Origin: [Zimmermannella] alba NBRC 15616
GTDB taxonomy: Bacteria; Actinomycetota; Actinomycetes; Actinomycetales; Microbacteriaceae
Length of the DNA stretch: 64,000 nucleotides
NCBI RefSeq assembly: GCF_001570905.1
Contig: NZ_BCSO01000001.1
Span: 496,001 to 560,000 of the forward strand
Direction: 5' to 3'
Positions 1 through 64,000 of this stretch are shown here, piece after piece. The notes beneath the pieces are model-generated. The model saw nothing but the letters and a program-made list of their open reading frames with translations. It was not told the origin of the DNA and did not search any database. The translations under genes and the position numbers were made by a program. The first letter of the stretch is position 1. Each line of letters begins with the position of its first letter.

Positions 1-756
1 GACAACCGTGAACTCTCCGCCATCGACCCCGTCAACGACGTCGAATTCTTCTACCTCCGCCCGCGCGACATCGCCACCTACGTTGGGCAGGGCGTCCTGG
101 ACGCTGGCATCACCGGTCGTGACCTCCTGCTCGATGCTCGCTCGGAAGCCCGCGAAGTCCTCGAACTCGGCTTCGGCGACTCCACCTTCCGTTTCGCCTC
201 TGAGCCCGGCCGCTTCACCGACCCGCGCGAACTCGCAGGCAAGCGCGTCGCGACGAGCTTCATCGGTCTGCTCGAGCGCTGGTTTGAGCGCGAAGGCATC
301 GAGAACGTGACGCTCGTGAAGCTTGATGGTGCCGTTGAGAGTGCTATCCGTCTCGGCGTTGCGGATGCCATCGCGGACGTCGTCTCGACTGGCGGCACCC
401 TCCGCAAGGCGGGCCTGGAGATCTTTGGCCCTGTCATCCTCGAGTCCACGGCCGTCCTCGTCTCCACGCCTGAGAAGGAGGCCGCCGCACAGACGCTCAT
501 GCGCCGCCTTGACGGCGTCATGGTCGCCCGCCGCTACGCGATGATCGACTACGACGCGCCGACCGACATCCTCGATGCCGCCGTCGCGATCACGCCCGGT
601 TTCCAGTCGCCGACGATTTCGCCGATGCGCGACAGCGAGTGGGTGGCCGTGCGCTCGATGATCCCGCTCACCGAAGCGAACCAGATCATGGACCAGCTCC
701 ACGAGCTCGGTGCGCGCGCCATCCTGGTGACGGCGATTCAAGCCGTTCGGATGTAG
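1..756 (+). CDS. hisG: ATP phosphoribosyltransferase, 5' end cut off
   Basis: HisG catalyses the first step of histidine synthesis, joining ATP and PRPP to give phosphoribosyl-ATP in the cytoplasm. The frame is open from base 1, so the start lies outside the window; 251 residues are visible of a long-form enzyme. A PRPP-binding loop is seen in [17 protein letters not shown], and the end [15 protein letters not shown] matches the C-terminal regulatory domain of the long form, which usually gives histidine feedback inhibition. hisF starts 3 nt after the stop, so the two are probably co-transcribed. The product is confident; only the N-terminus is missing. Confidence 0.93.
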
Positions 757-758
757 CA

Positions 759-1544
759 ATGACCGCAACGCTTCCCACACGCGTCATCCCATGCCTGGAT
801 GTGGCCAATGGCCGTGTCGTGAAGGGTGTGAAGTTCCAGGACCTCACCGATGCTGGTGACCCTGTTGAGTTAGCAGCGCGCTACGGTGCTGAGGGTGCCG
901 ACGAACTCACCTTCCTCGACGTCACGGCAAGCCACGAGGGTCGCGGCACGATGCTCGAGCTCGTCACGCGCACCGCCGAGCACGTGTTCATCCCGCTCAC
1001 AGTGGGCGGCGGTGTCCGTTCGGTCGACGACGTCCACGCCCTCCTTGCCGCGGGTGCTGACAAGGTTGGCGTGAACTCGGCCGCGATCGGGCGTCCCGAG
1101 CTCGTCGACGAGATTGCTCGCGTGTTTGGTGCGCAGGTGCTTGTGCTCTCACTCGATGTTCGCCGATCTGACCGGCAACCGTCAGGCTTTGCTGTGACAA
1201 CCCACGGCGGTCGGCGTGAAGCGGACTTGGATGCCATCGAGTGGGCACGCGAAGTGGTCGATCGTGGCGCGGGGGAGCTCCTCGTGAACTCGATGGATGC
1301 GGATGGCACGAAGCATGGTTTTGACCTCGAACTCGTCTCCCGCATCCGTGAGGTGTCCTCCGCTCCCGTCATCGCATCCGGGGGAGCGGGCGAACTCTCA
1401 CACTTTGCTCCCGCGGTCGGGGCTGGTGCGGATGCCGTCCTCGCGGCGAGCGTGTTCCATCACGGCATCTTCACGATCGGCGAGGTCAAGCAGGCGCTTG
1501 CTGACGCGGGCCACCTCGTTCGTGAGGTGACGCCGCGTGCGTGA
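759..1544 (+). CDS. hisF: Imidazole glycerol phosphate synthase subunit HisF
   Basis: HisF is the cyclase half of IGP synthase. With HisH it converts PRFAR plus ammonia to imidazole glycerol phosphate and AICAR. The 261-residue (beta/alpha)8 barrel has both catalytic aspartates: D14 in RVIPCLDV and D133 in LSLDVRR. Phosphate-binding glycines appear in TVGGGVRS and [11 protein letters not shown] 759 follows the hisG stop by 3 nt; the frame is open further upstream, but that extension would overlap hisG and is not homologous. HisH is not in this window. The length is normal for the family. Confidence 0.96.
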
Positions 1545-1926
1545 CGTCGTCGAACTCAGTGACGCCGAGGTGGAGGAAATCATCGACTCCTGCACCTTCA
1601 ACGCAGACGGCCTCATCCCGGCTGTCGTGACGGCAGAGGGCTCGGCTGAACTCCTCATGGTTGCCTGGCTCAACGCTGAATCGCTTCGCCTTACGCTCAC
1701 AACTCGCGAGGTGACGTATTGGTCCCGTTCACGGCAGGAACTCTGGCGAAAGGGCGCGACAAGCGGTCACACACAGCGCCTCATTGAATGCTCACTCGAC
1801 TGCGACCGCGATGTGTTGCACCTCGTCGTCGAGCAGGCGGGTGCTGCCTGTCACACGGGGACGCGCAGCTGCTTCGACGGCGATACGCTCGCCGTCCGCT
1901 TCGTCGCCTCGGAAGGAGCCGCATGA
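1537..1926 (+). CDS. hisI: Phosphoribosyl-AMP cyclohydrolase
   Basis: HisI opens the adenine ring of phosphoribosyl-AMP, the third step of histidine synthesis. This is the stand-alone cyclohydrolase, 129 residues, without a fused HisE domain. Metal-binding residues are present: the DCDRD cluster (D88, D90, D92) and the zinc cysteines C105 (ACHTG) and C112 (SCF), with H78 in the GHTQR segment. The GTG start overlaps the last 8 nt of hisF, and the next gene overlaps its stop by 4 nt (ATGA), so translation is probably coupled across the cluster. Confidence 0.95.
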
Positions 1927-2528
1927 AACGCCTCATCCTCGCGCTCGGCGTCGTCGCCGCACTTGTCACGCTCATTGCCTGGTCGCAACCGTGGCTGACG
2001 CTGCATGGCGTCCTCATCTCTGGCGCCGAAACGAACGAGGAGCTGCGAGGTGACGCCGCCGCGCCCGCGCTGCTCCCGATTGGGCTTGCCTCACTCGTGC
2101 TGCTACTCGTCATGCTCACGCTCCGAGCACGTGGGGCTCGCATCCTCGGTGGCGTGCTCATGCTCCTCGGCGCCGCGAGCCTTGGCCACTCGGTCACAAG
2201 CTACGACCGTGCTGTTGTCGTCGGCCAAGAGCAGATGACAGCACACGGCACACAGCTTGCCTCGCAGTTCGAGAGCCTCGACGCGGTGAGCGCCGACGTC
2301 ACCTTCATGTGGATCGTCGCAGCGATTGGCTCGGTCCTGCTGATGGCTGCCGGTATCCTGGCACTCATTACGGCGCCCAGTTGGGCAGGTGCAAGCACCC
2401 GATTCGAGCAACGCCCGGCTCGAACGAGTGTCACCGAAGCTGCCGACGAACCCCGCGCAAACCGAAACATTTCGCAGTGGGATCAGCTCAGCCAAGGTGC
2501 TGACCCGACCGACGACGTCGATCACTAG
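1923..2528 (+). CDS. Trp biosynthesis-associated membrane protein (TIGR02234 type)
   Basis: This 201-residue protein matches in context and layout the actinobacterial membrane protein found inside trp clusters. About four hydrophobic segments are seen, near residues 5-25, 48-67, 72-90 and 127-150, with a polar C-terminal tail of about 50 residues. A Trp-rich SQPWLT segment follows helix 1. The biochemical role of the family is not established. ATG 1923 overlaps the hisI stop as ATGA. In many relatives trpE sits between hisI and this gene; here it is absent. Identification rests on position and membrane profile. Confidence 0.75.
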
Positions 2529-2564
2529 CCTCGCAGCCAGTCCAAGCATGTCCCTGCCACCCGC

Positions 2565-2570
2565 TAGACT
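2565..2570 (+). promoter_or_regulatory. Possible -10 element for the trpCBA part of the cluster
   Basis: TAGACT lies 34 nt before the start of the small membrane protein gene and matches the TAGNNT hexamers seen before other genes here. No good -35 is visible. It may give an internal promoter for the downstream trp genes. Confidence 0.3.
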
Positions 2571-2604
2571 GGCCAGGCCCGATTCAAACAAGGAGAACAG
2601 CCCC

Positions 2605-2829
2605 ATGAGCGAGCACGCCGCAACCGCCGCGCAGCACCACGAGGACGAAGGCCACTCGGTCGCCGGTTGGATCGGTGTCATCCTGATTCTCGTCGGCCTC
2701 GCCGTCGCAGCCGCAGCGCTCTTCCTTGAGATCAACATGATGCTCTGGATCGGTCTTGGCGTCGCAGCGCTTGGCATTCTTGCCTGGCCCGTCCTCAAGC
2801 TTGCAGGCCTCGGACCGAAGAGCCACTAA
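2605..2829 (+). CDS. Small HGxxPAAW-type membrane protein
   Basis: A 74-residue protein with a His-rich N-terminus and two hydrophobic segments (about residues 21-41 and 45-67). The motif GHSVAGW resembles the HG-x-x-PAAW signature of a small actinobacterial family that always sits between the trp membrane gene and trpC. Its function is unknown. ATG 2605 is preceded by AGGAGA at a good distance, and no other ATG fits. trpC begins 3 nt after its stop. The position is typical; the call depends on motif and neighbours. Confidence 0.75.
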   Translation: MSEHAATAAQHHEDEGHSVAGWIGVILILVGLAVAAAALFLEINMMLWIGLGVAALGILAWPVLKLAGLGPKSH

Positions 2830-2832
2830 GTC

Positions 2833-3606
2833 GTGCTCGCGGAGCTGCTGGCCGGATCCCTCCAGGATGCGCAACAGCGCCGTGAAGTGATCTCCACGGC
2901 GGCTGTCGAACGCGCCGCCCTGAAGCGCGAACCCGCGCTCGATGTCGCGGCGATCTTCGCGCCGCGGGAACGCGTTCATATCATTGCCGAGGTGAAGCGG
3001 GCCAGCCCGAGCCGCGGTGAACTCGCCGCGATTCAGGACCCTGCTGATCTTGCCGCTGCGTACGAACGCGGCGGTGCGAGTGCTGTGTCGGTGCTCACGG
3101 AGCAGCGACGGTTCCGCGGATCCCTCGACGACCTCGATGCCGTGCGTGCGCGAGTGCGCGTGCCGGTCCTTCGCAAGGAGTTCATCGGCGAGGAGTACCA
3201 GCTCCTCGAAGCCCGCGCCCACGGTGCTGATCTGGCGCTCCTCATTGCGGCGGCGCTCGATCAGAAGACCTTCGAGCGTCTCGCGGAGTTCACGCGTCAG
3301 CTGGGCATGACGCCGCTGCTCGAGGCACATTCGAAGGACGAGGTGCTTCGCTGCCTCGACGCCGGTGAAGGATTCGTCGGTGTCAACGCACGCGACCTCA
3401 CGACCTTCACCCTGCATCCAGAGCGCTTCGGCGAGCTGCAATCACTCATCCCGAGGGGCACGATTCGTGTCGCTGAATCGGCCGTCGCCACGCCCGCCGA
3501 CGTGCGCAACTATCGGGATTCCGGCGCTGACGCGGTGCTCATCGGCGAAGCCCTCGTGACCAAGCACGACCCCACCGCAACCCTGGAGAGTTTCCTCAAC
3601 GCATGA
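2833..3606 (+). CDS. trpC: Indole-3-glycerol phosphate synthase
   Basis: TrpC closes the ring of carboxyphenylaminodeoxyribulose phosphate to indole-3-glycerol phosphate. The 257-residue barrel shows the active-site motif [15 protein letters not shown] (E53, K55), the second catalytic lysine in VLRKEFI (K115), and the [11 protein letters not shown] and VAESAV segments. The GTG start at 2833 lies 3 nt after the previous stop. trpB overlaps its end by ATGA. As usual in actinobacteria, no trpF is fused; the isomerase step is presumably done by PriA, encoded outside the window. Confidence 0.96.
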
Positions 3607-4862
3607 CCCACGAGCTCCGCAACGCCCACGGCCCGTACTTCGGTAAGTTCGGCGGCCGATTCATCCCCGAGAGCCTTGTCGAGGCACTCGATGAACTCGC
3701 TGCCGCCTGGGCGGAGCTCAAGGCTGACCCGAGCTTCCACACGGAAATGGCACGGCTTCACCGCGACTACTCGGGCCGCCCATCCCTGCTGACCGAGGCA
3801 CCTCGCTTCGCGGCACGCGCAGGCGGCGCGCGCATCTTCCTCAAGCGTGAAGACCTCAACCACACCGGCTCGCACAAGATCAACAACGTCCTCGGTCAGG
3901 CGCTCCTCACGAAGCGCCTCGGGAAGACTCGCGTCATCGCCGAGACGGGTGCCGGTCAGCACGGCGTCGCAACGGCCACCGCTGCTGCGCTCTTCGGTCT
4001 TGACTGCACGATTTACATGGGCGCCGTCGACACGGCACGACAGGCGCTCAACGTGGCCCGCATGCAGCTGCTCGGAGCCGAGGTCATCGCCGTTGACGCT
4101 GGCAGCGCGACTCTCAAGGACGCCATCAACGAGGCCATGCGCGATTGGGTCGCCCACGTCGACACGACGAACTACGTGTTCGGCACAGCTGCTGGCCCGC
4201 ATCCCTTCCCGGAGCTCGTTCGCGACCTGCAGGCGATCATTGGTGAAGAAGCCCGCGAGCAGATCCTCGCGATGACGGGCAAGCTCCCGACCGCGGTGCT
4301 CGCCTGCGTCGGCGGCGGCTCGAACGCGATCGGCATGTTCCACGCCTTCCTCGATGACCGCGAGGTTCGCCTCATCGGCCTCGAAGCTGCCGGCGACGGC
4401 GTCGACACGCCCCGCCACGCCGCCACCATCTCGCGCGGCCGTCCAGGTGTTCTCCACGGTGCGCGCACGATGCTCCTCCAGGACGAAGACGGCCAGACCA
4501 TCGACTCACACTCGATCTCCGCCGGTCTCGACTATCCAGGTGTCGGCCCCGAGCACTCTTGGCTGGCCGACATCGGTCGCGCGGAATACCAACCCGTCAC
4601 CGATGCCGAAGCGATGGAGGCGTTCCAGCTCCTCGCTCGCACCGAGGGCATCATTCCGGCCATCGAGTCGAGCCACGCCCTTGCGGGTACCCTCCGCCTC
4701 GGCCGCGAACTCGGTCCCGACGCGACGCTCGTCGTGTGCCTTTCGGGCCGCGGCGACAAGGACATGAGCACGGCGCTCGAATGGTTCAAGCTCGGCGACG
4801 CCGACCGGCACGACTCAGAGCTCTCACCCGCTGAGGGACACGACGAAGGAGTCGAGGCATGA
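3603..4862 (+). CDS. trpB: Tryptophan synthase beta chain
   Basis: TrpB condenses indole with serine to tryptophan, using PLP. The PLP lysine is K92 in [10 protein letters not shown], and the phosphate-binding loop is GGGSNAIG. The 419 residues are a little longer than enteric TrpB because of a C-terminal acidic tail. It is the conventional TrpB1 form that pairs with TrpA, encoded directly downstream with an ATGA overlap (4859-4862). Overlaps on both sides point to coupled translation with trpC and trpA. Confidence 0.97.
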
Positions 4863-5638
4863 CGACCGTTGCAGACGCGATCGCCCGCGCAAACTCGGAG
4901 CGGCATGGTGCGCTGATCGGCTACTTGCCGCTCGGTTTCCCGGATATCGACACCTCCGTTGAAGCCGCCATCGCCCTCGTGAACGCTGGCGTCGATGTGC
5001 TTGAACTCGGACTCCCGTACTCGGATCCGGTCATGGATGGCCCCGTCATCCAAGCCGCCACTGTCGAGGCCCTCGCGAAGGGATTCCGCGTGCGGGATGC
5101 CTTCGATGCCGTGCGCCGCATCCACGCGGCGACCGGTACGCCGGTCCTCATCATGAGCTACTGGAACCTCATCCTCCAGTACGGCGTGGATGCGTTTGCG
5201 CGCGAGCTCGCCGAAGCCGGGGGAGCAGGGCTCATCACCCCGGACCTCATTCCCGATGAAGCTGGCGAGTGGATTGCCGCCTCAGAACAGCACGGGCTTG
5301 AACGCGTCTTCCTCGCAGCACCAACCTCTTCTGCCGACCGATTGACGCTCATGACCGAGCAGTCGCGCGGTTTCGTGTACACGGTCTCCACGATGGGCAC
5401 GACCGGTGCGCGTGAGGATGTCGACGAAGCCGCCCGCGGGCTCGTCGCCCGTCTGCGTGTCGCAGGCTGCACGAGCGCCTGCGTCGGGATCGGCATCTCG
5501 ACGCCCGCCCAGGTGCGCGACGTGCTTGAATACGCGGACGGCGCCATCGTCGGATCGGCGCTCGTTCGTGCCCTTGCTGAGGGCGGCATCCCCGCGCTCA
5601 CTGATCTTGCCCAGAACCTCGCGGAAGGGACCCGATGA
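4859..5638 (+). CDS. trpA: Tryptophan synthase alpha chain
   Basis: TrpA cleaves indole-3-glycerol phosphate and passes indole through the tunnel to TrpB. The 259-residue barrel has E49 and D60 in [13 protein letters not shown] and the following residues, numbered as in the well-studied enteric enzyme. The loop STMGTTGAR and the phosphate site GIGIS and GSALV are visible. The ATG overlaps the trpB stop by 4 nt, and lgt overlaps its own stop in the same way. Confidence 0.96.
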
Positions 5639-6546
5639 ACATCCTGTCGATTCCAAGCCCGCCGCTTGAGTGGTCGGTGCTGCACCTGGGGCCGTTCACG
5701 ATCCACGTGTACGCCCTGTGCATCCTCACCGGAATCGTGGCCGCGACGATCTGGACGAACAAGCGCCTCACCGCGCGCGGCGGAGAACCGTGGGTGGTCA
5801 TTGACATCATCCTGTGGGCCGTGCCGCTCGGCCTGCTCGGTGCGCGGCTTTACCACGTGTTCACACACCCAGGCGACTACTTCTACGACGGCGCTGACCC
5901 GATGCGGATCTTCTACATCTGGGAGGGCGGCAACGCGATCATCGGCTCACTCATGGGCGGTGCCATCGGCGCCTGGATTGGATGCCGTCTCGCTGGCATC
6001 AAGCTGTGGTCGTTTGCGGATGCGCTGGCGCCCGCCATGCTCCTCGCACAAGCGATCGGCCGTCTCGGCAACTACGTGAACCACGAACTCTTCGGCTGGC
6101 CGACCGACCTCCCGTGGGGTCTGCAAATCGAGTCGACAAATCCCGCCTATCCGGCTGGTCTGCCCGACGGTCTCCTGTTCCACCCCACCTTCCTCTACGA
6201 AATGATCTGGAACCTCATCGGGGTGCTCATCATCCTCGTACTCGAGCGGATGTTCCACATGCGGTGGGGACGCGCCTTCGCGGTGTATCTCGTCTCGTAC
6301 GGCCTTGGCCGGATGTGGATCGAATCGATCCGCATGGACTACTCGGAGATTATTCTCGGCTTGCGCTCGAACGTGCTCGGCGCGCTCATGCTCGCCCTTC
6401 TTGGTGTGGGGATGCTCGTGTGGTTCCACCGGCAGCACCACGACGACGAAGCGAGCATCTATCTGCCCGGTCGCTCACCGGCCGAGCGTATGAGCTCTTC
6501 AGCTGAGGTGTCAGCTGAAGACGCTAACCTGACCCCGACGCCCTAG
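5635..6546 (+). CDS. lgt: Prolipoprotein diacylglyceryl transferase
   Basis: Lgt moves diacylglycerol from phosphatidylglycerol to the lipobox cysteine of prolipoproteins at the cytoplasmic membrane. The 303-residue protein has about seven hydrophobic segments and the Lgt signature around R143 in AIGRLGNYVNHELFGWP, plus HPTFLYEMIWN. It ends in a short Ser/Glu-rich tail. The trpA-lgt linkage is a common actinobacterial arrangement; there is no metabolic link. Lipoproteins to be modified include the siderophore-binding protein encoded 2 kb downstream. Confidence 0.96.
   Translation: MNILSIPSPPLEWSVLHLGPFTIHVYALCILTGIVAATIWTNKRLTARGGEPWVVIDIILWAVPLGLLGARLYHVFTHPGDYFYDGADPMRIFYIWEGGNAIIGSLMGGAIGAWIGCRLAGIKLWSFADALAPAMLLAQAIGRLGNYVNHELFGWPTDLPWGLQIESTNPAYPAGLPDGLLFHPTFLYEMIWNLIGVLIILVLERMFHMRWGRAFAVYLVSYGLGRMWIESIRMDYSEIILGLRSNVLGALMLALLGVGMLVWFHRQHHDDEASIYLPGRSPAERMSSSAEVSAEDANLTPTP
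6498..6519. repeat. 9-bp inverted repeat upstream of pyk
   Basis: TTCAGCTGA and its exact reverse complement are separated by GGTG. The dyad lies in the end of lgt, just before TAACCT (6525-6530), a possible -10 for pyk. It could be an operator or simply reflect the repeated SAEVSAED coding segment. Confidence 0.3.
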
Positions 6547-6600
6547 CCCACGGCGTCACCCCACGGTGAGCGGCGCACCGCGCCGAGAGACGGAGTCCCT

Positions 6601-8058
6601 GTGCCCCGGAGAGCCAAGATCGTCGCGACCCTCGGTCCCGCGGTCAACACCCCTGAAGGCATCCGCGCCCTGCTGTCGGCCGGCGTGAACGTGACGCGCT
6701 TCAACCTCAGCCACGGCGACCACGCCCTGCACGCGGAGAACTACCGCCTCGTCCGCGAGGCTGCCGAAGAGCAGCAGCGCGCCATCGCCATCCTTGTGGA
6801 TCTGCAGGGGCCGAAGATTCGTCTTGGCCGCTTCGCGAATGGCCCGCACGAGCTTGCCGAAGGCGACATCTTCACGATCACGACTGAAGACGTCGAAGGG
6901 ACGAAGCAACTCGTCGGCACGACGTACAAGGGCCTTCCGCAGGACTGCAACCCCGGCGACCCGATCCTCATCGACGACGGCAAGGTCATGGTCCGCGTCA
7001 TCGATACGGACGGCGTTCGCGTGCGCACGCGCGTCGAAGTCCCGGGCGCTGTCTCCAACAACAAGGGCATCAACCTGCCCGGCGTTGCCGTGAACGTCCC
7101 CGCGCTCTCTGAGAAGGACGAGGACGACCTCCGCTGGGCCTGCCGCATCGGTGCCGACCTCATCGCGCTCTCCTTCGTTCGCGGCCCCGAAGACATCACG
7201 CGTGTCCACGAGATCATGGAAGAGGAGGGCGTTGTCCTTCCTGTCATCGCGAAGATCGAGAAGCCGCAGGCCGTCGACCGCCTCGCAGAGATCGTGGATG
7301 CCTTCGACGGCGTCATGGTCGCCCGCGGCGACCTCGGTGTCGAGCTTCCGCTTGAAGCGGTGCCGATCGTCCAGAAGCAGGCCATCGAGCTCGCACGTCG
7401 TCGAGCGAAGCCCGTCATCGTGGCCACGCAGATGCTCGAGTCGATGATCGAGAATCCGCGCCCGACCCGCGCCGAAGCGTCCGACTGCGCGAACGCGGTC
7501 CTCGACGGCGCTGACGCGCTCATGCTTTCGGGTGAGACGAGCGTCGGTGCGCACCCCATCCAGGCAGTTGAGACAATGGCACGCATCATCGCTTCGACCG
7601 AGGATCACGGCCTTGACCGCATCCCGCCGCTCGGTACCCGCCCGTTTACGCAGGGCGGCGCCATCACGCTTGCCGCTGCCGAAGTGGGGGAGTTCCTTGG
7701 CGCGAAGTACTACTGCGTGTTCACAGAGTCGGGCGATTCTGTCCGTCGCATGTCGCGCCTTCGCACGGGCATCCCGCTCCTCGCGTTCACGCCAAATGAG
7801 GCGATCCAGCGCCGTATGAGCCTCTACTGGGGTGTCAAGGCGTTCAAGGTTGACCGTGTGACCCACACGGATGAGATGTTCCACCAGGTCGACGAGGTGC
7901 TGCTCGAACTGGGTCTCGCGGAGCGCGGCGAGAAGGTCGTCATCGTGGCAGGTATGCCACCGGGCATCGTCGGTTCAACGAACGACCTTCGCGTGCACCG
8001 CATTGGCGACGCCATGGATCAGGCCGCACCGGCCTACGAGGGTCGTCACCGCAAGTAG
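6601..8058 (+). CDS. pyk: Pyruvate kinase
   Basis: Pyruvate kinase converts PEP and ADP to pyruvate and ATP, the last step of glycolysis. The 485-residue protein starts with RRAKIVATLGPAVNTPEG, has the catalytic lysine in VIAKIEKPQAV, the Mg site in MVARGDLGVELP, and the signature ending in DGADALMLSGETS. The C-terminal allosteric domain is complete. The GTG start is preceded by a GGAG. A strong hairpin terminator follows the stop directly. It lies 54 nt after lgt and probably has its own promoter. Confidence 0.97.
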   Translation: MPRRAKIVATLGPAVNTPEGIRALLSAGVNVTRFNLSHGDHALHAENYRLVREAAEEQQRAIAILVDLQGPKIRLGRFANGPHELAEGDIFTITTEDVEGTKQLVGTTYKGLPQDCNPGDPILIDDGKVMVRVIDTDGVRVRTRVEVPGAVSNNKGINLPGVAVNVPALSEKDEDDLRWACRIGADLIALSFVRGPEDITRVHEIMEEEGVVLPVIAKIEKPQAVDRLAEIVDAFDGVMVARGDLGVELPLEAVPIVQKQAIELARRRAKPVIVATQMLESMIENPRPTRAEASDCANAVLDGADALMLSGETSVGAHPIQAVETMARIIASTEDHGLDRIPPLGTRPFTQGGAITLAAAEVGEFLGAKYYCVFTESGDSVRRMSRLRTGIPLLAFTPNEAIQRRMSLYWGVKAFKVDRVTHTDEMFHQVDEVLLELGLAERGEKVVIVAGMPPGIVGSTNDLRVHRIGDAMDQAAPAYEGRHRK

Positions 8059-8064
8059 TGTCAG

Positions 8065-8093
8065 GCCCCGCTGTCCTGCGGTGGCGGGGCTTT
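8065..8093 (+). terminator. Rho-independent terminator of pyk
   Basis: A 7-bp GC stem (GCCCCGC at 8065-8071 with GCGGGGC at 8084-8090) is followed by TTT. It separates pyk from the iron-regulated operon. Confidence 0.75.
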
Positions 8094-8116
8094 CGACCGC
8101 AGCTTGCACAACTTTC

Positions 8117-8135
8117 TTAGGTAAGGCTAACCTTA
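8117..8135 (+). promoter_or_regulatory. DtxR/IdeR-type iron box
   Basis: TTAGGTAAGGCTAACCTTA differs at two of 19 positions from the actinobacterial DtxR/IdeR consensus (TTAGGTTAGGCTAACCTAA). It overlaps a possible promoter (TTGCAC 8104-8109, TAACCT 8128-8133) about 90 nt before the siderophore lipoprotein gene. Iron-loaded DtxR would block this promoter, so the importer should be made under iron limitation. Confidence 0.8.
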
Positions 8136-8225
8136 GTTCCGCGTTGCCGGTCGATCGAGACCGGCTCCCGCCAGGAACGCTTCGCCACTCTGCGCGAAGA
8201 CTGGCCACCGATCGAAAGGACTCTC

Positions 8226-9200
8226 ATGCGTCGACGTTTGAGTGCGCTCACCGCCCTCGCCGCCGCCGTGTCGCTTGCGCTGACCGGTTGTGCGGGTGCT
8301 CCCGAGCAGCCCGCCAACAGCGCACAGTCGCTCGGAAACCCGGCATCGGCCGACCTCACCCTCATGGACTTCTCGGGGAAAGAAACGACGCTGGAAGCAG
8401 TTCCGCAGCGCGTCGTTGTGCTCGAGTACGCCGCCCTTGACACGCTCCACACGCTCGGCCTCGACCAGGCCGTCGTGGGCGTGCCCAAGAAGACGCTGCC
8501 GGAACACCTCAATGGCTTCGCTGCAGAGTCGACGACTGACACGGGCACCCTCAAGGAGCTTGACTTCGAGGCCATCGCCGCTGCCGACCCGGACCTCATC
8601 CTCATCGGCCCACGTTCGGCCGACTTTGCTGACCAGCTGGGCGAGATTGCCCCCACCGTGAACGTGACCGCAGACACGAAGCGTTTCCTCGACTCGACGA
8701 TCGAACGCGCCGAGGACCTCGCTGGCCTGTTCGGCATGCAGGAGGATGCGAAGCCCTACGTCGAGAAGATTCGCGCCTCGATCGAGGATGTCAAGAGCAA
8801 GTCGAACCAGGAATCGGCGATGTTCCTGCTCGTCTCTGGCGGCAAGGTGAGCGCTTTTGCTTCCGGCCACACCTCGCGCTACAGCTTCATCTTTGATGAG
8901 CTCGGCTTCACCCCGGCGGGTGAGGTGAAGGAGTCGGAGTCTGGCCACGGCCAGGAGGTCTCCTTCGAGTTCATCGCTGAAGCGAAACCTCAGCACCTCT
9001 TCGTCCTCGACCGCGACTCGGCTATCGGCCAGTCGGGTCAAGCCGCTGAAGCTGTGCTCGACAACGAGCTCGTGAACTCCACCGACGCTGCCAAGAACGG
9101 CAACATCACCTACGTGGACGGCCGCAACTGGTACGTCGTCACCGGTGGCCTCACGACGATGCAGACGATGCTCGAAGAAATCTCGGGCGGCCTGAAGTAG
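8226..9200 (+). CDS. Siderophore-binding lipoprotein of an iron ABC importer
   Basis: This 324-residue protein is the extracellular substrate-binding part of a ferric-siderophore importer. It has a signal peptide with a lipobox (SLALTGC, C22), so it is lipid-anchored after Lgt and Lsp action. The mature part is a helical-backbone (class III, FepB/CeuE/YclQ-like) binding protein, with segments such as VVVLEYAALDTLHTLGLD and LIGPRSADFADQLGEIAP. The permeases and ATPase follow directly. A DtxR box lies upstream. The exact siderophore cannot be read from sequence; catecholate or petrobactin-like ligands are suggested by the family resemblance only. Confidence 0.9.
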   Translation: MRRRLSALTALAAAVSLALTGCAGAPEQPANSAQSLGNPASADLTLMDFSGKETTLEAVPQRVVVLEYAALDTLHTLGLDQAVVGVPKKTLPEHLNGFAAESTTDTGTLKELDFEAIAAADPDLILIGPRSADFADQLGEIAPTVNVTADTKRFLDSTIERAEDLAGLFGMQEDAKPYVEKIRASIEDVKSKSNQESAMFLLVSGGKVSAFASGHTSRYSFIFDELGFTPAGEVKESESGHGQEVSFEFIAEAKPQHLFVLDRDSAIGQSGQAAEAVLDNELVNSTDAAKNGNITYVDGRNWYVVTGGLTTMQTMLEEISGGLK

Positions 9201-9202
9201 TC

Positions 9203-10168
9203 GTGGCGAATCTTCGCTCGCTCATGGCGAGGAGGGGGCTCTGGGGCCTCCTCCTCGCCGTTGTGCTGCTCGCGGTCGTATCGCTCATGGTTGGCGCTGG
9301 CACGCTCGGCGCGGATGGGGCGCCCGACTTTCTCGGGGTGAGTCGCCTCCCGCGCACGCTGTCGCTGCTGCTTGCTGGATCCGCGATCGCAATCTCGGGT
9401 ATGCTCATGCAGATCCTCTCTAGGAACCGTTTCGTGGAGCCTGCCACGGCTGGCACGAACGAGGCTGCAGCGCTCGGTGTCGTCGCTGTGTCGATCCTCG
9501 CCCCGGGTGTCCCGGTCTCGGTGCGCCTCGTTGCTGCTGCCCTCGCAGCGCTCATCGGCACGGGCGCCTTCATGCTCATTCTTCGACGCGTACCGCTGCG
9601 GGACCCGCTCATCGTGCCGCTCATCGGCATCATGCTGGGTGGCGTCATCGGCGCCGCAACCACGATGCTCGCGATCCGGCACGACCTCATGCAGTCGCTC
9701 TCGTCACTTTCGACGGCGAATTTCTCGGGCGTGCTCGAGGGCCGATACGAGCTTCTGTGGCTCGTCGGTCTTCTCGCGCTTGTCGCGTTTGTTGCCGCGG
9801 ACCGATTCACGGTTGCCGGCCTCGGGGATGACGTCGCTACGAACCTTGGCGTGAGCTCAGGCAATGTCCTCGCGCTCGGCCTCGGTGTCGTCTCCATCAC
9901 CGTCGCGGTCGTCGTCGTCCACGTGGGCGCCCTACCCTTCCTCGGCCTCATCGTCCCGAACGCAGTCTCGATGCTGCTCGGTGACAACGTTCGCCGGACC
10001 ACTCCCTGGGTGGCGCTTTCAGGTGCCGGGCTGACGCTGCTGTGCGACCTCATTGGCCGCCTGGTTGTGTACCCGTTCGAGGTGCCGGCCGGGCTCGTGA
10101 TGGCGGTCCTCGGCGCCGTGCTCTTCCTCGTCATGCTCGCGCGAAAGGGGCGTCGTGGTCTTGCCTAA
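9203..10168 (+). CDS. Iron-siderophore ABC permease (FecCD family, first)
   Basis: A 321-residue multi-spanning membrane protein of the FecCD/BtuC family, one half of the importer channel. The N-terminal helix leads to SLMVGAGTLGADGAPDFLGV, followed by the conserved LPRTLSLLLAGSAIAISG-like stretch and about nine hydrophobic segments. The coupling region GLIVPNAVSMLLG near the C-terminus contacts the ATPase. The GTG start lies 2 nt after the lipoprotein stop. It most resembles the YclN/FatD/CeuB type in gene order. Confidence 0.9.
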   Translation: MANLRSLMARRGLWGLLLAVVLLAVVSLMVGAGTLGADGAPDFLGVSRLPRTLSLLLAGSAIAISGMLMQILSRNRFVEPATAGTNEAAALGVVAVSILAPGVPVSVRLVAAALAALIGTGAFMLILRRVPLRDPLIVPLIGIMLGGVIGAATTMLAIRHDLMQSLSSLSTANFSGVLEGRYELLWLVGLLALVAFVAADRFTVAGLGDDVATNLGVSSGNVLALGLGVVSITVAVVVVHVGALPFLGLIVPNAVSMLLGDNVRRTTPWVALSGAGLTLLCDLIGRLVVYPFEVPAGLVMAVLGAVLFLVMLARKGRRGLA

Positions 10169-11162
10169 GCTCACGTCCTCATCCACCCCGCTCCGCCGCC
10201 GGGCAGCGTGCCTCACCAAACGTGATGTGCTCGTGCTCGCCGTGCTCGCGGCCCTCGCCGTAACCGCAATCGTGCTGTTCCTCACGATCGGCGTACGCGG
10301 GAACATCGGATACATCATGGCGCGGCGCAGTGCGGCGGTCATGAGCCTCGTACTCGTCGCGATCGGTATCGCGGTCTCCACGGTCGTCTTCCAAACGCTC
10401 ACAGCGAACCGCATCCTCACCCCCTCGATCATGGGCTTTGACAGTCTGTACGTCTTGATACAGACCGTGGCGGTGCAAATTTTTGGTGCCGCTGGCCTTG
10501 CGGGGCTCGGCGCGGTACCACGGTTCCTCATCGAGGTGGGGCTGCTGCTCTTGCTCGCAGTGATCCTCTACGGGCGCCTGTTGAGTGGTCGGGCGGATGT
10601 CACGAAGCTCCTCCTCATCGGAGTGGTCGTCGGGATGCTCTTCCGCGGCCTCTCGAACTTCGTCCAGCGTGTCATGTCGCCGGATGTGTTCCTTGTGCTG
10701 CAGGACCGGATGTTTGCAAGTTTCTCTCGTGTGCAGGCGGATCTCTTGCCGTGGGCTGCAACGCTCGTGTGCACTGGTCTTCTGCTCGTTCTTGTTGATC
10801 GGCGTCGACTTGATGTGCTCGCACTCGGGCCCGATCTTGCCCGTGGGCTTGGTGTCGACCCGGACCGTCTGCGGGTTCGTCTGCTCGCTGCGGTCGCGCT
10901 CATGGTCGCGGTTTCAACGGCGCTTGTCGGCCCGGTGACCTTCTTTGGCCTTCTCGTGGCGCATCTCGCCTACCAGTTGCTTTCGACGCAGCGTCATTCG
11001 ATCGTGCTGCCGGCAGCATCCCTTGCAGCTGTTGTGGCGCTTGTCGGCGGACAGCTCATCATCGAGCATGTGCTGCCATTCGAGGCATCGTTGTCCATCA
11101 TTATTGAGCTCGTCGGCGGGCTCGTGTTCCTCGCGCTCATCCTCAGGAGGTCTTCGACATGA
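10155..11162 (+). CDS. Iron-siderophore ABC permease (FecCD family, second)
   Basis: The second channel subunit, 335 residues with about nine hydrophobic segments. The segment RSAAVMSLVLVAIGIAVST, then ANRILTPSIMGFDSLY and the coupling loop GPVTFFGLLVAHLAYQL, fit the YclO/FatC/CeuC type. It probably forms a heterodimer with the upstream permease. GTG 10155 overlaps the first permease gene by 14 nt, and the stop overlaps the ATPase start (ATGA). The N-terminus before the first helix is polar and Arg/Lys-rich. Confidence 0.9.
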   Translation: MVLPKLTSSSTPLRRRAACLTKRDVLVLAVLAALAVTAIVLFLTIGVRGNIGYIMARRSAAVMSLVLVAIGIAVSTVVFQTLTANRILTPSIMGFDSLYVLIQTVAVQIFGAAGLAGLGAVPRFLIEVGLLLLLAVILYGRLLSGRADVTKLLLIGVVVGMLFRGLSNFVQRVMSPDVFLVLQDRMFASFSRVQADLLPWAATLVCTGLLLVLVDRRRLDVLALGPDLARGLGVDPDRLRVRLLAAVALMVAVSTALVGPVTFFGLLVAHLAYQLLSTQRHSIVLPAASLAAVVALVGGQLIIEHVLPFEASLSIIIELVGGLVFLALILRRSST

Positions 11163-11992
11163 TTTCGATCGAGTCCGTCGCGAAGCGCTACGGCGAGCAA
11201 CTCATCATCGACGACGTGAATCTCACGATCCCGCGCGGGGGAGTGACCGCCGTGATCGGCCCGAACGGCGCAGGCAAATCGACGCTACTCAAGGTGATGA
11301 GCCGGTTGGAGCCGCTCTCGGCAGGTGTGGTCACGGTGGATGGCCTGGATGTGTCGACAACGAAGTCTTCGGTGCTGGCAACACGTCTTGCGGTGCTCCG
11401 TCAGGAGAATCACGTGACGATGCGCCTGACGGTGCGTGACTTGGTGGCTTTTGGTCGCTTCCCACATTCGAACGGGAAGCTCTCGCCGCGCGATGGGCAG
11501 CACATTGATGAAGCCCTCGCCTTTCTTGGCCTGACGGAGCTCGCGGATCGAAGTCTCGATGAACTCTCCGGCGGTCAGCGTCAGCGCGCCTTTGTGGCGA
11601 TGGTGATCTGTCAGGACACGGACTACGTGTTGTTGGATGAGCCGCTCAACAATCTCGATATGCGGCATTCGGTCATGATGATGCAGCACTTGCGGCGTAT
11701 CGCACTCGAGCTCGGCAAGACGGTCGTCATTGTGCTGCACGACATCAATTTCGCGAGCGTGTATGCGGATCGGATCATCGCAATGCGTGATGGTCGCGTG
11801 CTCCATGAGGGGCCAACGAATGAGATCATGACGAGTGAGCGGCTCGCGGAGCTCTACGACCTCTTCATCCCAATTCATGAGGTAGAGGGCCGCCGGATCG
11901 GCGTGTATTACTGGTCGCCGCAGTTGCCGACGCGTTCTGGTTCGCGTGGTGAACCGCGGGATGATGCGGAGCGCTCAGCCGATTCCGTCTAG
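11159..11992 (+). CDS. Iron-siderophore ABC transporter ATPase
   Basis: The 277-residue nucleotide-binding subunit that drives the importer. Walker A is GPNGAGKST (34-42), the signature is LSGGQRQR (from 136), Walker B is YVLLDEP (156-162), and the switch histidine is in IVLHDIN. This is the FepC/YclP class. The tail of about 25 residues after YYWSPQ is polar and probably disordered. It is the last gene of the operon; tRNA-Leu begins 18 nt after its stop. Confidence 0.93.
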   Translation: MISIESVAKRYGEQLIIDDVNLTIPRGGVTAVIGPNGAGKSTLLKVMSRLEPLSAGVVTVDGLDVSTTKSSVLATRLAVLRQENHVTMRLTVRDLVAFGRFPHSNGKLSPRDGQHIDEALAFLGLTELADRSLDELSGGQRQRAFVAMVICQDTDYVLLDEPLNNLDMRHSVMMMQHLRRIALELGKTVVIVLHDINFASVYADRIIAMRDGRVLHEGPTNEIMTSERLAELYDLFIPIHEVEGRRIGVYYWSPQLPTRSGSRGEPRDDAERSADSV

Positions 11993-12010
11993 AGTGTTGC
12001 TGTCACCCCA

Positions 12011-12092
12011 GCCGGCTTGGCGGAATTGGCAGACGCGGCGCACTCAAACTGCGCTATCGAAAGGTGTGCGGGTTCGAGTCCCGCAGCCGGCA
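12011..12092 (+). tRNA. tRNA-Leu (anticodon CAA)
   Basis: An 82-nt class II tRNA. The acceptor stem GCCGGCT pairs with AGCCGGC, with discriminator A at 12092. The anticodon stem GCGCA/TGCGC holds the loop CTCAAAC, giving anticodon CAA for UUG. A variable arm longer than that of class I tRNAs follows, and the T arm is GCGGG-TTCGAGT-CCCGC. CCA is not encoded; CAAAA follows. Confidence 0.95.
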
Positions 12093-12180
12093 CAAAACCC
12101 CGCGATCCACCCTTGTGGTGGTCGCGGGGTTTTTCGTCGGTGGCGGGCGAGGACTCTGCACGGGGGTCCCCATCGCCGGT
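12068..12180 (+). repeat. Direct repeat copy 1: tRNA-Leu 3' part plus terminator
   Basis: This stretch covers the T arm and 3' acceptor strand of tRNA-Leu, its terminator and about 45 nt more. It recurs almost exactly 183 nt downstream (12251-12361). Confidence 0.9.
12094..12135 (+). terminator. Terminator after tRNA-Leu
   Basis: AAAACCCCGCGA pairs with TCGCGGGGTTTT around an inner CCAC/GTGG stem and is followed by a T run. It is symmetrical and could act on both strands. Confidence 0.85.
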
Positions 12181-12250
12181 ACGAGACAGCGCCCAACACG
12201 CAAACGCACCCTGCGCACCCGCCGTGGCGCTGTCGAGCCGTGTCGATGGG

Positions 12251-12361
12251 GCGGGTTCGAGTCCCGCAGCCGGCACAAAACCCCGTGATCCACCCTTGTG
12301 GTGGTCGCGGGGTTTTTCGTCGGTGGCGGGCGAGGACTCTGCACGGGGTCCCCTTCGCCGG
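12251..12361 (+). repeat. Direct repeat copy 2: truncated tRNA-Leu remnant plus terminator
   Basis: The T arm and the 3' acceptor strand of tRNA-Leu are repeated with the terminator and flank, differing by a few bases (CCCCGTGA for CCCCGCGA, one G fewer). No D arm, anticodon arm or 5' acceptor strand precedes it, so it cannot be a functional tRNA. The 70-nt spacer holds a 9-bp inverted repeat (GACAGCGCC 12185-12193, GGCGCTGTC 12226-12234). Confidence 0.9.
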
Positions 12362-12467
12362 TGATCTCGATACACGGCCTGCGGCCGCACTCGGTCACCT
12401 CAGCCGTGCGCGCTCGATCACCTCGCACTGAGCTGGTCGAGTAGGGCGCAGCCCGTATCGAGACCAC
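12361..12467. repeat. Interspersed palindromic repeat, two inverted copies
   Basis: An inverted copy (12361-12400) and a direct copy (12429-12467) of the element with core TCGAGT, GC-rich hairpin, GTATCGAGA. The same element occurs near 55.5, 58.9 and 63.4 kb. Between this and 12566 I see nothing else of note. Confidence 0.8.
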
Positions 12468-12566
12468 GCAGCGAAATGCTCAGCCACATCACATCGGGTG
12501 CGTGCTTCTCGCAAGAGCACTCCACGACATCCACATCTCGTCCACGCGCCGCCGCGTGTCGGGGCT

Positions 12567-12572
12567 TAGACT
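12567..12572 (+). promoter_or_regulatory. -10 element for a leaderless pdtaR transcript
   Basis: TAGACT ends 7 nt before the GTG at 12580 and no ribosome-binding site is present, so transcription would begin at or next to the start codon. Confidence 0.5.
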
Positions 12573-12579
12573 CGCATGC

Positions 12580-13182
12580 GTGACTGACCACGAAGCATCG
12601 CAGACTGCACGGAGAGTCGTCGTCGCTGAAGACGAATCGCTCATCCGCCTGGACATCGTTGAGATTCTCCGCGACAACGGTTTTGACGTTGTCGGTGAGG
12701 CTGGCGACGGCGAGACCGCTGTCGCGCTCGCCAAGGAGCTTCGCCCCGACCTCGTCGTCATGGACGTCAAGATGCCGCAGCTTGACGGCATCTCGGCTGC
12801 AGAGCAGCTGTCGAAGGATTCCATCGCTCCGGTCGTGCTCCTCACCGCCTTCAGCCAGAAGGAACTCGTCGAGCGTGCCACCGAAGCTGGCGCCCTGGCG
12901 TACGTCGTGAAGCCGTTCACGCAGAATGACCTCCTTCCGGCGATCGAGATTGCCCTTGCCCGTCACGCGCAGCTCGTCGCCCTCGAAGCCGAGGTTGCTG
13001 ACCTCACCGAGCGTTTCGAGACGCGCAAGCTCGTCGACCGTGCGAAGGGCCTGCTCACGCAAAAGATGGGCCTTTCGGAGCCTGAAGCATTCCGTTGGAT
13101 TCAGAAGGCGTCGATGGACCGTCGCCTCACCATGCACGAGGTTGCCGAGGCTGTCGTGAAGCAGCTGTCGGCGAAGAAGTAG
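12580..13182 (+). CDS. pdtaR: Response regulator with ANTAR RNA-binding output (PdtaR type)
   Basis: A 200-residue two-domain regulator like mycobacterial Rv1626/PdtaR. The receiver domain (about 11-130) has acidic residues in VVAEDES, the phosphoacceptor D62 in VVMDVKMP and K111 in VVKPF. The C-terminal part (about 139-197) is an ANTAR domain (RAKGLLTQKMGLSEPEAFRW), which binds paired hairpins in RNA to stop premature termination. GTG 12580 was chosen because it gives the family length and sits 7 nt after a -10 hexamer; the longer upstream frame is not conserved in character. No partner kinase is nearby. Confidence 0.9.
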   Translation: MTDHEASQTARRVVVAEDESLIRLDIVEILRDNGFDVVGEAGDGETAVALAKELRPDLVVMDVKMPQLDGISAAEQLSKDSIAPVVLLTAFSQKELVERATEAGALAYVVKPFTQNDLLPAIEIALARHAQLVALEAEVADLTERFETRKLVDRAKGLLTQKMGLSEPEAFRWIQKASMDRRLTMHEVAEAVVKQLSAKK

Positions 13183-13193
13183 CCATCAATGCG

Positions 13194-13223
13194 CTGAGGG
13201 CCCACCACGCGGTGGGCCCTCAG
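13194..13223 (+). terminator. Terminator after pdtaR
   Basis: CTGAGGGCCCACC pairs perfectly with GGTGGGCCCTCAG around ACGC. It lies between two convergent genes and may serve both. Confidence 0.85.
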
Positions 13224-13236
13224 TCATGTGTAGCGT

Positions 13237-13707
13237 CTACTTCCGCTTGCGGATGAGGTTCGTGATGCGAACCGTCGAACACCGGGTCCCGTGTTCGTCG
13301 CGCACGACAATCTCATGGACGGTGAGCGAACGGCCCAGCTTGATCGCCGTGCACTCCGCCGTGACCCAACCGCTCGTCGCTGAAGCGGTGTGCGTCGCGT
13401 TGAGGTCGATTCCGACCGCGAAGAAATCGCCGCCCTCGAGCGACTTCGCGTGCACATTCGCGGACATCGAACCGAGCGTCTCACCGATGACGCAGTAGGC
13501 GCCGCCGTGGAGCAGCCCGATCGGTTGGCGGTTGCCGTCGACGGGCATCACGGCGATCGAGTGTTCGGCGCTGAGCTTCACGATGCGGATGCCCATGTTC
13601 TTGTTGAGTTCGCCGATCCCGCGACCGTGCGTCACATCGAGCTGGTCGGGAACCGTGTGTCCGTTGATCTCGGGGAGTTCGCTCACATCTGCGCTGATGG
13701 GTTCCAT
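13237..13707 (-). CDS. Hotdog-fold acyl-CoA thioesterase (PaaI family)
   Basis: A 156-residue single hotdog domain with the family motif RQPIGLLHGGAYCVIGETLG, where HGG (67-69) and E76 mark the active site of PaaI/YdiI-type thioesterases. Such enzymes hydrolyse phenylacetyl-CoA-like or 1,4-dihydroxy-2-naphthoyl-CoA esters; the substrate here is not known. The start at 13707 is chosen because GAGGAAGG precedes it; the frame stays open upstream but runs over polA. It is divergent from polA with only 49 nt between, and convergent with pdtaR. Confidence 0.88.
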   Translation of the reverse strand: MEPISADVSELPEINGHTVPDQLDVTHGRGIGELNKNMGIRIVKLSAEHSIAVMPVDGNRQPIGLLHGGAYCVIGETLGSMSANVHAKSLEGGDFFAVGIDLNATHTASATSGWVTAECTAIKLGRSLTVHEIVVRDEHGTRCSTVRITNLIRKRK

Positions 13708-13756
13708 GGTGGCCTTCCTCGGGTCATCTTCTGTTCTCGACAGTAGAGTGACTGGG

Positions 13757-16417
13757 GTGACTGAGCAAACGAAGCCCACCCTCATGGTCATTGATGGCCA
13801 CTCGCTCGCGTTCCGCGCCTTTTTTGCGCTGCCGGTCGAGAGTTTTGTCACCGCGGATGGACAGCACACGAACGGCATCCACGGCTTCATTTCGATGCTG
13901 CTGACGCTCCTCAAGGATAAGGATCCGACGCACCTCGCAGTCGCCTTCGACATTTCCCGTCACTCGTTCCGCACGCGTGAGTACCCCGAGTACAAGGGAA
14001 CGCGCGAGGCAACGCCACCCGAGTTCAAGGGCCAGATTCCGCTCTTGCGCGATGCCCTCCACGCGATGGGCATCCAGACCCTCACGAAGGAAGACTTCGA
14101 GGCGGATGACATCCTCGCGACCCTCGCGAAGCAGGGCCAAGATGCTGGCTACAAGGTGCTCGTTGTCTCTGGTGACCGCGACACGATCCAGCTTGTCAAT
14201 GACGAGGTGACGCTGCTGTACCCGTCGGTGCAGGGTGTCTCGAAGCTCAAACGCTACACGCCTGAAGCGGTCGTCGAGAAGTACGGTGTGCGCCCTGAGC
14301 AGTATCCGGACATGGCGGCGCTCGTTGGTGAAACGAGTGACAACCTGCCGGGTGTGCCGAAGGTGGGCCCGAAGACGGCAGCGAAGTGGATTCAGAAGTA
14401 CGGCTCGCTCGGTGAGATTCTCGCGCACGAGGATGAGATCTCCGGCAAGGTGGGGGAGTCGTTCCGCGAGCACAAGGGCGAAGCGATCCGCAACCGCAAG
14501 CTCAACCAGCTCCGCAACGACGTCGAGCTCGATGTGAAGCCCGAAGATCTCCTGCGTACGCCGATGAATGTGGATGCGATCCGTGAGGTGTTCACGCGCC
14601 TCCAGTTCCGCACGCTGCAAGAGCGCGTCCTCAAGCTTGCCACCGAGAACGGCGCCGTTGAAGCGCATGACGAACCCGCTGTGGCAGCTCCCATTCGTGA
14701 GGGCCTCCTCGATGAGGACCTCGAGAAGTGGCTCGAGACGCAGATGAAGGAATGCCCGGGTGGCCTCGGCCTTCGCGTCATCGAGCACGGCGGCGCGATT
14801 GCTACCATTGGCATTGCTGGCACGGAGGCCACGGAGCTTCGTTGGGTTCCGGGCCGCGCCGACTACGCGCCGCTCGAAGCCTGGCTTGCCTCGGATGCTC
14901 CCAAGCGCGTCTTTGAAGGCAAGCCCCTCATCAAGGCGCTCGAGGGTGCGGGGCTGACCGTCGGCGGCGAACTCCGTGATGGGCAGCTCGCGGCGTGGAT
15001 CACGCGTCCCGCGAATGCTCCGAAGCGTCTTGCCGAGCTGGTGCAGATGACGCTCGACGAATCTCTGCCCGAGGCGGATCCGAATGCTCTCGCGGGTCTC
15101 GAAGAAGACGAGCCCGCCTTTGCCGCCAGCGATTCGTGGTTCATCCGCCGCGCGGGCGAAGCCGCCGAGGAACGTATCCCGGAACCGACGAAGGACGTCT
15201 TCGACAAGATCGAGACGCCGCTCGTGCCGGTGCTCTCGCGGATGGAGCGCCGCGGCATCGCGATTGACGTGCCCTTCCTGCAGGGCCTTGCTGATGAGCT
15301 CAGCGCGAAGATCGTCGACTACCAGGCGGCTGCCTTCGAGGCGATTGGTGGCAAGGAGATCAACCTGTCCTCGCCTAAGCAGCTCCAGACCGTGCTCTTC
15401 GAGGACCTCGAGATGCCGAAGACGCGCAAGACGAAGACCGGCTACTCGACGGACGCGGATTCGCTGGCTGAGCTCGAACGCACCTCGCCGCATCCCTTCC
15501 TTGGGGCGCTGCGTCAGCACCGCGATGCGACGAAGCTGCGTCAGATGATGGAGTCGCTGCTGAAGGCCGTCGGCCCGGATGGCCGCATCCACACGAGCTA
15601 CGTGCAGACGGGATCTGCCACGGGACGTCTTGCGTCAACGGATCCAAACCTGCAGAACATCCCGATTCGCACCGAAGAGGGTCGGAAGATCCGTCGCGCG
15701 TTCATTGCGAGCGAGGGCTTCGAGACGCTCTTCACTGCAGACTACTCGCAGATCGAGATGCGCATCATGGCGCACCTCGCCGAGGACGAGGGCCTCATCC
15801 ATGCATTCAATGAGGGCGAGGATCTGCACCGCTTCGTGGGCTCGCAGGTGTTCGGTGTCGCGCCCGAGGATGTGACGCCGGAGATGCGTTCGAAGGTGAA
15901 GGCCATGTCGTACGGTCTTGCCTATGGGCTCTCGGCCTTTGGTCTGTCGAAGCAGCTGCAGATTGAGGTTGCCGAGGCGAAGCAACTCATGAACGGCTAC
16001 TTTGCCCGCTTCGGCAAGGTGCGCGACTACCTGCGCAACGTCGTCCTCAAGGCCACCGAGGACGGGTACACGGAAACGATCTTCGGTCGCCGCCGTCCGT
16101 TCCCAGAGCTCTCGAGCAGGAACCGACTCGTCCGCGAGAACGCACAGCGCGCCGCGCTCAACTCGCCGATCCAGGGCTCGGCCGCCGACATCATCAAGAT
16201 CGCGATGCTCGGCGTCGACCGCCGTATCCGTGAAGAGGGTCTCGCTTCGCACCTGCTCCTGCAGGTGCACGACGAACTCGTGCTCGAAGTGGCACCGGGG
16301 GAGTCGGAGGCGCTCGAGCAGATCGTTCGCGAAGAGATGGCCGGTGCTGCTGACCTGTCCGTGCCGCTTGATGTTTCGGTTGGCCGCGGCGCGAACTGGG
16401 ATGAGGCGGGCCACTGA
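13757..16417 (+). CDS. polA: DNA polymerase I
   Basis: An 886-residue Pol I for repair and Okazaki fragment processing. The 5' nuclease domain spans about 1-295 (MVIDGHSLAFRAFF, DLPGVPKVGPKTAAKW-like helix-hairpin-helix). The middle 3'-5' exonuclease domain lacks the usual DEDD residues and is probably inactive. The polymerase domain has motif A DYSQIEMRIMAHLAED, motif B KAMSYGLAYGLSAFGL and motif C QVHDELVLEV. GTG 13757 lies 7 nt after TAGAGT, suggesting a leaderless message; GTG 13748 is also possible. The longer upstream frame overlaps the thioesterase and is rejected. Confidence 0.96.
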   Translation: MTEQTKPTLMVIDGHSLAFRAFFALPVESFVTADGQHTNGIHGFISMLLTLLKDKDPTHLAVAFDISRHSFRTREYPEYKGTREATPPEFKGQIPLLRDALHAMGIQTLTKEDFEADDILATLAKQGQDAGYKVLVVSGDRDTIQLVNDEVTLLYPSVQGVSKLKRYTPEAVVEKYGVRPEQYPDMAALVGETSDNLPGVPKVGPKTAAKWIQKYGSLGEILAHEDEISGKVGESFREHKGEAIRNRKLNQLRNDVELDVKPEDLLRTPMNVDAIREVFTRLQFRTLQERVLKLATENGAVEAHDEPAVAAPIREGLLDEDLEKWLETQMKECPGGLGLRVIEHGGAIATIGIAGTEATELRWVPGRADYAPLEAWLASDAPKRVFEGKPLIKALEGAGLTVGGELRDGQLAAWITRPANAPKRLAELVQMTLDESLPEADPNALAGLEEDEPAFAASDSWFIRRAGEAAEERIPEPTKDVFDKIETPLVPVLSRMERRGIAIDVPFLQGLADELSAKIVDYQAAAFEAIGGKEINLSSPKQLQTVLFEDLEMPKTRKTKTGYSTDADSLAELERTSPHPFLGALRQHRDATKLRQMMESLLKAVGPDGRIHTSYVQTGSATGRLASTDPNLQNIPIRTEEGRKIRRAFIASEGFETLFTADYSQIEMRIMAHLAEDEGLIHAFNEGEDLHRFVGSQVFGVAPEDVTPEMRSKVKAMSYGLAYGLSAFGLSKQLQIEVAEAKQLMNGYFARFGKVRDYLRNVVLKATEDGYTETIFGRRRPFPELSSRNRLVRENAQRAALNSPIQGSAADIIKIAMLGVDRRIREEGLASHLLLQVHDELVLEVAPGESEALEQIVREEMAGAADLSVPLDVSVGRGANWDEAGH

Positions 16418-16809
16418 GCACCCCCGTCGACGAGGCGCTCCTCCGGGTGCTTCACGCCCGCGACTTCAGCGAACTGAGTGGGCGCGCCCGCGACTAGCGG
16501 GACGCCGTCATCGAGCACCATATGCGGATGGGTGAAGACCCTGCCGAGGTGTTCGCGGAGCTGCCTCCGGTCGAGGACTACATCGTGAAAGCCCTCCACG
16601 ATGACGCGCTCGAGTCGGAGGGACAGCTTCAGCAGTACTCGCTCGCCCGGCTCCTCGCGCAAGACCCGGACCGGCCAGATCGTGCCGAGCATGAAGCTGC
16701 AGCCGATCGCGTCGACGAGCGCCTGTATCGAGCGATTGGAATTGCCTATCCGACGCTCGCCCGCGCTGCCTGGCGTGCGATTGCGGGCCTTCCTTCTCAG
16801 AGGGCGTGA
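16414..16809 (+). pseudogene. Small gene of unknown function broken by an in-frame TAG
   Basis: One reading frame runs from CTG 16414 (overlapping the polA stop) to TGA 16807-16809, interrupted only by TAG at 16495-16497. Before the stop it reads STPVDEALLRVLHARDFSEL; after it, RDAVIEHHMRMGEDPAEVF and on to a 95-residue open part from ATG 16522. Both halves look like one acidic, helical protein of about 130 residues. Neither ATG 16522 nor 16528 has a ribosome-binding site, and the natural start codon seems changed to CTG. I do not recognise the family. It is probably a decaying gene; a sequencing error or TAG readthrough are alternatives. Confidence 0.6.
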
Positions 16810-16829
16810 GGGCGCGCTAGGCTTCGGCC

Positions 16830-18512
16830 ATGACCGCTCTTGAGCAGGGCGCATCGCGCCCCACCACTGACATGGACCGTGTTGCTGAGCGCTGGGCTGA
16901 CGCTGAGGTCGCCCTCGCTCCCGAGTATCGAGTTGAGCTGGGTCTTCCCGGCGACACCGCCGAGTACAGCGATCTGTCCCCGGCAAGTTTTGACGCCCGC
17001 CGCAGCGCCGTCACGAAGGCACTCGCCGAGGTGCAGTCGACCGACACCGTCGACGAGATCGACGAGGTCACGAAGCTTGAGCTCGTGCGCGTGCTGGAGC
17101 TTGAGCTCGAGCAGCTCGACGCTCGCATCGGCTACCGCGATATGAACAACATCGCGTGCCCAGCACAAAACGGCCGCATGATCTTCGACCTCATGTCACA
17201 GGAATCCGCCGAGGACTTCGACGCGATCGCCCGCCGTATGGCGAACCTCCCCGCCTACTTCGAGGGCTACAAAGAGACGCTCCGCACGGGTGCTGCCGAG
17301 GGCAACACGGCAGCGAAGCGTCAGGTGCACCTCGTTATCGAGCAGACGGAGGAATACGCCAAGCAGGGCGGCTTCTTCGACCAGCTCGCTGAAGGCAAGG
17401 CCGCCCAGTCGGTTGCGGATGACTCGCTGAAGCGTGCCCTCGTGGCCGGCGCGGAGAAGGCCCGTGTTGCCTACGCGGAGCTTGCCGACTTCCTCAAGAA
17501 CGAGTACCTCGACAAGGCCACTGAAGCAGACGGCGTCGGCCGCGAGCACTACAGTCTCGCCTCCCGCGGCTTCCTCGGCGCGAAGATCGACCTCGATGAA
17601 ACCTACGAGTGGGGCCTCGAGGAACTCGCCCGCATGCGCGCCGAGCAGGAGGCGATCGCGAAGGAGATCCTCCCCGGCGCGACCGTGCAGGAAGCGATCG
17701 CGCACCTCGAGCAGGACACTTCTCGCAAGCTCATCGGCACCGAAGCGCTCCGTGAATGGATGCAGCGCACGAGCGACCAGGCCGTCGCCAACCTCGCAAA
17801 GACACACTTCGACATCCCCGAGCCCATGCAGCGCCTCGAGTGCATGATTGCTCCCACCCAGGAAGGCGCGATCTACTACACCGGTCCCTCGGACGACTTC
17901 TCGCGCCCCGGCCGCATGTGGTGGTCGGTGACGCCAGACACGAACGAGTTCGACACCTGGCGTGAGCTCACGACGGTGTACCACGAGGGCGTTCCGGGCC
18001 ACCACCTGCAGATCGCCCGCGCAACGTACGTGAAGGACCAGCTCAACGCCTGGCGCCGCCGGAACTGGACGTCCGGCCACGGCGAGGGTTGGGCGCTCTA
18101 CGCGGAGCGCCTCATGGAGCAGCTCGGCTACCTCGATGACCCGGCCGACCGTCTCGGCATGCTTGATGGTCAGCGGATGCGCGCCGCTCGCGTTGCCCTC
18201 GACATCGGTGTCCACCTCGGCAAGGAGATCCCGGAGGGTGGCAAGACCTGGGACTTCGAGTACGCGCTCAACTTCATGCGCGAAAACGTGAACATGCCTG
18301 ACGGCTTCATCCAGTTCGAGACGAACCGCTACTTCGGCTGGCCCGGACAGGCCCCGGCCTACAAGATCGGTCAACGCATCTGGGAAGAGGTGCGTGCCGA
18401 ATCCGAGCGCCGCGCCGGTGCTGACTTCGACCTCAAGGCGTGGCACACGAAGGCCCTCAACCTCGGAGGTGTTGGCCTCGACACGCTGAAGCAGGTGCTC
18501 CTCGGCGAGTAG
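16830..18512 (+). CDS. DUF885 family protein, putative metallopeptidase
   Basis: A 560-residue DUF885 protein. The conserved motif YHEGVPGHHLQ (HEGVPGHH, residues 385-392) resembles a zinc-binding metalloprotease helix, and GEGWALYAERLM follows about 40 residues later, as in the family. Substrates are unknown for most members. No signal peptide is visible, so it is probably cytoplasmic. ATG 16830 lies 6 nt after TAGGCT (16818-16823), which suggests a leaderless message. Confidence 0.88.
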   Translation: MTALEQGASRPTTDMDRVAERWADAEVALAPEYRVELGLPGDTAEYSDLSPASFDARRSAVTKALAEVQSTDTVDEIDEVTKLELVRVLELELEQLDARIGYRDMNNIACPAQNGRMIFDLMSQESAEDFDAIARRMANLPAYFEGYKETLRTGAAEGNTAAKRQVHLVIEQTEEYAKQGGFFDQLAEGKAAQSVADDSLKRALVAGAEKARVAYAELADFLKNEYLDKATEADGVGREHYSLASRGFLGAKIDLDETYEWGLEELARMRAEQEAIAKEILPGATVQEAIAHLEQDTSRKLIGTEALREWMQRTSDQAVANLAKTHFDIPEPMQRLECMIAPTQEGAIYYTGPSDDFSRPGRMWWSVTPDTNEFDTWRELTTVYHEGVPGHHLQIARATYVKDQLNAWRRRNWTSGHGEGWALYAERLMEQLGYLDDPADRLGMLDGQRMRAARVALDIGVHLGKEIPEGGKTWDFEYALNFMRENVNMPDGFIQFETNRYFGWPGQAPAYKIGQRIWEEVRAESERRAGADFDLKAWHTKALNLGGVGLDTLKQVLLGE

Positions 18513-18528
18513 CCTCGCGAGGCCCTCA

Positions 18529-18579
18529 CCACTGGGCGCGCTGGGGCGGACGAGCATCCGTCCCTGGCGCGCCCAGTGG
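18529..18579. terminator. Large hairpin between the DUF885 gene and rpsA
   Basis: A perfect 13-bp stem (CCACTGGGCGCGC with GCGCGCCCAGTGG) encloses a second GGACG/CGTCC stem. There is no T tract, so it could be a Rho-independent terminator of weak type or a processing signal. From 18580 to 18668 I see nothing else. Confidence 0.5.
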
Positions 18580-18668
18580 CGTATCCCGCCGAGTGCACAA
18601 GCTGCGCCGCATCCACATCCATCGACCCTTCGATTCGGCGGCGACCCGACGTGCGACACTCGGGCGTG

Positions 18669-18698
18669 TTGCCCTAGATACCGGGGGAGCACTAGGGT
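18669..18698 (+). promoter_or_regulatory. Promoter of rpsA
   Basis: TTGCCC and TAGGGT are separated by 18 nt. The start would be near 18705, leaving a leader of about 110 nt. CCCTAG (18672-18677) and CTAGGG (18692-18697) make a 6-bp dyad across the spacer. Confidence 0.45.
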
Positions 18699-18817
18699 GG
18701 ACGGGTGCGTGTTTTGCGCACAATTCCTGTCCATTCCCCGGACGGCACGCGAGTGTTTACCAGAGTGTAGACGGTGCCGCTCGGGCCGAGTACCCAATCC
18801 AATCGGAGCACTCCTAC

Positions 18818-20269
18818 ATGACCACGACTACGACCGACAAGGCAGCCAAGCAGGTCGCCATTAACGACATCGGCTCGGCTGACGACTTCCTTGCGGCGGT
18901 CGAAAAGACCCTCAAGTTCTTCAACGACGGCGACCTCATCGAAGGTAGCGTCGTTCGCATCGACCGCGACGAGGTGCTCCTCGACGTCGGTTACAAGACC
19001 GAGGGTGTGATTCCCTCGCGCGAGCTTTCCATCAAGCACGACGTCGACCCGAACGAGGTCGTTCAGGTTGGCGACACGGTCGAAGCTCTTGTCCTCCAGA
19101 AGGAAGACAAGGAAGGCCGCCTCATCCTCTCGAAGAAGCGCGCACAGTACGAGCGTGCCTGGGGCGATGTTGAGCGCATCAAGGAAGACGACGGTGTTGT
19201 CACCGGTACCGTCATCGAGGTCGTCAAGGGTGGTCTCATCGTTGACATCGGCCTCCGCGGCTTCCTCCCGGCTTCGCTCATCGAGCTCCGCCGCGTGCGC
19301 GACCTCACCCCGTACCTCGGCCAGGAGATCGAGGCCAAGATCCTCGAGCTCGACAAGAACCGCAACAACGTGGTTCTCTCGCGTCGCGCCCTCCTCGAGC
19401 AGACCCAGTCGGAGACGCGTTCGAACTTCCTCAACGCACTCCAGAAGGGCCAGGTCCGTAAGGGTGTCGTTTCGTCGATCGTGAACTTCGGTGCCTTCGT
19501 TGACCTCGGCGGCGTTGACGGTCTCGTCCACGTCTCGGAGCTCTCGTGGAAGCACATCGAGCACGCTTCGGAGGTTGTCGAGGTTGGCCAGGAGGTCACC
19601 GTCGAGATCCTCGAGGTCGACATGGACCGCGAGCGTGTTTCGCTCTCGCTCAAGGCCACCCAGGAAGACCCGTGGCAGGTGCTCGCTCGCACGCACGCCA
19701 TCGGCCAGATCGCCCCGGGTAAGGTCACCAAGCTCGTTCCGTTCGGTGCCTTCGTCCGCGTTGCAGACGGCATCGAGGGTCTCGTCCACATTTCGGAGCT
19801 CTCGACGGGTCACGTCGAGCTCGCCGAGCAGGTTGTGTCGGTTGGCCAGGAACTCTTCGTCAAGATCATCGACATCGACCTCGACCGTCGCCGCATCTCG
19901 CTCTCGCTCAAGCAGGCGAACGAGGGTGTCGACCCCGAGGGTACGGACTTCGACCCGGCGCTCTACGGCATGCTTGCCGAGTACGACGAGGCCGGCAACT
20001 ACAAGTACCCGGAGGGCTTCGACCCGGAGACCAACGAGTGGAAGGAAGGCTTCGAGGAGCAGCGCGAGGCTTGGGAGCAGGAGTACGCTCTCGCCCAGTC
20101 GCGTTGGGAAGCTCACAAGAAGCAGGTTGCTCAGGCTCTCGAGTCGGAACAGACCGCCGAGGCAGTTCCTGCCCAGGCAGCTTCCTACTCGAGCGAGTCG
20201 ACCGGCGCCGGTACCCTCGCCGACGACGAGTCGCTTGCAGCTCTCCGCGAGAAGCTCGTCGGCAACTAG
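18818..20269 (+). CDS. rpsA: 30S ribosomal protein S1
   Basis: S1 binds mRNA and helps load it on the 30S subunit. The 483-residue protein contains four S1 (OB-fold) domains, at about 36-105, 122-187, 208-277 and 293-363, typical of actinobacteria (enteric S1 has six). Repeats such as GVVSSIVNFGAFVDLGGVDG and LVHVSELSW are clear. The C-terminal 110 residues are acidic and low in structure. ATG 18818 follows a GGAG; the longer open frame upstream reads through the leader and is not protein-like. A terminator follows. Confidence 0.96.
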   Translation: MTTTTTDKAAKQVAINDIGSADDFLAAVEKTLKFFNDGDLIEGSVVRIDRDEVLLDVGYKTEGVIPSRELSIKHDVDPNEVVQVGDTVEALVLQKEDKEGRLILSKKRAQYERAWGDVERIKEDDGVVTGTVIEVVKGGLIVDIGLRGFLPASLIELRRVRDLTPYLGQEIEAKILELDKNRNNVVLSRRALLEQTQSETRSNFLNALQKGQVRKGVVSSIVNFGAFVDLGGVDGLVHVSELSWKHIEHASEVVEVGQEVTVEILEVDMDRERVSLSLKATQEDPWQVLARTHAIGQIAPGKVTKLVPFGAFVRVADGIEGLVHISELSTGHVELAEQVVSVGQELFVKIIDIDLDRRRISLSLKQANEGVDPEGTDFDPALYGMLAEYDEAGNYKYPEGFDPETNEWKEGFEEQREAWEQEYALAQSRWEAHKKQVAQALESEQTAEAVPAQAASYSSESTGAGTLADDESLAALREKLVGN

Positions 20270-20291
20270 TCGATCCTGCATTCGCAGCACT

Positions 20292-20318
20292 GGGGCGGTC
20301 CTTCGGGGCCGCCCCTTT
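20292..20318 (+). terminator. Terminator of rpsA
   Basis: GGGGCGG pairs with CCGCCCC around a TTCGG-type loop and is followed by TTT. Confidence 0.8.
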
Positions 20319-20350
20319 CGCGTGCCCGCGTGCCCCACCCATGAAACAGT

Positions 20351-20407
20351 TCAGGTCGCAGTTGTGACCTCAGGTGGCGATACCTCAGGTCGCAACTGCG
20401 ACCTGAG
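20351..20407. repeat. Clustered CAGGTCGCA dyads
   Basis: An imperfect dyad TCAGGTCGCA/TGTGACCTCA (20351-20372) is followed 12 nt later by a perfect one: CTCAGGTCGCA, AC, then its exact complement (20384-20407). They lie between the convergent rpsA and DUF4126 genes. Confidence 0.7.
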
Positions 20408-20425
20408 CTGGAGTTGGTACGCGGG

Positions 20426-21055
20426 CTACGCGGCGGCGGGGACGTCGGGAGACTTCGTGCCGCGAGCCTTGAGGCGGTCACGCATGCGGCGGAAGGTGCT
20501 CCACATCCACCAGAACATGAGCACGAGGGCGAGCAGCAGCACGAGCACCAGCACGGGGATGAGGATCGCCGCGAACACGAGGCCCACCGACATGGCATCC
20601 TCACCGACGGAGAGGACCGGGGCAGCGGCACCAACGCTCACCGTGTTCGTGGCGGCACGCGTGCCTGCCTTCCCGGCGTGCACAACGAGCGCCGTAATGA
20701 CGCCGATCACGACCGGCACCCAGGCGTTCGACTGCCACCATTCGGCCGGGTTCTGAATCGCAGCCGTCTGCGCAGCCGTGCCCGCGCCGAAGACGATGCC
20801 ACCGGCGGTCGGGCGAATGACGGTCTGGACGACATCGTTGATCGAGTCGATCGCTGGGATCTTGTCGGCGACAAGCTCAAGCACGAGCAGGACAGCGATG
20901 ATGCCGAGCACCCATTCGTTCTCGAGCCATTCCCATCCCGCCGGAAGATTCACGAGGTCGGTGAAGCGGCTCAACAGGCCGAGCGAGAGCATGGGGATGA
21001 AGGCGTTGAGGCCACTCGCGGACGCGAGGCCGGCACCGGTGAGGACTTCGAGCAT
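20426..21055 (-). CDS. DUF4126 family membrane protein
   Basis: A 209-residue membrane protein with about five hydrophobic segments. The N-terminus LTGAGLASASGLNAFIPMLSLG and GGIVFGAGTAAQTA are typical of the DUF4126 family. Its function is unknown. The C-terminal 25 residues are basic and probably cytoplasmic (RRMRDRLKARG). An AGGAG-type site lies before the ATG at 21055. It is divergent from coaE, and convergent with rpsA. Confidence 0.8.
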   Translation of the reverse strand: MLEVLTGAGLASASGLNAFIPMLSLGLLSRFTDLVNLPAGWEWLENEWVLGIIAVLLVLELVADKIPAIDSINDVVQTVIRPTAGGIVFGAGTAAQTAAIQNPAEWWQSNAWVPVVIGVITALVVHAGKAGTRAATNTVSVGAAAPVLSVGEDAMSVGLVFAAILIPVLVLVLLLALVLMFWWMWSTFRRMRDRLKARGTKSPDVPAAA

Positions 21056-21093
21056 TGGGGCTCCTTTCCGGAGTAGTCTGCCAGAGGAAGCCC

Positions 21094-21138
21094 ATGAAGA
21101 GCCTCGTCAATGAAGCGAGTGAGAGGAGCCCATCGTGA
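21094..21138 (+). CDS. Possible 14-codon upstream ORF coupled to coaE
   Basis: An ATG at 21094, five bases after AGAGGA, opens MKSLVNEASERSPS; its TGA overlaps the coaE start codon as GTGA. TAGTCT at 21074-21079 could be the -10. It could couple translation into coaE, or be chance. Not recognised as any known peptide. Confidence 0.25.
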   Translation: MKSLVNEASERSPS

Positions 21139-21770
21139 CCACGATCGCCCTGACAGGTGGCATTGCCTCGGGTAAGTCGACGATTGCGGCGCACCTTCGT
21201 GAGCTCGGCGCGCACATTCTCGACGCGGATGCCTTCGCTCGCCGTGCCGTTGAGCCGGGCTCGAAGGGGCTCGCGAAGCTCGTGGAACGCTACGGGGATG
21301 CCATTCTTGCCGAGGACGGCTCGCTGAACCGTCAGGCTCTCGCCGACATCATCTTCAACGATGAGGCCGAGCGCGAAGCGGTCAACGAGATCCTCCATCC
21401 GGAGATTCGCCGCATGACGGGGGAGGACCTTGAGGCGATCCGCGCGGATGAGCCCGATGCGATCATCGTGCACGACATCCCGCTCCTCGTCGAAGCGCGT
21501 CACAACTACGACTACGACGAGATCTGGGTCGCGGAGGCTCCTGCCGAGCTCCGCATCGAACGCCTCGTTGAGGGCCGCGGCATGAGCGTTGAGGATGCCA
21601 CCGCGCGCGTGAAGGCGCAGGTGGATGACGCTGAGCGCCGTGCCCTCGCTGACGTCCTCATCGACACGAGCGACACGATCGAGTCGACCCTCGCTCGCGT
21701 CGAGGAGGAGTGGGCACGCATCGAGGCTGGCGAGGCAGCCGAAGCGCCCACCGTCTCGTACGACGCGTAG
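21135..21770 (+). CDS. coaE: Dephospho-CoA kinase
   Basis: CoaE phosphorylates the 3' ribose hydroxyl of dephospho-CoA, the last step of CoA synthesis. The 211 residues show Walker A GGIASGKST (8-16), the substrate segment LDADAFARRAVEPGSKG, and IVHDIPLLVEA. The C-terminal UPF0157 extension seen in mycobacteria is absent. GTG 21135 has GAGAGGAG upstream. The rpsA-coaE neighbourhood is common in actinobacteria, here with a DUF4126 gene inserted in opposite orientation. Confidence 0.95.
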   Translation: MTTIALTGGIASGKSTIAAHLRELGAHILDADAFARRAVEPGSKGLAKLVERYGDAILAEDGSLNRQALADIIFNDEAEREAVNEILHPEIRRMTGEDLEAIRADEPDAIIVHDIPLLVEARHNYDYDEIWVAEAPAELRIERLVEGRGMSVEDATARVKAQVDDAERRALADVLIDTSDTIESTLARVEEEWARIEAGEAAEAPTVSYDA

Positions 21771-21773
21771 TCG

Positions 21774-22442
21774 CTACGAGACTGCCCGTTCGATCCATTC
21801 GCGGCCGGCGGGGCGGAGCGTTCGTCCACGTCCAAGCTGGGCGACGATCGTTTCTGCACGGGCCTGCTCCTCTGGCGTGCCGTCGAGGGTGAGTGTCAGG
21901 GTCGCAGCGCTCGCGCCGTAGCTTGGCGGCAACAGGTCGAGCCCGCGAGTCCGGAGTTCATGTTCCCAGCGTCCCGCCTCGGCATGCGGTGCGTCGAGTT
22001 CCCAGAGCGTCCGCTCATCGCGCTGGAGCCACTGCACCTGTTCAAGTGCTGCGCTCGTCGCATCCCCATAGGCACGGACGAGGCCGCCAGCACCAAGGAG
22101 CACGCCACCAAACCAGCGCACGACGACCGCCACAAGATCGCTGCACGGCACGTCACCGTGGGGTCGAGCGCCGATGAGGGCATCGAGGATCGGTGCACCG
22201 GCCGTCCCCGAAGGCTCACCGTCATCGTTCGAGCGGCGAAGTTGACGGTCAGCGCCGATGACGAACGCCGAGCAGTGGTGCCGCGCGAGACGGTGCTCAG
22301 CACGCACCATCGCAATGAACTCGCGTGCCTCGGCTTCGTCGCTCACGCGCTCGATGAGGCACAGGAAGCGCGACTTCTTCTCGACGATTTCCGCACTCCC
22401 GAGCCCGCGTGGAACCAGGTAACTCGGCGCGGATGACAGCAT
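21774..22442 (-). CDS. YigZ/IMPACT family protein
   Basis: A protein of about 222 residues in the YigZ/IMPACT family. The conserved segments SNDDGEPSGTAGAPIL and VVVRWFGGVLLGAGGLVRAYG are present, followed by a C-terminal DUF1949-type domain. Eukaryotic IMPACT regulates translation through Gcn2; the bacterial role is unclear. Two starts are possible: ATG 22442, with GAGAAG nine bases upstream, and ATG 22451; the first is used. It is convergent with coaE and divergent from uvrB, with about 50 nt between. Confidence 0.85.
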   Translation of the reverse strand: MLSSAPSYLVPRGLGSAEIVEKKSRFLCLIERVSDEAEAREFIAMVRAEHRLARHHCSAFVIGADRQLRRSNDDGEPSGTAGAPILDALIGARPHGDVPCSDLVAVVVRWFGGVLLGAGGLVRAYGDATSAALEQVQWLQRDERTLWELDAPHAEAGRWEHELRTRGLDLLPPSYGASAATLTLTLDGTPEEQARAETIVAQLGRGRTLRPAGREWIERAVS

Positions 22443-22491
22443 GCTCGCCATCTTCTCATGCGCGCCACGGAGCACGCTCTAGGCTCGAAGC

Positions 22492-24591
22492 ATGGAACCG
22501 ACGCGTGTGGTGCACCCATTCCAAGTGGTGAGCGAATACAAGCCTTCCGGTGATCAGCCGCAGGCCATCGCCGAACTCGCGAAACGCATCCGTGCCGGTG
22601 AGCCGGATGTCGTACTCCTTGGTGCGACCGGTACCGGTAAGTCGGCAACGACCGCGTGGCTCATTGAGGAGCTCCAGCGGCCCGCGCTCATCCTCGCCCA
22701 CAACAAGACGCTCGCCGCGCAGCTCGCGAATGAGTTCCGCCAACTCTTGCCGCACAATGCGGTCGAATACTTCGTCTCGTACTACGACTACTACCAGCCC
22801 GAAGCGTATGTGCCGCAGACGGACACCTTTATCGAGAAGGACTCGTCCATCAACGAAGAGGTCGAGCGCCTTCGCCACTCGACGACCAACTCGCTGCTGA
22901 GTCGTCGCGACGTCGTCGTGGTCTCAACCGTCTCATGCATTTACGGTCTCGGTAAGCCGGAAGAGTACTACGAGCAGATGCTCGCGCTGCACGTGGGCGA
23001 TGAAATCCCGCGCCAGGAACTCATCCGCCGCTTCGTGAATATGCAGTACACGCGCAACGATGTCGCGTTCCAGCGCGGTACCTTCCGCGTGCGCGGCGAC
23101 ACGATCGAGATCATCCCGATGTACGAAGAGCTCGCGATTCGTATCGAAATGTTCGGCGATGAAATTGACGCCATTTCTGCGCTCAACCCGCTCACGGGCG
23201 ATGTGGTGAAGGAAATGGAATCCGTGAGTGTGTTCCCGGGTTCGCACTATGCCGCACAAGAGTCGGTCATGCGCCGTGCCATGGGCACGATTCGCGATGA
23301 GTTGGATGACCGCCTGCAGGTCCTCAATCGCGAGCAAAAGCTTCTCGAAGCGCAGCGCCTCAAGATGCGCACGACGTTCGACCTCGAAATGATGGAGCAG
23401 ATCGGCTTTTGTTCCGGCATTGAGAACTATTCGGCGCACATTGACGGTCGAAAGCCGGGGGAGCCGCCGCACTGTCTGCTCGACTATTTCCCGGACGACT
23501 TCATCACGATCATTGATGAGTCGCACGTGACGGTCCCGCAGATTGGCGCCATGTATGAGGGGGATGCGAGCCGCAAGCGCACGCTCGTCGAGCACGGCTT
23601 CCGGCTTCCCTCCGCGCTCGACAACCGTCCGCTTCGCTGGAACGAGTTCGAGGAACGCGTTGGCCAGACCGTCTACCTCTCGGCAACACCCGGCAAGTAC
23701 GAGCTCGCCCAAGCCGATGGTGTCGTCGAGCAAATCATCCGCCCAACGGGCCTCTTGGACCCGAAGATCGTCGTGAAGCCATCCAAGGGGCAGATCGACG
23801 ACCTGCTCGAAGAAGTCCGCGTGCGCGTCGAGCGGGATGAGCGCATCCTCGTCACGACACTCACGAAGAAGATGGCGGAAGATCTCACCGACTTCCTCGG
23901 CGAACACGGTGTGCGCGTTCGCTACCTCCACTCGGACGTTGACACGCTCCGCCGCGTCGAGCTCCTCACCGAACTCCGCCAGGGTGTCTACGACGTCCTC
24001 GTCGGCATCAACCTACTTCGTGAGGGCCTCGACCTTCCGGAGGTGTCGCTCGTCGCAATTCTGGATGCCGATAAGGAAGGGTTCCTGCGCTCATCCACCT
24101 CGCTCATCCAGACCATCGGTCGTGCCGCTCGAAATGTATCGGGTGAAGTGCACATGTATGCGGACACGATCACCGATTCGATGGCTTTTGCGATCGAAGA
24201 GACCGAGCGTCGACGCGAAAAGCAGATCGCGTACAACACCGAGCACAGCATCGACCCGCAGCCGCTTCGGAAGAAGATCGCGGACATCACCGATCAGCTC
24301 GCCCGCGAGGAGCAGGACACCGAAGAGCTCCTCGCCACGCGCCGTGGCCGCTCGCGAGCCGACCACTCCCAGCAGAACGCCCCGCGGAAGAAGGCGCCGA
24401 CGCCGCGTCTCAAGCGTGAGGGCATCGCTGCCGAGGGTGCATCCGAGCTCGAGGTCCTCATCGAGGACCTCAACGGGCAAATGCTCGAGGCCGCAGCCGA
24501 GCTCAAGTTCGAGCTCGCTGCCCGCCTTCGCGACGAGCTGCAGGACCTCAAGAAGGAACTCCGCGCAATGGAGAAGGCTGGCCACGCGTAA
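22492..24591 (+). CDS. uvrB: UvrABC system protein B
   Basis: UvrB verifies damage in nucleotide excision repair and loads UvrC. The 699 residues carry Walker A GATGTGKS (44-51), the beta-hairpin [17 protein letters not shown], Walker B DESH, helicase motifs ending in QTIGRAARN, and a C-terminal UVR domain ([20 protein letters not shown]) for binding UvrC. ATG 22492 lies 6 nt after TAGGCT (22480-22485), a leaderless arrangement. No LexA box is visible here, in contrast to uvrA. Confidence 0.97.
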
Positions 24592-24661
24592 GCACAGCAC
24601 GAGCTACGGCCCGAACGGCTCCGGCGCGTTCGCCACCGGGCCGCGTAGGCTTGGGGACGTT

Positions 24662-25891
24662 ATGCGCACTGAGAAGCCAGCTCGTCCCCGTCCCCGCCCC
24701 CAGGTTCGACCCACCGCTGAAGGTTGGGTGCAGCCGATGGGCCCCGATGGGCGTCCGCAGCTGCAGTTTGCGCAGCGTCCCCGCGTGCGCCAGCCTGACC
24801 GTCACCTCGCCGACATGTCGCTTGAGGAGCGGAAGGAAGCGCTCAAGGAGATGGGGCTGCCCGCCTTCCGCGCCAAGCAGCTCTCGACGCATTACTTCGA
24901 GCACTACACGACGAAGCCCGAAGAGATGACCGACCTTCCGGCAGCGGATCGTGAGCGCCTCGCGAAGGAGTTCTTCCCGACGCTCCTCACGGAAGTGCGC
25001 CGCTTCACGACCGACCGCGGCGACACGATGAAGCTGCTCTGGCGTTGCTTTGACGGTGTCCTCGTCGAGTCAGTGCTCATGCGTTACCCCGACCGCATCA
25101 CGCTGTGCGTGTCCTCGCAGGCGGGCTGTGGCATGAACTGCCCGTTCTGCGCGACCGGCCAGAACGGCCTCACCCGAAACCTCTCGACGGCGGAAATCGT
25201 CGACCAGGTGGTGCAGGCGAACCGGATCATCGCGAATGGTGAACTCGGCGGTGGCCGCCCGAATCCGTCGCGCAACGCGAGCGATGTCGAGCGCGTCCAC
25301 AACATCGTGTTCATGGGCATGGGGGAGCCGCTTGCCAACTATAAGCGCGTCATGAATGCCGTCCGCCGTATGGTCGACCCGGCACCCGAAGGTCTTGGCA
25401 TGTCGGCTCGCGCGATCACGGTCTCAACGGTTGGTCTCGTGCCCGGCATCCAGAAGCTCGCGGAGGAGAAGCTCCCGGTCACCTTCGCGCTCTCGCTCCA
25501 CGCACCGGACGACGGACTCCGTGACGATCTCATCCCGGTGAACAGTCGTTGGAAGGTGGGGGAGGCCCTCGACGCCGCCCGTGAATACTTCGACAAGACG
25601 GGCCGTCGTGTGTCAATCGAGTACGCCCTCATCAAGGACATGAACGACCACGGTTGGCGTGCAGATCTCCTCGCCGACCTCCTCAATGAACGCGGGCGCG
25701 GCTGGGTGCACGTGAACCCGATTCCGCTCAACCCGACACCGGGCTCGATTTGGACGAGCTCAGAGCCGGAAGTCATGGACGAGTTCGTCGAGCGACTCCG
25801 TGCGAAGGGCATCCCGACGACGCTCCGCGATACGCGAGGCAAGGAGATCGACGGCGCCTGCGGCCAGCTCGCCGCCTCCGAGCAGCAGTAG
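24662..25891 (+). CDS. rlmN: 23S rRNA/tRNA adenine-C2 methyltransferase RlmN
   Basis: RlmN is a radical SAM enzyme that methylates C2 of A2503 in 23S rRNA and A37 in some tRNAs. The 409-residue protein has the cluster motif C156-x3-C160-x2-C163 in [11 protein letters not shown], and the conserved GMGEPLANY and LSLHAPDD segments. A basic, Pro-rich N-terminal stretch of about 45 residues precedes the family core. ATG 24662 follows GGGGAC; the frame is open far upstream only as an off-frame shadow of uvrB. Its place between uvrB and uvrA is unusual. Confidence 0.94.
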
Positions 25892-25918
25892 CGCTCGTTC
25901 GCTGGCAGCTGCAACACA

Positions 25919-25957
25919 CGAACAAATGTTCGCATTTGCGGCGCTGGATCGTAGACT
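25919..25957 (+). promoter_or_regulatory. LexA (SOS) box and promoter of uvrA
   Basis: CGAACAAATGTTCG (25919-25932) fits the Gram-positive/actinobacterial LexA consensus CGAAC-N4-GTTCG on both arms. It overlaps the expected -35 position of the -10 hexamer TAGACT (25952-25957), which lies 6 nt before the uvrA GTG. LexA binding would shut the promoter until DNA damage. Confidence 0.85.
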
Positions 25958-25963
25958 CAAGCC

Positions 25964-28834
25964 GTGCCTACTTCCCCCGCATCACAAACCTCCACCATCA
26001 AGCTTCAGGGTGCGCGCGTCCACAATCTCAAGAACGTTGACCTTGAGATTCCGCGCGACAGTCTCGTGGTGTTCACCGGCTTGTCGGGTTCGGGGAAGTC
26101 GTCCCTCGCTTTCGACACGATCTTTGCGGAGGGGCAGCGCCGCTACGTTGAGTCACTCTCGGCGTATGCACGCCAGTTCCTTGGGCAGGTCGATCGCCCG
26201 GACGTCGACTTCATCGAGGGCCTGAGCCCCGCGGTCTCGATCGACCAGAAGTCGACGAACCGCAACCCTCGCTCGACCGTTGGCACAATCACCGAGATCT
26301 CCGACTATCTGCGTCTGCTGTGGGCACGTATCGGTGTTCCGCACTGCCCCGAGTGTGGTGAGGTCATCCAGCGTCAGACGGTGCAGCAGATTGCGGACCG
26401 TCTGATGGAGCTCGAAGAGGGCACTCGCTTCCAGGTACTCGCTCCCGTCGTGCGGCAGAAGAAGGGCGAGTTCGTCGAGCTGCTGCAGGGTCTCTCGGGT
26501 CAGGGTTTCGCCCGTGCACTCGTGGATGGCGAACGCGTGCAGCTCACGAATCCGCCGACGCTGAAGAAGTCGTACAAGCACGACATTTCGGTCATCGTTG
26601 ACCGTCTCGTTGCGAAGCCCGACATGCTTGGACGCCTCACCGACTCCCTCGAGACGGCGCTTCGTCTCGAGGGAGTCGTAGAAATCGACTTCGTGGATGA
26701 CGATTCGGATGCCGGTCGTCAGCTCTTCTCGGAGCAACTCTCGTGCCCGAACCAACATCCGATTTCCCTCACGGAGATCGAGCCGCGCACCTTCTCGTTC
26801 AACGCACCCTTCGGCGCGTGCCCCACCTGTGACGGTCTCGGCACGAAGATGTCCGTCGATCCGGATCTCCTCCTCGGCGACCCGGAACTTTCGCTCGCCG
26901 ACGGCGTCATCATCCCGTGGACGTCGCAGGGCAAGAGCCTCTACCAGTACTACGAGCGCTTGCTCGCGGGTCTTTCGGACGAACTCGGCTTCTCGCTCAA
27001 GACGCCGTGGAAGGACCTCCCCGGCGACGTCCAAACCGCCATCCTCAAGGGCCGCAACTTCAAGGTGCAGGTGCGCTATCGCAACCGGTTCGGCCGAGAG
27101 CGCACGTACACCTCGGGCTTCGAAGGCGTCATGCCGTACATCGAGCGCCAGTACAAGGAAGCCGAGAGCGACAACGCACGCGCCCGCTGGTCGGAGTACC
27201 TGCGCGAGATTCCCTGCTCGGCCTGCAATGGCGCGCGTCTGAAGCCCGAAGTGCTCGCGGTGAAGATCAACGGCCTCTCCATCGCGGATGTCACTTGGAT
27301 GAGCCTCGACAAGTGCCTCGAGTTCATGAACACCGTCAAGCTCGATGCACGCGAGGCGAAGATTGCGGCGCAGGTGCTCCGCGAGATTCGCGCACGACTC
27401 GAGTTCCTCATTGAGGTGGGCCTCAACTACCTCGACCTCGCGCGCGCAGCTGGAACGCTCTCGGGTGGTGAAGCACAGCGCATCCGTCTGGCCACACAGA
27501 TCGGTTCGGGCCTCACGGGTGTGCTCTACGTTCTCGACGAGCCATCGATTGGTCTCCATCAGCGCGACAACCGTCGCCTCATCGACACGCTGGTGAAGCT
27601 ACGCAACCTTGGCAACACGCTCATCGTCGTCGAGCATGACGAGGACACCATCCGTACCGCCGACTGGATCGTCGACATCGGGCCCGGTGCCGGTGAACAC
27701 GGTGGCGAAGTTGTTCACTCGGGCACATGCCAACAGCTCACGAAGAACAAGCACTCGATCACCGGTGACTACCTCACCGGCGTCCGCTCGATCGCCACGC
27801 CTGACGCACGCCGTCCCATCGACCCGGACCGCATGCTCGGTGTCGTCGGCGCCCGCGCAAACAACCTCAAGAACGTGGATGCGCAGTTCCCGCTCGGCGT
27901 CTTCACTGCGGTGACGGGTGTCTCCGGCTCCGGCAAGTCCACGCTCGTGAACGACATCCTCTACAAAGTGCTCGCCACGAAGCTCAACGGTGCCCGCCAC
28001 GTCGCCGGCAAGCACACGCGCGTGACCGGACTCTCGCACCTCGACAAGGTCGTCCACGTCGACCAGGCACCGATTGGCCGCACGCCGCGGTCGAACCCCG
28101 CCACGTACACGGGCGTCTTCGACCGCATCCGTACCCTCTTCGCCGAAACCCCGGAGGCGAAGGCGCGTGGCTACCAGCCGGGCCGTTTCTCGTTCAACGT
28201 GAAGGGCGGCCGCTGCGAGGCCTGCTCGGGCGACGGCACGCTCAAGATCGAGATGAACTTCCTGCCCGACGTCTACGTCGCCTGTGAGGTCTGCGGCGGT
28301 ACCCGCTACAACCGCGAGACCCTGCAAGTGCTCTACAAGGGCAAGAACATCGCCGAGGTACTCGATATGCCGATCAGCGAGGCAGCCGAGTTCTTCGAGC
28401 CGATCACTGCCATCCACCGGTATCTCAAGACGCTCGTCGAAGTTGGCCTCGGCTATGTGCGACTCGGGCAGTCTGCGACGACCCTCTCAGGCGGTGAGGC
28501 ACAGCGCGTGAAGCTCGCCACCGAGCTGCAGCGCCGCTCGAACGGTCGCACGATCTACGTTCTCGATGAGCCGACAACAGGCCTCCACTTTGAGGACGTC
28601 CGCAAGCTCCTCGTCGTCCTGCAGAGCCTCGTCGACAAGGGCAACACGGTCGTCGTCATCGAGCACAACCTCGACGTCATCAAGTCGGCCGACTGGATCA
28701 TCGACATGGGCCCCGAAGGTGGCGCTGGCGGCGGCACGGTCGTCACGAGCGGCACCCCAGAGGATGTTGCCAAGCACCCGACGAGCCACACCGGCACCTT
28801 CCTCGCGGAGATTTTTGCGGCCGAGCGGAAGTAG
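25964..28834 (+). CDS. uvrA: UvrABC system protein A
   Basis: UvrA is the ABC-type damage sensor of excision repair. The 956 residues contain two ATPase modules: Walker A GLSGSGKS (39-46) and [13 protein letters not shown] in the second, with signatures [12 protein letters not shown] and [12 protein letters not shown]. Zinc-binding cysteines are seen in [15 protein letters not shown] and in CEACSGDG with [10 protein letters not shown]. The GTG start follows a -10 by 6 nt and has no ribosome-binding site. uvrC begins 5 nt after the stop, so both probably respond to SOS control. Confidence 0.97.
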
Positions 28835-28839
28835 CTGGC

Positions 28840-30711
28840 ATGGCAGACGTGCTTTCCTATCGCCCCCGTACGGGCGATATCCCGCAACGACCAGGGGTCT
28901 ACCGCTTCCTCGATGACCAGGGCCGCGTGCTCTACGTCGGCAAGGCGAAGAACCTTCGATCCCGGCTCGTGAACTACTTCGCACCGCTCCACACCCTGCA
29001 CGAGCGCACACGCGCCATGGTCACCTCGGCGAGTGAGGTGCAGTGGACGGTCGTCTCGAACGAGATTGAGGCGCTCCACCTCGAATACACGTGGATCAAG
29101 GAGTTTGACCCGCCATTCAACGTGAAATTTCGGGATGACAAGAGCTACCCGATGATGGCGATCACGTTGAAGGACGAGGCGCCGCGTGTGTTCGTCACGC
29201 GCAACCGCAATATCCGGGGCGCCCGGTACTTCGGCCCCTACCCGAAGGTGTGGGCGGTCAACGAGGCCATCGAGCTCATGATCAAGGTGTTCCCCATTCG
29301 CACCTGCAAGCCGAGCGACTACGAGCGGGCCATGAAGACCGGGAAGCCGTGCTTTGCCGGGCAGATTGGCCGCTGCGGCGGGCCCTGCTCACACACGGTC
29401 ACCATTGACGAGCACCGGAAGATGGTGGATCGCTTCATCGCGTTCATGGAGCGCTATGACCGAAGCGAAGTGGATGCCATTGAGCGACGCATGCGAGAGG
29501 CCGCTGCCGAGCACCGCTTCGAGGATGCCGCGAAGTACCGGGACCAGATGATCGCGCTTGAGACGGTGCTCGAGAAGAGCGCTGTGGTGTTGCCGGAGCG
29601 GACTGATCTCGACGTTATTGCCGTCGAGCTTGATGAGCTTGCGGCGGCGATGCAACTGTTTACCGTGCGCGGTGGTCGTGTTCGCGGAGTGCGCTCGCTC
29701 ACGGTCGACACTGAGCTGGATGTTGCGCAGGGTGAACTCCTGCAGCAGTCACTCGTCTCGCTCTACAGCGACGATGGGCTTGTCCCACCCGCCGAAATCG
29801 TCGTGCCGGGACTTCCGTACGGGGTGGAGGCGCTGACGGAAGTGCTGAGCGAGCGCCGTGGGGGAGTCGTGCGCTTCACGGTTCCGAAGCGTGGCGCGAA
29901 AGAACAGCTACTCGCGACGGCTCACGAGAATGCGGTGGGCGCTTTGCAGCAGTACAAGCTCAAGCGAACCGCTGATTACGTTGCCCGGACGCAGGCCATG
30001 CACGACGTGCAGGAGGCGCTCGAGCTTCCGGAGGCGCCGCTGCGCATTGAGTGCTTCGATATTTCGCACCTTGGCGGCACCGGCATCGTCGGTTCGATGG
30101 TCGTCTTCGAGGACGGCCTACCCAAGAAATCCCAGTATCGTCGCTTCAATATTGCATCTGCGCGCGACGATACGGATGCAATGGATCAGGTGCTGCGGCG
30201 CAGGCTCAAGCACCTCGACCAGGACGCAGAATCCCTCGCCGCGGAGGCAGAAGCGCAGCAGAATCCGAACGCACCAACGTTCGCCTATCGGCCGCAACTG
30301 CTCCTCATCGACGGCGGTCTGCCTCAGGTAAACGCCGCGCAACGAGCCCTGGATGCCTCAGGAGTAACTGGCATCGCCATTGCTGGCCTCGCGAAGCGGC
30401 TCGAAGAGCTCTGGCTCCCAGGGGAGGAATTTCCCGTCATCCTGCCCCGAAACTCCGAAGCCCTGTTCCTCCTGCAGCGCCTCCGCGACGAAGCCCACCG
30501 CTTCGCCATCACAGCGCAGCGGAACTCGCGAGCAAAGGCGCTCGGCACATCGCTGGACGCCATCCCAGGCCTTGGCCCGGCACGTGTCCAGGCGCTCCTG
30601 ACCCACTTTGGCTCCGTGAAGCGCCTCGCTGCGGCAAACGAAGACGAGATTTCCTCGGTCCCCGGCATCGGTGTCGAAACTGCTCGGCGAATTCTTGCTG
30701 CGCTTCGCTAG
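28840..30711 (+). CDS. uvrC: UvrABC system protein C
   Basis: UvrC makes both incisions around a lesion. The 623-residue protein has an N-terminal GIY-YIG nuclease domain (PGVYRF 18-23, [11 protein letters not shown] 32-42), a Cys-containing region ([13 protein letters not shown]), a UVR domain near residue 210, the RNase H-like nuclease domain ([33 protein letters not shown]) and a C-terminal helix-hairpin-helix pair. It lies 5 nt after uvrA, so it is probably co-transcribed. Confidence 0.96.
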
Positions 30712-30738
30712 GCTGACCCACGAACGAAGGGTCACATC

Positions 30739-31623
30739 ATGAGCGAGCAACTTCTCGACGAAGAACGCCAGCACATTCTGGTGGTCACCGGCATGTCCGG
30801 CGCGGGCCGTTCGACAGCGCTGAAGGCGCTCGAAGACCTTGACTGGTTCGTCGTCGACAATCTGCCGCCGCAGATGATCCGCCCGCTCGTGGAGCTCGCC
30901 GGCAAGGCGCGTGACTCGCTGCCTAAGCTGGCTGTCTCAGTCGACATTCGTGGTGGCCGCCTCCTCGCCCAGTTCTCGGCCCTCATGGACGAACTTCGCG
31001 AGACGCACGACGTGCAGGTGCTCTTCCTGGATGCCAATGACGACCGTCTCGTTCGCCGCTTCGAGCAGGTGCGCCGCCCGCACCCGCTGCAGGGCACCGG
31101 CACGATTCTCGAGGGCATCGAACGTGAGCGTGAGCGTCTCTCAGAGATCCGCGAGGCGGCCGACATCCTCATCGACACGAGCGAGCTCAATGTGCACGAG
31201 CTGTCGATGCGCGTCACGCAGCGCTTTGGTGAGCCCGAGCAGCAGAAGATTTCGCTCACGGTCATGAGCTTTGGCTTCAAGTACGGGCTCCCGACGGATG
31301 CCGATCTTGTCGCCGATATGCGCTTCCTCCCGAATCCCTTCTGGAACCCGGAGCTTCGCGCGTTCAACGGTCGGGACGCTCGCGTCTCAGAATTCGTGCT
31401 CGCTCAGGAGGGTGCGACCGAGTTCCTCGACGCGTACTTCGCAGCGCTGCAGCCCGTGCTTGCCGGGTACACGCGCGAAAACAAGCGCCATGTGACCATC
31501 GCTATCGGGTGCACCGGTGGTAAGCACCGTTCGGTTGCGATGACCGAGCGTCTGGCCGCAATGCTTCGTGACCGCGACGATTTGAGCGTCGCAGTGCGCC
31601 ACAGGGACCTCGGTCGAGAGTAA
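30739..31623 (+). CDS. rapZ: RNase adapter/nucleotide-binding protein RapZ (YvcJ)
   Basis: RapZ/YvcJ proteins bind nucleotides; in enterics RapZ guides RNase E to the GlmZ RNA, while in Gram-positives the role is less clear. The 294 residues have Walker [10 protein letters not shown] (18-26), the DNLPP motif, and the C-terminal sensing domain ([17 protein letters not shown]). TAGGCT at 30709-30714 may be a -10, with GAAGG before the ATG. The next gene is whiA; the yvcK gene normally found between them is missing. Confidence 0.93.
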
Positions 31624-31691
31624 TCTGGTCTGCTGGCGCGTGCCGCCCAAACTTTCTTCCCCAATTCGCCGACGACTCCGCTGGAGGAACT

Positions 31692-32669
31692 GTGTCGCTC
31701 ACCGCTGACGTCAAGCTCGAGATCATGAAGACCCGAGCCAAGTCCACGCAGGCGCGCGCAGCCGAAATCTCGTCGATCCTCCGCTTCGGTGGCGGCCTGC
31801 AGCTCATCTCGGGTCGCATTGCCGTTGAAGCGCAGACCGACTCGCAGCAGCTTGCCCGCCGCATCGGCCAGGAGTTGCTCGACCTCTACGGTGTGCGAGC
31901 CAAGGTCTCGATCGTCGCCGGCACCGGCGGACGCCCAGGGGAGCGATTCCTCGTTCGCGTGTTCGAGAACGGTGAAACGCTCGCACGTCAGACCGGACTC
32001 ATGGATTCGCGCCGTCGCACCGTGCGTGGCCTCCCGAACCGCCTCACAACAGGCAACCGCGAAGACCTCGCTGGTATCTGGCGTGGCGCCTTCCTCGCGG
32101 CCGGTTCCCTCACCGATCCGGGCCGTTCAAACGCGCTCGAGGTCATCACCCCGAACGCGGAAACCGCGATGGCGCTCGTCGGCGCCGCCAACCGCCTTGG
32201 CATTGGTGCCAAGGCCCGCGAGGTCCGTAATGTGCACCGTGTCGTCATCCGTGACGGCGAAGAGATCGCGAAGATGCTCAAGGTGCTCGGCGCCCGCGAA
32301 ACCGTCGAGTCGTGGGAGCAGATGCGTCAGCGCCGCGAGACCCGCGCGACCGCGAATCGCCTTGTGAACTTTGATGATGCAAACCTCCGCCGCTCTGCCC
32401 AAGCCGCGGTGACCGCCTGTGCACGTGTTGAGCGTGCACTGGAAATTCTCGGTACGGATGCTCCTGAACACCTGAGCTATGCAGGAAAGCTCCGCGTCCA
32501 GCACCGCGATGCGAGTCTCGATGAGCTTGGCCGTCACGCAGAGCCCCCTATGACCAAGGACGCTGTTGCCGGCCGTATCCGACGTTTGCTCGCACTTGCT
32601 GACAAGCGAGCGCACGAACTCGGCGTTCCGGACACCACCGCAAACCTTCCGAACGTCGACGACATGTAG
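31692..32669 (+). CDS. whiA: Sporulation/cell division regulator WhiA
   Basis: WhiA is a DNA-binding regulator found across Gram-positives: a sporulation regulator in Streptomyces, linked to division and metabolism elsewhere. The 325 residues show the degenerate LAGLIDADG-like N-terminal domain ([31 protein letters not shown]) and a C-terminal helix-turn-helix ([19 protein letters not shown]). GTG 31692 follows GGAGGAAC at a good distance. Its location before gap-pgk-tpiA is conserved in actinobacteria. Confidence 0.95.
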
Positions 32670-32732
32670 CGAACGCCAGGTCGGCCATGTCGACCAGTGG
32701 GCTTGCACCGAGCGTTCACACTCGGTTCGTAG

Positions 32733-33791
<1,059 letters not shown>

Positions 33792-33831
33792 TCCATCCAT
33801 CCACTTTCGAGTAACGACGACAGGAATCGAC

Positions 33832-35064
33832 ATGACTCTGCGCACTCTCGACTCGCTCGGCGACCTCGCCGGCAAGAAGGTCATCGTCCGCTGCGACCTC
33901 AATGTTCCGCTCAAGGACGGTGTCATCACCGACGACGGGCGTGTTCGCGCCTCGCTCGGCACGCTCCGCCAGCTCATCGACGCGGGCGCCAAGGTCATCG
34001 TTATTTCCCACCTCGGGCGTCCGAAGGGCGAGCCCCTGCCCGAGTTCTCTCTCAAGCCGGCGGTCGTTCGCCTCGGCGAGCTTCTTGGCCAGGAGGTCAA
34101 GCTCGCCGAGGACACCGTCGGCGAGAGCGCCAAGGCGCTCGTTGACTCGCTCGAGAACGGCCAGGTCGTCGTCCTCGAGAACCTTCGCTTCAACGCTGGT
34201 GAAACCTCGAAGGATGCTGCTGAGCGCGAGGCCTTCGCCCAGCAGCTCGCTGCCTTTGCCGACGTCTATGTCTCGGACGGCTTCGGTGTCGTCCACCGCA
34301 AGCAAGCTTCGGTCTACGAGCTCGCGAAGCTCCTCCCGAGCGCCGCTGGCCTTCTCGTGCAGGCCGAGGTTGAGGTCGCAGAAAAGCTCACCGCTTCGGT
34401 TGAGCGTCCCTACGCCGTCGTCCTCGGTGGTTCGAAGGTGTCCGACAAGCTCGGCGTCATCGAGAACCTCCTCCCGCGCGTGAACACCCTCCTCGTCGGC
34501 GGTGGCATGGTCTTCACCTTCCTCAAGGCCCAGGGCCACGAAGTTGGCGCCTCGCTCCTCGAAGAAGACCAGCTCGAGACCGTGAAGCGTTACCTGGCTG
34601 AGGCCGAGGAACGCGGCGTCGAGATCGTCCTCCCGAGCGACATTGTCGTGGCCGAGAAGTTTGCCGCCGATGCCGAACACGAGGTCGTCCCTGCGAACGC
34701 CATCACCTCTTCCTCGTTCGGCGAGCAGGGCATGGGCCTCGACATCGGCCCGGAGTCGGCCAAGGCATTCGCCGAGGTCATCCGCTCCTCGAAGACGGTT
34801 TTCTGGAACGGCCCCATGGGTGTGTTCGAGTTCGAATCCTATGCGAACGGCACGAAGGCTGTTGCTCAGGCCCTCACCGAGACGGACGGCTTCTCGGTCG
34901 TCGGTGGCGGTGACTCGGCTGCGGCCGTGCGTACGCTCGGCTTCGCCGACGACGCGTTCGGCCACATCTCGACCGGTGGCGGCGCAAGCCTCGAGTTCCT
35001 CGAGGGCAAGCTCCTGCCGGGCCTTGAAGCACTCGGCTTCGAGCAGAACACCGAGGCAAAGTAA
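33832..35064 (+). CDS. pgk: Phosphoglycerate kinase
   Basis: Pgk transfers phosphate from 1,3-bisphosphoglycerate to ADP. The 410 residues show the N-domain substrate motif [14 protein letters not shown], the HLGRPKG segment, the hinge and the C-domain nucleotide site ([30 protein letters not shown]). The length is standard. A GACAGGAATCG segment before the ATG provides the ribosome-binding site. The stop shares one base with the tpiA start (TAATG). Confidence 0.97.
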
Positions 35065-35852
35065 TGGCGGCCGCACGCCGCCCGCTCATGGCGGGCAACT
35101 GGAAGCTCAACTTCGACCACCTGCAGGCCATCGCCTTCGTGCAGAAGGTTGCGTGGACACTCAAGGACGCGAAGCACGACTTCTCGGACGTTGAAGTCGC
35201 CGTCTTCCCGCCCTTCACCGACCTGCGCAGCGTACAGACGCTCGTGGATGCCGACAAGCTCGAACTCCACTACGGCGCACAGGATGTGTCGCAGCACGAC
35301 TCGGGCGCGCACACCGGTGAGATCTCTGGTCAGTTCCTCTCGGCCCTCGGCTGTGACTACGTCATCATCGGCCACTCCGAGCGTCGAGGCGACCACGGTG
35401 AGAGCGACGAGGTCGTGCACGCCAAGGCTGTCGCGTCCCTGCGTCACGGTCTCACGCCCGTCATTTGCGTGGGCGAAACTGCTGAAGACCTCGAGCAACA
35501 CGGCGCCAGCGCCATCCCGGTCGCGCAGCTCGAGGCCGCTGTGGCTGAGCTGCCGAAGGATGCCGAGCTCATCATCGCGTACGAGCCCGTCTGGGCCATC
35601 GGTTCGGGACAGGCAGCCTCTGCCGAGCAGGCCGAGGCGGTCTGCAAGGCGCTCCGCGACAAGCTCGCTGAGCTACACGGTCAGGAGCAGGCTGATCGCA
35701 CGCGCATCCTCTACGGCGGTTCGGTGAAGGCCGAGAACATCGCCGGCTTCATGCGCGAACCGAACATCGACGGCGCGCTCATCGGTGGCGCGAGCCTCAA
35801 GGTCGACGAGTTCTGCTCGATCGCCCGCTTCCGTCACCACGTGGGTGCCTAG
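35064..35852 (+). CDS. tpiA: Triosephosphate isomerase
   Basis: TpiA interconverts dihydroxyacetone phosphate and glyceraldehyde-3-phosphate. The 262-residue barrel has the full catalytic set: N12 and K14 in GNWKLN, H104 in IIGHSERR, and E174 in AYEPVWAIGSG. The ATG overlaps the pgk stop by one base, so translation is coupled. It ends the triose operon; secG follows after 117 nt that contain two hairpins. Confidence 0.97.
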   Translation: MAAARRPLMAGNWKLNFDHLQAIAFVQKVAWTLKDAKHDFSDVEVAVFPPFTDLRSVQTLVDADKLELHYGAQDVSQHDSGAHTGEISGQFLSALGCDYVIIGHSERRGDHGESDEVVHAKAVASLRHGLTPVICVGETAEDLEQHGASAIPVAQLEAAVAELPKDAELIIAYEPVWAIGSGQAASAEQAEAVCKALRDKLAELHGQEQADRTRILYGGSVKAENIAGFMREPNIDGALIGGASLKVDEFCSIARFRHHVGA

Positions 35853-35870
35853 CCGCGTCACGCACCACAA

Positions 35871-35937
35871 CGAGAGGCGCTCGCCTATACTCGGACGAGG
35901 GCCTCTCGGCCTTCCCGCCGTCGTTTACTACGACGGC
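35871..35937 (+). promoter_or_regulatory. Two hairpins and a -10 between tpiA and secG
   Basis: CGAGAGGC (35871-35878) pairs with GCCTCTCG (35901-35908), and GCCGTCGT (35917-35924) pairs with ACGACGGC (35930-35937). TATACT (35886-35891) lies in the first loop and is a good -10 for secG, in which case the second hairpin is in the secG leader. Confidence 0.45.
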
Positions 35938-35969
35938 ACGATTCCTCGAAACCCGATGAAAGGTCCTCT

Positions 35970-36224
35970 GTGGACATCGCCCTCGTCGTTCTGCAGGTGC
36001 TGCTCTTCATTACGAGCGTGCTCCTTGTGCTGCTCATCCTGCTCCACCGTGGCCGCGGTGGTGGCCTCTCCGACATGTTCGGTGGTGGCGTCACCTCGAG
36101 CCTTGGATCGTCGGGCGTTGCCGAGAAGAACCTCAATCGTCTGACGATTTGGGTTGCCGTGATTTGGGTGCTCTGTATCGTGATCTTCGGCATCCTCTTC
36201 AAGATCCAGAACGGCGGCTTCTAG
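35970..36224 (+). CDS. secG: Preprotein translocase subunit SecG
   Basis: SecG is the small accessory subunit of the SecYEG channel. The 84 residues form two membrane helices (about 4-25 and 58-77) joined by the conserved loop HRGRGGGLSDMFGGG. GTG 35970 follows AAAGG. Its stop shares one base with the rbpA GTG. The tpiA-secG-rbpA order is the normal actinobacterial one. Confidence 0.95.
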   Translation: MDIALVVLQVLLFITSVLLVLLILLHRGRGGGLSDMFGGGVTSSLGSSGVAEKNLNRLTIWVAVIWVLCIVIFGILFKIQNGGF

Positions 36225-36589
36225 TGTCGACCGGTGGGAGCGCAATTCGCGGTTCTCGCGTCGGCGCAGGCCCCATTGGTGAGCAGGACCACGGGAACCA
36301 CGCTCCGCGCGTCCGCGTGAGCTACTGGGATGAGCTCGGCAACGAGACGGTCCGCTACTTCTCGGCCGACATCGCCGAGGACGACATTCCCGAGACGATC
36401 GACTGCCCGGTCTCTGGCCTTCCGGCTGGCCGCGACAAGAACAACCCGCCGCACCCGGAAAAGCACGAGCCGTACAAGACGCACCTCGCCTACGTGAAGG
36501 AGCGCCGCACGCACGAAGAGGGCGCCAAGCTCCTCGAGGAGGCCCTCGAAAAGCTTCGCGCCCGTCGCGGTGGCAGTGTGGCTGTCTAG
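36224..36589 (+). CDS. rbpA: RNA polymerase-binding protein RbpA
   Basis: RbpA is an actinobacterial RNA polymerase partner that stabilises principal sigma factors and open complexes. The 121-residue protein starts STGGSAIRGSRVGAGPIGE and ends with the sigma-interacting segment EPYKTHLAYVKERRTHEEG. Of the zinc-site residues known in Streptomyces RbpA only C61 remains; D36 and S64 occupy cysteine positions, so it probably binds no zinc, like the mycobacterial form. GTG 36224 overlaps the secG stop by one base. Its 3' end overlaps the convergent pgl gene by 4 nt. Confidence 0.93.
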   Translation: MSTGGSAIRGSRVGAGPIGEQDHGNHAPRVRVSYWDELGNETVRYFSADIAEDDIPETIDCPVSGLPAGRDKNNPPHPEKHEPYKTHLAYVKERRTHEEGAKLLEEALEKLRARRGGSVAV

Positions 36590-37314
36590 CTGATGGCTGC
36601 TGCTGCCGGCTCGTCAAGCATGAGCACGGTTTCCAGAACGCCCCTCGCTGCGCCGAGGGGCGTTGCTGTTGCGTCGTCAGAACGCACGGCAAGCGCCACA
36701 GCTTCGGCTTTGCCTGCGCCAGTCACGACAGCCCACACACGCTGGGCCCCGCGGATCTCGGCAAGCGTGAGTGACATCCGCTCGCTCGGCGGCTTGGGGG
36801 AGTCGGTGACGGAGATCGTGCCGCGGGGTGCCGCATCGTGTCCGGGCTTGCCTGGGAAGAGCGACGCCGTGTGTCCGTCGGGGCCAGCGCCGAGGAGGAC
36901 GAGGTCGAGTGCATCGGTGGCCTTAGCAAGCTCGTCAGCGTAGGAGCGACAGGCTTCCTCGAGCGTCGGGCCGCTGTCGCTCGAAACGAGCAGGTGAAGC
37001 TGCTTGTCGGCATTGAAGCCGGAGAGCTCCTCGAGCGCTGCAGCGATTGGCGTGGAGTTTCGTTCCGCATCACCGTGAGGAAGCCACCGTTCATCGGCGA
37101 ACCAGATGTGGACGCGGGAGGCGAGACCAGTGCGCTCCGCCATCACCTCCACGAGGCGAGGGAAGACGCTCGTCGCAAAGGAGCCGCCAGAGACGGCGAG
37201 ATGCCACTCGCGCTGACCGTCATCCTCGGCGTCAAAGAGCGAGGCGAGACGTCGTGCGGCTTCGAAGGCGACGAGGTCGCACGTTGCGCAGACGGTGATG
37301 TCCTGCATCGTCAT
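36586..37314 (-). CDS. pgl: 6-phosphogluconolactonase
   Basis: Pgl hydrolyses 6-phosphogluconolactone in the oxidative pentose phosphate pathway. The 242-residue NagB-type fold shows LAVSGGSFATSVFPRL, IWFADERWLPH and LLGAGPDGHTASLFPG, the latter with the catalytic-region DGHTAS. The ATG overlaps the opcA stop (ATGA). It is the last gene of the reverse-strand operon and runs 4 nt into rbpA; no hairpin terminator is visible between them. Confidence 0.95.
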   Translation of the reverse strand: MTMQDITVCATCDLVAFEAARRLASLFDAEDDGQREWHLAVSGGSFATSVFPRLVEVMAERTGLASRVHIWFADERWLPHGDAERNSTPIAAALEELSGFNADKQLHLLVSSDSGPTLEEACRSYADELAKATDALDLVLLGAGPDGHTASLFPGKPGHDAAPRGTISVTDSPKPPSERMSLTLAEIRGAQRVWAVVTGAGKAEAVALAVRSDDATATPLGAARGVLETVLMLDEPAAAAIS

Positions 37315-38294
37315 TCGGCGTTCGCTCCTCGAGCACGGGCGTCGCTTGCGCAGTCCACGAGCGGCAGGCCCTCACGGAGCACACGGCCCAAGAAGGTGTC
37401 GGGTGCGAGCGAGCGAAGTTCTTCAGCGAGCAGCTGCGTCAAGGTGCTGAGCGGCAGTGCCACGTGCTGGGTGGGGGCTCCGGTCTGGTCAAGCTCGATC
37501 GTGTCTTCGCTCACGCGCTCGAGTCGGACCGTGCCGCTAGCACGCGTGAGCTCGACGGATGAAAGCCCTGCGCCGCGATCGGTCACGCGGTCTTCATGCT
37601 CGATGAGTTTGACGCGGATGCGGAGCGCAAGTCCAAGCCATGCGGCCATGAGGCGTGCAGTTGCGGAGCCTGGGGCACCCGTCACGTGGACGCGCGTGAT
37701 GTCTTCATATGGTGGCTGGTCGAGCACGGATGCGAGGAGTGCCCGCCAGGCAGTGAGGCGAGTCCACGCGAGATCAGAGTCGCCCGCGATGAAGCCTTCC
37801 GCAAGCTGCTTGATGGCGTGGCGGCTATCGACCTCGGGTTCGCCGTAACGCGGGGCCGCATCCGTGATGCGCAGCTGCGCGAGGCGGCCCAGCGGTTCGA
37901 AGCTCGGGGGAGTGGAAGGGCGTTCGGTCCACCAGGTCACGACAGGAGCATCGGGGAGGAGAAGGCCCTGCACGAGTGTTTCCGGATCGTGGGCGGCCTC
38001 GCCGTGCGCGCGAAGCCGGACGACTTCACTCGCACCCGCATCTCCGCCGACGCGAATCTGTGCGTCGAGGCGGGGTTCACTACTGTCGTGTTCGAGTTCG
38101 AGCACGATGACACGCATCGGGTGCTCAGCGGAGGCCTCGTTCGCGGCGAGAATGGCCTGCTCGTCCGTGTCGCGACCAGTGACGATGAGGAGCGTGAGCA
38201 CGCGGCCGAGCGCCACGGCGCCGCCCTCTTCGCGGATTGAAACAAGTTCCTTTGCGATCGCGGAGGTGGTGGTCGACGGCATGTCGATAATCAT
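37311..38294 (-). CDS. opcA: Glucose-6-phosphate dehydrogenase assembly protein OpcA
   Basis: OpcA is needed for active glucose-6-phosphate dehydrogenase in actinobacteria and cyanobacteria, as an allosteric effector or assembly factor. The 327 residues show the family segments LTLLIVTGRDTDEQAILAAN, LLLPDAPVVTWW and the C-terminal EELRSLAPDTFLGRVL. It overlaps zwf upstream and pgl downstream by 4 nt each. No catalytic motif is expected. Confidence 0.93.
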   Translation of the reverse strand: MIIDMPSTTTSAIAKELVSIREEGGAVALGRVLTLLIVTGRDTDEQAILAANEASAEHPMRVIVLELEHDSSEPRLDAQIRVGGDAGASEVVRLRAHGEAAHDPETLVQGLLLPDAPVVTWWTERPSTPPSFEPLGRLAQLRITDAAPRYGEPEVDSRHAIKQLAEGFIAGDSDLAWTRLTAWRALLASVLDQPPYEDITRVHVTGAPGSATARLMAAWLGLALRIRVKLIEHEDRVTDRGAGLSSVELTRASGTVRLERVSEDTIELDQTGAPTQHVALPLSTLTQLLAEELRSLAPDTFLGRVLREGLPLVDCASDARARGANAE

Positions 38295-39832
38295 GGGCGC
38301 CTCCAGGTGCGGCCGTCGCGGGCAAGCAAGCGTTCAGCGGACTGCGGGCCCCAGCTTCCCGGCTTGTAGCCTTCGGGGCGACCGGCAGCAGCCCAGAAGT
38401 CCTCGACCGGGTCGAGGATTTTCCACGAGAGCTCAACCTCTTCGTGGCGGGGGAACAGCGGCGGATCGCCGAGAAGCACATCGAGGATGAGTCGCTCGTA
38501 GGCTTCCGGGCTCGACTCCGTGAAGGCGTGACCGTAGCCAAAGTCCATCGTGACGTCACGCACCTGCATGCCTGAGCCCGGTACCTTCGAGCCAATGCGC
38601 ATCGTGACGCCCTCATCCGGCTGCACACGAATGACGAGTGCGTTCGGGCCGAGCGAAGCTCGCTGTGAGGGGTCGAACAGGTACTTCGGGGCTTCCTGAA
38701 AAGTCACCGCAATTTCTGTCACTCGCCGGCCGAGTCGCTTGCCAGTACGCAGGTAGAAGGGGACGCCAGCCCATCGTCGCGTATCAATTTCGAGGCGAAG
38801 TGCGGCATAGGTTTCTGTCGTCGAGTGCGGGTTCATGCCGTCCTCTTCGAGGAAGCCGAGCACGCGCTCACCACCCTGCCATCCGCCGAGGTACTGGCCG
38901 CGCGCCGTCGTGCTCGAGAGGTCGGTCCCGAGCCGGACGGCAGCGAGTGCCTTCTCCTTCTCTGCGCGGAGATCCTTGGCCGAGAACGAGATGGGTTCTT
39001 CCATCGCGGTGAGAGCGAGCAGCTGCAGCAGGTGGTTCTGGATGACGTCCCGCGCAGCGCCGATGCCGTCGTAGTAGCCGGCACGTCCGCCAACGCCGAT
39101 GTCTTCCGCCATCGTGATCTGGACGTGGTCGACCGAGTTCGCGTTCCAGAGCGGCTCGAACATGTGGTTCGCGAAGCGGAGCGCGAGGATGTTCTGGACC
39201 GTCTCCTTCCCGAGGTAGTGGTCGATGCGGAAGATTGCGTCCGTGGGGAAGACGGATTCGACCGCCTCGTTGAGGCTGCGTGCACTCGCGAGATCACGTC
39301 CGAAGGGCTTCTCGATGATGACGCGTCGCCACGAGTCTTCGTCCGACTCGGCAAGGCCCGACTTGCGGAGCTGAGCAGTGACCGTGGGGAATTCCTTCGG
39401 GGGCACCGAGAGGTAGAAGGCGTGATTGCCTCGAGTGCCCTGTGCTTCGTCGAGTTCGCGAAGCGCTTCGCGCAGACGCACGAATGCTTCGTCGTCGTCG
39501 AAGCTGCCCTGCACGAAGCGGAGGCCGTCGCGAAGCTGCTTCCACACGTCATCCGAGAACTCGGTGCGCGCGTGCTCCTTGACGGAGGCGAGCATGTGTT
39601 CAGCGAACTGCTCGTGCGTCCAGTCGCGGCGACCAAAGCCCACAAGACCAAAGCTTGGCGAGAGCAGGCCACGGTTCGCGAGATCGTAGATCGCTGGAAG
39701 GAGCTTCTTGCGAGCAAGGTCACCGGTGACGCCGAAAAGCACGAGGCTCGACGGCCCGGCGATGCGCGTCAGTCGTCGATCGTCAGGCGAACGAAGCGGA
39801 TTGAACCCAGGTGCGGGCTGCAGCAATCCCAC
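38291..39832 (-). CDS. zwf: Glucose-6-phosphate dehydrogenase
   Basis: Zwf oxidises glucose-6-phosphate to the lactone with NADP, the entry to the pentose phosphate pathway. The 513 residues have the nucleotide motif LVLFGVTGDLARKKL and the active-site signature RIDHYLGKETVQN. The N-terminus (FNPLRSPDDRRLTRIAGP) matches actinobacterial relatives and supports ATG 39832, though no clear ribosome-binding site precedes it. It starts 8 nt after pgi, so translational coupling is likely. Confidence 0.97.
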   Translation of the reverse strand: MGLLQPAPGFNPLRSPDDRRLTRIAGPSSLVLFGVTGDLARKKLLPAIYDLANRGLLSPSFGLVGFGRRDWTHEQFAEHMLASVKEHARTEFSDDVWKQLRDGLRFVQGSFDDDEAFVRLREALRELDEAQGTRGNHAFYLSVPPKEFPTVTAQLRKSGLAESDEDSWRRVIIEKPFGRDLASARSLNEAVESVFPTDAIFRIDHYLGKETVQNILALRFANHMFEPLWNANSVDHVQITMAEDIGVGGRAGYYDGIGAARDVIQNHLLQLLALTAMEEPISFSAKDLRAEKEKALAAVRLGTDLSSTTARGQYLGGWQGGERVLGFLEEDGMNPHSTTETYAALRLEIDTRRWAGVPFYLRTGKRLGRRVTEIAVTFQEAPKYLFDPSQRASLGPNALVIRVQPDEGVTMRIGSKVPGSGMQVRDVTMDFGYGHAFTESSPEAYERLILDVLLGDPPLFPRHEEVELSWKILDPVEDFWAAAGRPEGYKPGSWGPQSAERLLARDGRTWRRP

Positions 39833-39840
39833 GGCCGCGC

Positions 39841-41442
39841 TTAGACGGCTGCGAGCAGCGACTTGAGCGTGCTCGCACTCGACTCGGGGTTCTGCAGTTC
39901 GAGCTGCAGGACTGGACGTCCGTGACCTTCGAGGACCTGTGCGTCACCGTCGGCCTGCGCACGGATGAGCGTGCCGAAGGTGAAGGGGCGCTCCGGAATC
40001 TCGAGGTCGCCCTGCTCTGCGGTGATGATCTGCAGGAAGACGCCGAGCTTCGGTCCGCCCTTGTGGAACTGGCCGGTCGAGTGGAGGAAGCGCGGGCCCC
40101 AGCCGAAGGTGACGGGGCGGCGTGCACGGTGCGCGATGAGGTCGCGCAGCTCAGCGAGTTCGCCGAGGCGTGTGCGGTCAGCGTAGGCCTGGATGGCAAC
40201 AAAACCGTGCTCGGGAAGCTCTGCGAGCAGCGCGTCGATAGCCTGCGCAACGCTCGTGCGTCCCGCAACCACGCGCTCGGTGCCGCGCACTGCAATGCCG
40301 TCCTCATCGAAGGCGGCGGCAGCAGGCTCGGGCATCTCGTCGAGGAGCGCGCGGGCGGCGACCTTGGCCGATTCGACGTCCGGCTGGTCGAAGGGGTTGA
40401 TGCCCAGGATGCGGCCAGCAACCGCGGTGGCAACCTCCCACAGCAGGAACTGGGCGGCGAGCGGGCCTGAGACCGAGATTTCGTCGCCGAGGGCCGGCTG
40501 CTGGCTCGCGTTCGCGACGAGGCGAACGAGCTGCAGGTCGGGGATCGTCGAGCCGATCTCAGGGGAGTTGCCGTCGAGCACGACCGGCAGGAGGCCAGTG
40601 CCTTCCTTACCGGTGGACTCGGCGATGAGCTGTTCGGCCCAGTCGCCGAAGCCGACGATGCCCGATCCCGACTCGAGGATACCGAGATAGGTCTTCACGG
40701 GCTCGCCGCCGGCGATCGCGGCGCCGAGCACGAGGCCGGGGTTCTCGTCGCTGTCGTGCGAGAGGACCTCAGCAACCGCGGCCGCGTCGTCGAGGAGCGC
40801 CTCAATGTCGACACCGGCAAGGCCGCTCGGGACGAGGCCGAAGGCGGTCAGCGCGGAGAAGCGCCCGCCGACCTGCGGGTCGGCAAGGAACACGCGGTGA
40901 CCCGCTGCGCGCGAGGACTCCTCGAGCGGCGAGCCCGGGTCGGTCACGATGATGATGCGGGATGCCGGGTCGATGCCAGCGTCAGCGAAGGCCTTCGCGA
41001 AGGTGCGACACTGCGAGTCGGTCTCAGCCGTGGAGCCCGACTTCGAGGAGACAACGACCGCCGTTTCAGGCAGTCGTTCGCCGACGACGGCCGACACCTG
41101 TGCCGGGTCAGTCGAGTCGAGGACGACGAGTTCGGCGCCTGCCGTACGCGTGATGACCTCGGGTGCGAGCGAGGAGCCACCCATACCGCAGAGGACGATG
41201 CGGTTCACGCCCGCCGAGCGAAGTTCGTCGCGGAGCTCGAGGATGTCGGCGACGAGCGGGCGCGAGACCTCGTGGGCCTTGGTCCAGGCGAGTCGCTTGC
41301 TCGACTCGTCGATTGCGGCCTCGCCCCAGAGCGTTGAGTCGCCGTCAAAGAGACGCGAGGCAAAGCGCTCCTCAATGAGCGCTGGGAGTACGCGGGCGAC
41401 TGCGTCGCTGGCAGCCCCCGCGGTGCTCACGGTGATCGTCAT
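39841..41442 (-). CDS. pgi: Glucose-6-phosphate isomerase
   Basis: Pgi interconverts glucose-6-phosphate and fructose-6-phosphate. This is the divergent 533-residue form found next to, or fused with, transaldolase in actinobacteria, rather than the enteric form. SIS-domain sugar-phosphate motifs are seen in CGMGGSSLAPEV and SSKSGSTAETDSQ, and the C-terminal catalytic region in GPRFLHSTGQFHKGGPKLG. It starts 2 nt after the tal stop. The end is close to zwf (8 nt). Confidence 0.92.
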   Translation of the reverse strand: MTITVSTAGAASDAVARVLPALIEERFASRLFDGDSTLWGEAAIDESSKRLAWTKAHEVSRPLVADILELRDELRSAGVNRIVLCGMGGSSLAPEVITRTAGAELVVLDSTDPAQVSAVVGERLPETAVVVSSKSGSTAETDSQCRTFAKAFADAGIDPASRIIIVTDPGSPLEESSRAAGHRVFLADPQVGGRFSALTAFGLVPSGLAGVDIEALLDDAAAVAEVLSHDSDENPGLVLGAAIAGGEPVKTYLGILESGSGIVGFGDWAEQLIAESTGKEGTGLLPVVLDGNSPEIGSTIPDLQLVRLVANASQQPALGDEISVSGPLAAQFLLWEVATAVAGRILGINPFDQPDVESAKVAARALLDEMPEPAAAAFDEDGIAVRGTERVVAGRTSVAQAIDALLAELPEHGFVAIQAYADRTRLGELAELRDLIAHRARRPVTFGWGPRFLHSTGQFHKGGPKLGVFLQIITAEQGDLEIPERPFTFGTLIRAQADGDAQVLEGHGRPVLQLELQNPESSASTLKSLLAAV

Positions 41443-41444
41443 GG

Positions 41445-42560
41445 CTAGGCCTCCTTCGCGGCAGCGAGCTGCTCGGTGACGGTGCCCCGGAGTTCTTCCC
41501 AGGACACAAGGAACTTGTCGACGCCTTCGCGTTCGAGCTGGTCGGTGAGTTCGGTGTAGTCGATGCCAAGTTCGGCGAGCGCGTCGAGGACGGTGTTCGC
41601 CTCGTGGTACGTGCCGGCGACCGTGTTGCCGGTGATCTCGCCGTGCTCGAAGACCGCTTCGAGGGTGGCCTCGGGCATCGTGTTCACCGTGTTCGGGGCG
41701 ACGAGCTCGGTGACGTAGAGCGTGTCGGGGAGGTTTGGGTCCTTGACGCCGGTCGATGCCCAGAGCGGACGCTGCACCTTGGCGCCAGCGGCAAGCAGCT
41801 GCTGGGCACGCTCGGAGGCGAAGGACTCTTCGAACACCTGGTATGCGAGGCGGGCGTTGGCAAGAGCGGCGCGCGAGCGGAGCTCGGCGGGTGCCTCGCT
41901 CATGGCATCCAGTCGCTTGTCGACTTCGACGTCCACGCGGGAGACGAAGAAGGAGGCCACCGAGACGATCGTCGAGAGATCGCGACCCGTCTGCTGTGCT
42001 TGCTCGAGGCCGAGGAGGTAGGCGTTGATAACGTCGCGGTAGCGACCGAGCGAGAAGATGAGCGTCACGTTGACATTGAGGCCACGCGCAAGCGCCTCGG
42101 TGATGGCCGGAAGACCTTCGCGCGTCGCCGGAATCTTCACCATGAGGTTCGGACGGTCGATCTTGTCCCAGAGCTTCTGAGCTTCGTCGACCGTTGCCTG
42201 CGTGTCGGCGCTCAGCGTCGGCGAAACCTCAATCGACACGCGACCGTCGACACCGCCGCTGCGCTCGTAGATCGGGAGCATGATGTCGCAGGCGCGCTGC
42301 ACGTCTTCGCAGGTGAGTTCCGTGATGACGTCCTCGACGCTCGCACCGGCCTTCGCGAGCGGCGCAAGCTGCGCCTCATAGGCCGCACCGTTCGAGAGTG
42401 CCTTCGCAAAGATGGTCGGGTTCGTGGTGACACCAACGACATTGCGTTCAGCGATGAGTCGTCCGAGGGACCCACTCTCAAGACGTTCTCGCGAGAGGTC
42501 GTCAAGCCAAATGCTCACCTGTTCGCCGGAGAGCTGTTCAGTGCGGGAAGTGCTCGTCAT
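41445..42560 (-). CDS. tal: Transaldolase
   Basis: Transaldolase moves a dihydroxyacetone unit between sugar phosphates in the non-oxidative pentose phosphate pathway. The 371-residue barrel carries the Schiff-base lysine K142 in [12 protein letters not shown], the N-terminal [13 protein letters not shown], and [13 protein letters not shown]. It lies between tkt and pgi in the same orientation. The length is that of the actinobacterial subfamily. Confidence 0.96.
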
Positions 42561-42591
42561 GCAAGTGCTCCGATCTCGATGGGATGCCAGG

Positions 42592-44697
42592 CTAGCGTGC
42601 AGCCTGCTCGCTCGCCGCGAGGCTTTCGCGCGCGGCCTGGACGACGGCGTCGACCGTCATGCCGTAGTGCTCGTACAGGACTGGACCGTCGGCCGAAGCA
42701 CCGAAGTCTTCGATCGACACCGAGCGGCCAGTCTCGCCAAGCAGCGGCGCCCAGGGGAGCGCGAGGCCTGCTTCGACCGAGACGCGAGCTCGCACGGTTG
42801 AGAGCAGAACAGCCTCTCGGTAGTCGGCGTCCTGAGCACGGAACCATTCGATGCTCGGCACCGAGACGACGCGCGTGGGCGTGCCTTCGGCTTCGAGTAC
42901 CTTCTTCGCGCCAAGGGCAATCTCAACTTCGGATCCGCTCGCAAGCAGAATGACCTTGGGCGAGAAGCCCTCGGCATCGGCAATGACATAGGCACCTCGG
43001 GCCACACCCTCGATCGCGGTGAGCGCTGCGTCGCTGCGGTCAAGGACGGGGAGGTCCTGACGCGAGAGGACGAGACCGACCGGACCGTCAGTGTGGCGCA
43101 GCGCAGCAAGCCACGCACCGGCCGTTTCGGGGCCGTCCGCCGGACGGATCACGGCGAGGTTCGGAATGGCGCGAAGGGCTGTGAGCGACTCGATCGGCTG
43201 GTGCGTCGGGCCGTCACCACCGAGGGCGATGGAGTCGTGCGTCCACACAAAAATCGGATTCACGCGCATGAGCGCTGCCAGTCGGACCGCTGGGCGCATG
43301 TAGTCGCTGAAGATGAGGAAGGTGCCACCGAAGGGGCGCGTCGGGCCGTGGAGGGCGATGCCGTTGAGGATCGCGCCCATGGCGTGCTCGCGGATACCGA
43401 AGTGCAGCACGCGACCGTAGGGGTCGGCCGTCCACGTGCTCGTCGAGCGGTCCGCCGGGGCAAACGACTTCGCCGAGGAAATCGTCGTGTTGTTCGAGCC
43501 TGCGAGGTCAGCCGAACCACCCCAGAGCTCGGGGAGCTCCGGTGCGAGAGCGTTGATGACCTGACCGGATGCCTTACGCGTCGAGACCTTTTCGACGCCC
43601 TCGAACGTCGGGAGGACGGCCTCGACGTTCTCTGGCAGTTCACCTGCGAGGAGTCGGTCGAGGAGGGCGGCGCGCTCGCCCTCACGCTCGCGCCAGGCAG
43701 CGAAGGTGGCTTCCCATGCTTCGCGCACAGCGGCCGCGCGGGCGGGGAGCTTGCGCGTGTGCTCGAGGACGTCGTCCGCGACCGCAAACATCTCGTCGGG
43801 ATTCACGCCGAGGGCTTCCTTGAGCGCGCGGAGTTCGTCGTTCCCGAGGGCCGAACCGTGGATCGCACCGGTGTTCTGCTTCGTGGGGGCGGGCCATCCG
43901 ATGACAGTCTTCACGATGATGAGCGAGGGCTTCGAGGTCTCAGCCTTGGCTCGCTCGGTCGCCTCGTGGAGCGCCTGAACGTCTTCGCGGTAGGCGCCGC
44001 CGGAGGCCATCTCCTGCTTCCAGTCGACGACTTCGACGTGCCAGCCGTACGACTCGTAGCGCTTCTGGACGTCTTCGGTGAAGGCGATGTCAGTGTCGTC
44101 TTCGATCGAGATCTGGTTCGAGTCGTAGTAGACGATGAGGTTGCCGAGCTCCTGGACACCAGCGAGCGAGGAGGCTTCGCTCGTGACGCCCTCCTGGAGG
44201 TCACCGTCGCCAGCGATGACCCAGACGTGGTGGTCGAAGGGGCTCGCGCCAGCCGGGGTCTCCGGGTCGAAAAGGCCGCGCTCGTAGCGAGCTGCGTAGG
44301 CCATACCCACCGCCGAGGCGAGACCCTGACCGAGCGGACCGGTCGTGATCTCGACGTGGTCGGTGTGACCGTACTCCGGGTGGCCCGGGGTCTTCGAGCC
44401 GAGCTGACGAAGCTGCTTGAGGTCGTCGAGCTCGAGGCCGAATCCGCCGAGGTAGAGCTGGCAGTACTGCGTGAGTGAGGAGTGTCCGATGGAGAGGACG
44501 AAGCGGTCGCGGCCGATCCACTGCGAGTCGGCGGGGTCGAGGCGCATCGCGTACTGGAAGAGATAGGTCGCGAGCGGAGCAAGGCTCATGGCGGTGCCGG
44601 GGTGGCCGCCCTTTGCCTTCTCAACGGCATCTGCGGCGAGCGTGCGCACCGTGTCAACGGCGCGACGGTCCAGTTCGGTCCAGTCAAAGCGAGTCAA
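42592..44697 (-). CDS. tkt: Transketolase
   Basis: Transketolase transfers two-carbon units with thiamine diphosphate. The 701 residues show the N-terminal [18 protein letters not shown]-like segment, the cofactor motif [16 protein letters not shown] with YYDSNQIS, and [20 protein letters not shown]. The start is TTG at 44697: it gives [15 protein letters not shown], the normal family N-terminus, and GAAAGG lies 7 nt upstream. The longer frame has only an implausible Arg-rich extension. It is the first gene of the pentose phosphate operon and is divergent from ctaB. Confidence 0.95.
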
Positions 44698-44857
44698 GGC
44701 GTGGCCTTTCAGTCGGATCCGCGATCGCGTGTGCGCTCTGCCGAGCGTGGTGCCCATTCGCACACGCGACAACACTAGCGCCCGCCCCCGACAATCTGGG
44801 CAGTGAACTAGACTCGGGATGATCTGCATGCCCAGCAAGACGCCACCTGAGGACGAT

Positions 44858-45799
44858 ATGACACTGCCTGCTGAAGCCCCCACCACCGAGATTCCGGAGG
44901 TGCCCGTTCAGCGAACCCGGATGAGCGTCGTGAAGGCGTACGTCGCCCTCACGAAGCCCCGCATCATCGAGCTGCTGCTCATCACGACGGCGCCGACGAT
45001 GTTCCTGGCCGCGCACGGCTTCCCAAACATCTGGACGGTGCTCGGTGTGCTCGTGGGCGGTTCACTCTCGGCAGGTGCCGCGAACGCCTTCAACTGCTAC
45101 CTCGACCGCGACATCGATCGCCTGATGAAGCGCACGAAGCAGCGTCCGCTCGTCACGGGTGAGATTTCCGACCGCAACGCACTCGTCTTCGCCTGGGCAC
45201 TCTCGATCATTTCCACGGTCGTGCTCTGGGCGGTGGCAAACCTGCTCACTGCCGCGCTCTCTGTTGCCGCGATCTTCCTCTACGTCGTCTTCTACACGAT
45301 GATCCTCAAGCGCCGGACCGAGCAGAACATTGTTTGGGGCGGTCTCGCGGGCTGCATGCCGGTGCTCATCGGCTGGGCTGGCGTGACGAACTCGCTCGCA
45401 TGGGAGCCGGTCATCCTCTTCATGGTGATCTTCCTCTGGACGCCGGCCCACTACTGGCCGCTCTCGGTGAAGTACCGCGACGACTACGAGCGTGCCGAGG
45501 TGCCGATGCTCTCGGTCACCGAGGGTGAGATGTCGGTGTCGCTGCAGACGATCCTCTACGCCTGGGCAACGGTCGTGTGCTCGCTCATCCTCATCCCGGT
45601 TGGTGGCATGGGTTGGGTGTACACGGTCGTCTCGCTCGCTGCGGGTGCCTGGTTCATTTGGGAGAGCCACGTGCTCTACCACCGCACGGTTCGTGACGGT
45701 TCGGGTAAGCCGATGAAGGTCTTCCACCTCTCGATCACGTACCTCACGCTCGTGTTCGTTGCGGTCGGCGTCGACCCGCTCCTGCACCTGCCGCTCTAA
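44858..45799 (+). CDS. ctaB: Protohaem IX farnesyltransferase (haem O synthase)
   Basis: CtaB attaches a farnesyl group to haem B to give haem O for cytochrome oxidase. It is a UbiA-type prenyltransferase with about nine membrane helices; the first Asp-rich motif is in [15 protein letters not shown], and [17 protein letters not shown] carries the second conserved region. ATG 44858 has GAGG upstream (313 residues); ATG 44819, 4 nt after TAGACT (44809-44814), is an alternative that adds 13 residues. ctaA lies downstream, convergent. Confidence 0.95.
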
Positions 45800-45807
45800 G
45801 ATCCATG

Positions 45808-45842
45808 GAATGGGGCCGCACCACGGTGGTGCGGCCCCATTC
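45808..45842. terminator. Bidirectional terminator between ctaB and ctaA
   Basis: GAATGGGGCCGCACCA pairs perfectly with TGGTGCGGCCCCATTC around CGG. It lies between convergent genes and can serve both. Confidence 0.85.
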
Positions 45843-45858
45843 GTCTTGGTGAGATGGC

Positions 45859-46851
45859 CTAGGCGGATGCTGCGTGGTCAGTACGCAGGGCGGCGTGGTC
45901 GACGAGGTCCTCCTCGCCACCGAAGTGCGGTTCGTCGACCGTACGGAGCGACTCGAGCACCATGATCGTGAGGAGCGCGATGGCAATGCCCGAGATGAGC
46001 ATGTGGAGGACGACCATGCCAGCGGGGAGGCCAAGGCGCGACTGCGCGATACCAATACCCATCTGGGCAAGCAGCGTCACGAGGAACCAGGTCGTCACAC
46101 GCGAGAGCTTCGCCATACGCTGACGAACGGCGAGCCAGAGCAGGATGAGCGTCACGAGCAGCAGGATGTAGGCGGGGTAGGAGTGCACGTGGTGCATGAT
46201 CTCCGTGTCGAGGCCGTTACGTGCAGCCTTGCTGTCGCCGGCGTGGGGGCCGGAGCCGGTCGTGAGGACGCCAACGAGCAGCGTGATCCAACCCATGACG
46301 ACCGTGATCATCGTCGCAAGGCGGACAACACGGTTTCCGGGCTCGTGACCAGCCGGCTCGTTACGAAGGACGCGATACAGGAGCACCGCCGACAGGGCGA
46401 CGATGACCGCAGAGAACACGAAGTGTACGCCGACGATGCGGGGGTCCAGCGACGCCCAGACGCTCAGCCCGCCAACCACGGCCTGCACGATGATGAGGAC
46501 ACCAATCCACACGGCGGGGCTCAGGAGGCGAAGCCCCGAGCCCTTCGTGCGGAGCACCGCGAGGAAGGTAAAGAGGGCGACCACGCAGAGCACACCCGTC
46601 AGCGTGCGGTTACCGAACTCGATGATGCCGTGGATGCCCATCTCGGGCGTGGCAACGAGCGACTCATCCGTGCATTTCGGCCAGGTCGGGCATCCGAGAC
46701 CAGAACCGGTCACGCGCACGAGACCGCCCGTGCCGATGATGCCGATCTGCACGACGAGCGTTGCCCACGCGCAGAATCGCGTCCACGCGGTGACGTGGTT
46801 CGGCATGAGCTTGCTTGAAGGCAAGCTGAGGGAGTCCTGGACGGTGTTCAT
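45859..46851 (-). CDS. ctaA: Haem A synthase
   Basis: CtaA oxidises the methyl group of haem O to a formyl group, giving haem A. The 330-residue protein has about eight membrane helices; the conserved cysteine pair is in [10 protein letters not shown], and haem-ligand histidines occur in [10 protein letters not shown]-adjacent [21 protein letters not shown] and LHMLISG. ATG 46851 has AAGG upstream. The frame remains open for another 1.3 kb, but that region is antisense to sufB and is not real. The divergent neighbour is sufB. Confidence 0.93.
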
Positions 46852-46935
46852 GTGCGCCTTTCCCCGGCAGTTCCATGGATAGACTGGCGGGGCTGTCCGC
46901 AGCAAGCGGGCCGATGGGAACGAGTTTCGGCACGC

Positions 46936-46952
46936 GGGAACAGTTCGTTCCC
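46936..46952. promoter_or_regulatory. Inverted repeat GGGAAC-N5-GTTCCC between ctaA and sufB
   Basis: A 6-bp dyad with a 5-nt spacer lies in the 195-nt region between the divergent ctaA and sufB. TAGACT at 46880-46885 could be a -10. The spacing differs from the LexA box. A regulator is not known. Confidence 0.3.
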
Positions 46953-47046
46953 CGCAAACGTTCAGTTTACTGAGCGGCCCAATCTGGCGCGTGGCCCGAC
47001 ACTCGCGCCCATCCCGGACCGAATCACAGAACGAAACGAGGTAGCG

Positions 47047-48465
47047 ATGTCTGATGTCCTCATTGACCGCCCTGAGCTGGAAGGACTCGGTCGATACGAG
47101 TTCGGCTGGCACGACAGCGATACCGCAGGTGCTTCCGCCCGTCGCGGCATCGACGAAGAGGTCGTGACGGACATCTCGCGCATCAAGGGTGAGCCCGAGT
47201 GGATGCTCGAGCGCCGTCTCAAGGCGTACCAGCTCTTCAGCAAGAAGCCGATGCCGAGTTGGGGTGCTGACCTTTCCGAGATCGACTTCGACAACATCAA
47301 GTACTACGTCCGCTCGACCGAGCAGCAGGCCCAGACCTGGGAAGACCTGCCCGACGAGATCAAGGACACCTACGAGAAGCTCGGTATCCCCGAGGCTGAG
47401 CGTCAGCGCCTCGTGGCCGGTGTTGCCGCGCAGTACGAGTCGGAGGTCGTCTACCACCAGATCAACGAAGAGCTCGAGCGCCAGGGTGTCATCTTCATGG
47501 ACACCGACACTGCGCTCCGCGAGCACCCAGAGTTCTTCGAGGAGTACTTCGGTTCGGTCATCCCCTCCGGCGACAACAAGTTTGCGGCCCTCAACACGGC
47601 TGTGTGGTCGGGTGGCTCCTTCGTGTACGTCCCGAAGGGCGTGCACGTGGAGATTCCGCTCCAGGCGTACTTCCGTATCAACACGGAGAACATGGGCCAG
47701 TTCGAGCGCACGCTCATCATTGCTGACGAGGGCTCGTACGTGCACTACATCGAGGGCTGCACGGCTCCGATCTACAAGTCGGACTCGCTGCACTCGGCAG
47801 TCGTCGAGATCATCGTGAAGAAGAACGCTCGCGTTCGCTACACGACGATCCAGAACTGGTCGAACAACGTCTACAACCTCGTCACCAAGCGCGCGATCGC
47901 TGAAGAGGGCGCGACGATGGAGTGGGTTGACGGCAACATCGGCTCGAAGGTGACGATGAAGTACCCGTCGATCTACCTCGCTGGTGAGCGCGCCAAGGGC
48001 GAGACGATGTCGGTTGCCTTCGCAGGCCCAGGTCAGCACCAGGACGCTGGCGCGAAGATGATCCACATGGCGCCGTACACGCAGTCGGCCATCACCTCGA
48101 AGTCGATCGCCCGCGGCGGCGGCCGCGCCGGCTACCGCGGTGAGGTGCGCATCGACGCGAAGGCCCACTCGTCCTCGAACTCAGTCGTGTGTGACGCGCT
48201 GCTCGTCGACACGGTCTCGCGTTCGGACACCTATCCCGCCATCGACATCCGTGTCGACGACGTCCAGCTCGGCCACGAGGCCACGGTGACGCGCGTGTCG
48301 GAAGAGCAGCTGTTCTACCTCATGAGCCGCGGCCTTCCGGAGACGGAAGCGATGGCCATGATCGTGCGCGGCTTCATCGAGCCCATTGCTCGCGAGCTGC
48401 CGATGGAGTACGCCCTTGAGCTCAACAAGCTCATCGAGATGAGCATGGAAGGATCGGTCGGCTAA
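47047..48465 (+). CDS. sufB: Fe-S cluster assembly protein SufB
   Basis: SufB is the scaffold of the SufBCD complex on which Fe-S clusters are built. The 472-residue protein ends with the conserved beta-helix and helical domain ([33 protein letters not shown]), and C in IEGCTAPIY is the conserved cysteine region. ATG 47047 follows CGAGGTAGCG. No sufR repressor gene precedes it; ctaA takes that place. sufD begins 3 nt later. Confidence 0.96.
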
Positions 48466-48468
48466 GCA

Positions 48469-49677
48469 ATGACGACGACGAACCCCCTCAACATTCAGGA
48501 GCACAGCCACGGCGGACCGCTCGTCCCCGTGCAGACCCGTTCTGAGCGTCCTGCCTCGTTCAACCACGCCGACTTCCCGGCGGTCACCGGCCGCGAGGCC
48601 GAGTGGCGCTACACACCCGTGCGCGAACTCGCCGAACTCATCGACGGCCCGCTCGACGGCGGTCACACCGAGCTGAACGACCCGGCGGTTGACGGCGTCT
48701 CGATCTCGTGGATCGGCCGCGACGACGAGCGCCTCGGCTCGGTGGCAACGCCCGAAGATAAGGCAGCAGCGAACGCCTTCACGAACTTCGGCGAAGCCCT
48801 CCTCATCGAAGTGTCCGGCGAAGAAGCCAAGACCGCGGTCATCGACCGTCTCGGCTTCGGCGACACCCCGCGCGCAGCCCACGTCTTCATTGACGTGAAG
48901 CCGCACGCGCAGGCACTCCTCATCCTCCGCCACACGGGTCCCGCGAAGCTCACCGAGAACGTCGAGATGCGCATCGGTGACGGCGCCAAGGTGACGATCG
49001 TCTCGCTCCAAGAGTGGGACGACGAGGCGCTCCACGTCTCGAGCCACACGGCCACGATTGGCCGCGACGCGTTCTGCAAGCACATCGTCGTCTCGCTCGG
49101 CGGCAAGATCGTTCGCCTCAACCCGACCGTCCACCTCAACGCGCAAGGCGCCGACGGCGAGATGTACGGCCTCTACTTCTCGGATGCTGGCCAGCACCTC
49201 GAGCAGCAGGTCTACGTCGACCACGCCGCACCGCACACCCGCTCGCGCGTGAACTACAAGGGCGCGCTCCAGGGTGAAGGCGCACGCTCGGTCTGGATCG
49301 GTGACGTCCTCATCCGCCAGGCTGCCGAGGGCACCGACAGCTACGAAGAGAACCGCAACCTCGTCCTCTCGGACGGCACCCGCGCTGACTCGGTGCCGAA
49401 CCTCGAGATCGAGACTGGCGACATCGAGGGTGCAGGCCACGCCTCGGCAACGGGTCGCTTCGATGACGAGCAGCTGTTCTACCTCATGGCTCGCGGTATC
49501 TCGGAGCCCGTCGCCCGCCGCCTGGTCGTCCACGGCTTCCTCAACGAAATCGTTCAGCAGATCGACGAAGAGTCAATCCGCGAAGAACTCGAGCAGCAGC
49601 TCGAGGAAGAACTCCACCGCTCGACGAATGCGCTGCTCGGTGCCCGCGTCGAACAGACCGAAGGGACGGCTGCCTGA
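48469..49677 (+). CDS. sufD: Fe-S cluster assembly protein SufD
   Basis: SufD pairs with SufB and SufC in the Fe-S scaffold complex. The 402-residue protein shares the SufB-like beta-helix core (MYGLYFSDAGQHLEQQVYVD, RSRVNYKGALQ) and the end motif DDEQLFYLMARGISEPVARRL. The first 60 residues (EHSHGG) are less conserved. The Rieske gene overlaps its stop by one base (TGATG). Confidence 0.95.
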   Translation: MTTTNPLNIQEHSHGGPLVPVQTRSERPASFNHADFPAVTGREAEWRYTPVRELAELIDGPLDGGHTELNDPAVDGVSISWIGRDDERLGSVATPEDKAAANAFTNFGEALLIEVSGEEAKTAVIDRLGFGDTPRAAHVFIDVKPHAQALLILRHTGPAKLTENVEMRIGDGAKVTIVSLQEWDDEALHVSSHTATIGRDAFCKHIVVSLGGKIVRLNPTVHLNAQGADGEMYGLYFSDAGQHLEQQVYVDHAAPHTRSRVNYKGALQGEGARSVWIGDVLIRQAAEGTDSYEENRNLVLSDGTRADSVPNLEIETGDIEGAGHASATGRFDDEQLFYLMARGISEPVARRLVVHGFLNEIVQQIDEESIREELEQQLEEELHRSTNALLGARVEQTEGTAA

Positions 49678-50009
49678 TGGCATTCCAGCGTGTATGTGCC
49701 GCCGACGACGTGCAGGTGAACACCCCGCAGCGATTCGAGCTCGAGGGTGAACAGATCGTTGTCGTGCGCGACTCTGAGGGAGCGTTCTACGCCATTGGCG
49801 ACAAGTGCTCCCACGGCGACATTTCCCTCTCGGAAGGTTTCGTTGAGGGCTGCGAACTCGAGTGCTGGGCACACGGTTCGAAGTTCTCGCTCAAGACCGG
49901 ATGGCCGCAGAACCTGCCCGCCTACGAGCCTGTGCCCGTGTATGAGGTCAAGCTCGAGGACGGCGACATTTACATTGACCCCACTCCGACCCTCAAGGAG
50001 CAGAACTAG
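49677..50009 (+). CDS. Rieske-type [2Fe-2S] ferredoxin of the suf operon
   Basis: A 110-residue soluble Rieske protein of the bedA/NirD-like ferredoxin class. Ligands are C44 and H46 in KCSHGD and C63 and H66 in CWAHGS. Its place between sufD and sufC is usual in Microbacteriaceae and other actinobacteria. It may give electrons for cluster assembly, but the role is inferred from context. sufC starts 2 nt after the stop. Confidence 0.93.
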
Positions 50010-50011
50010 AC

Positions 50012-50764
<753 letters not shown>

Positions 50765-50781
50765 TCCCAGTAGGGAGAACT

Positions 50782-51114
50782 ATGGCGCTCATTGAACTTG
50801 AGCCGAAGCGCTACGACGAGATCGAGGAAGCCCTCAAGACCGTCGTGGACCCCGAGCTTGACGTCAACATTGTTGACCTCGGCCTCATTTACGACCTCAA
50901 TTGGGAGGATGAGCTCGATGCGCTCGTCATCTCGATGACGCTCACTTCCGCGGGCTGCCCGCTCACGGACGTGATTGAAGCGGACACTGCGAAGGCGCTG
51001 GATGGCGTCGTGGAGCGCTTCAAGATCAACTGGGTCTGGATGCCGCCGTGGGGGCCGGAGCGCATCACCGACGATGGTCGAGAAATGATGCGTGCCCTCG
51101 GCTTCAACATGTAG
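50782..51114 (+). CDS. MIP18/DUF59 family protein (SufT-like)
   Basis: A 110-residue MIP18-family (DUF59) protein that helps mature Fe-S proteins, probably in cluster transfer. The family cysteine is C59 in LTSAGCPLTD, and VDPELDVNIVDLGLIYD is the conserved N-terminal motif. GGGAGAAC precedes the ATG. It lies 17 nt after sufC and is the last gene before an 18-bp terminator hairpin. The name SufT is used by resemblance; the wider family includes PaaD. Confidence 0.88.
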   Translation: MALIELEPKRYDEIEEALKTVVDPELDVNIVDLGLIYDLNWEDELDALVISMTLTSAGCPLTDVIEADTAKALDGVVERFKINWVWMPPWGPERITDDGREMMRALGFNM

Positions 51115-51125
51115 CAGCCGAGCAC

Positions 51126-51167
51126 ACGACGGGGCCCGCTGGACGAGCATCCAGCGGGCCCCGTCGT
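51126..51167. terminator. Strong bidirectional terminator after the suf operon
   Basis: A perfect 18-bp stem, beginning ACGACGGGGCCCGC, with a 6-nt loop, lies between the convergent suf operon and the MFS gene. Confidence 0.88.
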
Positions 51168-51179
51168 CTGAGTGAGCAG

Positions 51180-52634
51180 CTATGCCGCCGCGGTGGTCTT
51201 TGGCCGCTCCCAGAAGAGGACAGCAATTGCGGCGCAGAGGGCGACGACGGCGAGGACGTACATGGAGTCGCCCATGGCCCGAGCAAAGCCGTCCTGGAGG
51301 AAACTCGGCAGTACGCTCGAGGCGGCAGCCGGGCCCTGCCCCATGTGCTGCGCTGAACCCTCACCAAGGTGCTCGGCGAGACGCGCCGTCATGATCGCCG
51401 CAATGGCTGCGGAGCCGAGCACCGCGCCAAGCTGACGGGTCGTGTTGTAGACGCCGGAGCCGGCGCCTGCCATTCGCATCGGCAGGTTGCGGGTCGCCGT
51501 GATCGAGGTTGGACCCCAGGTGCAGGCGTTCGCGACACCAAACACCCCGCTCACGAGGAGGATCTGCCAGATCTCACGGCCCGGCGTCATGACGAGCCCG
51601 AAAAGTGCGCAGCCAAGACCGAAGGCAACCAGGCCCGTGAAAGCGACAGGGCGCGGGTCCCGTCGCTGCACGATCTTGCCCATGAACGGTGCAAGCACCG
51701 CACCCACGAGCGCCATCGGGAGCAGCATGAGCGCGGCGCCCGTGGGGGAGAGCCCGAGCACGGACTGGAAGTAGAGCATCTGCGGAATCGCGCTCGTCGC
51801 GGCAATCGCGCCGACAAGGAAGATGACGATGTTCGCGCCGCTGAAGTTTCGGTCGCGGAAGAGTTCGAGCGGGATGAGGGGTTCGTCCACGCGGCGCTGC
51901 CACCAGAAGAACACCGCCATCACGGCGACGCCACCAGCGATGAGCGGCAACGTCGTACCCCAGCCAATTTGTTCGCCCTCTTGAATGCCGAAGACGATCG
52001 CGAACATGGCGACGGCGCTGAGTACGACGCCGAACCAATCGAAGCGGTGCGAGTGGGTCTCGAGCTGCGGCACGAGCATCCAGGCCGCGATGAAGGCGAT
52101 GACGCCGACCGGGACGTTGATGAAGAAGATCCACTGCCAGCCAAGGCCGTCGATGAGCAGGCCACCGACGATAGGCCCGACGATCATCGCGATGCCGGCG
52201 ACGGCACCCCACACACCCATGGCTGGGCCGCGTTCCTCGGGCGGGAAGACGCGCGTGATGACGGTCATCGTCTGCGGGGCCATGAGCGATGCACCGAATC
52301 CCTGCACGACGCGGGCGACGATGAGCATCGTGATGGTGTCCGCGAAGCCGCACCAGAGGGAGGCGAGCGTGAAGACGACGAGGCCAATGAGGTAGACCCG
52401 GCGCGGCCCGACCCTGTCCCCGAGTCGTCCCGTAATGAGCAGCGGCACCGCGTAGGCGAGGAGGTACGCACTCGTCACCCAGACGGCTTCGCTGAGCCCT
52501 GCACCGAGTTCACGGATGAGCGCGGGCATCGCGACCATGACGATCGTCGAGTCGACGAGGATCATGAAGAACCCGATGATGAGGGCCGAGAATGCCCGCC
52601 ACGGACGTGGCGTGGTGGAGACGGTTGAGGTCAT
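51180..52634 (-). CDS. DHA2-family MFS drug exporter (EmrB/QacA type)
   Basis: A 484-residue membrane protein with about 14 hydrophobic segments, typical of the DHA2 family of proton-drug antiporters. The motif LVDSTIVMVAMPAL in helix 1, GRLGDRVGPRRVY (motif A) after helix 2, and the antiporter motif in GVWGAVAGIAMIVGPIVGG are visible. The substrate is unknown. No TetR-type regulator lies beside it. The neighbour bioY is separated by a terminator, so they are probably independent units. Confidence 0.9.
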   Translation of the reverse strand: MTSTVSTTPRPWRAFSALIIGFFMILVDSTIVMVAMPALIRELGAGLSEAVWVTSAYLLAYAVPLLITGRLGDRVGPRRVYLIGLVVFTLASLWCGFADTITMLIVARVVQGFGASLMAPQTMTVITRVFPPEERGPAMGVWGAVAGIAMIVGPIVGGLLIDGLGWQWIFFINVPVGVIAFIAAWMLVPQLETHSHRFDWFGVVLSAVAMFAIVFGIQEGEQIGWGTTLPLIAGGVAVMAVFFWWQRRVDEPLIPLELFRDRNFSGANIVIFLVGAIAATSAIPQMLYFQSVLGLSPTGAALMLLPMALVGAVLAPFMGKIVQRRDPRPVAFTGLVAFGLGCALFGLVMTPGREIWQILLVSGVFGVANACTWGPTSITATRNLPMRMAGAGSGVYNTTRQLGAVLGSAAIAAIMTARLAEHLGEGSAQHMGQGPAAASSVLPSFLQDGFARAMGDSMYVLAVVALCAAIAVLFWERPKTTAAA

Positions 52635-52705
52635 ATGCTCGCTGTTCTGTCGGGAGTCGATCGCTGCAGTGTACGCGGGGAAGCGGCCGCGACACGAGCA
52701 TGAAG

Positions 52706-52745
52706 AACGCCTCGGGCCCGGAACAGTGTCCGAGCCCGAGGCGTT
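52706..52745 (-). terminator. Terminator downstream of bioY
   Basis: AACGCCTCGGGC and GCCCGAGGCGTT form a perfect 12-bp stem with a 16-nt loop; on the reverse strand a T-rich stretch follows. Confidence 0.75.
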
Positions 52746-52760
52746 GAGATGTTGCGTGCG

Positions 52761-53378
52761 TTAGCGCTGCTCGTCGAGCTTCTTCACGGCCTTCCACGCG
52801 AGCGGCATGATGGCGGCTGCGAGAGCCCACTTCACGATGCCGCCGAGGATGAACGGCGTGAAGCCGTAGTTGAGTGCGGTCACGAAGTCGATCGGCTCAC
52901 CGAGCTGAGCAAGGATGAATGCCATGTAGGGGACACCCGTGATGAACGGGATGAGCGAGGCGAAACCAAATGCTGCGATCGAGAGCATCGGGCGGCGGTC
53001 CCAGCGGCGCTCAGCGAGCCAGCCGACGAGGCCAGCTGCGATCACGAAGCCGATGATGTAGCCGAAGGACGGCTCGGCGATCGAACCCCATCCGCCGCTG
53101 AAACCGGCGAACACGGGAAGACCAAGAAGGCCCGCACCCATGTAGGTGAGGAGCGAGGCAGCGCCGCGACGCATACCGAGGGCGGCGCCAACGACCATCA
53201 CGCCGAGGGTCTGGCCCGTGATGGGCACCGGCCACATCGGGATTTCGACCTGTGCGAGCAGCGCCACAATGGCGGCGCCAGCGAGCACGAGCGTGACGTT
53301 GGTGGCAAGGCCCTTCGAGCGGACAAGCCGGTCGGCGAGGACGAGGCGCGGAGCGCCAGCGACGGCGGTGGTCGTCAT
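52761..53378 (-). CDS. bioY: Biotin transporter BioY
   Basis: BioY is the substrate-binding (S) component of an ECF-type biotin importer. The 205 residues form about six membrane helices; the biotin-site motif MWPVPITGQTLGVMVVGAALG and YMGAGLLGLPVFAGFSGG are characteristic. BioM and BioN (energy-coupling parts) are not adjacent, so it may use a shared module or act alone. AAGGAG precedes the ATG by 7 nt. TAGTCT in the reverse direction at 53419-53424 may be its -10. Confidence 0.93.
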   Translation of the reverse strand: MTTTAVAGAPRLVLADRLVRSKGLATNVTLVLAGAAIVALLAQVEIPMWPVPITGQTLGVMVVGAALGMRRGAASLLTYMGAGLLGLPVFAGFSGGWGSIAEPSFGYIIGFVIAAGLVGWLAERRWDRRPMLSIAAFGFASLIPFITGVPYMAFILAQLGEPIDFVTALNYGFTPFILGGIVKWALAAAIMPLAWKAVKKLDEQR

Positions 53379-53429
53379 AGGTTTTCTCCTTCGAGACGCA
53401 AGAGCGTCTTCACTGTTGTTGCTCTGAGA

Positions 53430-53726
53430 CTACTCTGCGGGGATCGGCTGGCCGAGGTGTTCGATCTCGGTGAAGATGATGCGTTCGCTCCCGCGATTCT
53501 CCACACGGTGGCTGGATCCCTTCGCCCGCTCATAGGGCGCATCCGGGCTCATCGTCGCGACGAGTTCGCTGTCGTCTTCCCGGATGACGTGCATCTCGGA
53601 ACCCTCGCGGGGGATGACGACGTAGTCGTGCTCGTGGACGTGAAACTCGATTGCATCGCCCGGCTCGATCGTCCACGTGGTGATGCGGAACGAGGCCGAC
53701 TCGAAATCGATGTGGGATGTAGCCAC
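53430..53726 (-). CDS. Small cupin-domain protein
   Basis: A 98-residue single cupin barrel of unknown function. Possible metal ligands are H29, H31 and H33 in EFHVHEHDYVVIP. GTG 53726 has AGGAGG 8 nt upstream and was chosen over the longer TTG-started frame. It lies 51 nt upstream of bioY on the same strand, so they may share a transcript. The resemblance is to small cytoplasmic cupins; no substrate can be assigned. Confidence 0.7.
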   Translation of the reverse strand: MATSHIDFESASFRITTWTIEPGDAIEFHVHEHDYVVIPREGSEMHVIREDDSELVATMSPDAPYERAKGSSHRVENRGSERIIFTEIEHLGQPIPAE

Positions 53727-53911
53727 TGGTGGAACCTCCTGGCTGACCAGAATAGGCCAAGGCAAAGTATCGGCCCGGATGACGGTGACTGTCGCACATG
53801 GGATGTGTCGTATTGCTGCAAGAGCTGTGTCGTTGGGCAGGGAGCACCTGCCTGGATTTCCTGCCCTGCTAACCTCGTTCAGTTCATCCCCGCCCAGTTT
53901 TGGAGTGTGCC

Positions 53912-55510
53912 GTGCTCGCCGTTCGTGACCTCGAGATCCGCGTTGGAGCTCGCACGCTCATGTCCGGCGTGAACTTCCGTGTGGAGGCCGGCCAAAAGGT
54001 GGGGCTCGTCGGGCGCAATGGTGCCGGCAAGACGACGCTCACGAAGACGCTCGCGGGGGAGACGCTGCCGACGGCTGGCGAGATTAGTCGCAGTGGCGAG
54101 ATCGGCTACCTTCCGCAGGATCCGCGTTCTGGTGATCCCGAGCAGCTCGCGCGTCACCGCATCCTCGACGCGCGCGGCCTTGGTGATCTGCGCATCCGCA
54201 TGACCGAGGCGACCGAGCTCATGTCGTCCGACAACCCAGACGAGGCGGATGCTGCGATGCGCCGCTACGCCCGGCTCGAAGACCGTTTCCTCGCGCTCGG
54301 TGGCTACGCTGCCGAAGCTGAAGCTGCGAGCATCGCTTCGAACCTCTCCTTGCCGGATCGCATCCTCGACCAGCCACTGAAGACCCTCTCGGGTGGTCAG
54401 CGTCGCCGCATTGAGCTGGCCCGCATCCTCTTCTCCGGCGCGGACACGATGATTCTTGACGAGCCGACGAACCACCTCGACGCCGATTCGGTCGTCTGGC
54501 TTCGCGAGTTCCTGAAGTCGTACCAGGGCGGCGTCATCGTCATCTCGCACGACATTGAGCTCGTCGGCGAGACGGTGAACCGCGTGTTCTACCTCGACGC
54601 GAACCGCCAGGTGATCGACGTGTACAACATGGGCTGGAAGCACTACCTGCGCCAGCGCGAGGCCGATGAGGAGCGCCGCAAAAAGGAACGCGCCAACATC
54701 GAGAAGAAGGCCACAGCCCTCCAGCAGCAGGCCGCAAAGTTCGGCGCGAAGGCGACGAAGGCTGCGGCTGCGCATCAGATGCAGCGTCGAGCGGAGAAGA
54801 TGCTTGGTTCGCTCGAGGAAGTGCGTGTGCAAGATCGCGTCGCGAGCCTGCGTTTCCCGACGCCAGCCCCGTGCGGCAAGACGCCGATCATGGCCGAAAA
54901 CCTCTCCAAGTCCTATGGTTCGCTCGAGATCTTCACGGCGGTCGACCTCGCGATCGATCGTGGCTCGAAGGTCGTCATCCTCGGCCTCAACGGTGCCGGC
55001 AAGACGACGCTCTTGCGAATGCTCGCGGGCGTCGATGAGCCCGACACCGGCCAGATCATTGCTGGCCACGGCTTGAAGGTGGGCTACTACGCCCAGGAAC
55101 ACGAGACACTCGATGTGAAGCGCTCGGTGCTGCAGAACATGGTGTCCGTGTCGCAACATCTCACTGAGACTGAGGCGCGCAAGGTGCTCGGTTCCTTCCT
55201 GTTCTCGGGGGATGACGTGCACAAGCCCGCGGGCGTGCTCTCGGGTGGCGAGAAGACGCGTCTCGCGCTCGCCATGCTCGTGGTGTCGAGCGCGAATGTG
55301 CTGCTCTTGGATGAGCCGACGAACAACCTCGACCCGGCAAGCCGCGACCAGATCCTCGAAGCACTCGCACACTACGAGGGCGCGACGGTGCTCGTGAGCC
55401 ATGATGAAGGATGCGTGGAGGCGCTCAACCCGGAGCGTGTGCTCATCATGCCGGAGGGCACCGAAGACCACTGGAGCCCCGACTACTTCGAGCTCATCTC
55501 CATGAACTAG
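53912..55510 (+). CDS. ABC-F family ATPase
   Basis: A 532-residue protein with two ABC ATPase domains and no membrane part, like ribosome-acting ABC-F factors (Ettl/Uup/EttA group). Walker A motifs are GRNGAGKTT and GLNGAGKTT; signatures are LSGGQRRRIELARIL and LSGGEKTRLALAML. The linker between them is basic and rich in Arg, Lys and Gln (about residues 245-310). GTG 53912 has GGAG 6-7 nt upstream; TTG 53900 would lack that. TAACCT at 53870-53875 may be the -10. Either a translation factor or an antibiotic resistance factor; the former is more likely from context. Confidence 0.9.
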   Translation: MLAVRDLEIRVGARTLMSGVNFRVEAGQKVGLVGRNGAGKTTLTKTLAGETLPTAGEISRSGEIGYLPQDPRSGDPEQLARHRILDARGLGDLRIRMTEATELMSSDNPDEADAAMRRYARLEDRFLALGGYAAEAEAASIASNLSLPDRILDQPLKTLSGGQRRRIELARILFSGADTMILDEPTNHLDADSVVWLREFLKSYQGGVIVISHDIELVGETVNRVFYLDANRQVIDVYNMGWKHYLRQREADEERRKKERANIEKKATALQQQAAKFGAKATKAAAAHQMQRRAEKMLGSLEEVRVQDRVASLRFPTPAPCGKTPIMAENLSKSYGSLEIFTAVDLAIDRGSKVVILGLNGAGKTTLLRMLAGVDEPDTGQIIAGHGLKVGYYAQEHETLDVKRSVLQNMVSVSQHLTETEARKVLGSFLFSGDDVHKPAGVLSGGEKTRLALAMLVVSSANVLLLDEPTNNLDPASRDQILEALAHYEGATVLVSHDEGCVEALNPERVLIMPEGTEDHWSPDYFELISMN

Positions 55511-55516
55511 CCGCAA

Positions 55517-55556
55517 CTGAGCTGATCGAGTAGGACGAAGTCCGTATCGAGATCAC
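55517..55556 (+). repeat. Interspersed palindromic repeat, one copy
   Basis: A direct copy of the GAGCTGATCGAGT...GTATCGAGATCAC element, just after the ABC-F gene. Confidence 0.8.
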
Positions 55557-55566
55557 ACCCCTCGCG

Positions 55567-55633
55567 GAAATACCGACGTCCGCGTCAAATGCCCACGACA
55601 AACCTCGGTAGTTGACGCAAGGGTCGGTATTTC
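55567..55633. repeat. Nested dyad next to the palindromic repeat
   Basis: GAAATACCGAC (55567-55577) pairs with GTCGGTATTTC (55623-55633), and inside it GCGTCAA (55582-55588) pairs with TTGACGC (55612-55618). It lies between the convergent ABC-F and SURF1 genes. A comparable dyad follows the repeat at 63.4 kb. Confidence 0.75.
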
Positions 55634-55638
55634 GGGGT

Positions 55639-56499
55639 TTAGCGGGACTCGAGTTCGTCGAGGATGGCGTCTTCGATTTCGCCGTCGGTCTTGGCTCGCC
55701 TCGCCTTGCGGGCGGCCTCGCGCGCCTTCGCGGCCTGCACCTTCGGGTCATCCGGATTTCGGTAGCGGTACTCGTTGCGGATGCCGAGTACGAGCCCTGC
55801 CGCCGCAATCACCGCGAAGATGATCCACTGGACGGCGTAGGAGAGGTGGTTTCCTTCGGTCAGCTGCGGCCGCGGCACGAGGTCGCCGTGCTCTGCGGCA
55901 GGGTCCTCCGTCGCGAGGAGCCCGTAGGCCCCCTGGTAGACGCGGTCTTCACCGAGCTGCTGCGCGAAGGTCGGCAAGTGGATGGTGGCAATCTGACCGG
56001 CCGGAGCACTTCGGCCAGGAATCTCCGGCTCGCCGGGCTTCAGGCGTGCCGTCACCGTCACCTCACCCGCAGGCGGCGCAGGCACGTGATCAGGAGCATC
56101 CTGCTCGTTGCCCGTCGGCACCCAGCCACGATTCACGATGAAGATGCGCCCGCTGTCCGTCTCGAACGGCGTGAGGATCTCAAAGCCGGGGAAGCCATTG
56201 AAGGGACGCGCGCGTGCCAGCAGCTGCTGGTCGGCGAGGTAGCGGCCGTGAAGCTCCACCGGCATCCACTCGATTTCGGTGTCCCAGCTGCCAAGCTCCG
56301 GCAGCACCTCGTCGATTGGGACTGCGGCTCGGTCGAAGTTCGCTTCAATGCGGTGATTCTCGGCGACCTTCTCTTCACGGCGATCAAACTGCCAGCGGCT
56401 CAGAAACCCGCACGCGATCGCAAACACGATAAGGAGCGCGAGATAGCCGAGCCAGCGCTTCGAGAACGCAAATCGCCAGCCCGCTGCGTCACCGCTCAC
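55639..56499 (-). CDS. SURF1 family cytochrome oxidase assembly protein
   Basis: SURF1 proteins help insert haem A into cytochrome c oxidase. The 286 residues have an N-terminal helix (about 16-34, WLGYLALLIVFAIACGF), a large outer domain (GWVPTGNEQD, SWDTEIEWMPVELHGRYL) and a second helix near 225-243. The tail is Lys/Arg/Ala-rich and cytoplasmic. It links to ctaA and ctaB in function, 10 kb away. It overlaps the upstream 88-residue gene by 4 nt (ATGA). Confidence 0.92.
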   Translation of the reverse strand: MSGDAAGWRFAFSKRWLGYLALLIVFAIACGFLSRWQFDRREEKVAENHRIEANFDRAAVPIDEVLPELGSWDTEIEWMPVELHGRYLADQQLLARARPFNGFPGFEILTPFETDSGRIFIVNRGWVPTGNEQDAPDHVPAPPAGEVTVTARLKPGEPEIPGRSAPAGQIATIHLPTFAQQLGEDRVYQGAYGLLATEDPAAEHGDLVPRPQLTEGNHLSYAVQWIIFAVIAAAGLVLGIRNEYRYRNPDDPKVQAAKAREAARKARRAKTDGEIEDAILDELESR

Positions 56500-56762
56500 G
56501 CGATCGGCTCCTCATCGATCGCATCGCTCATGGCGTGGATACGAAGCGGGAAGTTGCGTGCGCTCAAGAACCCCTCGAGGTAGCTGCGGTGCTCCTCGCA
56601 GGCGAGCCAAATCTTGATTCGTTCCGGCGTGTGGATGCGGGGATTGCGCCATTCAATCCGCACCGTCGCCGGCTCCTCGCACGAGGCGCGCGAACACGTC
56701 GGCTCGGGAAACTCCCGCTCACCTTGCGCGAGACGCGCCAAGAGATCAAACTCGCCACTCAT
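56496..56762 (-). CDS. Small Cys-containing protein of unknown function
   Basis: An 88-residue protein with C23-x4-C28 and C55-x2-H58, a possible zinc-binding set, around a conserved-looking core (TVRIEWRNPRIH, IKIWLACEEH). It resembles small actinobacterial proteins that databases sometimes call acetone carboxylase, a name without support. ATG 56762 overlaps the previous gene's stop, and its own stop overlaps SURF1. The conserved overlaps suggest a role in the same operon, perhaps in oxidase assembly, but this is not shown. Confidence 0.7.
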   Translation of the reverse strand: MSGEFDLLARLAQGEREFPEPTCSRASCEEPATVRIEWRNPRIHTPERIKIWLACEEHRSYLEGFLSARNFPLRIHAMSDAIDEEPIA

Positions 56763-57073
56763 GCGGCCTCCTGAGCCTGTTCGTGCGGTGTCGGGGATCC
56801 AGCCAACACGATCGTGGAGGGGCGCTGTACCGTGGGCCTGCGACGGTTTCGGGCGACCGCATTCGCGACGACGACCGCGAAGTACGGCAAGAAGATGGCA
56901 CCGGCTGCGAACACAAGCATCCACGGCCCACGCACCCAAATGAGGGCGAGGAAGCAGGCCGTGCGGATCGCCATCGTGATGGCGTAGTTCCGCATCCGTC
57001 GCACGCGTTCTTCGTGCGCGGTTTCGGGCATGGAGGTGATGTTTGCCGCCTCGGATCCACGTCGAAACTTCAC
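56759..57073 (-). CDS. DUF3099 family membrane protein
   Basis: A 104-residue actinobacterial protein with two adjacent membrane helices (about 31-47 and 52-71), between a charged N-terminus and a Pro/Thr-rich tail. The function is unknown; it is regularly found between fabG and SURF1. GTG 57073 has a near-perfect AGGAGGTGA ribosome-binding site. It is divergent from fabG with 107 nt between. Confidence 0.8.
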   Translation of the reverse strand: MKFRRGSEAANITSMPETAHEERVRRMRNYAITMAIRTACFLALIWVRGPWMLVFAAGAIFLPYFAVVVANAVARNRRRPTVQRPSTIVLAGSPTPHEQAQEAA

Positions 57074-57180
57074 GGCTCACCTCCTTTTGCGCCTCGTTCC
57101 AGGGTACTCGGGGGAGTTGACATGCCAAGGTGCCGTGCCGACTGGGCGGCCAAGACGCTCATCTCTCCTAAGATGTCGGC

Positions 57181-57909
57181 ATGTCGAACGCATCCGAGAA
57201 CTCCACCCGCACCGTTCTGGTCACCGGCGGCAACCGCGGCATCGGCCGCGCGATCGCCGAACGATTCCTCGAGGCTGGCTATCACGTCGCCGTGACGAGC
57301 CGCTCGGGCGAGGGCGGCCCGGAGGGTGCGCTCACGGTGAAGGCGGACGTCACGGACACGGCCTCGCTCGACACTGCCTTCAGCCAGGTCGAGGCGGAGT
57401 TCGGCCCCGTCGAGATTCTCGTTGCGAACGCCGGCATCACGCGCGACATGCTGCTGCTGCGCATGACGGAAGAGGACTTCTCGGAGGTCATCAACACGAA
57501 CCTCACCGGCGTCTTCCGCTCGGTGAAGCGCGCTACGAAGGGGATGCTCCGCGCAAAGTTCGGCCGCATCATCCTCATTTCGAGCGTGGTCGGGCTCTAC
57601 GGCTCGCCTGGCCAGGTGAACTACGCGACCGCAAAGGCTGGTCTCGTCGGTATGGCGCGTTCGATCACGCGCGAGCTTGGATCGCGCGGCATCACTGCGA
57701 ACGTCATCGCACCGGGATTCATTGAAACGGATATGACGGCCGAGCTTCCGGAGGCGACGCAGCAGCAGTATCTTGCAAGCATCCCGGCGGGACGCTTCGG
57801 GCAGGTCGCCGACATTGCGAACACGGCTGCGTGGCTCGCAAGCGATGAGGCCTCGTACATTTCCGGCTCTGTCATCCCCGTGGATGGCGGACTTGGGATG
57901 GGCCACTAG
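57181..57909 (+). CDS. fabG: FabG-type 3-oxoacyl-ACP reductase (SDR)
   Basis: A classical short-chain dehydrogenase of 242 residues, probably the beta-ketoacyl-ACP reductase of fatty acid synthesis. The cofactor motif is TGGNRGIG (15-22), NNAG-equivalent VANAG, and the catalytic set N107, S134/S135, Y148 and K152. ATG 57181 lies 6 nt after TAAGAT (57169-57174), a leaderless arrangement. Other SDR activities cannot be excluded, but length and motifs fit FabG/MabA. Confidence 0.88.
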   Translation: MSNASENSTRTVLVTGGNRGIGRAIAERFLEAGYHVAVTSRSGEGGPEGALTVKADVTDTASLDTAFSQVEAEFGPVEILVANAGITRDMLLLRMTEEDFSEVINTNLTGVFRSVKRATKGMLRAKFGRIILISSVVGLYGSPGQVNYATAKAGLVGMARSITRELGSRGITANVIAPGFIETDMTAELPEATQQQYLASIPAGRFGQVADIANTAAWLASDEASYISGSVIPVDGGLGMGH

Positions 57910-57955
57910 TCACCTGCCCATCGCCACCACTGCCCATCCTCGTGAGAGTGGAGCT

Positions 57956-58903
57956 ATGAGTCGAAGCAAGATCGGCATTGTTGGTGCGGGCGCTGTTGGT
58001 ACCTCGACGGCCTTCGCGTGTCTGTCGAGCGGCGTTGCCCGCGAAGTCGCACTCTACGACCTGAATGCTGACAAGGTTCGTGCCGAGTTTCTCGACGTTG
58101 CCCACGGGTCCATGTTCTTTGAGCCGTCGAGTGTGCGCGGTTCGGATGACCTTGAGGTGCTGCGCGACAGCGACATTGTCGTGGTGACTGCGGGAGCGAA
58201 GCCGAAGCTTGGACAGTCGCGCCTCGATGTGGCGGCGATCAACGTGCAGATCCTGCACCAGATCATCCCGCAGGTGCTCAAGGTGGCGCCGGATGCGATC
58301 TTCCTGCTCGTCACGAACCCGTGTGACGTGCTCACGGTCGTTGCGCAGGAGGTGAGCGGCCTGCCTCGCGAGCGGGTGATCTCGGCAGGCACGCTCCTCG
58401 ACACGGCCCGCCTTCGCTGGCTGCTCGCGCACCGTGCGGGCGGTGTTGCGGAGTCGTCCGTGCACGCACACGTGATTGGTGAGCACGGCGACACGTCGTT
58501 CCCGCTCTGGTCGCAGGCGTCAATCGGGCCGGTTCCGGTGAGCGAGTTCACGCTGCCGGATGGCACGCGACCCTTTGCCCCCGAGTCGCAAGCTGCGATT
58601 GCCCAGGAAGTGCGCGAGGCTGGCTGGTCGATCGTCGAGACGAAGGGCACGACGAACACGGCGATCGGTTTGGCGAGTGCTCGGATCGCGCGGGCGATCC
58701 TCAGGGACGAGCGCGTCGTCCTTCCGCTCTCGATCGTGCTCGAGGGGGAGTGGGGGCTGCGGGACGTCGCGCTCTCGGTGCCGACGATCGTCGGCCACCG
58801 CGGTATCGAGCAGGTGCTCGAGCTGTCAGTGACGGATGAGGAGCGTGCAGCGCTCGATCACTCGGCGGAGACGATTCGCGCCTCCGTCGCCGCGATCCAC
58901 TAG
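57956..58903 (+). CDS. ldh: L-lactate dehydrogenase
   Basis: A 315-residue NAD-dependent enzyme converting pyruvate to L-lactate. The Rossmann motif is GAGAVGTSTA, D35 fits NAD, Q87 in KLGQSRLD distinguishes it from malate dehydrogenase (Arg there), and the catalytic H177 is in VIGEHGDTSFPLW. ATG 57956 has GTGGAG upstream; the longer frame overlaps fabG. It suggests fermentative or micro-aerobic pyruvate reduction. Confidence 0.94.
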   Translation: MSRSKIGIVGAGAVGTSTAFACLSSGVAREVALYDLNADKVRAEFLDVAHGSMFFEPSSVRGSDDLEVLRDSDIVVVTAGAKPKLGQSRLDVAAINVQILHQIIPQVLKVAPDAIFLLVTNPCDVLTVVAQEVSGLPRERVISAGTLLDTARLRWLLAHRAGGVAESSVHAHVIGEHGDTSFPLWSQASIGPVPVSEFTLPDGTRPFAPESQAAIAQEVREAGWSIVETKGTTNTAIGLASARIARAILRDERVVLPLSIVLEGEWGLRDVALSVPTIVGHRGIEQVLELSVTDEERAALDHSAETIRASVAAIH

Positions 58904-58907
58904 CCAC

Positions 58908-59006
58908 CTGAGCTGATCGAGTAGGCCGCAGGCCGTATCGAGACCACGCGTCCGAACTCACGCCAGCGGTCTCGATACACGCGCTTCGCGCGCACTCGAC
59001 CACCTC
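58908..59006. repeat. Interspersed palindromic repeat, two inverted copies
   Basis: A direct copy (58908-58947) and an inverted copy (58968-59006) of the repeat fill the space between the convergent ldh and serB genes. Confidence 0.85.
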
Positions 59007-59012
59007 GTGTTG

Positions 59013-59678
59013 CTACGCCCGGAGGCCGAGGAGGGGCAGCACCTGCGCCATGTCACGGTCGCGCATGACGAGCGACGCTTCCTGCCGAACGACCGGTTTC
59101 GCGTCGAAGGCGACTGAGAGGCCCGCCACCGACATCATGCCGAGGTCGTTCGCGCCGTCGCCGATGGCAACTGTCCGCTCGAGCGGGACGCCGAACTCTT
59201 CAGCCCACGCCTCAAGCGTCTCACGCTTCGCTTCGCGGCCGATGATCGGGCCATCCACGTCACCGATGAGTTGGCCGTCAGCAACAGCAAAGCGGTTTGC
59301 GCGCCAGCGGTCGAGACCGAGCTCTTCGCCAAGGCCATCGAGGATCTCGTGGAAGCCGCCCGAGACGGCACAGATCATGCCGCCAGCGGCGTGCACGGCC
59401 TCAACAAGCTCCGGGACGCCCTTCGTGACGGTGATCCGCTCGCGAACGCGGGCAAGGTCATCCACCTGGATTCCAGCGAGCAGCACCACGCGTTCACGGA
59501 GCGAGCCCTCGAAGTCGAGTTCGCCGCGCATGGCACGCTCGGTGATCTCGGCAACCTTGTCGCGGACGTCCGCGACGTCGGCAATGAGCTCAATGACCTC
59601 GTCCTCGATGAGCGTCGAGTCGACGTCCAGCACGACGAGGAACCGCGCCCGGCGGGCACGACGTCCTGCCCGGCTCAC
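59013..59678 (-). CDS. serB: Phosphoserine phosphatase
   Basis: SerB dephosphorylates phosphoserine, the last step of serine synthesis. The 221-residue HAD-fold protein has the nucleophile motif [10 protein letters not shown] (D18, D20), [10 protein letters not shown] and [10 protein letters not shown]. The N-terminal ACT domain seen in some homologues is absent. GTG 59678 was chosen because it overlaps the glgC stop as GTGA; the frame further upstream is Arg-rich nonsense antisense to glgC. Confidence 0.92.
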
Positions 59679-60916
59679 GGAAGCACCACGCCGTTCTTCT
59701 CGACAACGGTAATGCCGGAGTCGGTGACGGTGAAGCCGCGTGCACGGTCGTGATCGTGATCGACACCAACCTGGGCACCCTCGTGGATGACGACGTTCTT
59801 GTCGATGATCGCGCGACGAACGACGGCTCCCGGCTTCACCTCGACGCGATCGAACAGGATCGAGTCGACGACGGCCGAACCGGACTCTGCCTTCACCCAC
59901 GGGCCAAGCACCGAACGCTCAATGTGGGCCCCGGAGAGCACGCAGCCGAGCGAAATGATCGAGTCGATCATTGTTCCGGTGGAGCCGCGGCTGTCGCGGA
60001 CGAACTTCGCGGGCGGCGAGTTGAGCTGCTGCGAGAAGATCGGCCACTGCTCGTTGTAGAGGTTGAAGATAGGCAGCGTCGAGATGAGGTCCATGTGGGC
60101 GTCGAAGAAGCTGTCGAGCGTACCCACGTCGCGCCAGTAGTAGCGGTCACGAGGGGTGGAACCTGGGACATCGTTGTCGTTGAGGTCGTAAACCCCGCAG
60201 TCGCCGCGCTCGACGAATCCCGGGATGATGTCGCCACCCATGTCGTGCTTCGAGCCGTCGAGGTCGGAGTCGCGGATGACTGCTTCGACGAGCTTGTCGG
60301 CGTCGAACACGTAGTTTCCCATCGAGGCGAGGATCTCGTTGGGGGAGTCGGGGAGTCCTTCGCAGTGCGCGGGCTTCTCAAGGAACTGCGAGATCTTGTG
60401 GGGTTCGTTCTGATCGACCTCGATCACACCGAAGGACTTCGAGGTCGACAGCGGCTGACGGATCGCAGCGACCGTGGCGCCAAGACCCGAGGCAATGTGC
60501 GCGTCGACCATCTGGGAGAAGTCCATGCGGTACACGTGGTCGGCGCCAACGACGACCACGATGTCTGGGTTTTCGTCGTGGATGAGGTTGAGGGACTGAC
60601 GGATAGCGTCGGCCGAGCCCGAGAACCACTGCTTGCCAAGGCGCTGCTGCGCCGGCACCGAGGCGACGTACTGGTTGAGCATCGCGGGAAGACGCCAGGT
60701 GTGCGACACGTGGCGGTCGAGCGAGTGCGACTTGTACTGGGTGAGCACCACGATCTTGTGGATGCCCGAGTTGAAGAGATTCGAGAGGGCAAAGTCAATG
60801 AGACGGTACTGCCCTGCGAACGGAACCGCGGGTTTTGCGCGGTCCGCGGTGAGGGGCATAAGCCGCTTTCCTTCGCCACCAGCAAGGACGATGCCGAACA
60901 CCTTTTTCTGACCCAT
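59675..60916 (-). CDS. glgC: Glucose-1-phosphate adenylyltransferase
   Basis: GlgC makes ADP-glucose from glucose-1-phosphate and ATP. The 413 residues have the nucleotide motif [13 protein letters not shown] with KPAVPF, the [12 protein letters not shown] motif and a C-terminal left-handed beta-helix. It is divergent from glgA, 57 nt away. The serB start overlaps its stop. Confidence 0.96.
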
Positions 60917-60973
60917 GTCTTGAGACTAGGACCTCTTCATGAACAGTTTCCGACTATCGGCTAGCGTGCAAGT

Positions 60974-62161
60974 GTGCGTATTGATGTGATCTCTCGGGAA
61001 TATCCGCCAGCCGTCTACGGAGGGGCCGGTGTCCACGTCACCGAGCTCGTCAAAGCGATGCGTCGCGACATCGACGTGAAGGTCCGCTGCTTCGGTTCGC
61101 CGCGCGACGAGGCCGACACCTTCGCCTACGAGGTTCCGGCTCCGCTCGCCGATGCGAATGCCGCACTGGGCTTCCTCGGCACCGACCTTGAAATTGCCCG
61201 CGATGTGGAGGGCGCTGACCTCGTCCACTCCCACACCTGGTACGCGAATGCCGCCGGCAATATCGCGAAGCAGCTCCACGGCATCCCGCACGTCATCACG
61301 GCCCACAGTCTTGAACCGCTGCGCCCCTGGAAGGCGGAACAGCTCGGTGGCGGTTACCGCCTTTCCAGCTGGATTGAGCGGACGAGCTACGAGGACGCCG
61401 ACCGCATCATCGCGGTCAGTGGCGGCATGCGTCGCGACATCCTTCGCGCGTACCCGCAGCTTGATGAGTCGAAGGTCGAAGTGGTCTACAACGGCATCGA
61501 CCTCGACGAGTGGCAGCGCATCGAAGACCCGGACGCCGCACGTGAGCTGGGCATTGACCCAGACCGCCCCTCGGTCATTTTCGTGGGCCGCATCACGCGC
61601 CAGAAGGGTCTGCCGTACCTGCTTCGGGCCGTGCGTGAGCTCCCGAAGGACGTCCAGATCATCCTCTGCGCGGGTGCCCCCGACACAGCCGAGATCGAGC
61701 GCGAAGTGACGGGCCTTGTTGAGGAGCTTCAGGCCGAGCGCGATGGCGTGATCTGGATTTCGCGTCACCTGCCCAAGCGTGACCTCATGGTGGCGCTCAG
61801 CGCGGCAACCTGTTTTGTGTGCCCGTCGATCTACGAGCCGCTGGGCATCGTGAACCTCGAGGCAATGTCGTGTGGCACGGCCGTTGTGGGTACCGCTACC
61901 GGTGGTATCCCGGAGGTCGTCGAGGATGGTGTCACTGGACGCCTCGTGCCGATCGAGCAGGTGCAGGATGGCACGGGCACGCCCGTCGACCCGGACAAGT
62001 ACATTGCCGACCTCGCGGCGGTGCTCAACGAAGTGCTGAGCGACCCGGCGAAGGCTGCCGAGTACGGCAAGGCTGGTCGTGCGCGTGCTGAGCGCGAGTT
62101 CACCTGGTCGCGCATTTCGGAACAGACCCAGGAGATCTACCGGAAGCTCATCAACGGGTAG
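60974..62161 (+). CDS. glgA: Actinobacterial glycogen synthase (GT4, GlgA/GlgM type)
   Basis: A 395-residue GT4 glycosyltransferase of the actinobacterial GlgA family, transferring glucose from ADP-glucose to glycogen, or to glucose-1-phosphate to give maltose-1-phosphate as in mycobacterial GlgM. The N-terminal motif REYPPAVYGGAGVHV and the C-terminal EPLGIVNLEAMSCGT are diagnostic. GTG 60974 lies 6 nt after TAGCGT (60962-60967). It is divergent from glgC. Confidence 0.93.
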   Translation: MRIDVISREYPPAVYGGAGVHVTELVKAMRRDIDVKVRCFGSPRDEADTFAYEVPAPLADANAALGFLGTDLEIARDVEGADLVHSHTWYANAAGNIAKQLHGIPHVITAHSLEPLRPWKAEQLGGGYRLSSWIERTSYEDADRIIAVSGGMRRDILRAYPQLDESKVEVVYNGIDLDEWQRIEDPDAARELGIDPDRPSVIFVGRITRQKGLPYLLRAVRELPKDVQIILCAGAPDTAEIEREVTGLVEELQAERDGVIWISRHLPKRDLMVALSAATCFVCPSIYEPLGIVNLEAMSCGTAVVGTATGGIPEVVEDGVTGRLVPIEQVQDGTGTPVDPDKYIADLAAVLNEVLSDPAKAAEYGKAGRARAEREFTWSRISEQTQEIYRKLING

Positions 62162-62171
62162 CCTGGTGGCC

Positions 62172-62954
62172 ATGACTCAAGTCGTAGCGTTTTCCGCCGC
62201 CACTGTTGTCCGTAACGGCCGCACGATTCTCGATGGTGTGAATTGGTCGGTCGACGAGCGCGACCGCTGGGTGGTGCTCGGCCCGAACGGTGCCGGCAAG
62301 TCCACGCTCCTGAACCTCGCGGCAGCCCAGCTCCACCCGACGAGCGGCCAGGTGAAGGTGCTCGGCGAGACGCTCGGCAAGACGGATGTCTTTGAGCTTC
62401 GCCCGCGAATCGGTCTCGCATCCACCGCGATGGCCCGCCGCATCCCGGCCAACGAAACGATCATCGACGCTGTCCTCACGGCCGCTTACGGTGTGACGGG
62501 ACGCTGGCGTGAGCAGTACGACTCTTTTGATGAGGAACAGGCGCGCGCGATTCTCGATGAGTGGGATCTCTCGCACCTCGCGGACCGCGCCTTCGGTTCG
62601 CTCTCGGATGGTGAGCAGAAGCGCGCGCAGATCGCCCGCTCGGTCATGACCGACCCGGAGCTGCTGCTCCTCGACGAGCCGAGCGCATCGCTCGACCTCG
62701 GCGCCCGCGAAAGCCTTCTCGCGTCACTCACGAGCTACGCGCAGAGTGAGTTTGCGCCGGCGATCGTCATGGTGACGCACCACGTTGAGGAGATCCCGGT
62801 GGGTATCACGCACGCCATGCTCCTCAAGGATGGGGGAGTCGTCGCGCAGGGCCCGGTTGACGAGGTCATCACCGAGGGCCCGCTCTCGGAGGCGTTCGGT
62901 CTCTCCCTCGAGGTCACGAAGCGCGACGGCCGCTTCACCGCCCGCGCGAAGTAG
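62172..62954 (+). CDS. ABC transporter ATPase (YlmA/ModF-like)
   Basis: A 260-residue single ABC ATPase domain with Walker [10 protein letters not shown], signature [12 protein letters not shown] (with a D for the second G), Walker [13 protein letters not shown] and the switch in VTHHVEEIP. No permease is adjacent. It resembles soluble YlmA-type ATPases of unknown role, commonly placed near rpmE2 in related genomes. ATG 62172 is used; a longer frame overlaps glgA. Confidence 0.85.
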
Positions 62955-62980
62955 CGCGCGCAACACCCCGAGACTCTCCG

Positions 62981-63079
62981 TCGACGGGATGCCAAGAACC
63001 TGGTAGTGTTGCCTCTTGGCTTACGCGCAGTGCATCACTGCGTGCTTTTGAAGTTTTCAGTCCGACACGAAGGAACAAC
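62981..63079 (+). promoter_or_regulatory. Promoter and hairpin leader of rpmE2
   Basis: TCGACG (62981-62986), a 17-nt spacer and TAGTGT (63004-63009) form a promoter. The leader of about 65 nt has a hairpin, GCGCAGTG (63025-63032) with CACTGCGT (63036-63043). L31 mRNA leaders are known in actinobacteria, so this may be an autoregulatory element. Confidence 0.5.
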
Positions 63080-63340
63080 ATGAAGAAGGACATCCACCCC
63101 GACTACCGCGCCGTGGTGTTCAACGACCTCGCGTCGGGTGAGAAGTTCCTCACCCGTTCCACGGTCAAGGCCACCGACAAGACCATCGAGTGGGAAGACG
63201 GCAACACCTACCCGGTGATCGACGTCGAAATCTCGAGCGCCTCGCACCCGTTCTACACCGGTAAGCAGCGCATCATGGACTCGGCCGGTCGCGTCGAGAA
63301 GTTCAAGAACCGCTACGCCAAGTTCGGCAAGAAGGCCTAA
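63080..63340 (+). CDS. rpmE2: 50S ribosomal protein L31 type B
   Basis: An 86-residue L31 without the zinc-binding cysteines (no Cys at all), so it is the type B, zinc-independent form. The start [10 protein letters not shown] and the segment [23 protein letters not shown] are diagnostic, although the latter is longer than a short motif. AAGGAAC precedes the ATG. A terminator follows the stop. Confidence 0.95.
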
Positions 63341-63358
63341 GACCTTCCGCGGTTTCGC

Positions 63359-63395
63359 ACAGGGGCTCCACCTTCGGGTGGGGCCCCTGTTGCGT
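63359..63395 (+). terminator. Terminator of rpmE2
   Basis: ACAGGGGCTCCACC pairs with GGTGGGGCCCCTGT (one G-T pair) around a TTCG tetraloop, followed by a T-containing stretch. Confidence 0.85.
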
Positions 63396-63406
63396 TGCCA
63401 ATGTGG

Positions 63407-63508
63407 GAGCTGATCGAGTGCGCCGAGCGCCGTATACAGATCACCACCCGACGGAAATGACGAGGGATGCGTCATCTGTCGAGCGTTTTCGTCGGCCGAT
63501 GACGCATC
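63407..63508. repeat. Palindromic repeat plus adjacent dyad
   Basis: A diverged copy of the interspersed repeat (63407-63444) is followed by GATGCGTCAT (63466-63475) and its exact complement ATGACGCATC (63499-63508). The layout repeats that at 55.5 kb. Confidence 0.75.
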
Positions 63509-63546
63509 GGTCGGCAGATCGCGGTGCCGGATGCTTCGTTCCGCAG

Positions 63547-64000
63547 CTATCGACGAAAGCGAGACTGCACGAGGTCGAAGGCGAGGTCTTCGTACATCGC
63601 CGGGATCGCATCGCGAACAAGGCCAGCGAGAGGGTCCTGCGCTGCGGCAAGCATGACCGGCATTGCCGCAGCACCCGACTTCGGCTCACCAACCACGGAT
63701 TCAGGCCGCCATGCCCGGATCAACTCGAGCATCGGACCAAACTGCAACAAAGTCGCAGGCTTCGTGAATGCAGACGCCGCTGCCAATGCCAGCTTGTGTT
63801 CTTCGCGAAGCCGTGCTTCTTCACCTTCCGCCCCAAGAAGACACTTCGCGGCAGCCATGTCGAGACCACGCGCCTCGGCCACGATCGACGAGTTAAGTCG
63901 AGCGCCGTCATACATCGGCATAGAGGCGAGATGTGCAAGGCGGGGAGTGGGGAGAACTTCCCCCTCGAGGAACTGTTCCAGCTCGCTCAGACCCTCACCG
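63547..64000 (-). CDS. Protein of unknown function, 5' end beyond the window
   Basis: The frame is open from the window edge to TAG at 63547-63549, giving 150 residues of a longer protein. The first visible part reads GEGLSELEQFLEGEVLPTPR, followed by ASMPMYDGARLNSS and a helical, Ala/Glu-rich C-terminus (LGAEGEEARLREEHKLAL). The internal ATG 63921 is therefore probably not the start. I do not recognise the family. The opposite end flanks the repeat at 63.4 kb. Confidence 0.6.
   Translation of the reverse strand, partial: GEGLSELEQFLEGEVLPTPRLAHLASMPMYDGARLNSSIVAEARGLDMAAAKCLLGAEGEEARLREEHKLALAAASAFTKPATLLQFGPMLELIRAWRPESVVGEPKSGAAAMPVMLAAAQDPLAGLVRDAIPAMYEDLAFDLVQSRFRR

Follow-up and report, generated by a model that had tools for sequence, protein, structure and literature searches.

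The 3′ end of an intact tRNA-Leu(CAA) gene is present a second time downstream of that gene. Far from being an isolated scar, this arrangement represents a single unit within a recurrent class of tRNA 3′-end repeats. In this class, an intact tRNA gene is followed by its own 3′ end again, mostly from the T stem to or past the end of the tRNA, behind a short filler devoid of genes. Such units are found singly or as tandem arrays, with periods mostly of 55-183 nt, and both their presence and their copy number vary among related species. In other Microbacteriaceae, the tRNAs bearing them are those for Ala, Arg, Gly, Leu, Ser, Thr, and Val.

The Repeated 3′ End of tRNA-Leu(CAA)

For the window, i.e., the whole 64-kb stretch of DNA analysed, the initial annotation had described a duplication of the tRNA-Leu(CAA) 3′ end together with its terminator, 183 nt apart, as well as a 70-nt spacer holding a 9-bp inverted repeat, and both descriptions are confirmed (Table 1). 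The two copies, 113 and 112 nt long respectively and offset by 183 nt, are identical apart from two substitutions and a single 1-nt gap. The repeat opens with 26 nt of the tRNA gene, namely T arm, 3′ acceptor strand and the two bases that close the gene, and each copy goes on past the terminator into about 45 nt of flank. Two terminator-like sites are observed at the locus against 0.2 in shuffles, no tRNA is called by ARAGORN in the second copy, and the 64-kb window holds no other exact repeat of at least 24 nt within 1 kb. In spite of its inverted repeat, the spacer confers no unusual fold, positions 12138-12290 not surpassing shuffles in stability (z -0.47), and the strongest short hairpin close to the T arm of this unit does not stand out either (p=0.77).

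TABLE 1. Features of the tRNA-Leu(CAA) locus and its immediate neighbours (positions in the window).
Feature	Position	Strand	Basis
tRNA-Leu(CAA), intact	12011..12093	+	ARAGORN; RF00005 55.1 bits
Repeat copy 1: T arm, 3′ acceptor strand, terminator, flank	12068..12180	+	sequence comparison
Terminator 1	12094..12134	+	terminator-like site; limits read from sequence
70-nt filler separating the copies	12181..12250	+	sequence
9-bp inverted repeat within filler (12185-12193 / 12226-12234)	12185..12234	+	
Repeat copy 2: T arm, 3′ acceptor strand, terminator, flank; 5′ part of tRNA absent	12251..12362	+	
Terminator 2	12277..12317	+	terminator-like site; limits read from sequence
REP-like repeat of this genome, starting 2 nt past copy 2; neighbour, outside the unit	12364..12470	.	
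Response regulator with ANTAR domain, conserved neighbour	12589..13182	+	PF00072, PF03861; start codon assumed

The block of identity begins inside the tRNA gene and spans its 3′ end, as in an att duplication, and the tRNA 3′ end recurs downstream in direct orientation, as in repeats of the rtT type. In a plain tandem duplication, on the other hand, the copies would adjoin with nothing new between them, and here the filler intervenes. The remaining units of the class have fillers as well, although in uniform arrays the point at which the repeated part stops is difficult to fix. Plain slippage, also envisaged in the initial annotation, fails to explain this filler or the similar fillers found behind different tRNAs. 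A decayed full second tRNA was considered as the source of the filler and rejected, its alignment to the tRNA body not being significant (local p 0.28 and 0.077; anchored p=0.15). Of note, the REP-like repeat next to the unit, of about 107 nt, belongs to a dispersed set: the query gave 36 matches in this genome, and most of the matches listed, on many contigs, fall on this part.

Homologous tRNA-Leu(CAA) Loci

The locus is preceded by genes for a pyruvate kinase and a FecCD-type ABC transporter and followed by those for the ANTAR response regulator and DNA polymerase I. With the response regulator as anchor, the best 80 of 560 response-regulator loci, all from other species, served as homologous loci. 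A tRNA-Leu(CAA) gene lies near the response regulator gene at all 80 of them, on the opposite strand at 60 and on the same strand at 20, and since the relative strand differs, the orientation of this tRNA gene has, judging from this comparison, changed in the course of family evolution. The sequence compared beyond the tRNA end reached at least 7 kb in 73/80 loci and at least 1500 nt in 77/80, and stayed below 1 kb in 3/80; as these stretches are finite, a larger island may escape notice.

With a loose scan, the 3′ end of tRNA-Leu(CAA) was seen to recur downstream at nine of the 80 loci, namely (i) that of Zimmermannella faecalis, with the copy 181 nt away, and (ii) eight others, seven of them named Curtobacterium, with copies 40-56 nt away and, at two loci, two extra copies. 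Following a strict rule (20 nt, at most two mismatches, 15-400 nt downstream), the number comes to 4/80, and the final 22 nt of the tRNA recur anywhere in the compared stretch at 1/80, again 181 nt away. The comparison of relatives proposed in the initial annotation thus yielded one of the two signs sought, i.e., single-copy loci (71/80 in the loose scan), while an island between the copies was seen at none of the 80 loci within the stretches compared. In Curtobacterium, locus L134 is filled (unit present) and locus L144 is empty; by eye, the sequence of L134 beyond the second copy resembles that of L144 beyond the tRNA, apart from differences close to the junction. Behind the tRNA-Leu(CAA) of genome G342, there are three further T-arm copies with a period of 80, the last one imperfect. 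In G009, a genome of the same genus in which the order of the genes is unchanged, tRNA-Leu(CAA) is followed by 3.7 kb with YjbR-like and decarboxylase genes, in which no second tRNA end was found. These YjbR-like and Orn/Lys/Arg decarboxylase genes (L152, 9946-13628) separate tRNA-Leu(CAA) from the response regulator, and the window lacks them at this place.

Units at Other tRNAs and in Other Genomes

In the genome of the window itself (assembly of 2.14 Mb in 29 contigs), tRNA-Ser(GGA) carries the same kind of unit with a period of 105 nt. As contig C10 stops inside this array and contig C22 opens with a similar unit, a longer tRNA-Ser(GGA) array across C10 and C22 is likely on an inferred order of the two contigs. 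When all tRNA genes of four genomes were scanned, without counting true neighbouring tRNA genes as copies, 7/184 had a unit, i.e., 2/45 in this genome, 1/47 in Curtobacterium (G398), 3/46 in Z. faecalis (G399) and 1/46 in G009; three of these four genomes were chosen for their Leu repeat, and excluding the three Leu genes leaves 4/181. By way of control, among 20000 random 20-mers drawn from the 80 homologous loci, 36 reappear at a distance of 15-400 nt downstream when up to two mismatches are allowed, and the same scan applied to E. coli tyrT-tyrV finds three extra copies at 178-nt steps. Weaker repeats were excluded from the counts, namely those of Leu(TAG) and Met(CAT) in G398, of Lys in Z. 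faecalis and of Ser(CGA) in Z. faecalis (16 nt at 908 nt), as well as locus L109, judged by eye. Downstream of the tRNA-Lys of Z. faecalis (L256), a degenerate tRNA end and a Leu-related filler were observed, forming by eye a long imperfect palindrome.

At Ser(GGA), units are present at 2/29 loci; the 29 were those matching a flanked query best and are thus a non-random subset of the 379 matching genomes. A four-copy array is carried by G361, which has a unit at a tRNA-Ser, and further units were found at Thr (G162 and G111), Gly (two loci in G108) and Arg (G165 and G115); some of the tandem arrays consist of identical units. A pattern composed of GCGATGC, a gap and a T arm matched in 56/396 genomes, against one match in each of three genomes for the backwards control. 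Since this pattern also matches coding-like sequence and true tRNA genes, loci were inspected, of which 7/43, in six genomes, held tRNA-end units.

T-Stem Boundary, Hairpins, and Fillers

Counted from the annotated tRNA end, the copy starts at -23 to -27, i.e., at the T stem, in 14/17 actinobacterial units and further in for the other three. Many units of the class have a perfect hairpin beside the T-arm copy, often of the form ACGC-N3/4-GCGT, the window unit having none. Within the final 45 nt of the filler, a perfect stem exceeding shuffles at p<0.05 is present in 9/18 units, E. coli included, and in 6/11 actinobacterial units free of motif-search selection, the Leu unit of the window not being among them. 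Directly upstream of the copy, ACGC-N3/4-GCGT occurs in 4/11 units free of motif-search selection (0.08 in shuffles, 0.04 in the background), a count that is not a clean test because the motif was defined after viewing those units; the units first found via the GCGATGC pattern are preselected for a hairpin with a GAT loop and were therefore excluded from it. In eight hairpins picked for showing such a stem, five of which came from the GCGATGC search, pairing is kept at 72/72 cells and changes on both sides occur at three of six stem pairs.

Regarding the fillers, 14 of 171 pairs exceed all 300 shuffles, which were run for the 17 pairs scoring at least 26. Nine pairs, picked after looking, were further set against 242 real tRNA-downstream segments without repeats, using two scorings. 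Four of them stand above all 242 segments under both scorings, namely Leu and Lys of Z. faecalis, the two Gly of G108, Gly of G108 with Arg of G165, and Ala of G009 with Ser of G361. The pair formed by Thr of G162 and Gly of G108 lies above all 242 under one scoring and is reached by seven under the other, while the score of the Ser filler from the window genome with either Ala of G009 or Ser of Z. faecalis is reached by 1-2/242. As for the Leu filler of the window, its score with the Lys filler of Z. faecalis is reached by 0/242 or 3/242 depending on the scoring, and that with the Leu filler of the same species by 23/242 or 39/242. Because these pair scores are weak and a profile built from the two Z. 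faecalis fillers (Leu and Lys) misses it, the window filler would at best be a distant member of the filler family. Over the loci searched, profiles A, B, and C matched their source units and arrays thereof and nothing else. With leave-out profiles, the one from G009 and G361 did not find the Ser filler of the window genome, and the one from the G108 pair found G165 and G162 with E values of only 1.4-2.4. In four Curtobacterium loci, the filler contains a remnant of the variable arm of the tRNA (p 0.015-0.045); such a remnant is possible in the Leu filler of Z. faecalis (p=0.03), the corresponding value for the window filler being p=0.15.

Recombinases, Phages, and Plasmids

No integrase appears among the identified genes neighbouring the locus. 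Tyrosine recombinases (PF00589) gave three matches in the window genome, one of them in a 145-aa frame, and two in G361, which score best with XerC- and XerD-type models though below the XerC and XerD equivalog cut-offs. The match in the 145-aa frame (G000:C7:102582-102917) is located near tRNA-His and tRNA-Arg and is possibly the remnant of an element. A search of plasmids for a matching attP gave no match, the phage search gave one, of 30 nt with a Burkholderia phage (E=7e-3), and a hairpin-plus-T-arm pattern gave one match in viral contigs, inside an ORF of 586 aa, neither of these two matches being a convincing attP. At a different tRNA, two tRNA-Thr(TGT) 3′ ends with long flanks stand 9.9 kb apart in genome G171 (L232, contig C3), perhaps an ordinary island, and islands at tRNA ends may therefore occur in the family. 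An origin in REP sequences mobilised by RAYT was rejected, the Y1 transposase (Y1_Tnp) being absent from all eight genomes searched, this one included.

Origin of the Repeats

The explanation favoured here, with chances put at about even, is that of short gene-less inserts whose arrival leaves the tRNA end duplicated and which subsequently vary through recombination. A short, often palindromic piece of DNA would enter at the boundary of the T arm, and its entry would duplicate the 3′ end of the tRNA, in the window with terminator and flank, so that the tRNA would be restored; the direct repeats would later expand, shrink or vanish via recombination or slippage. The first step could be driven either by a recombinase acting in trans or by a replicative strand switch at the palindromic T arm. 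This explanation is based on the common T-stem boundary, the shared hairpin and the related fillers, and the filled and empty forms in Curtobacterium (L134 and L144) speak for it. Against it, the window unit lacks a significant hairpin, its filler is weakly related to the others and no enzyme was found, neither a Y1 transposase in eight genomes nor an integrase among the identified neighbours; moreover, the variable-arm remnants (Curtobacterium, perhaps Leu of Z. faecalis) fit local duplication followed by decay, with no insert. A wider proposal, to be taken as tentative, is that families of gene-less palindromic elements of about 20-160 nt insert specifically at tRNA T arms in Microbacteriaceae, duplicating the 3′ end with survival of the tRNA, and spread from one tRNA to another within a genome.

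Those remnants, along with inverted tRNA pieces in some units, point to replication strand switching combined with tandem duplication, which is possible if on the doubtful side: the palindromic T arm would stall or mislead the polymerase, a piece of the opposite strand would be copied and, upon return, the tRNA 3′ end copied again, hairpins and inverted tRNA pieces being by-products. An inverted copy of the local tRNA is found in the filler of the tRNA-Val of Z. faecalis (11 nt exact, p=0.002, or 0.020 with the other scoring), in that of E. coli tyrT, where it is a T-arm piece (p=0.002), and more weakly in that of the tRNA-Leu of Z. faecalis (p=0.018 and 0.030), and no resident enzyme would be necessary. 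In four of the seven fillers tested, i.e., Leu and Ser of the window genome, Ser of G361 and Lys of Z. faecalis, the inverted piece is however not significant, and strand switching does not predict the same ACGC..GCGT stem, or related fillers, behind different tRNAs. The balance leans towards the short insert, though the two are not separable on this evidence. Less probable than either at this locus, and improbable in its own right, is the scar of a phage, ICE or island integrated at the T arm by a tyrosine integrase, with nearly all DNA between attL and attR since lost. The T arm is a usual sublocation of integration, and the position of the repeat within the tRNA would agree with such a scar, as would the two distant tRNA-Thr(TGT) copies of G171. 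Integration is, moreover, described in a passage of PMC9897764 as a common source of partial tRNA genes. The footprint of integration and excision at an attachment site proposed in the initial annotation is partly supported, with the start at the T arm, the loci with a single copy and the Curtobacterium pair in its favour. What an att duplication would further show, i.e., an integrase or island DNA between the repeats, is missing, with 70 nt between the copies here and no island at the 80 homologous loci within the stretches compared. The plasmid search gave no match and the phage search just the 30-nt one, G361, despite its four copies, has only the XerC- and XerD-like recombinases, tandem arrays of identical units exist, and in several pairs the fillers are related where random scars would be expected.

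Selection on a putative functional transcript, in which hairpin, tRNA 3′ end and terminator would act as an RNA decoy or small RNA by analogy with RttR, annotated as a small RNA in E. coli, appears very improbable. The copies of the tRNA end are near-perfect where the fillers are divergent, the hairpin changes are compensatory and the units are oriented along tRNA transcription, all of which such a role would account for; yet the distribution is patchy, covering only the 9/80 (loose) or 4/80 (strict) tRNA-Leu(CAA) loci, the tRNAs bearing units are partly different across the four scanned genomes, and the identity of the copies is equally explicable by youth or recombination.

Comparison with Known Systems

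Integrative elements targeting tRNA genes, with the att duplication of their tyrosine integrases, resemble the present units in that a 3′ tRNA fragment is repeated and an intact tRNA kept, but differ from them by the gene space between copies, by an integrase nearby and by the lack of tandem arrays of short units. With the REP elements of RAYT (Y1) transposases, the units share the nature of short palindromic intergenic sequences; unlike REP elements, they occur in genomes without Y1_Tnp, and the hairpins of the class stand before T-arm copies. A search of the literature returned no paper on such repeats outside enterobacteria, which is weak evidence of absence since most subscription journals lay outside the search.

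The closest case known to the authors is E. coli tyrT/rttR. In the rtT/RttR repeats of tyrT-tyrV, direct repeats likewise follow a tRNA gene, each closing with the 3′ end of that tRNA, and the period of 178 nt compares with 183 nt in the window. The differences lie in the number of extra copies (three versus one), in the tRNA, phylum and filler, and, by eye, in the T loop, which is split in the E. coli tyrT repeats and whole in the window; an Rfam scan of positions 11900-12600 to E=5 gave no rtT match. In enterobacteria, a 175-bp VNTR in the rtT RNA is tabulated among Salmonella differences in a table of PMC2658671, and rttR is marked as REP-bearing in one table row of PMC12306157. The tyrT repeats of E. 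coli have counted as an oddity since the 1970s. With a class of this build recurring across numerous tRNAs in a single bacterial family, and frequently accompanied by a similar hairpin, their origin becomes testable by comparing close strains, and short tRNA-end repeats need not be island scars.
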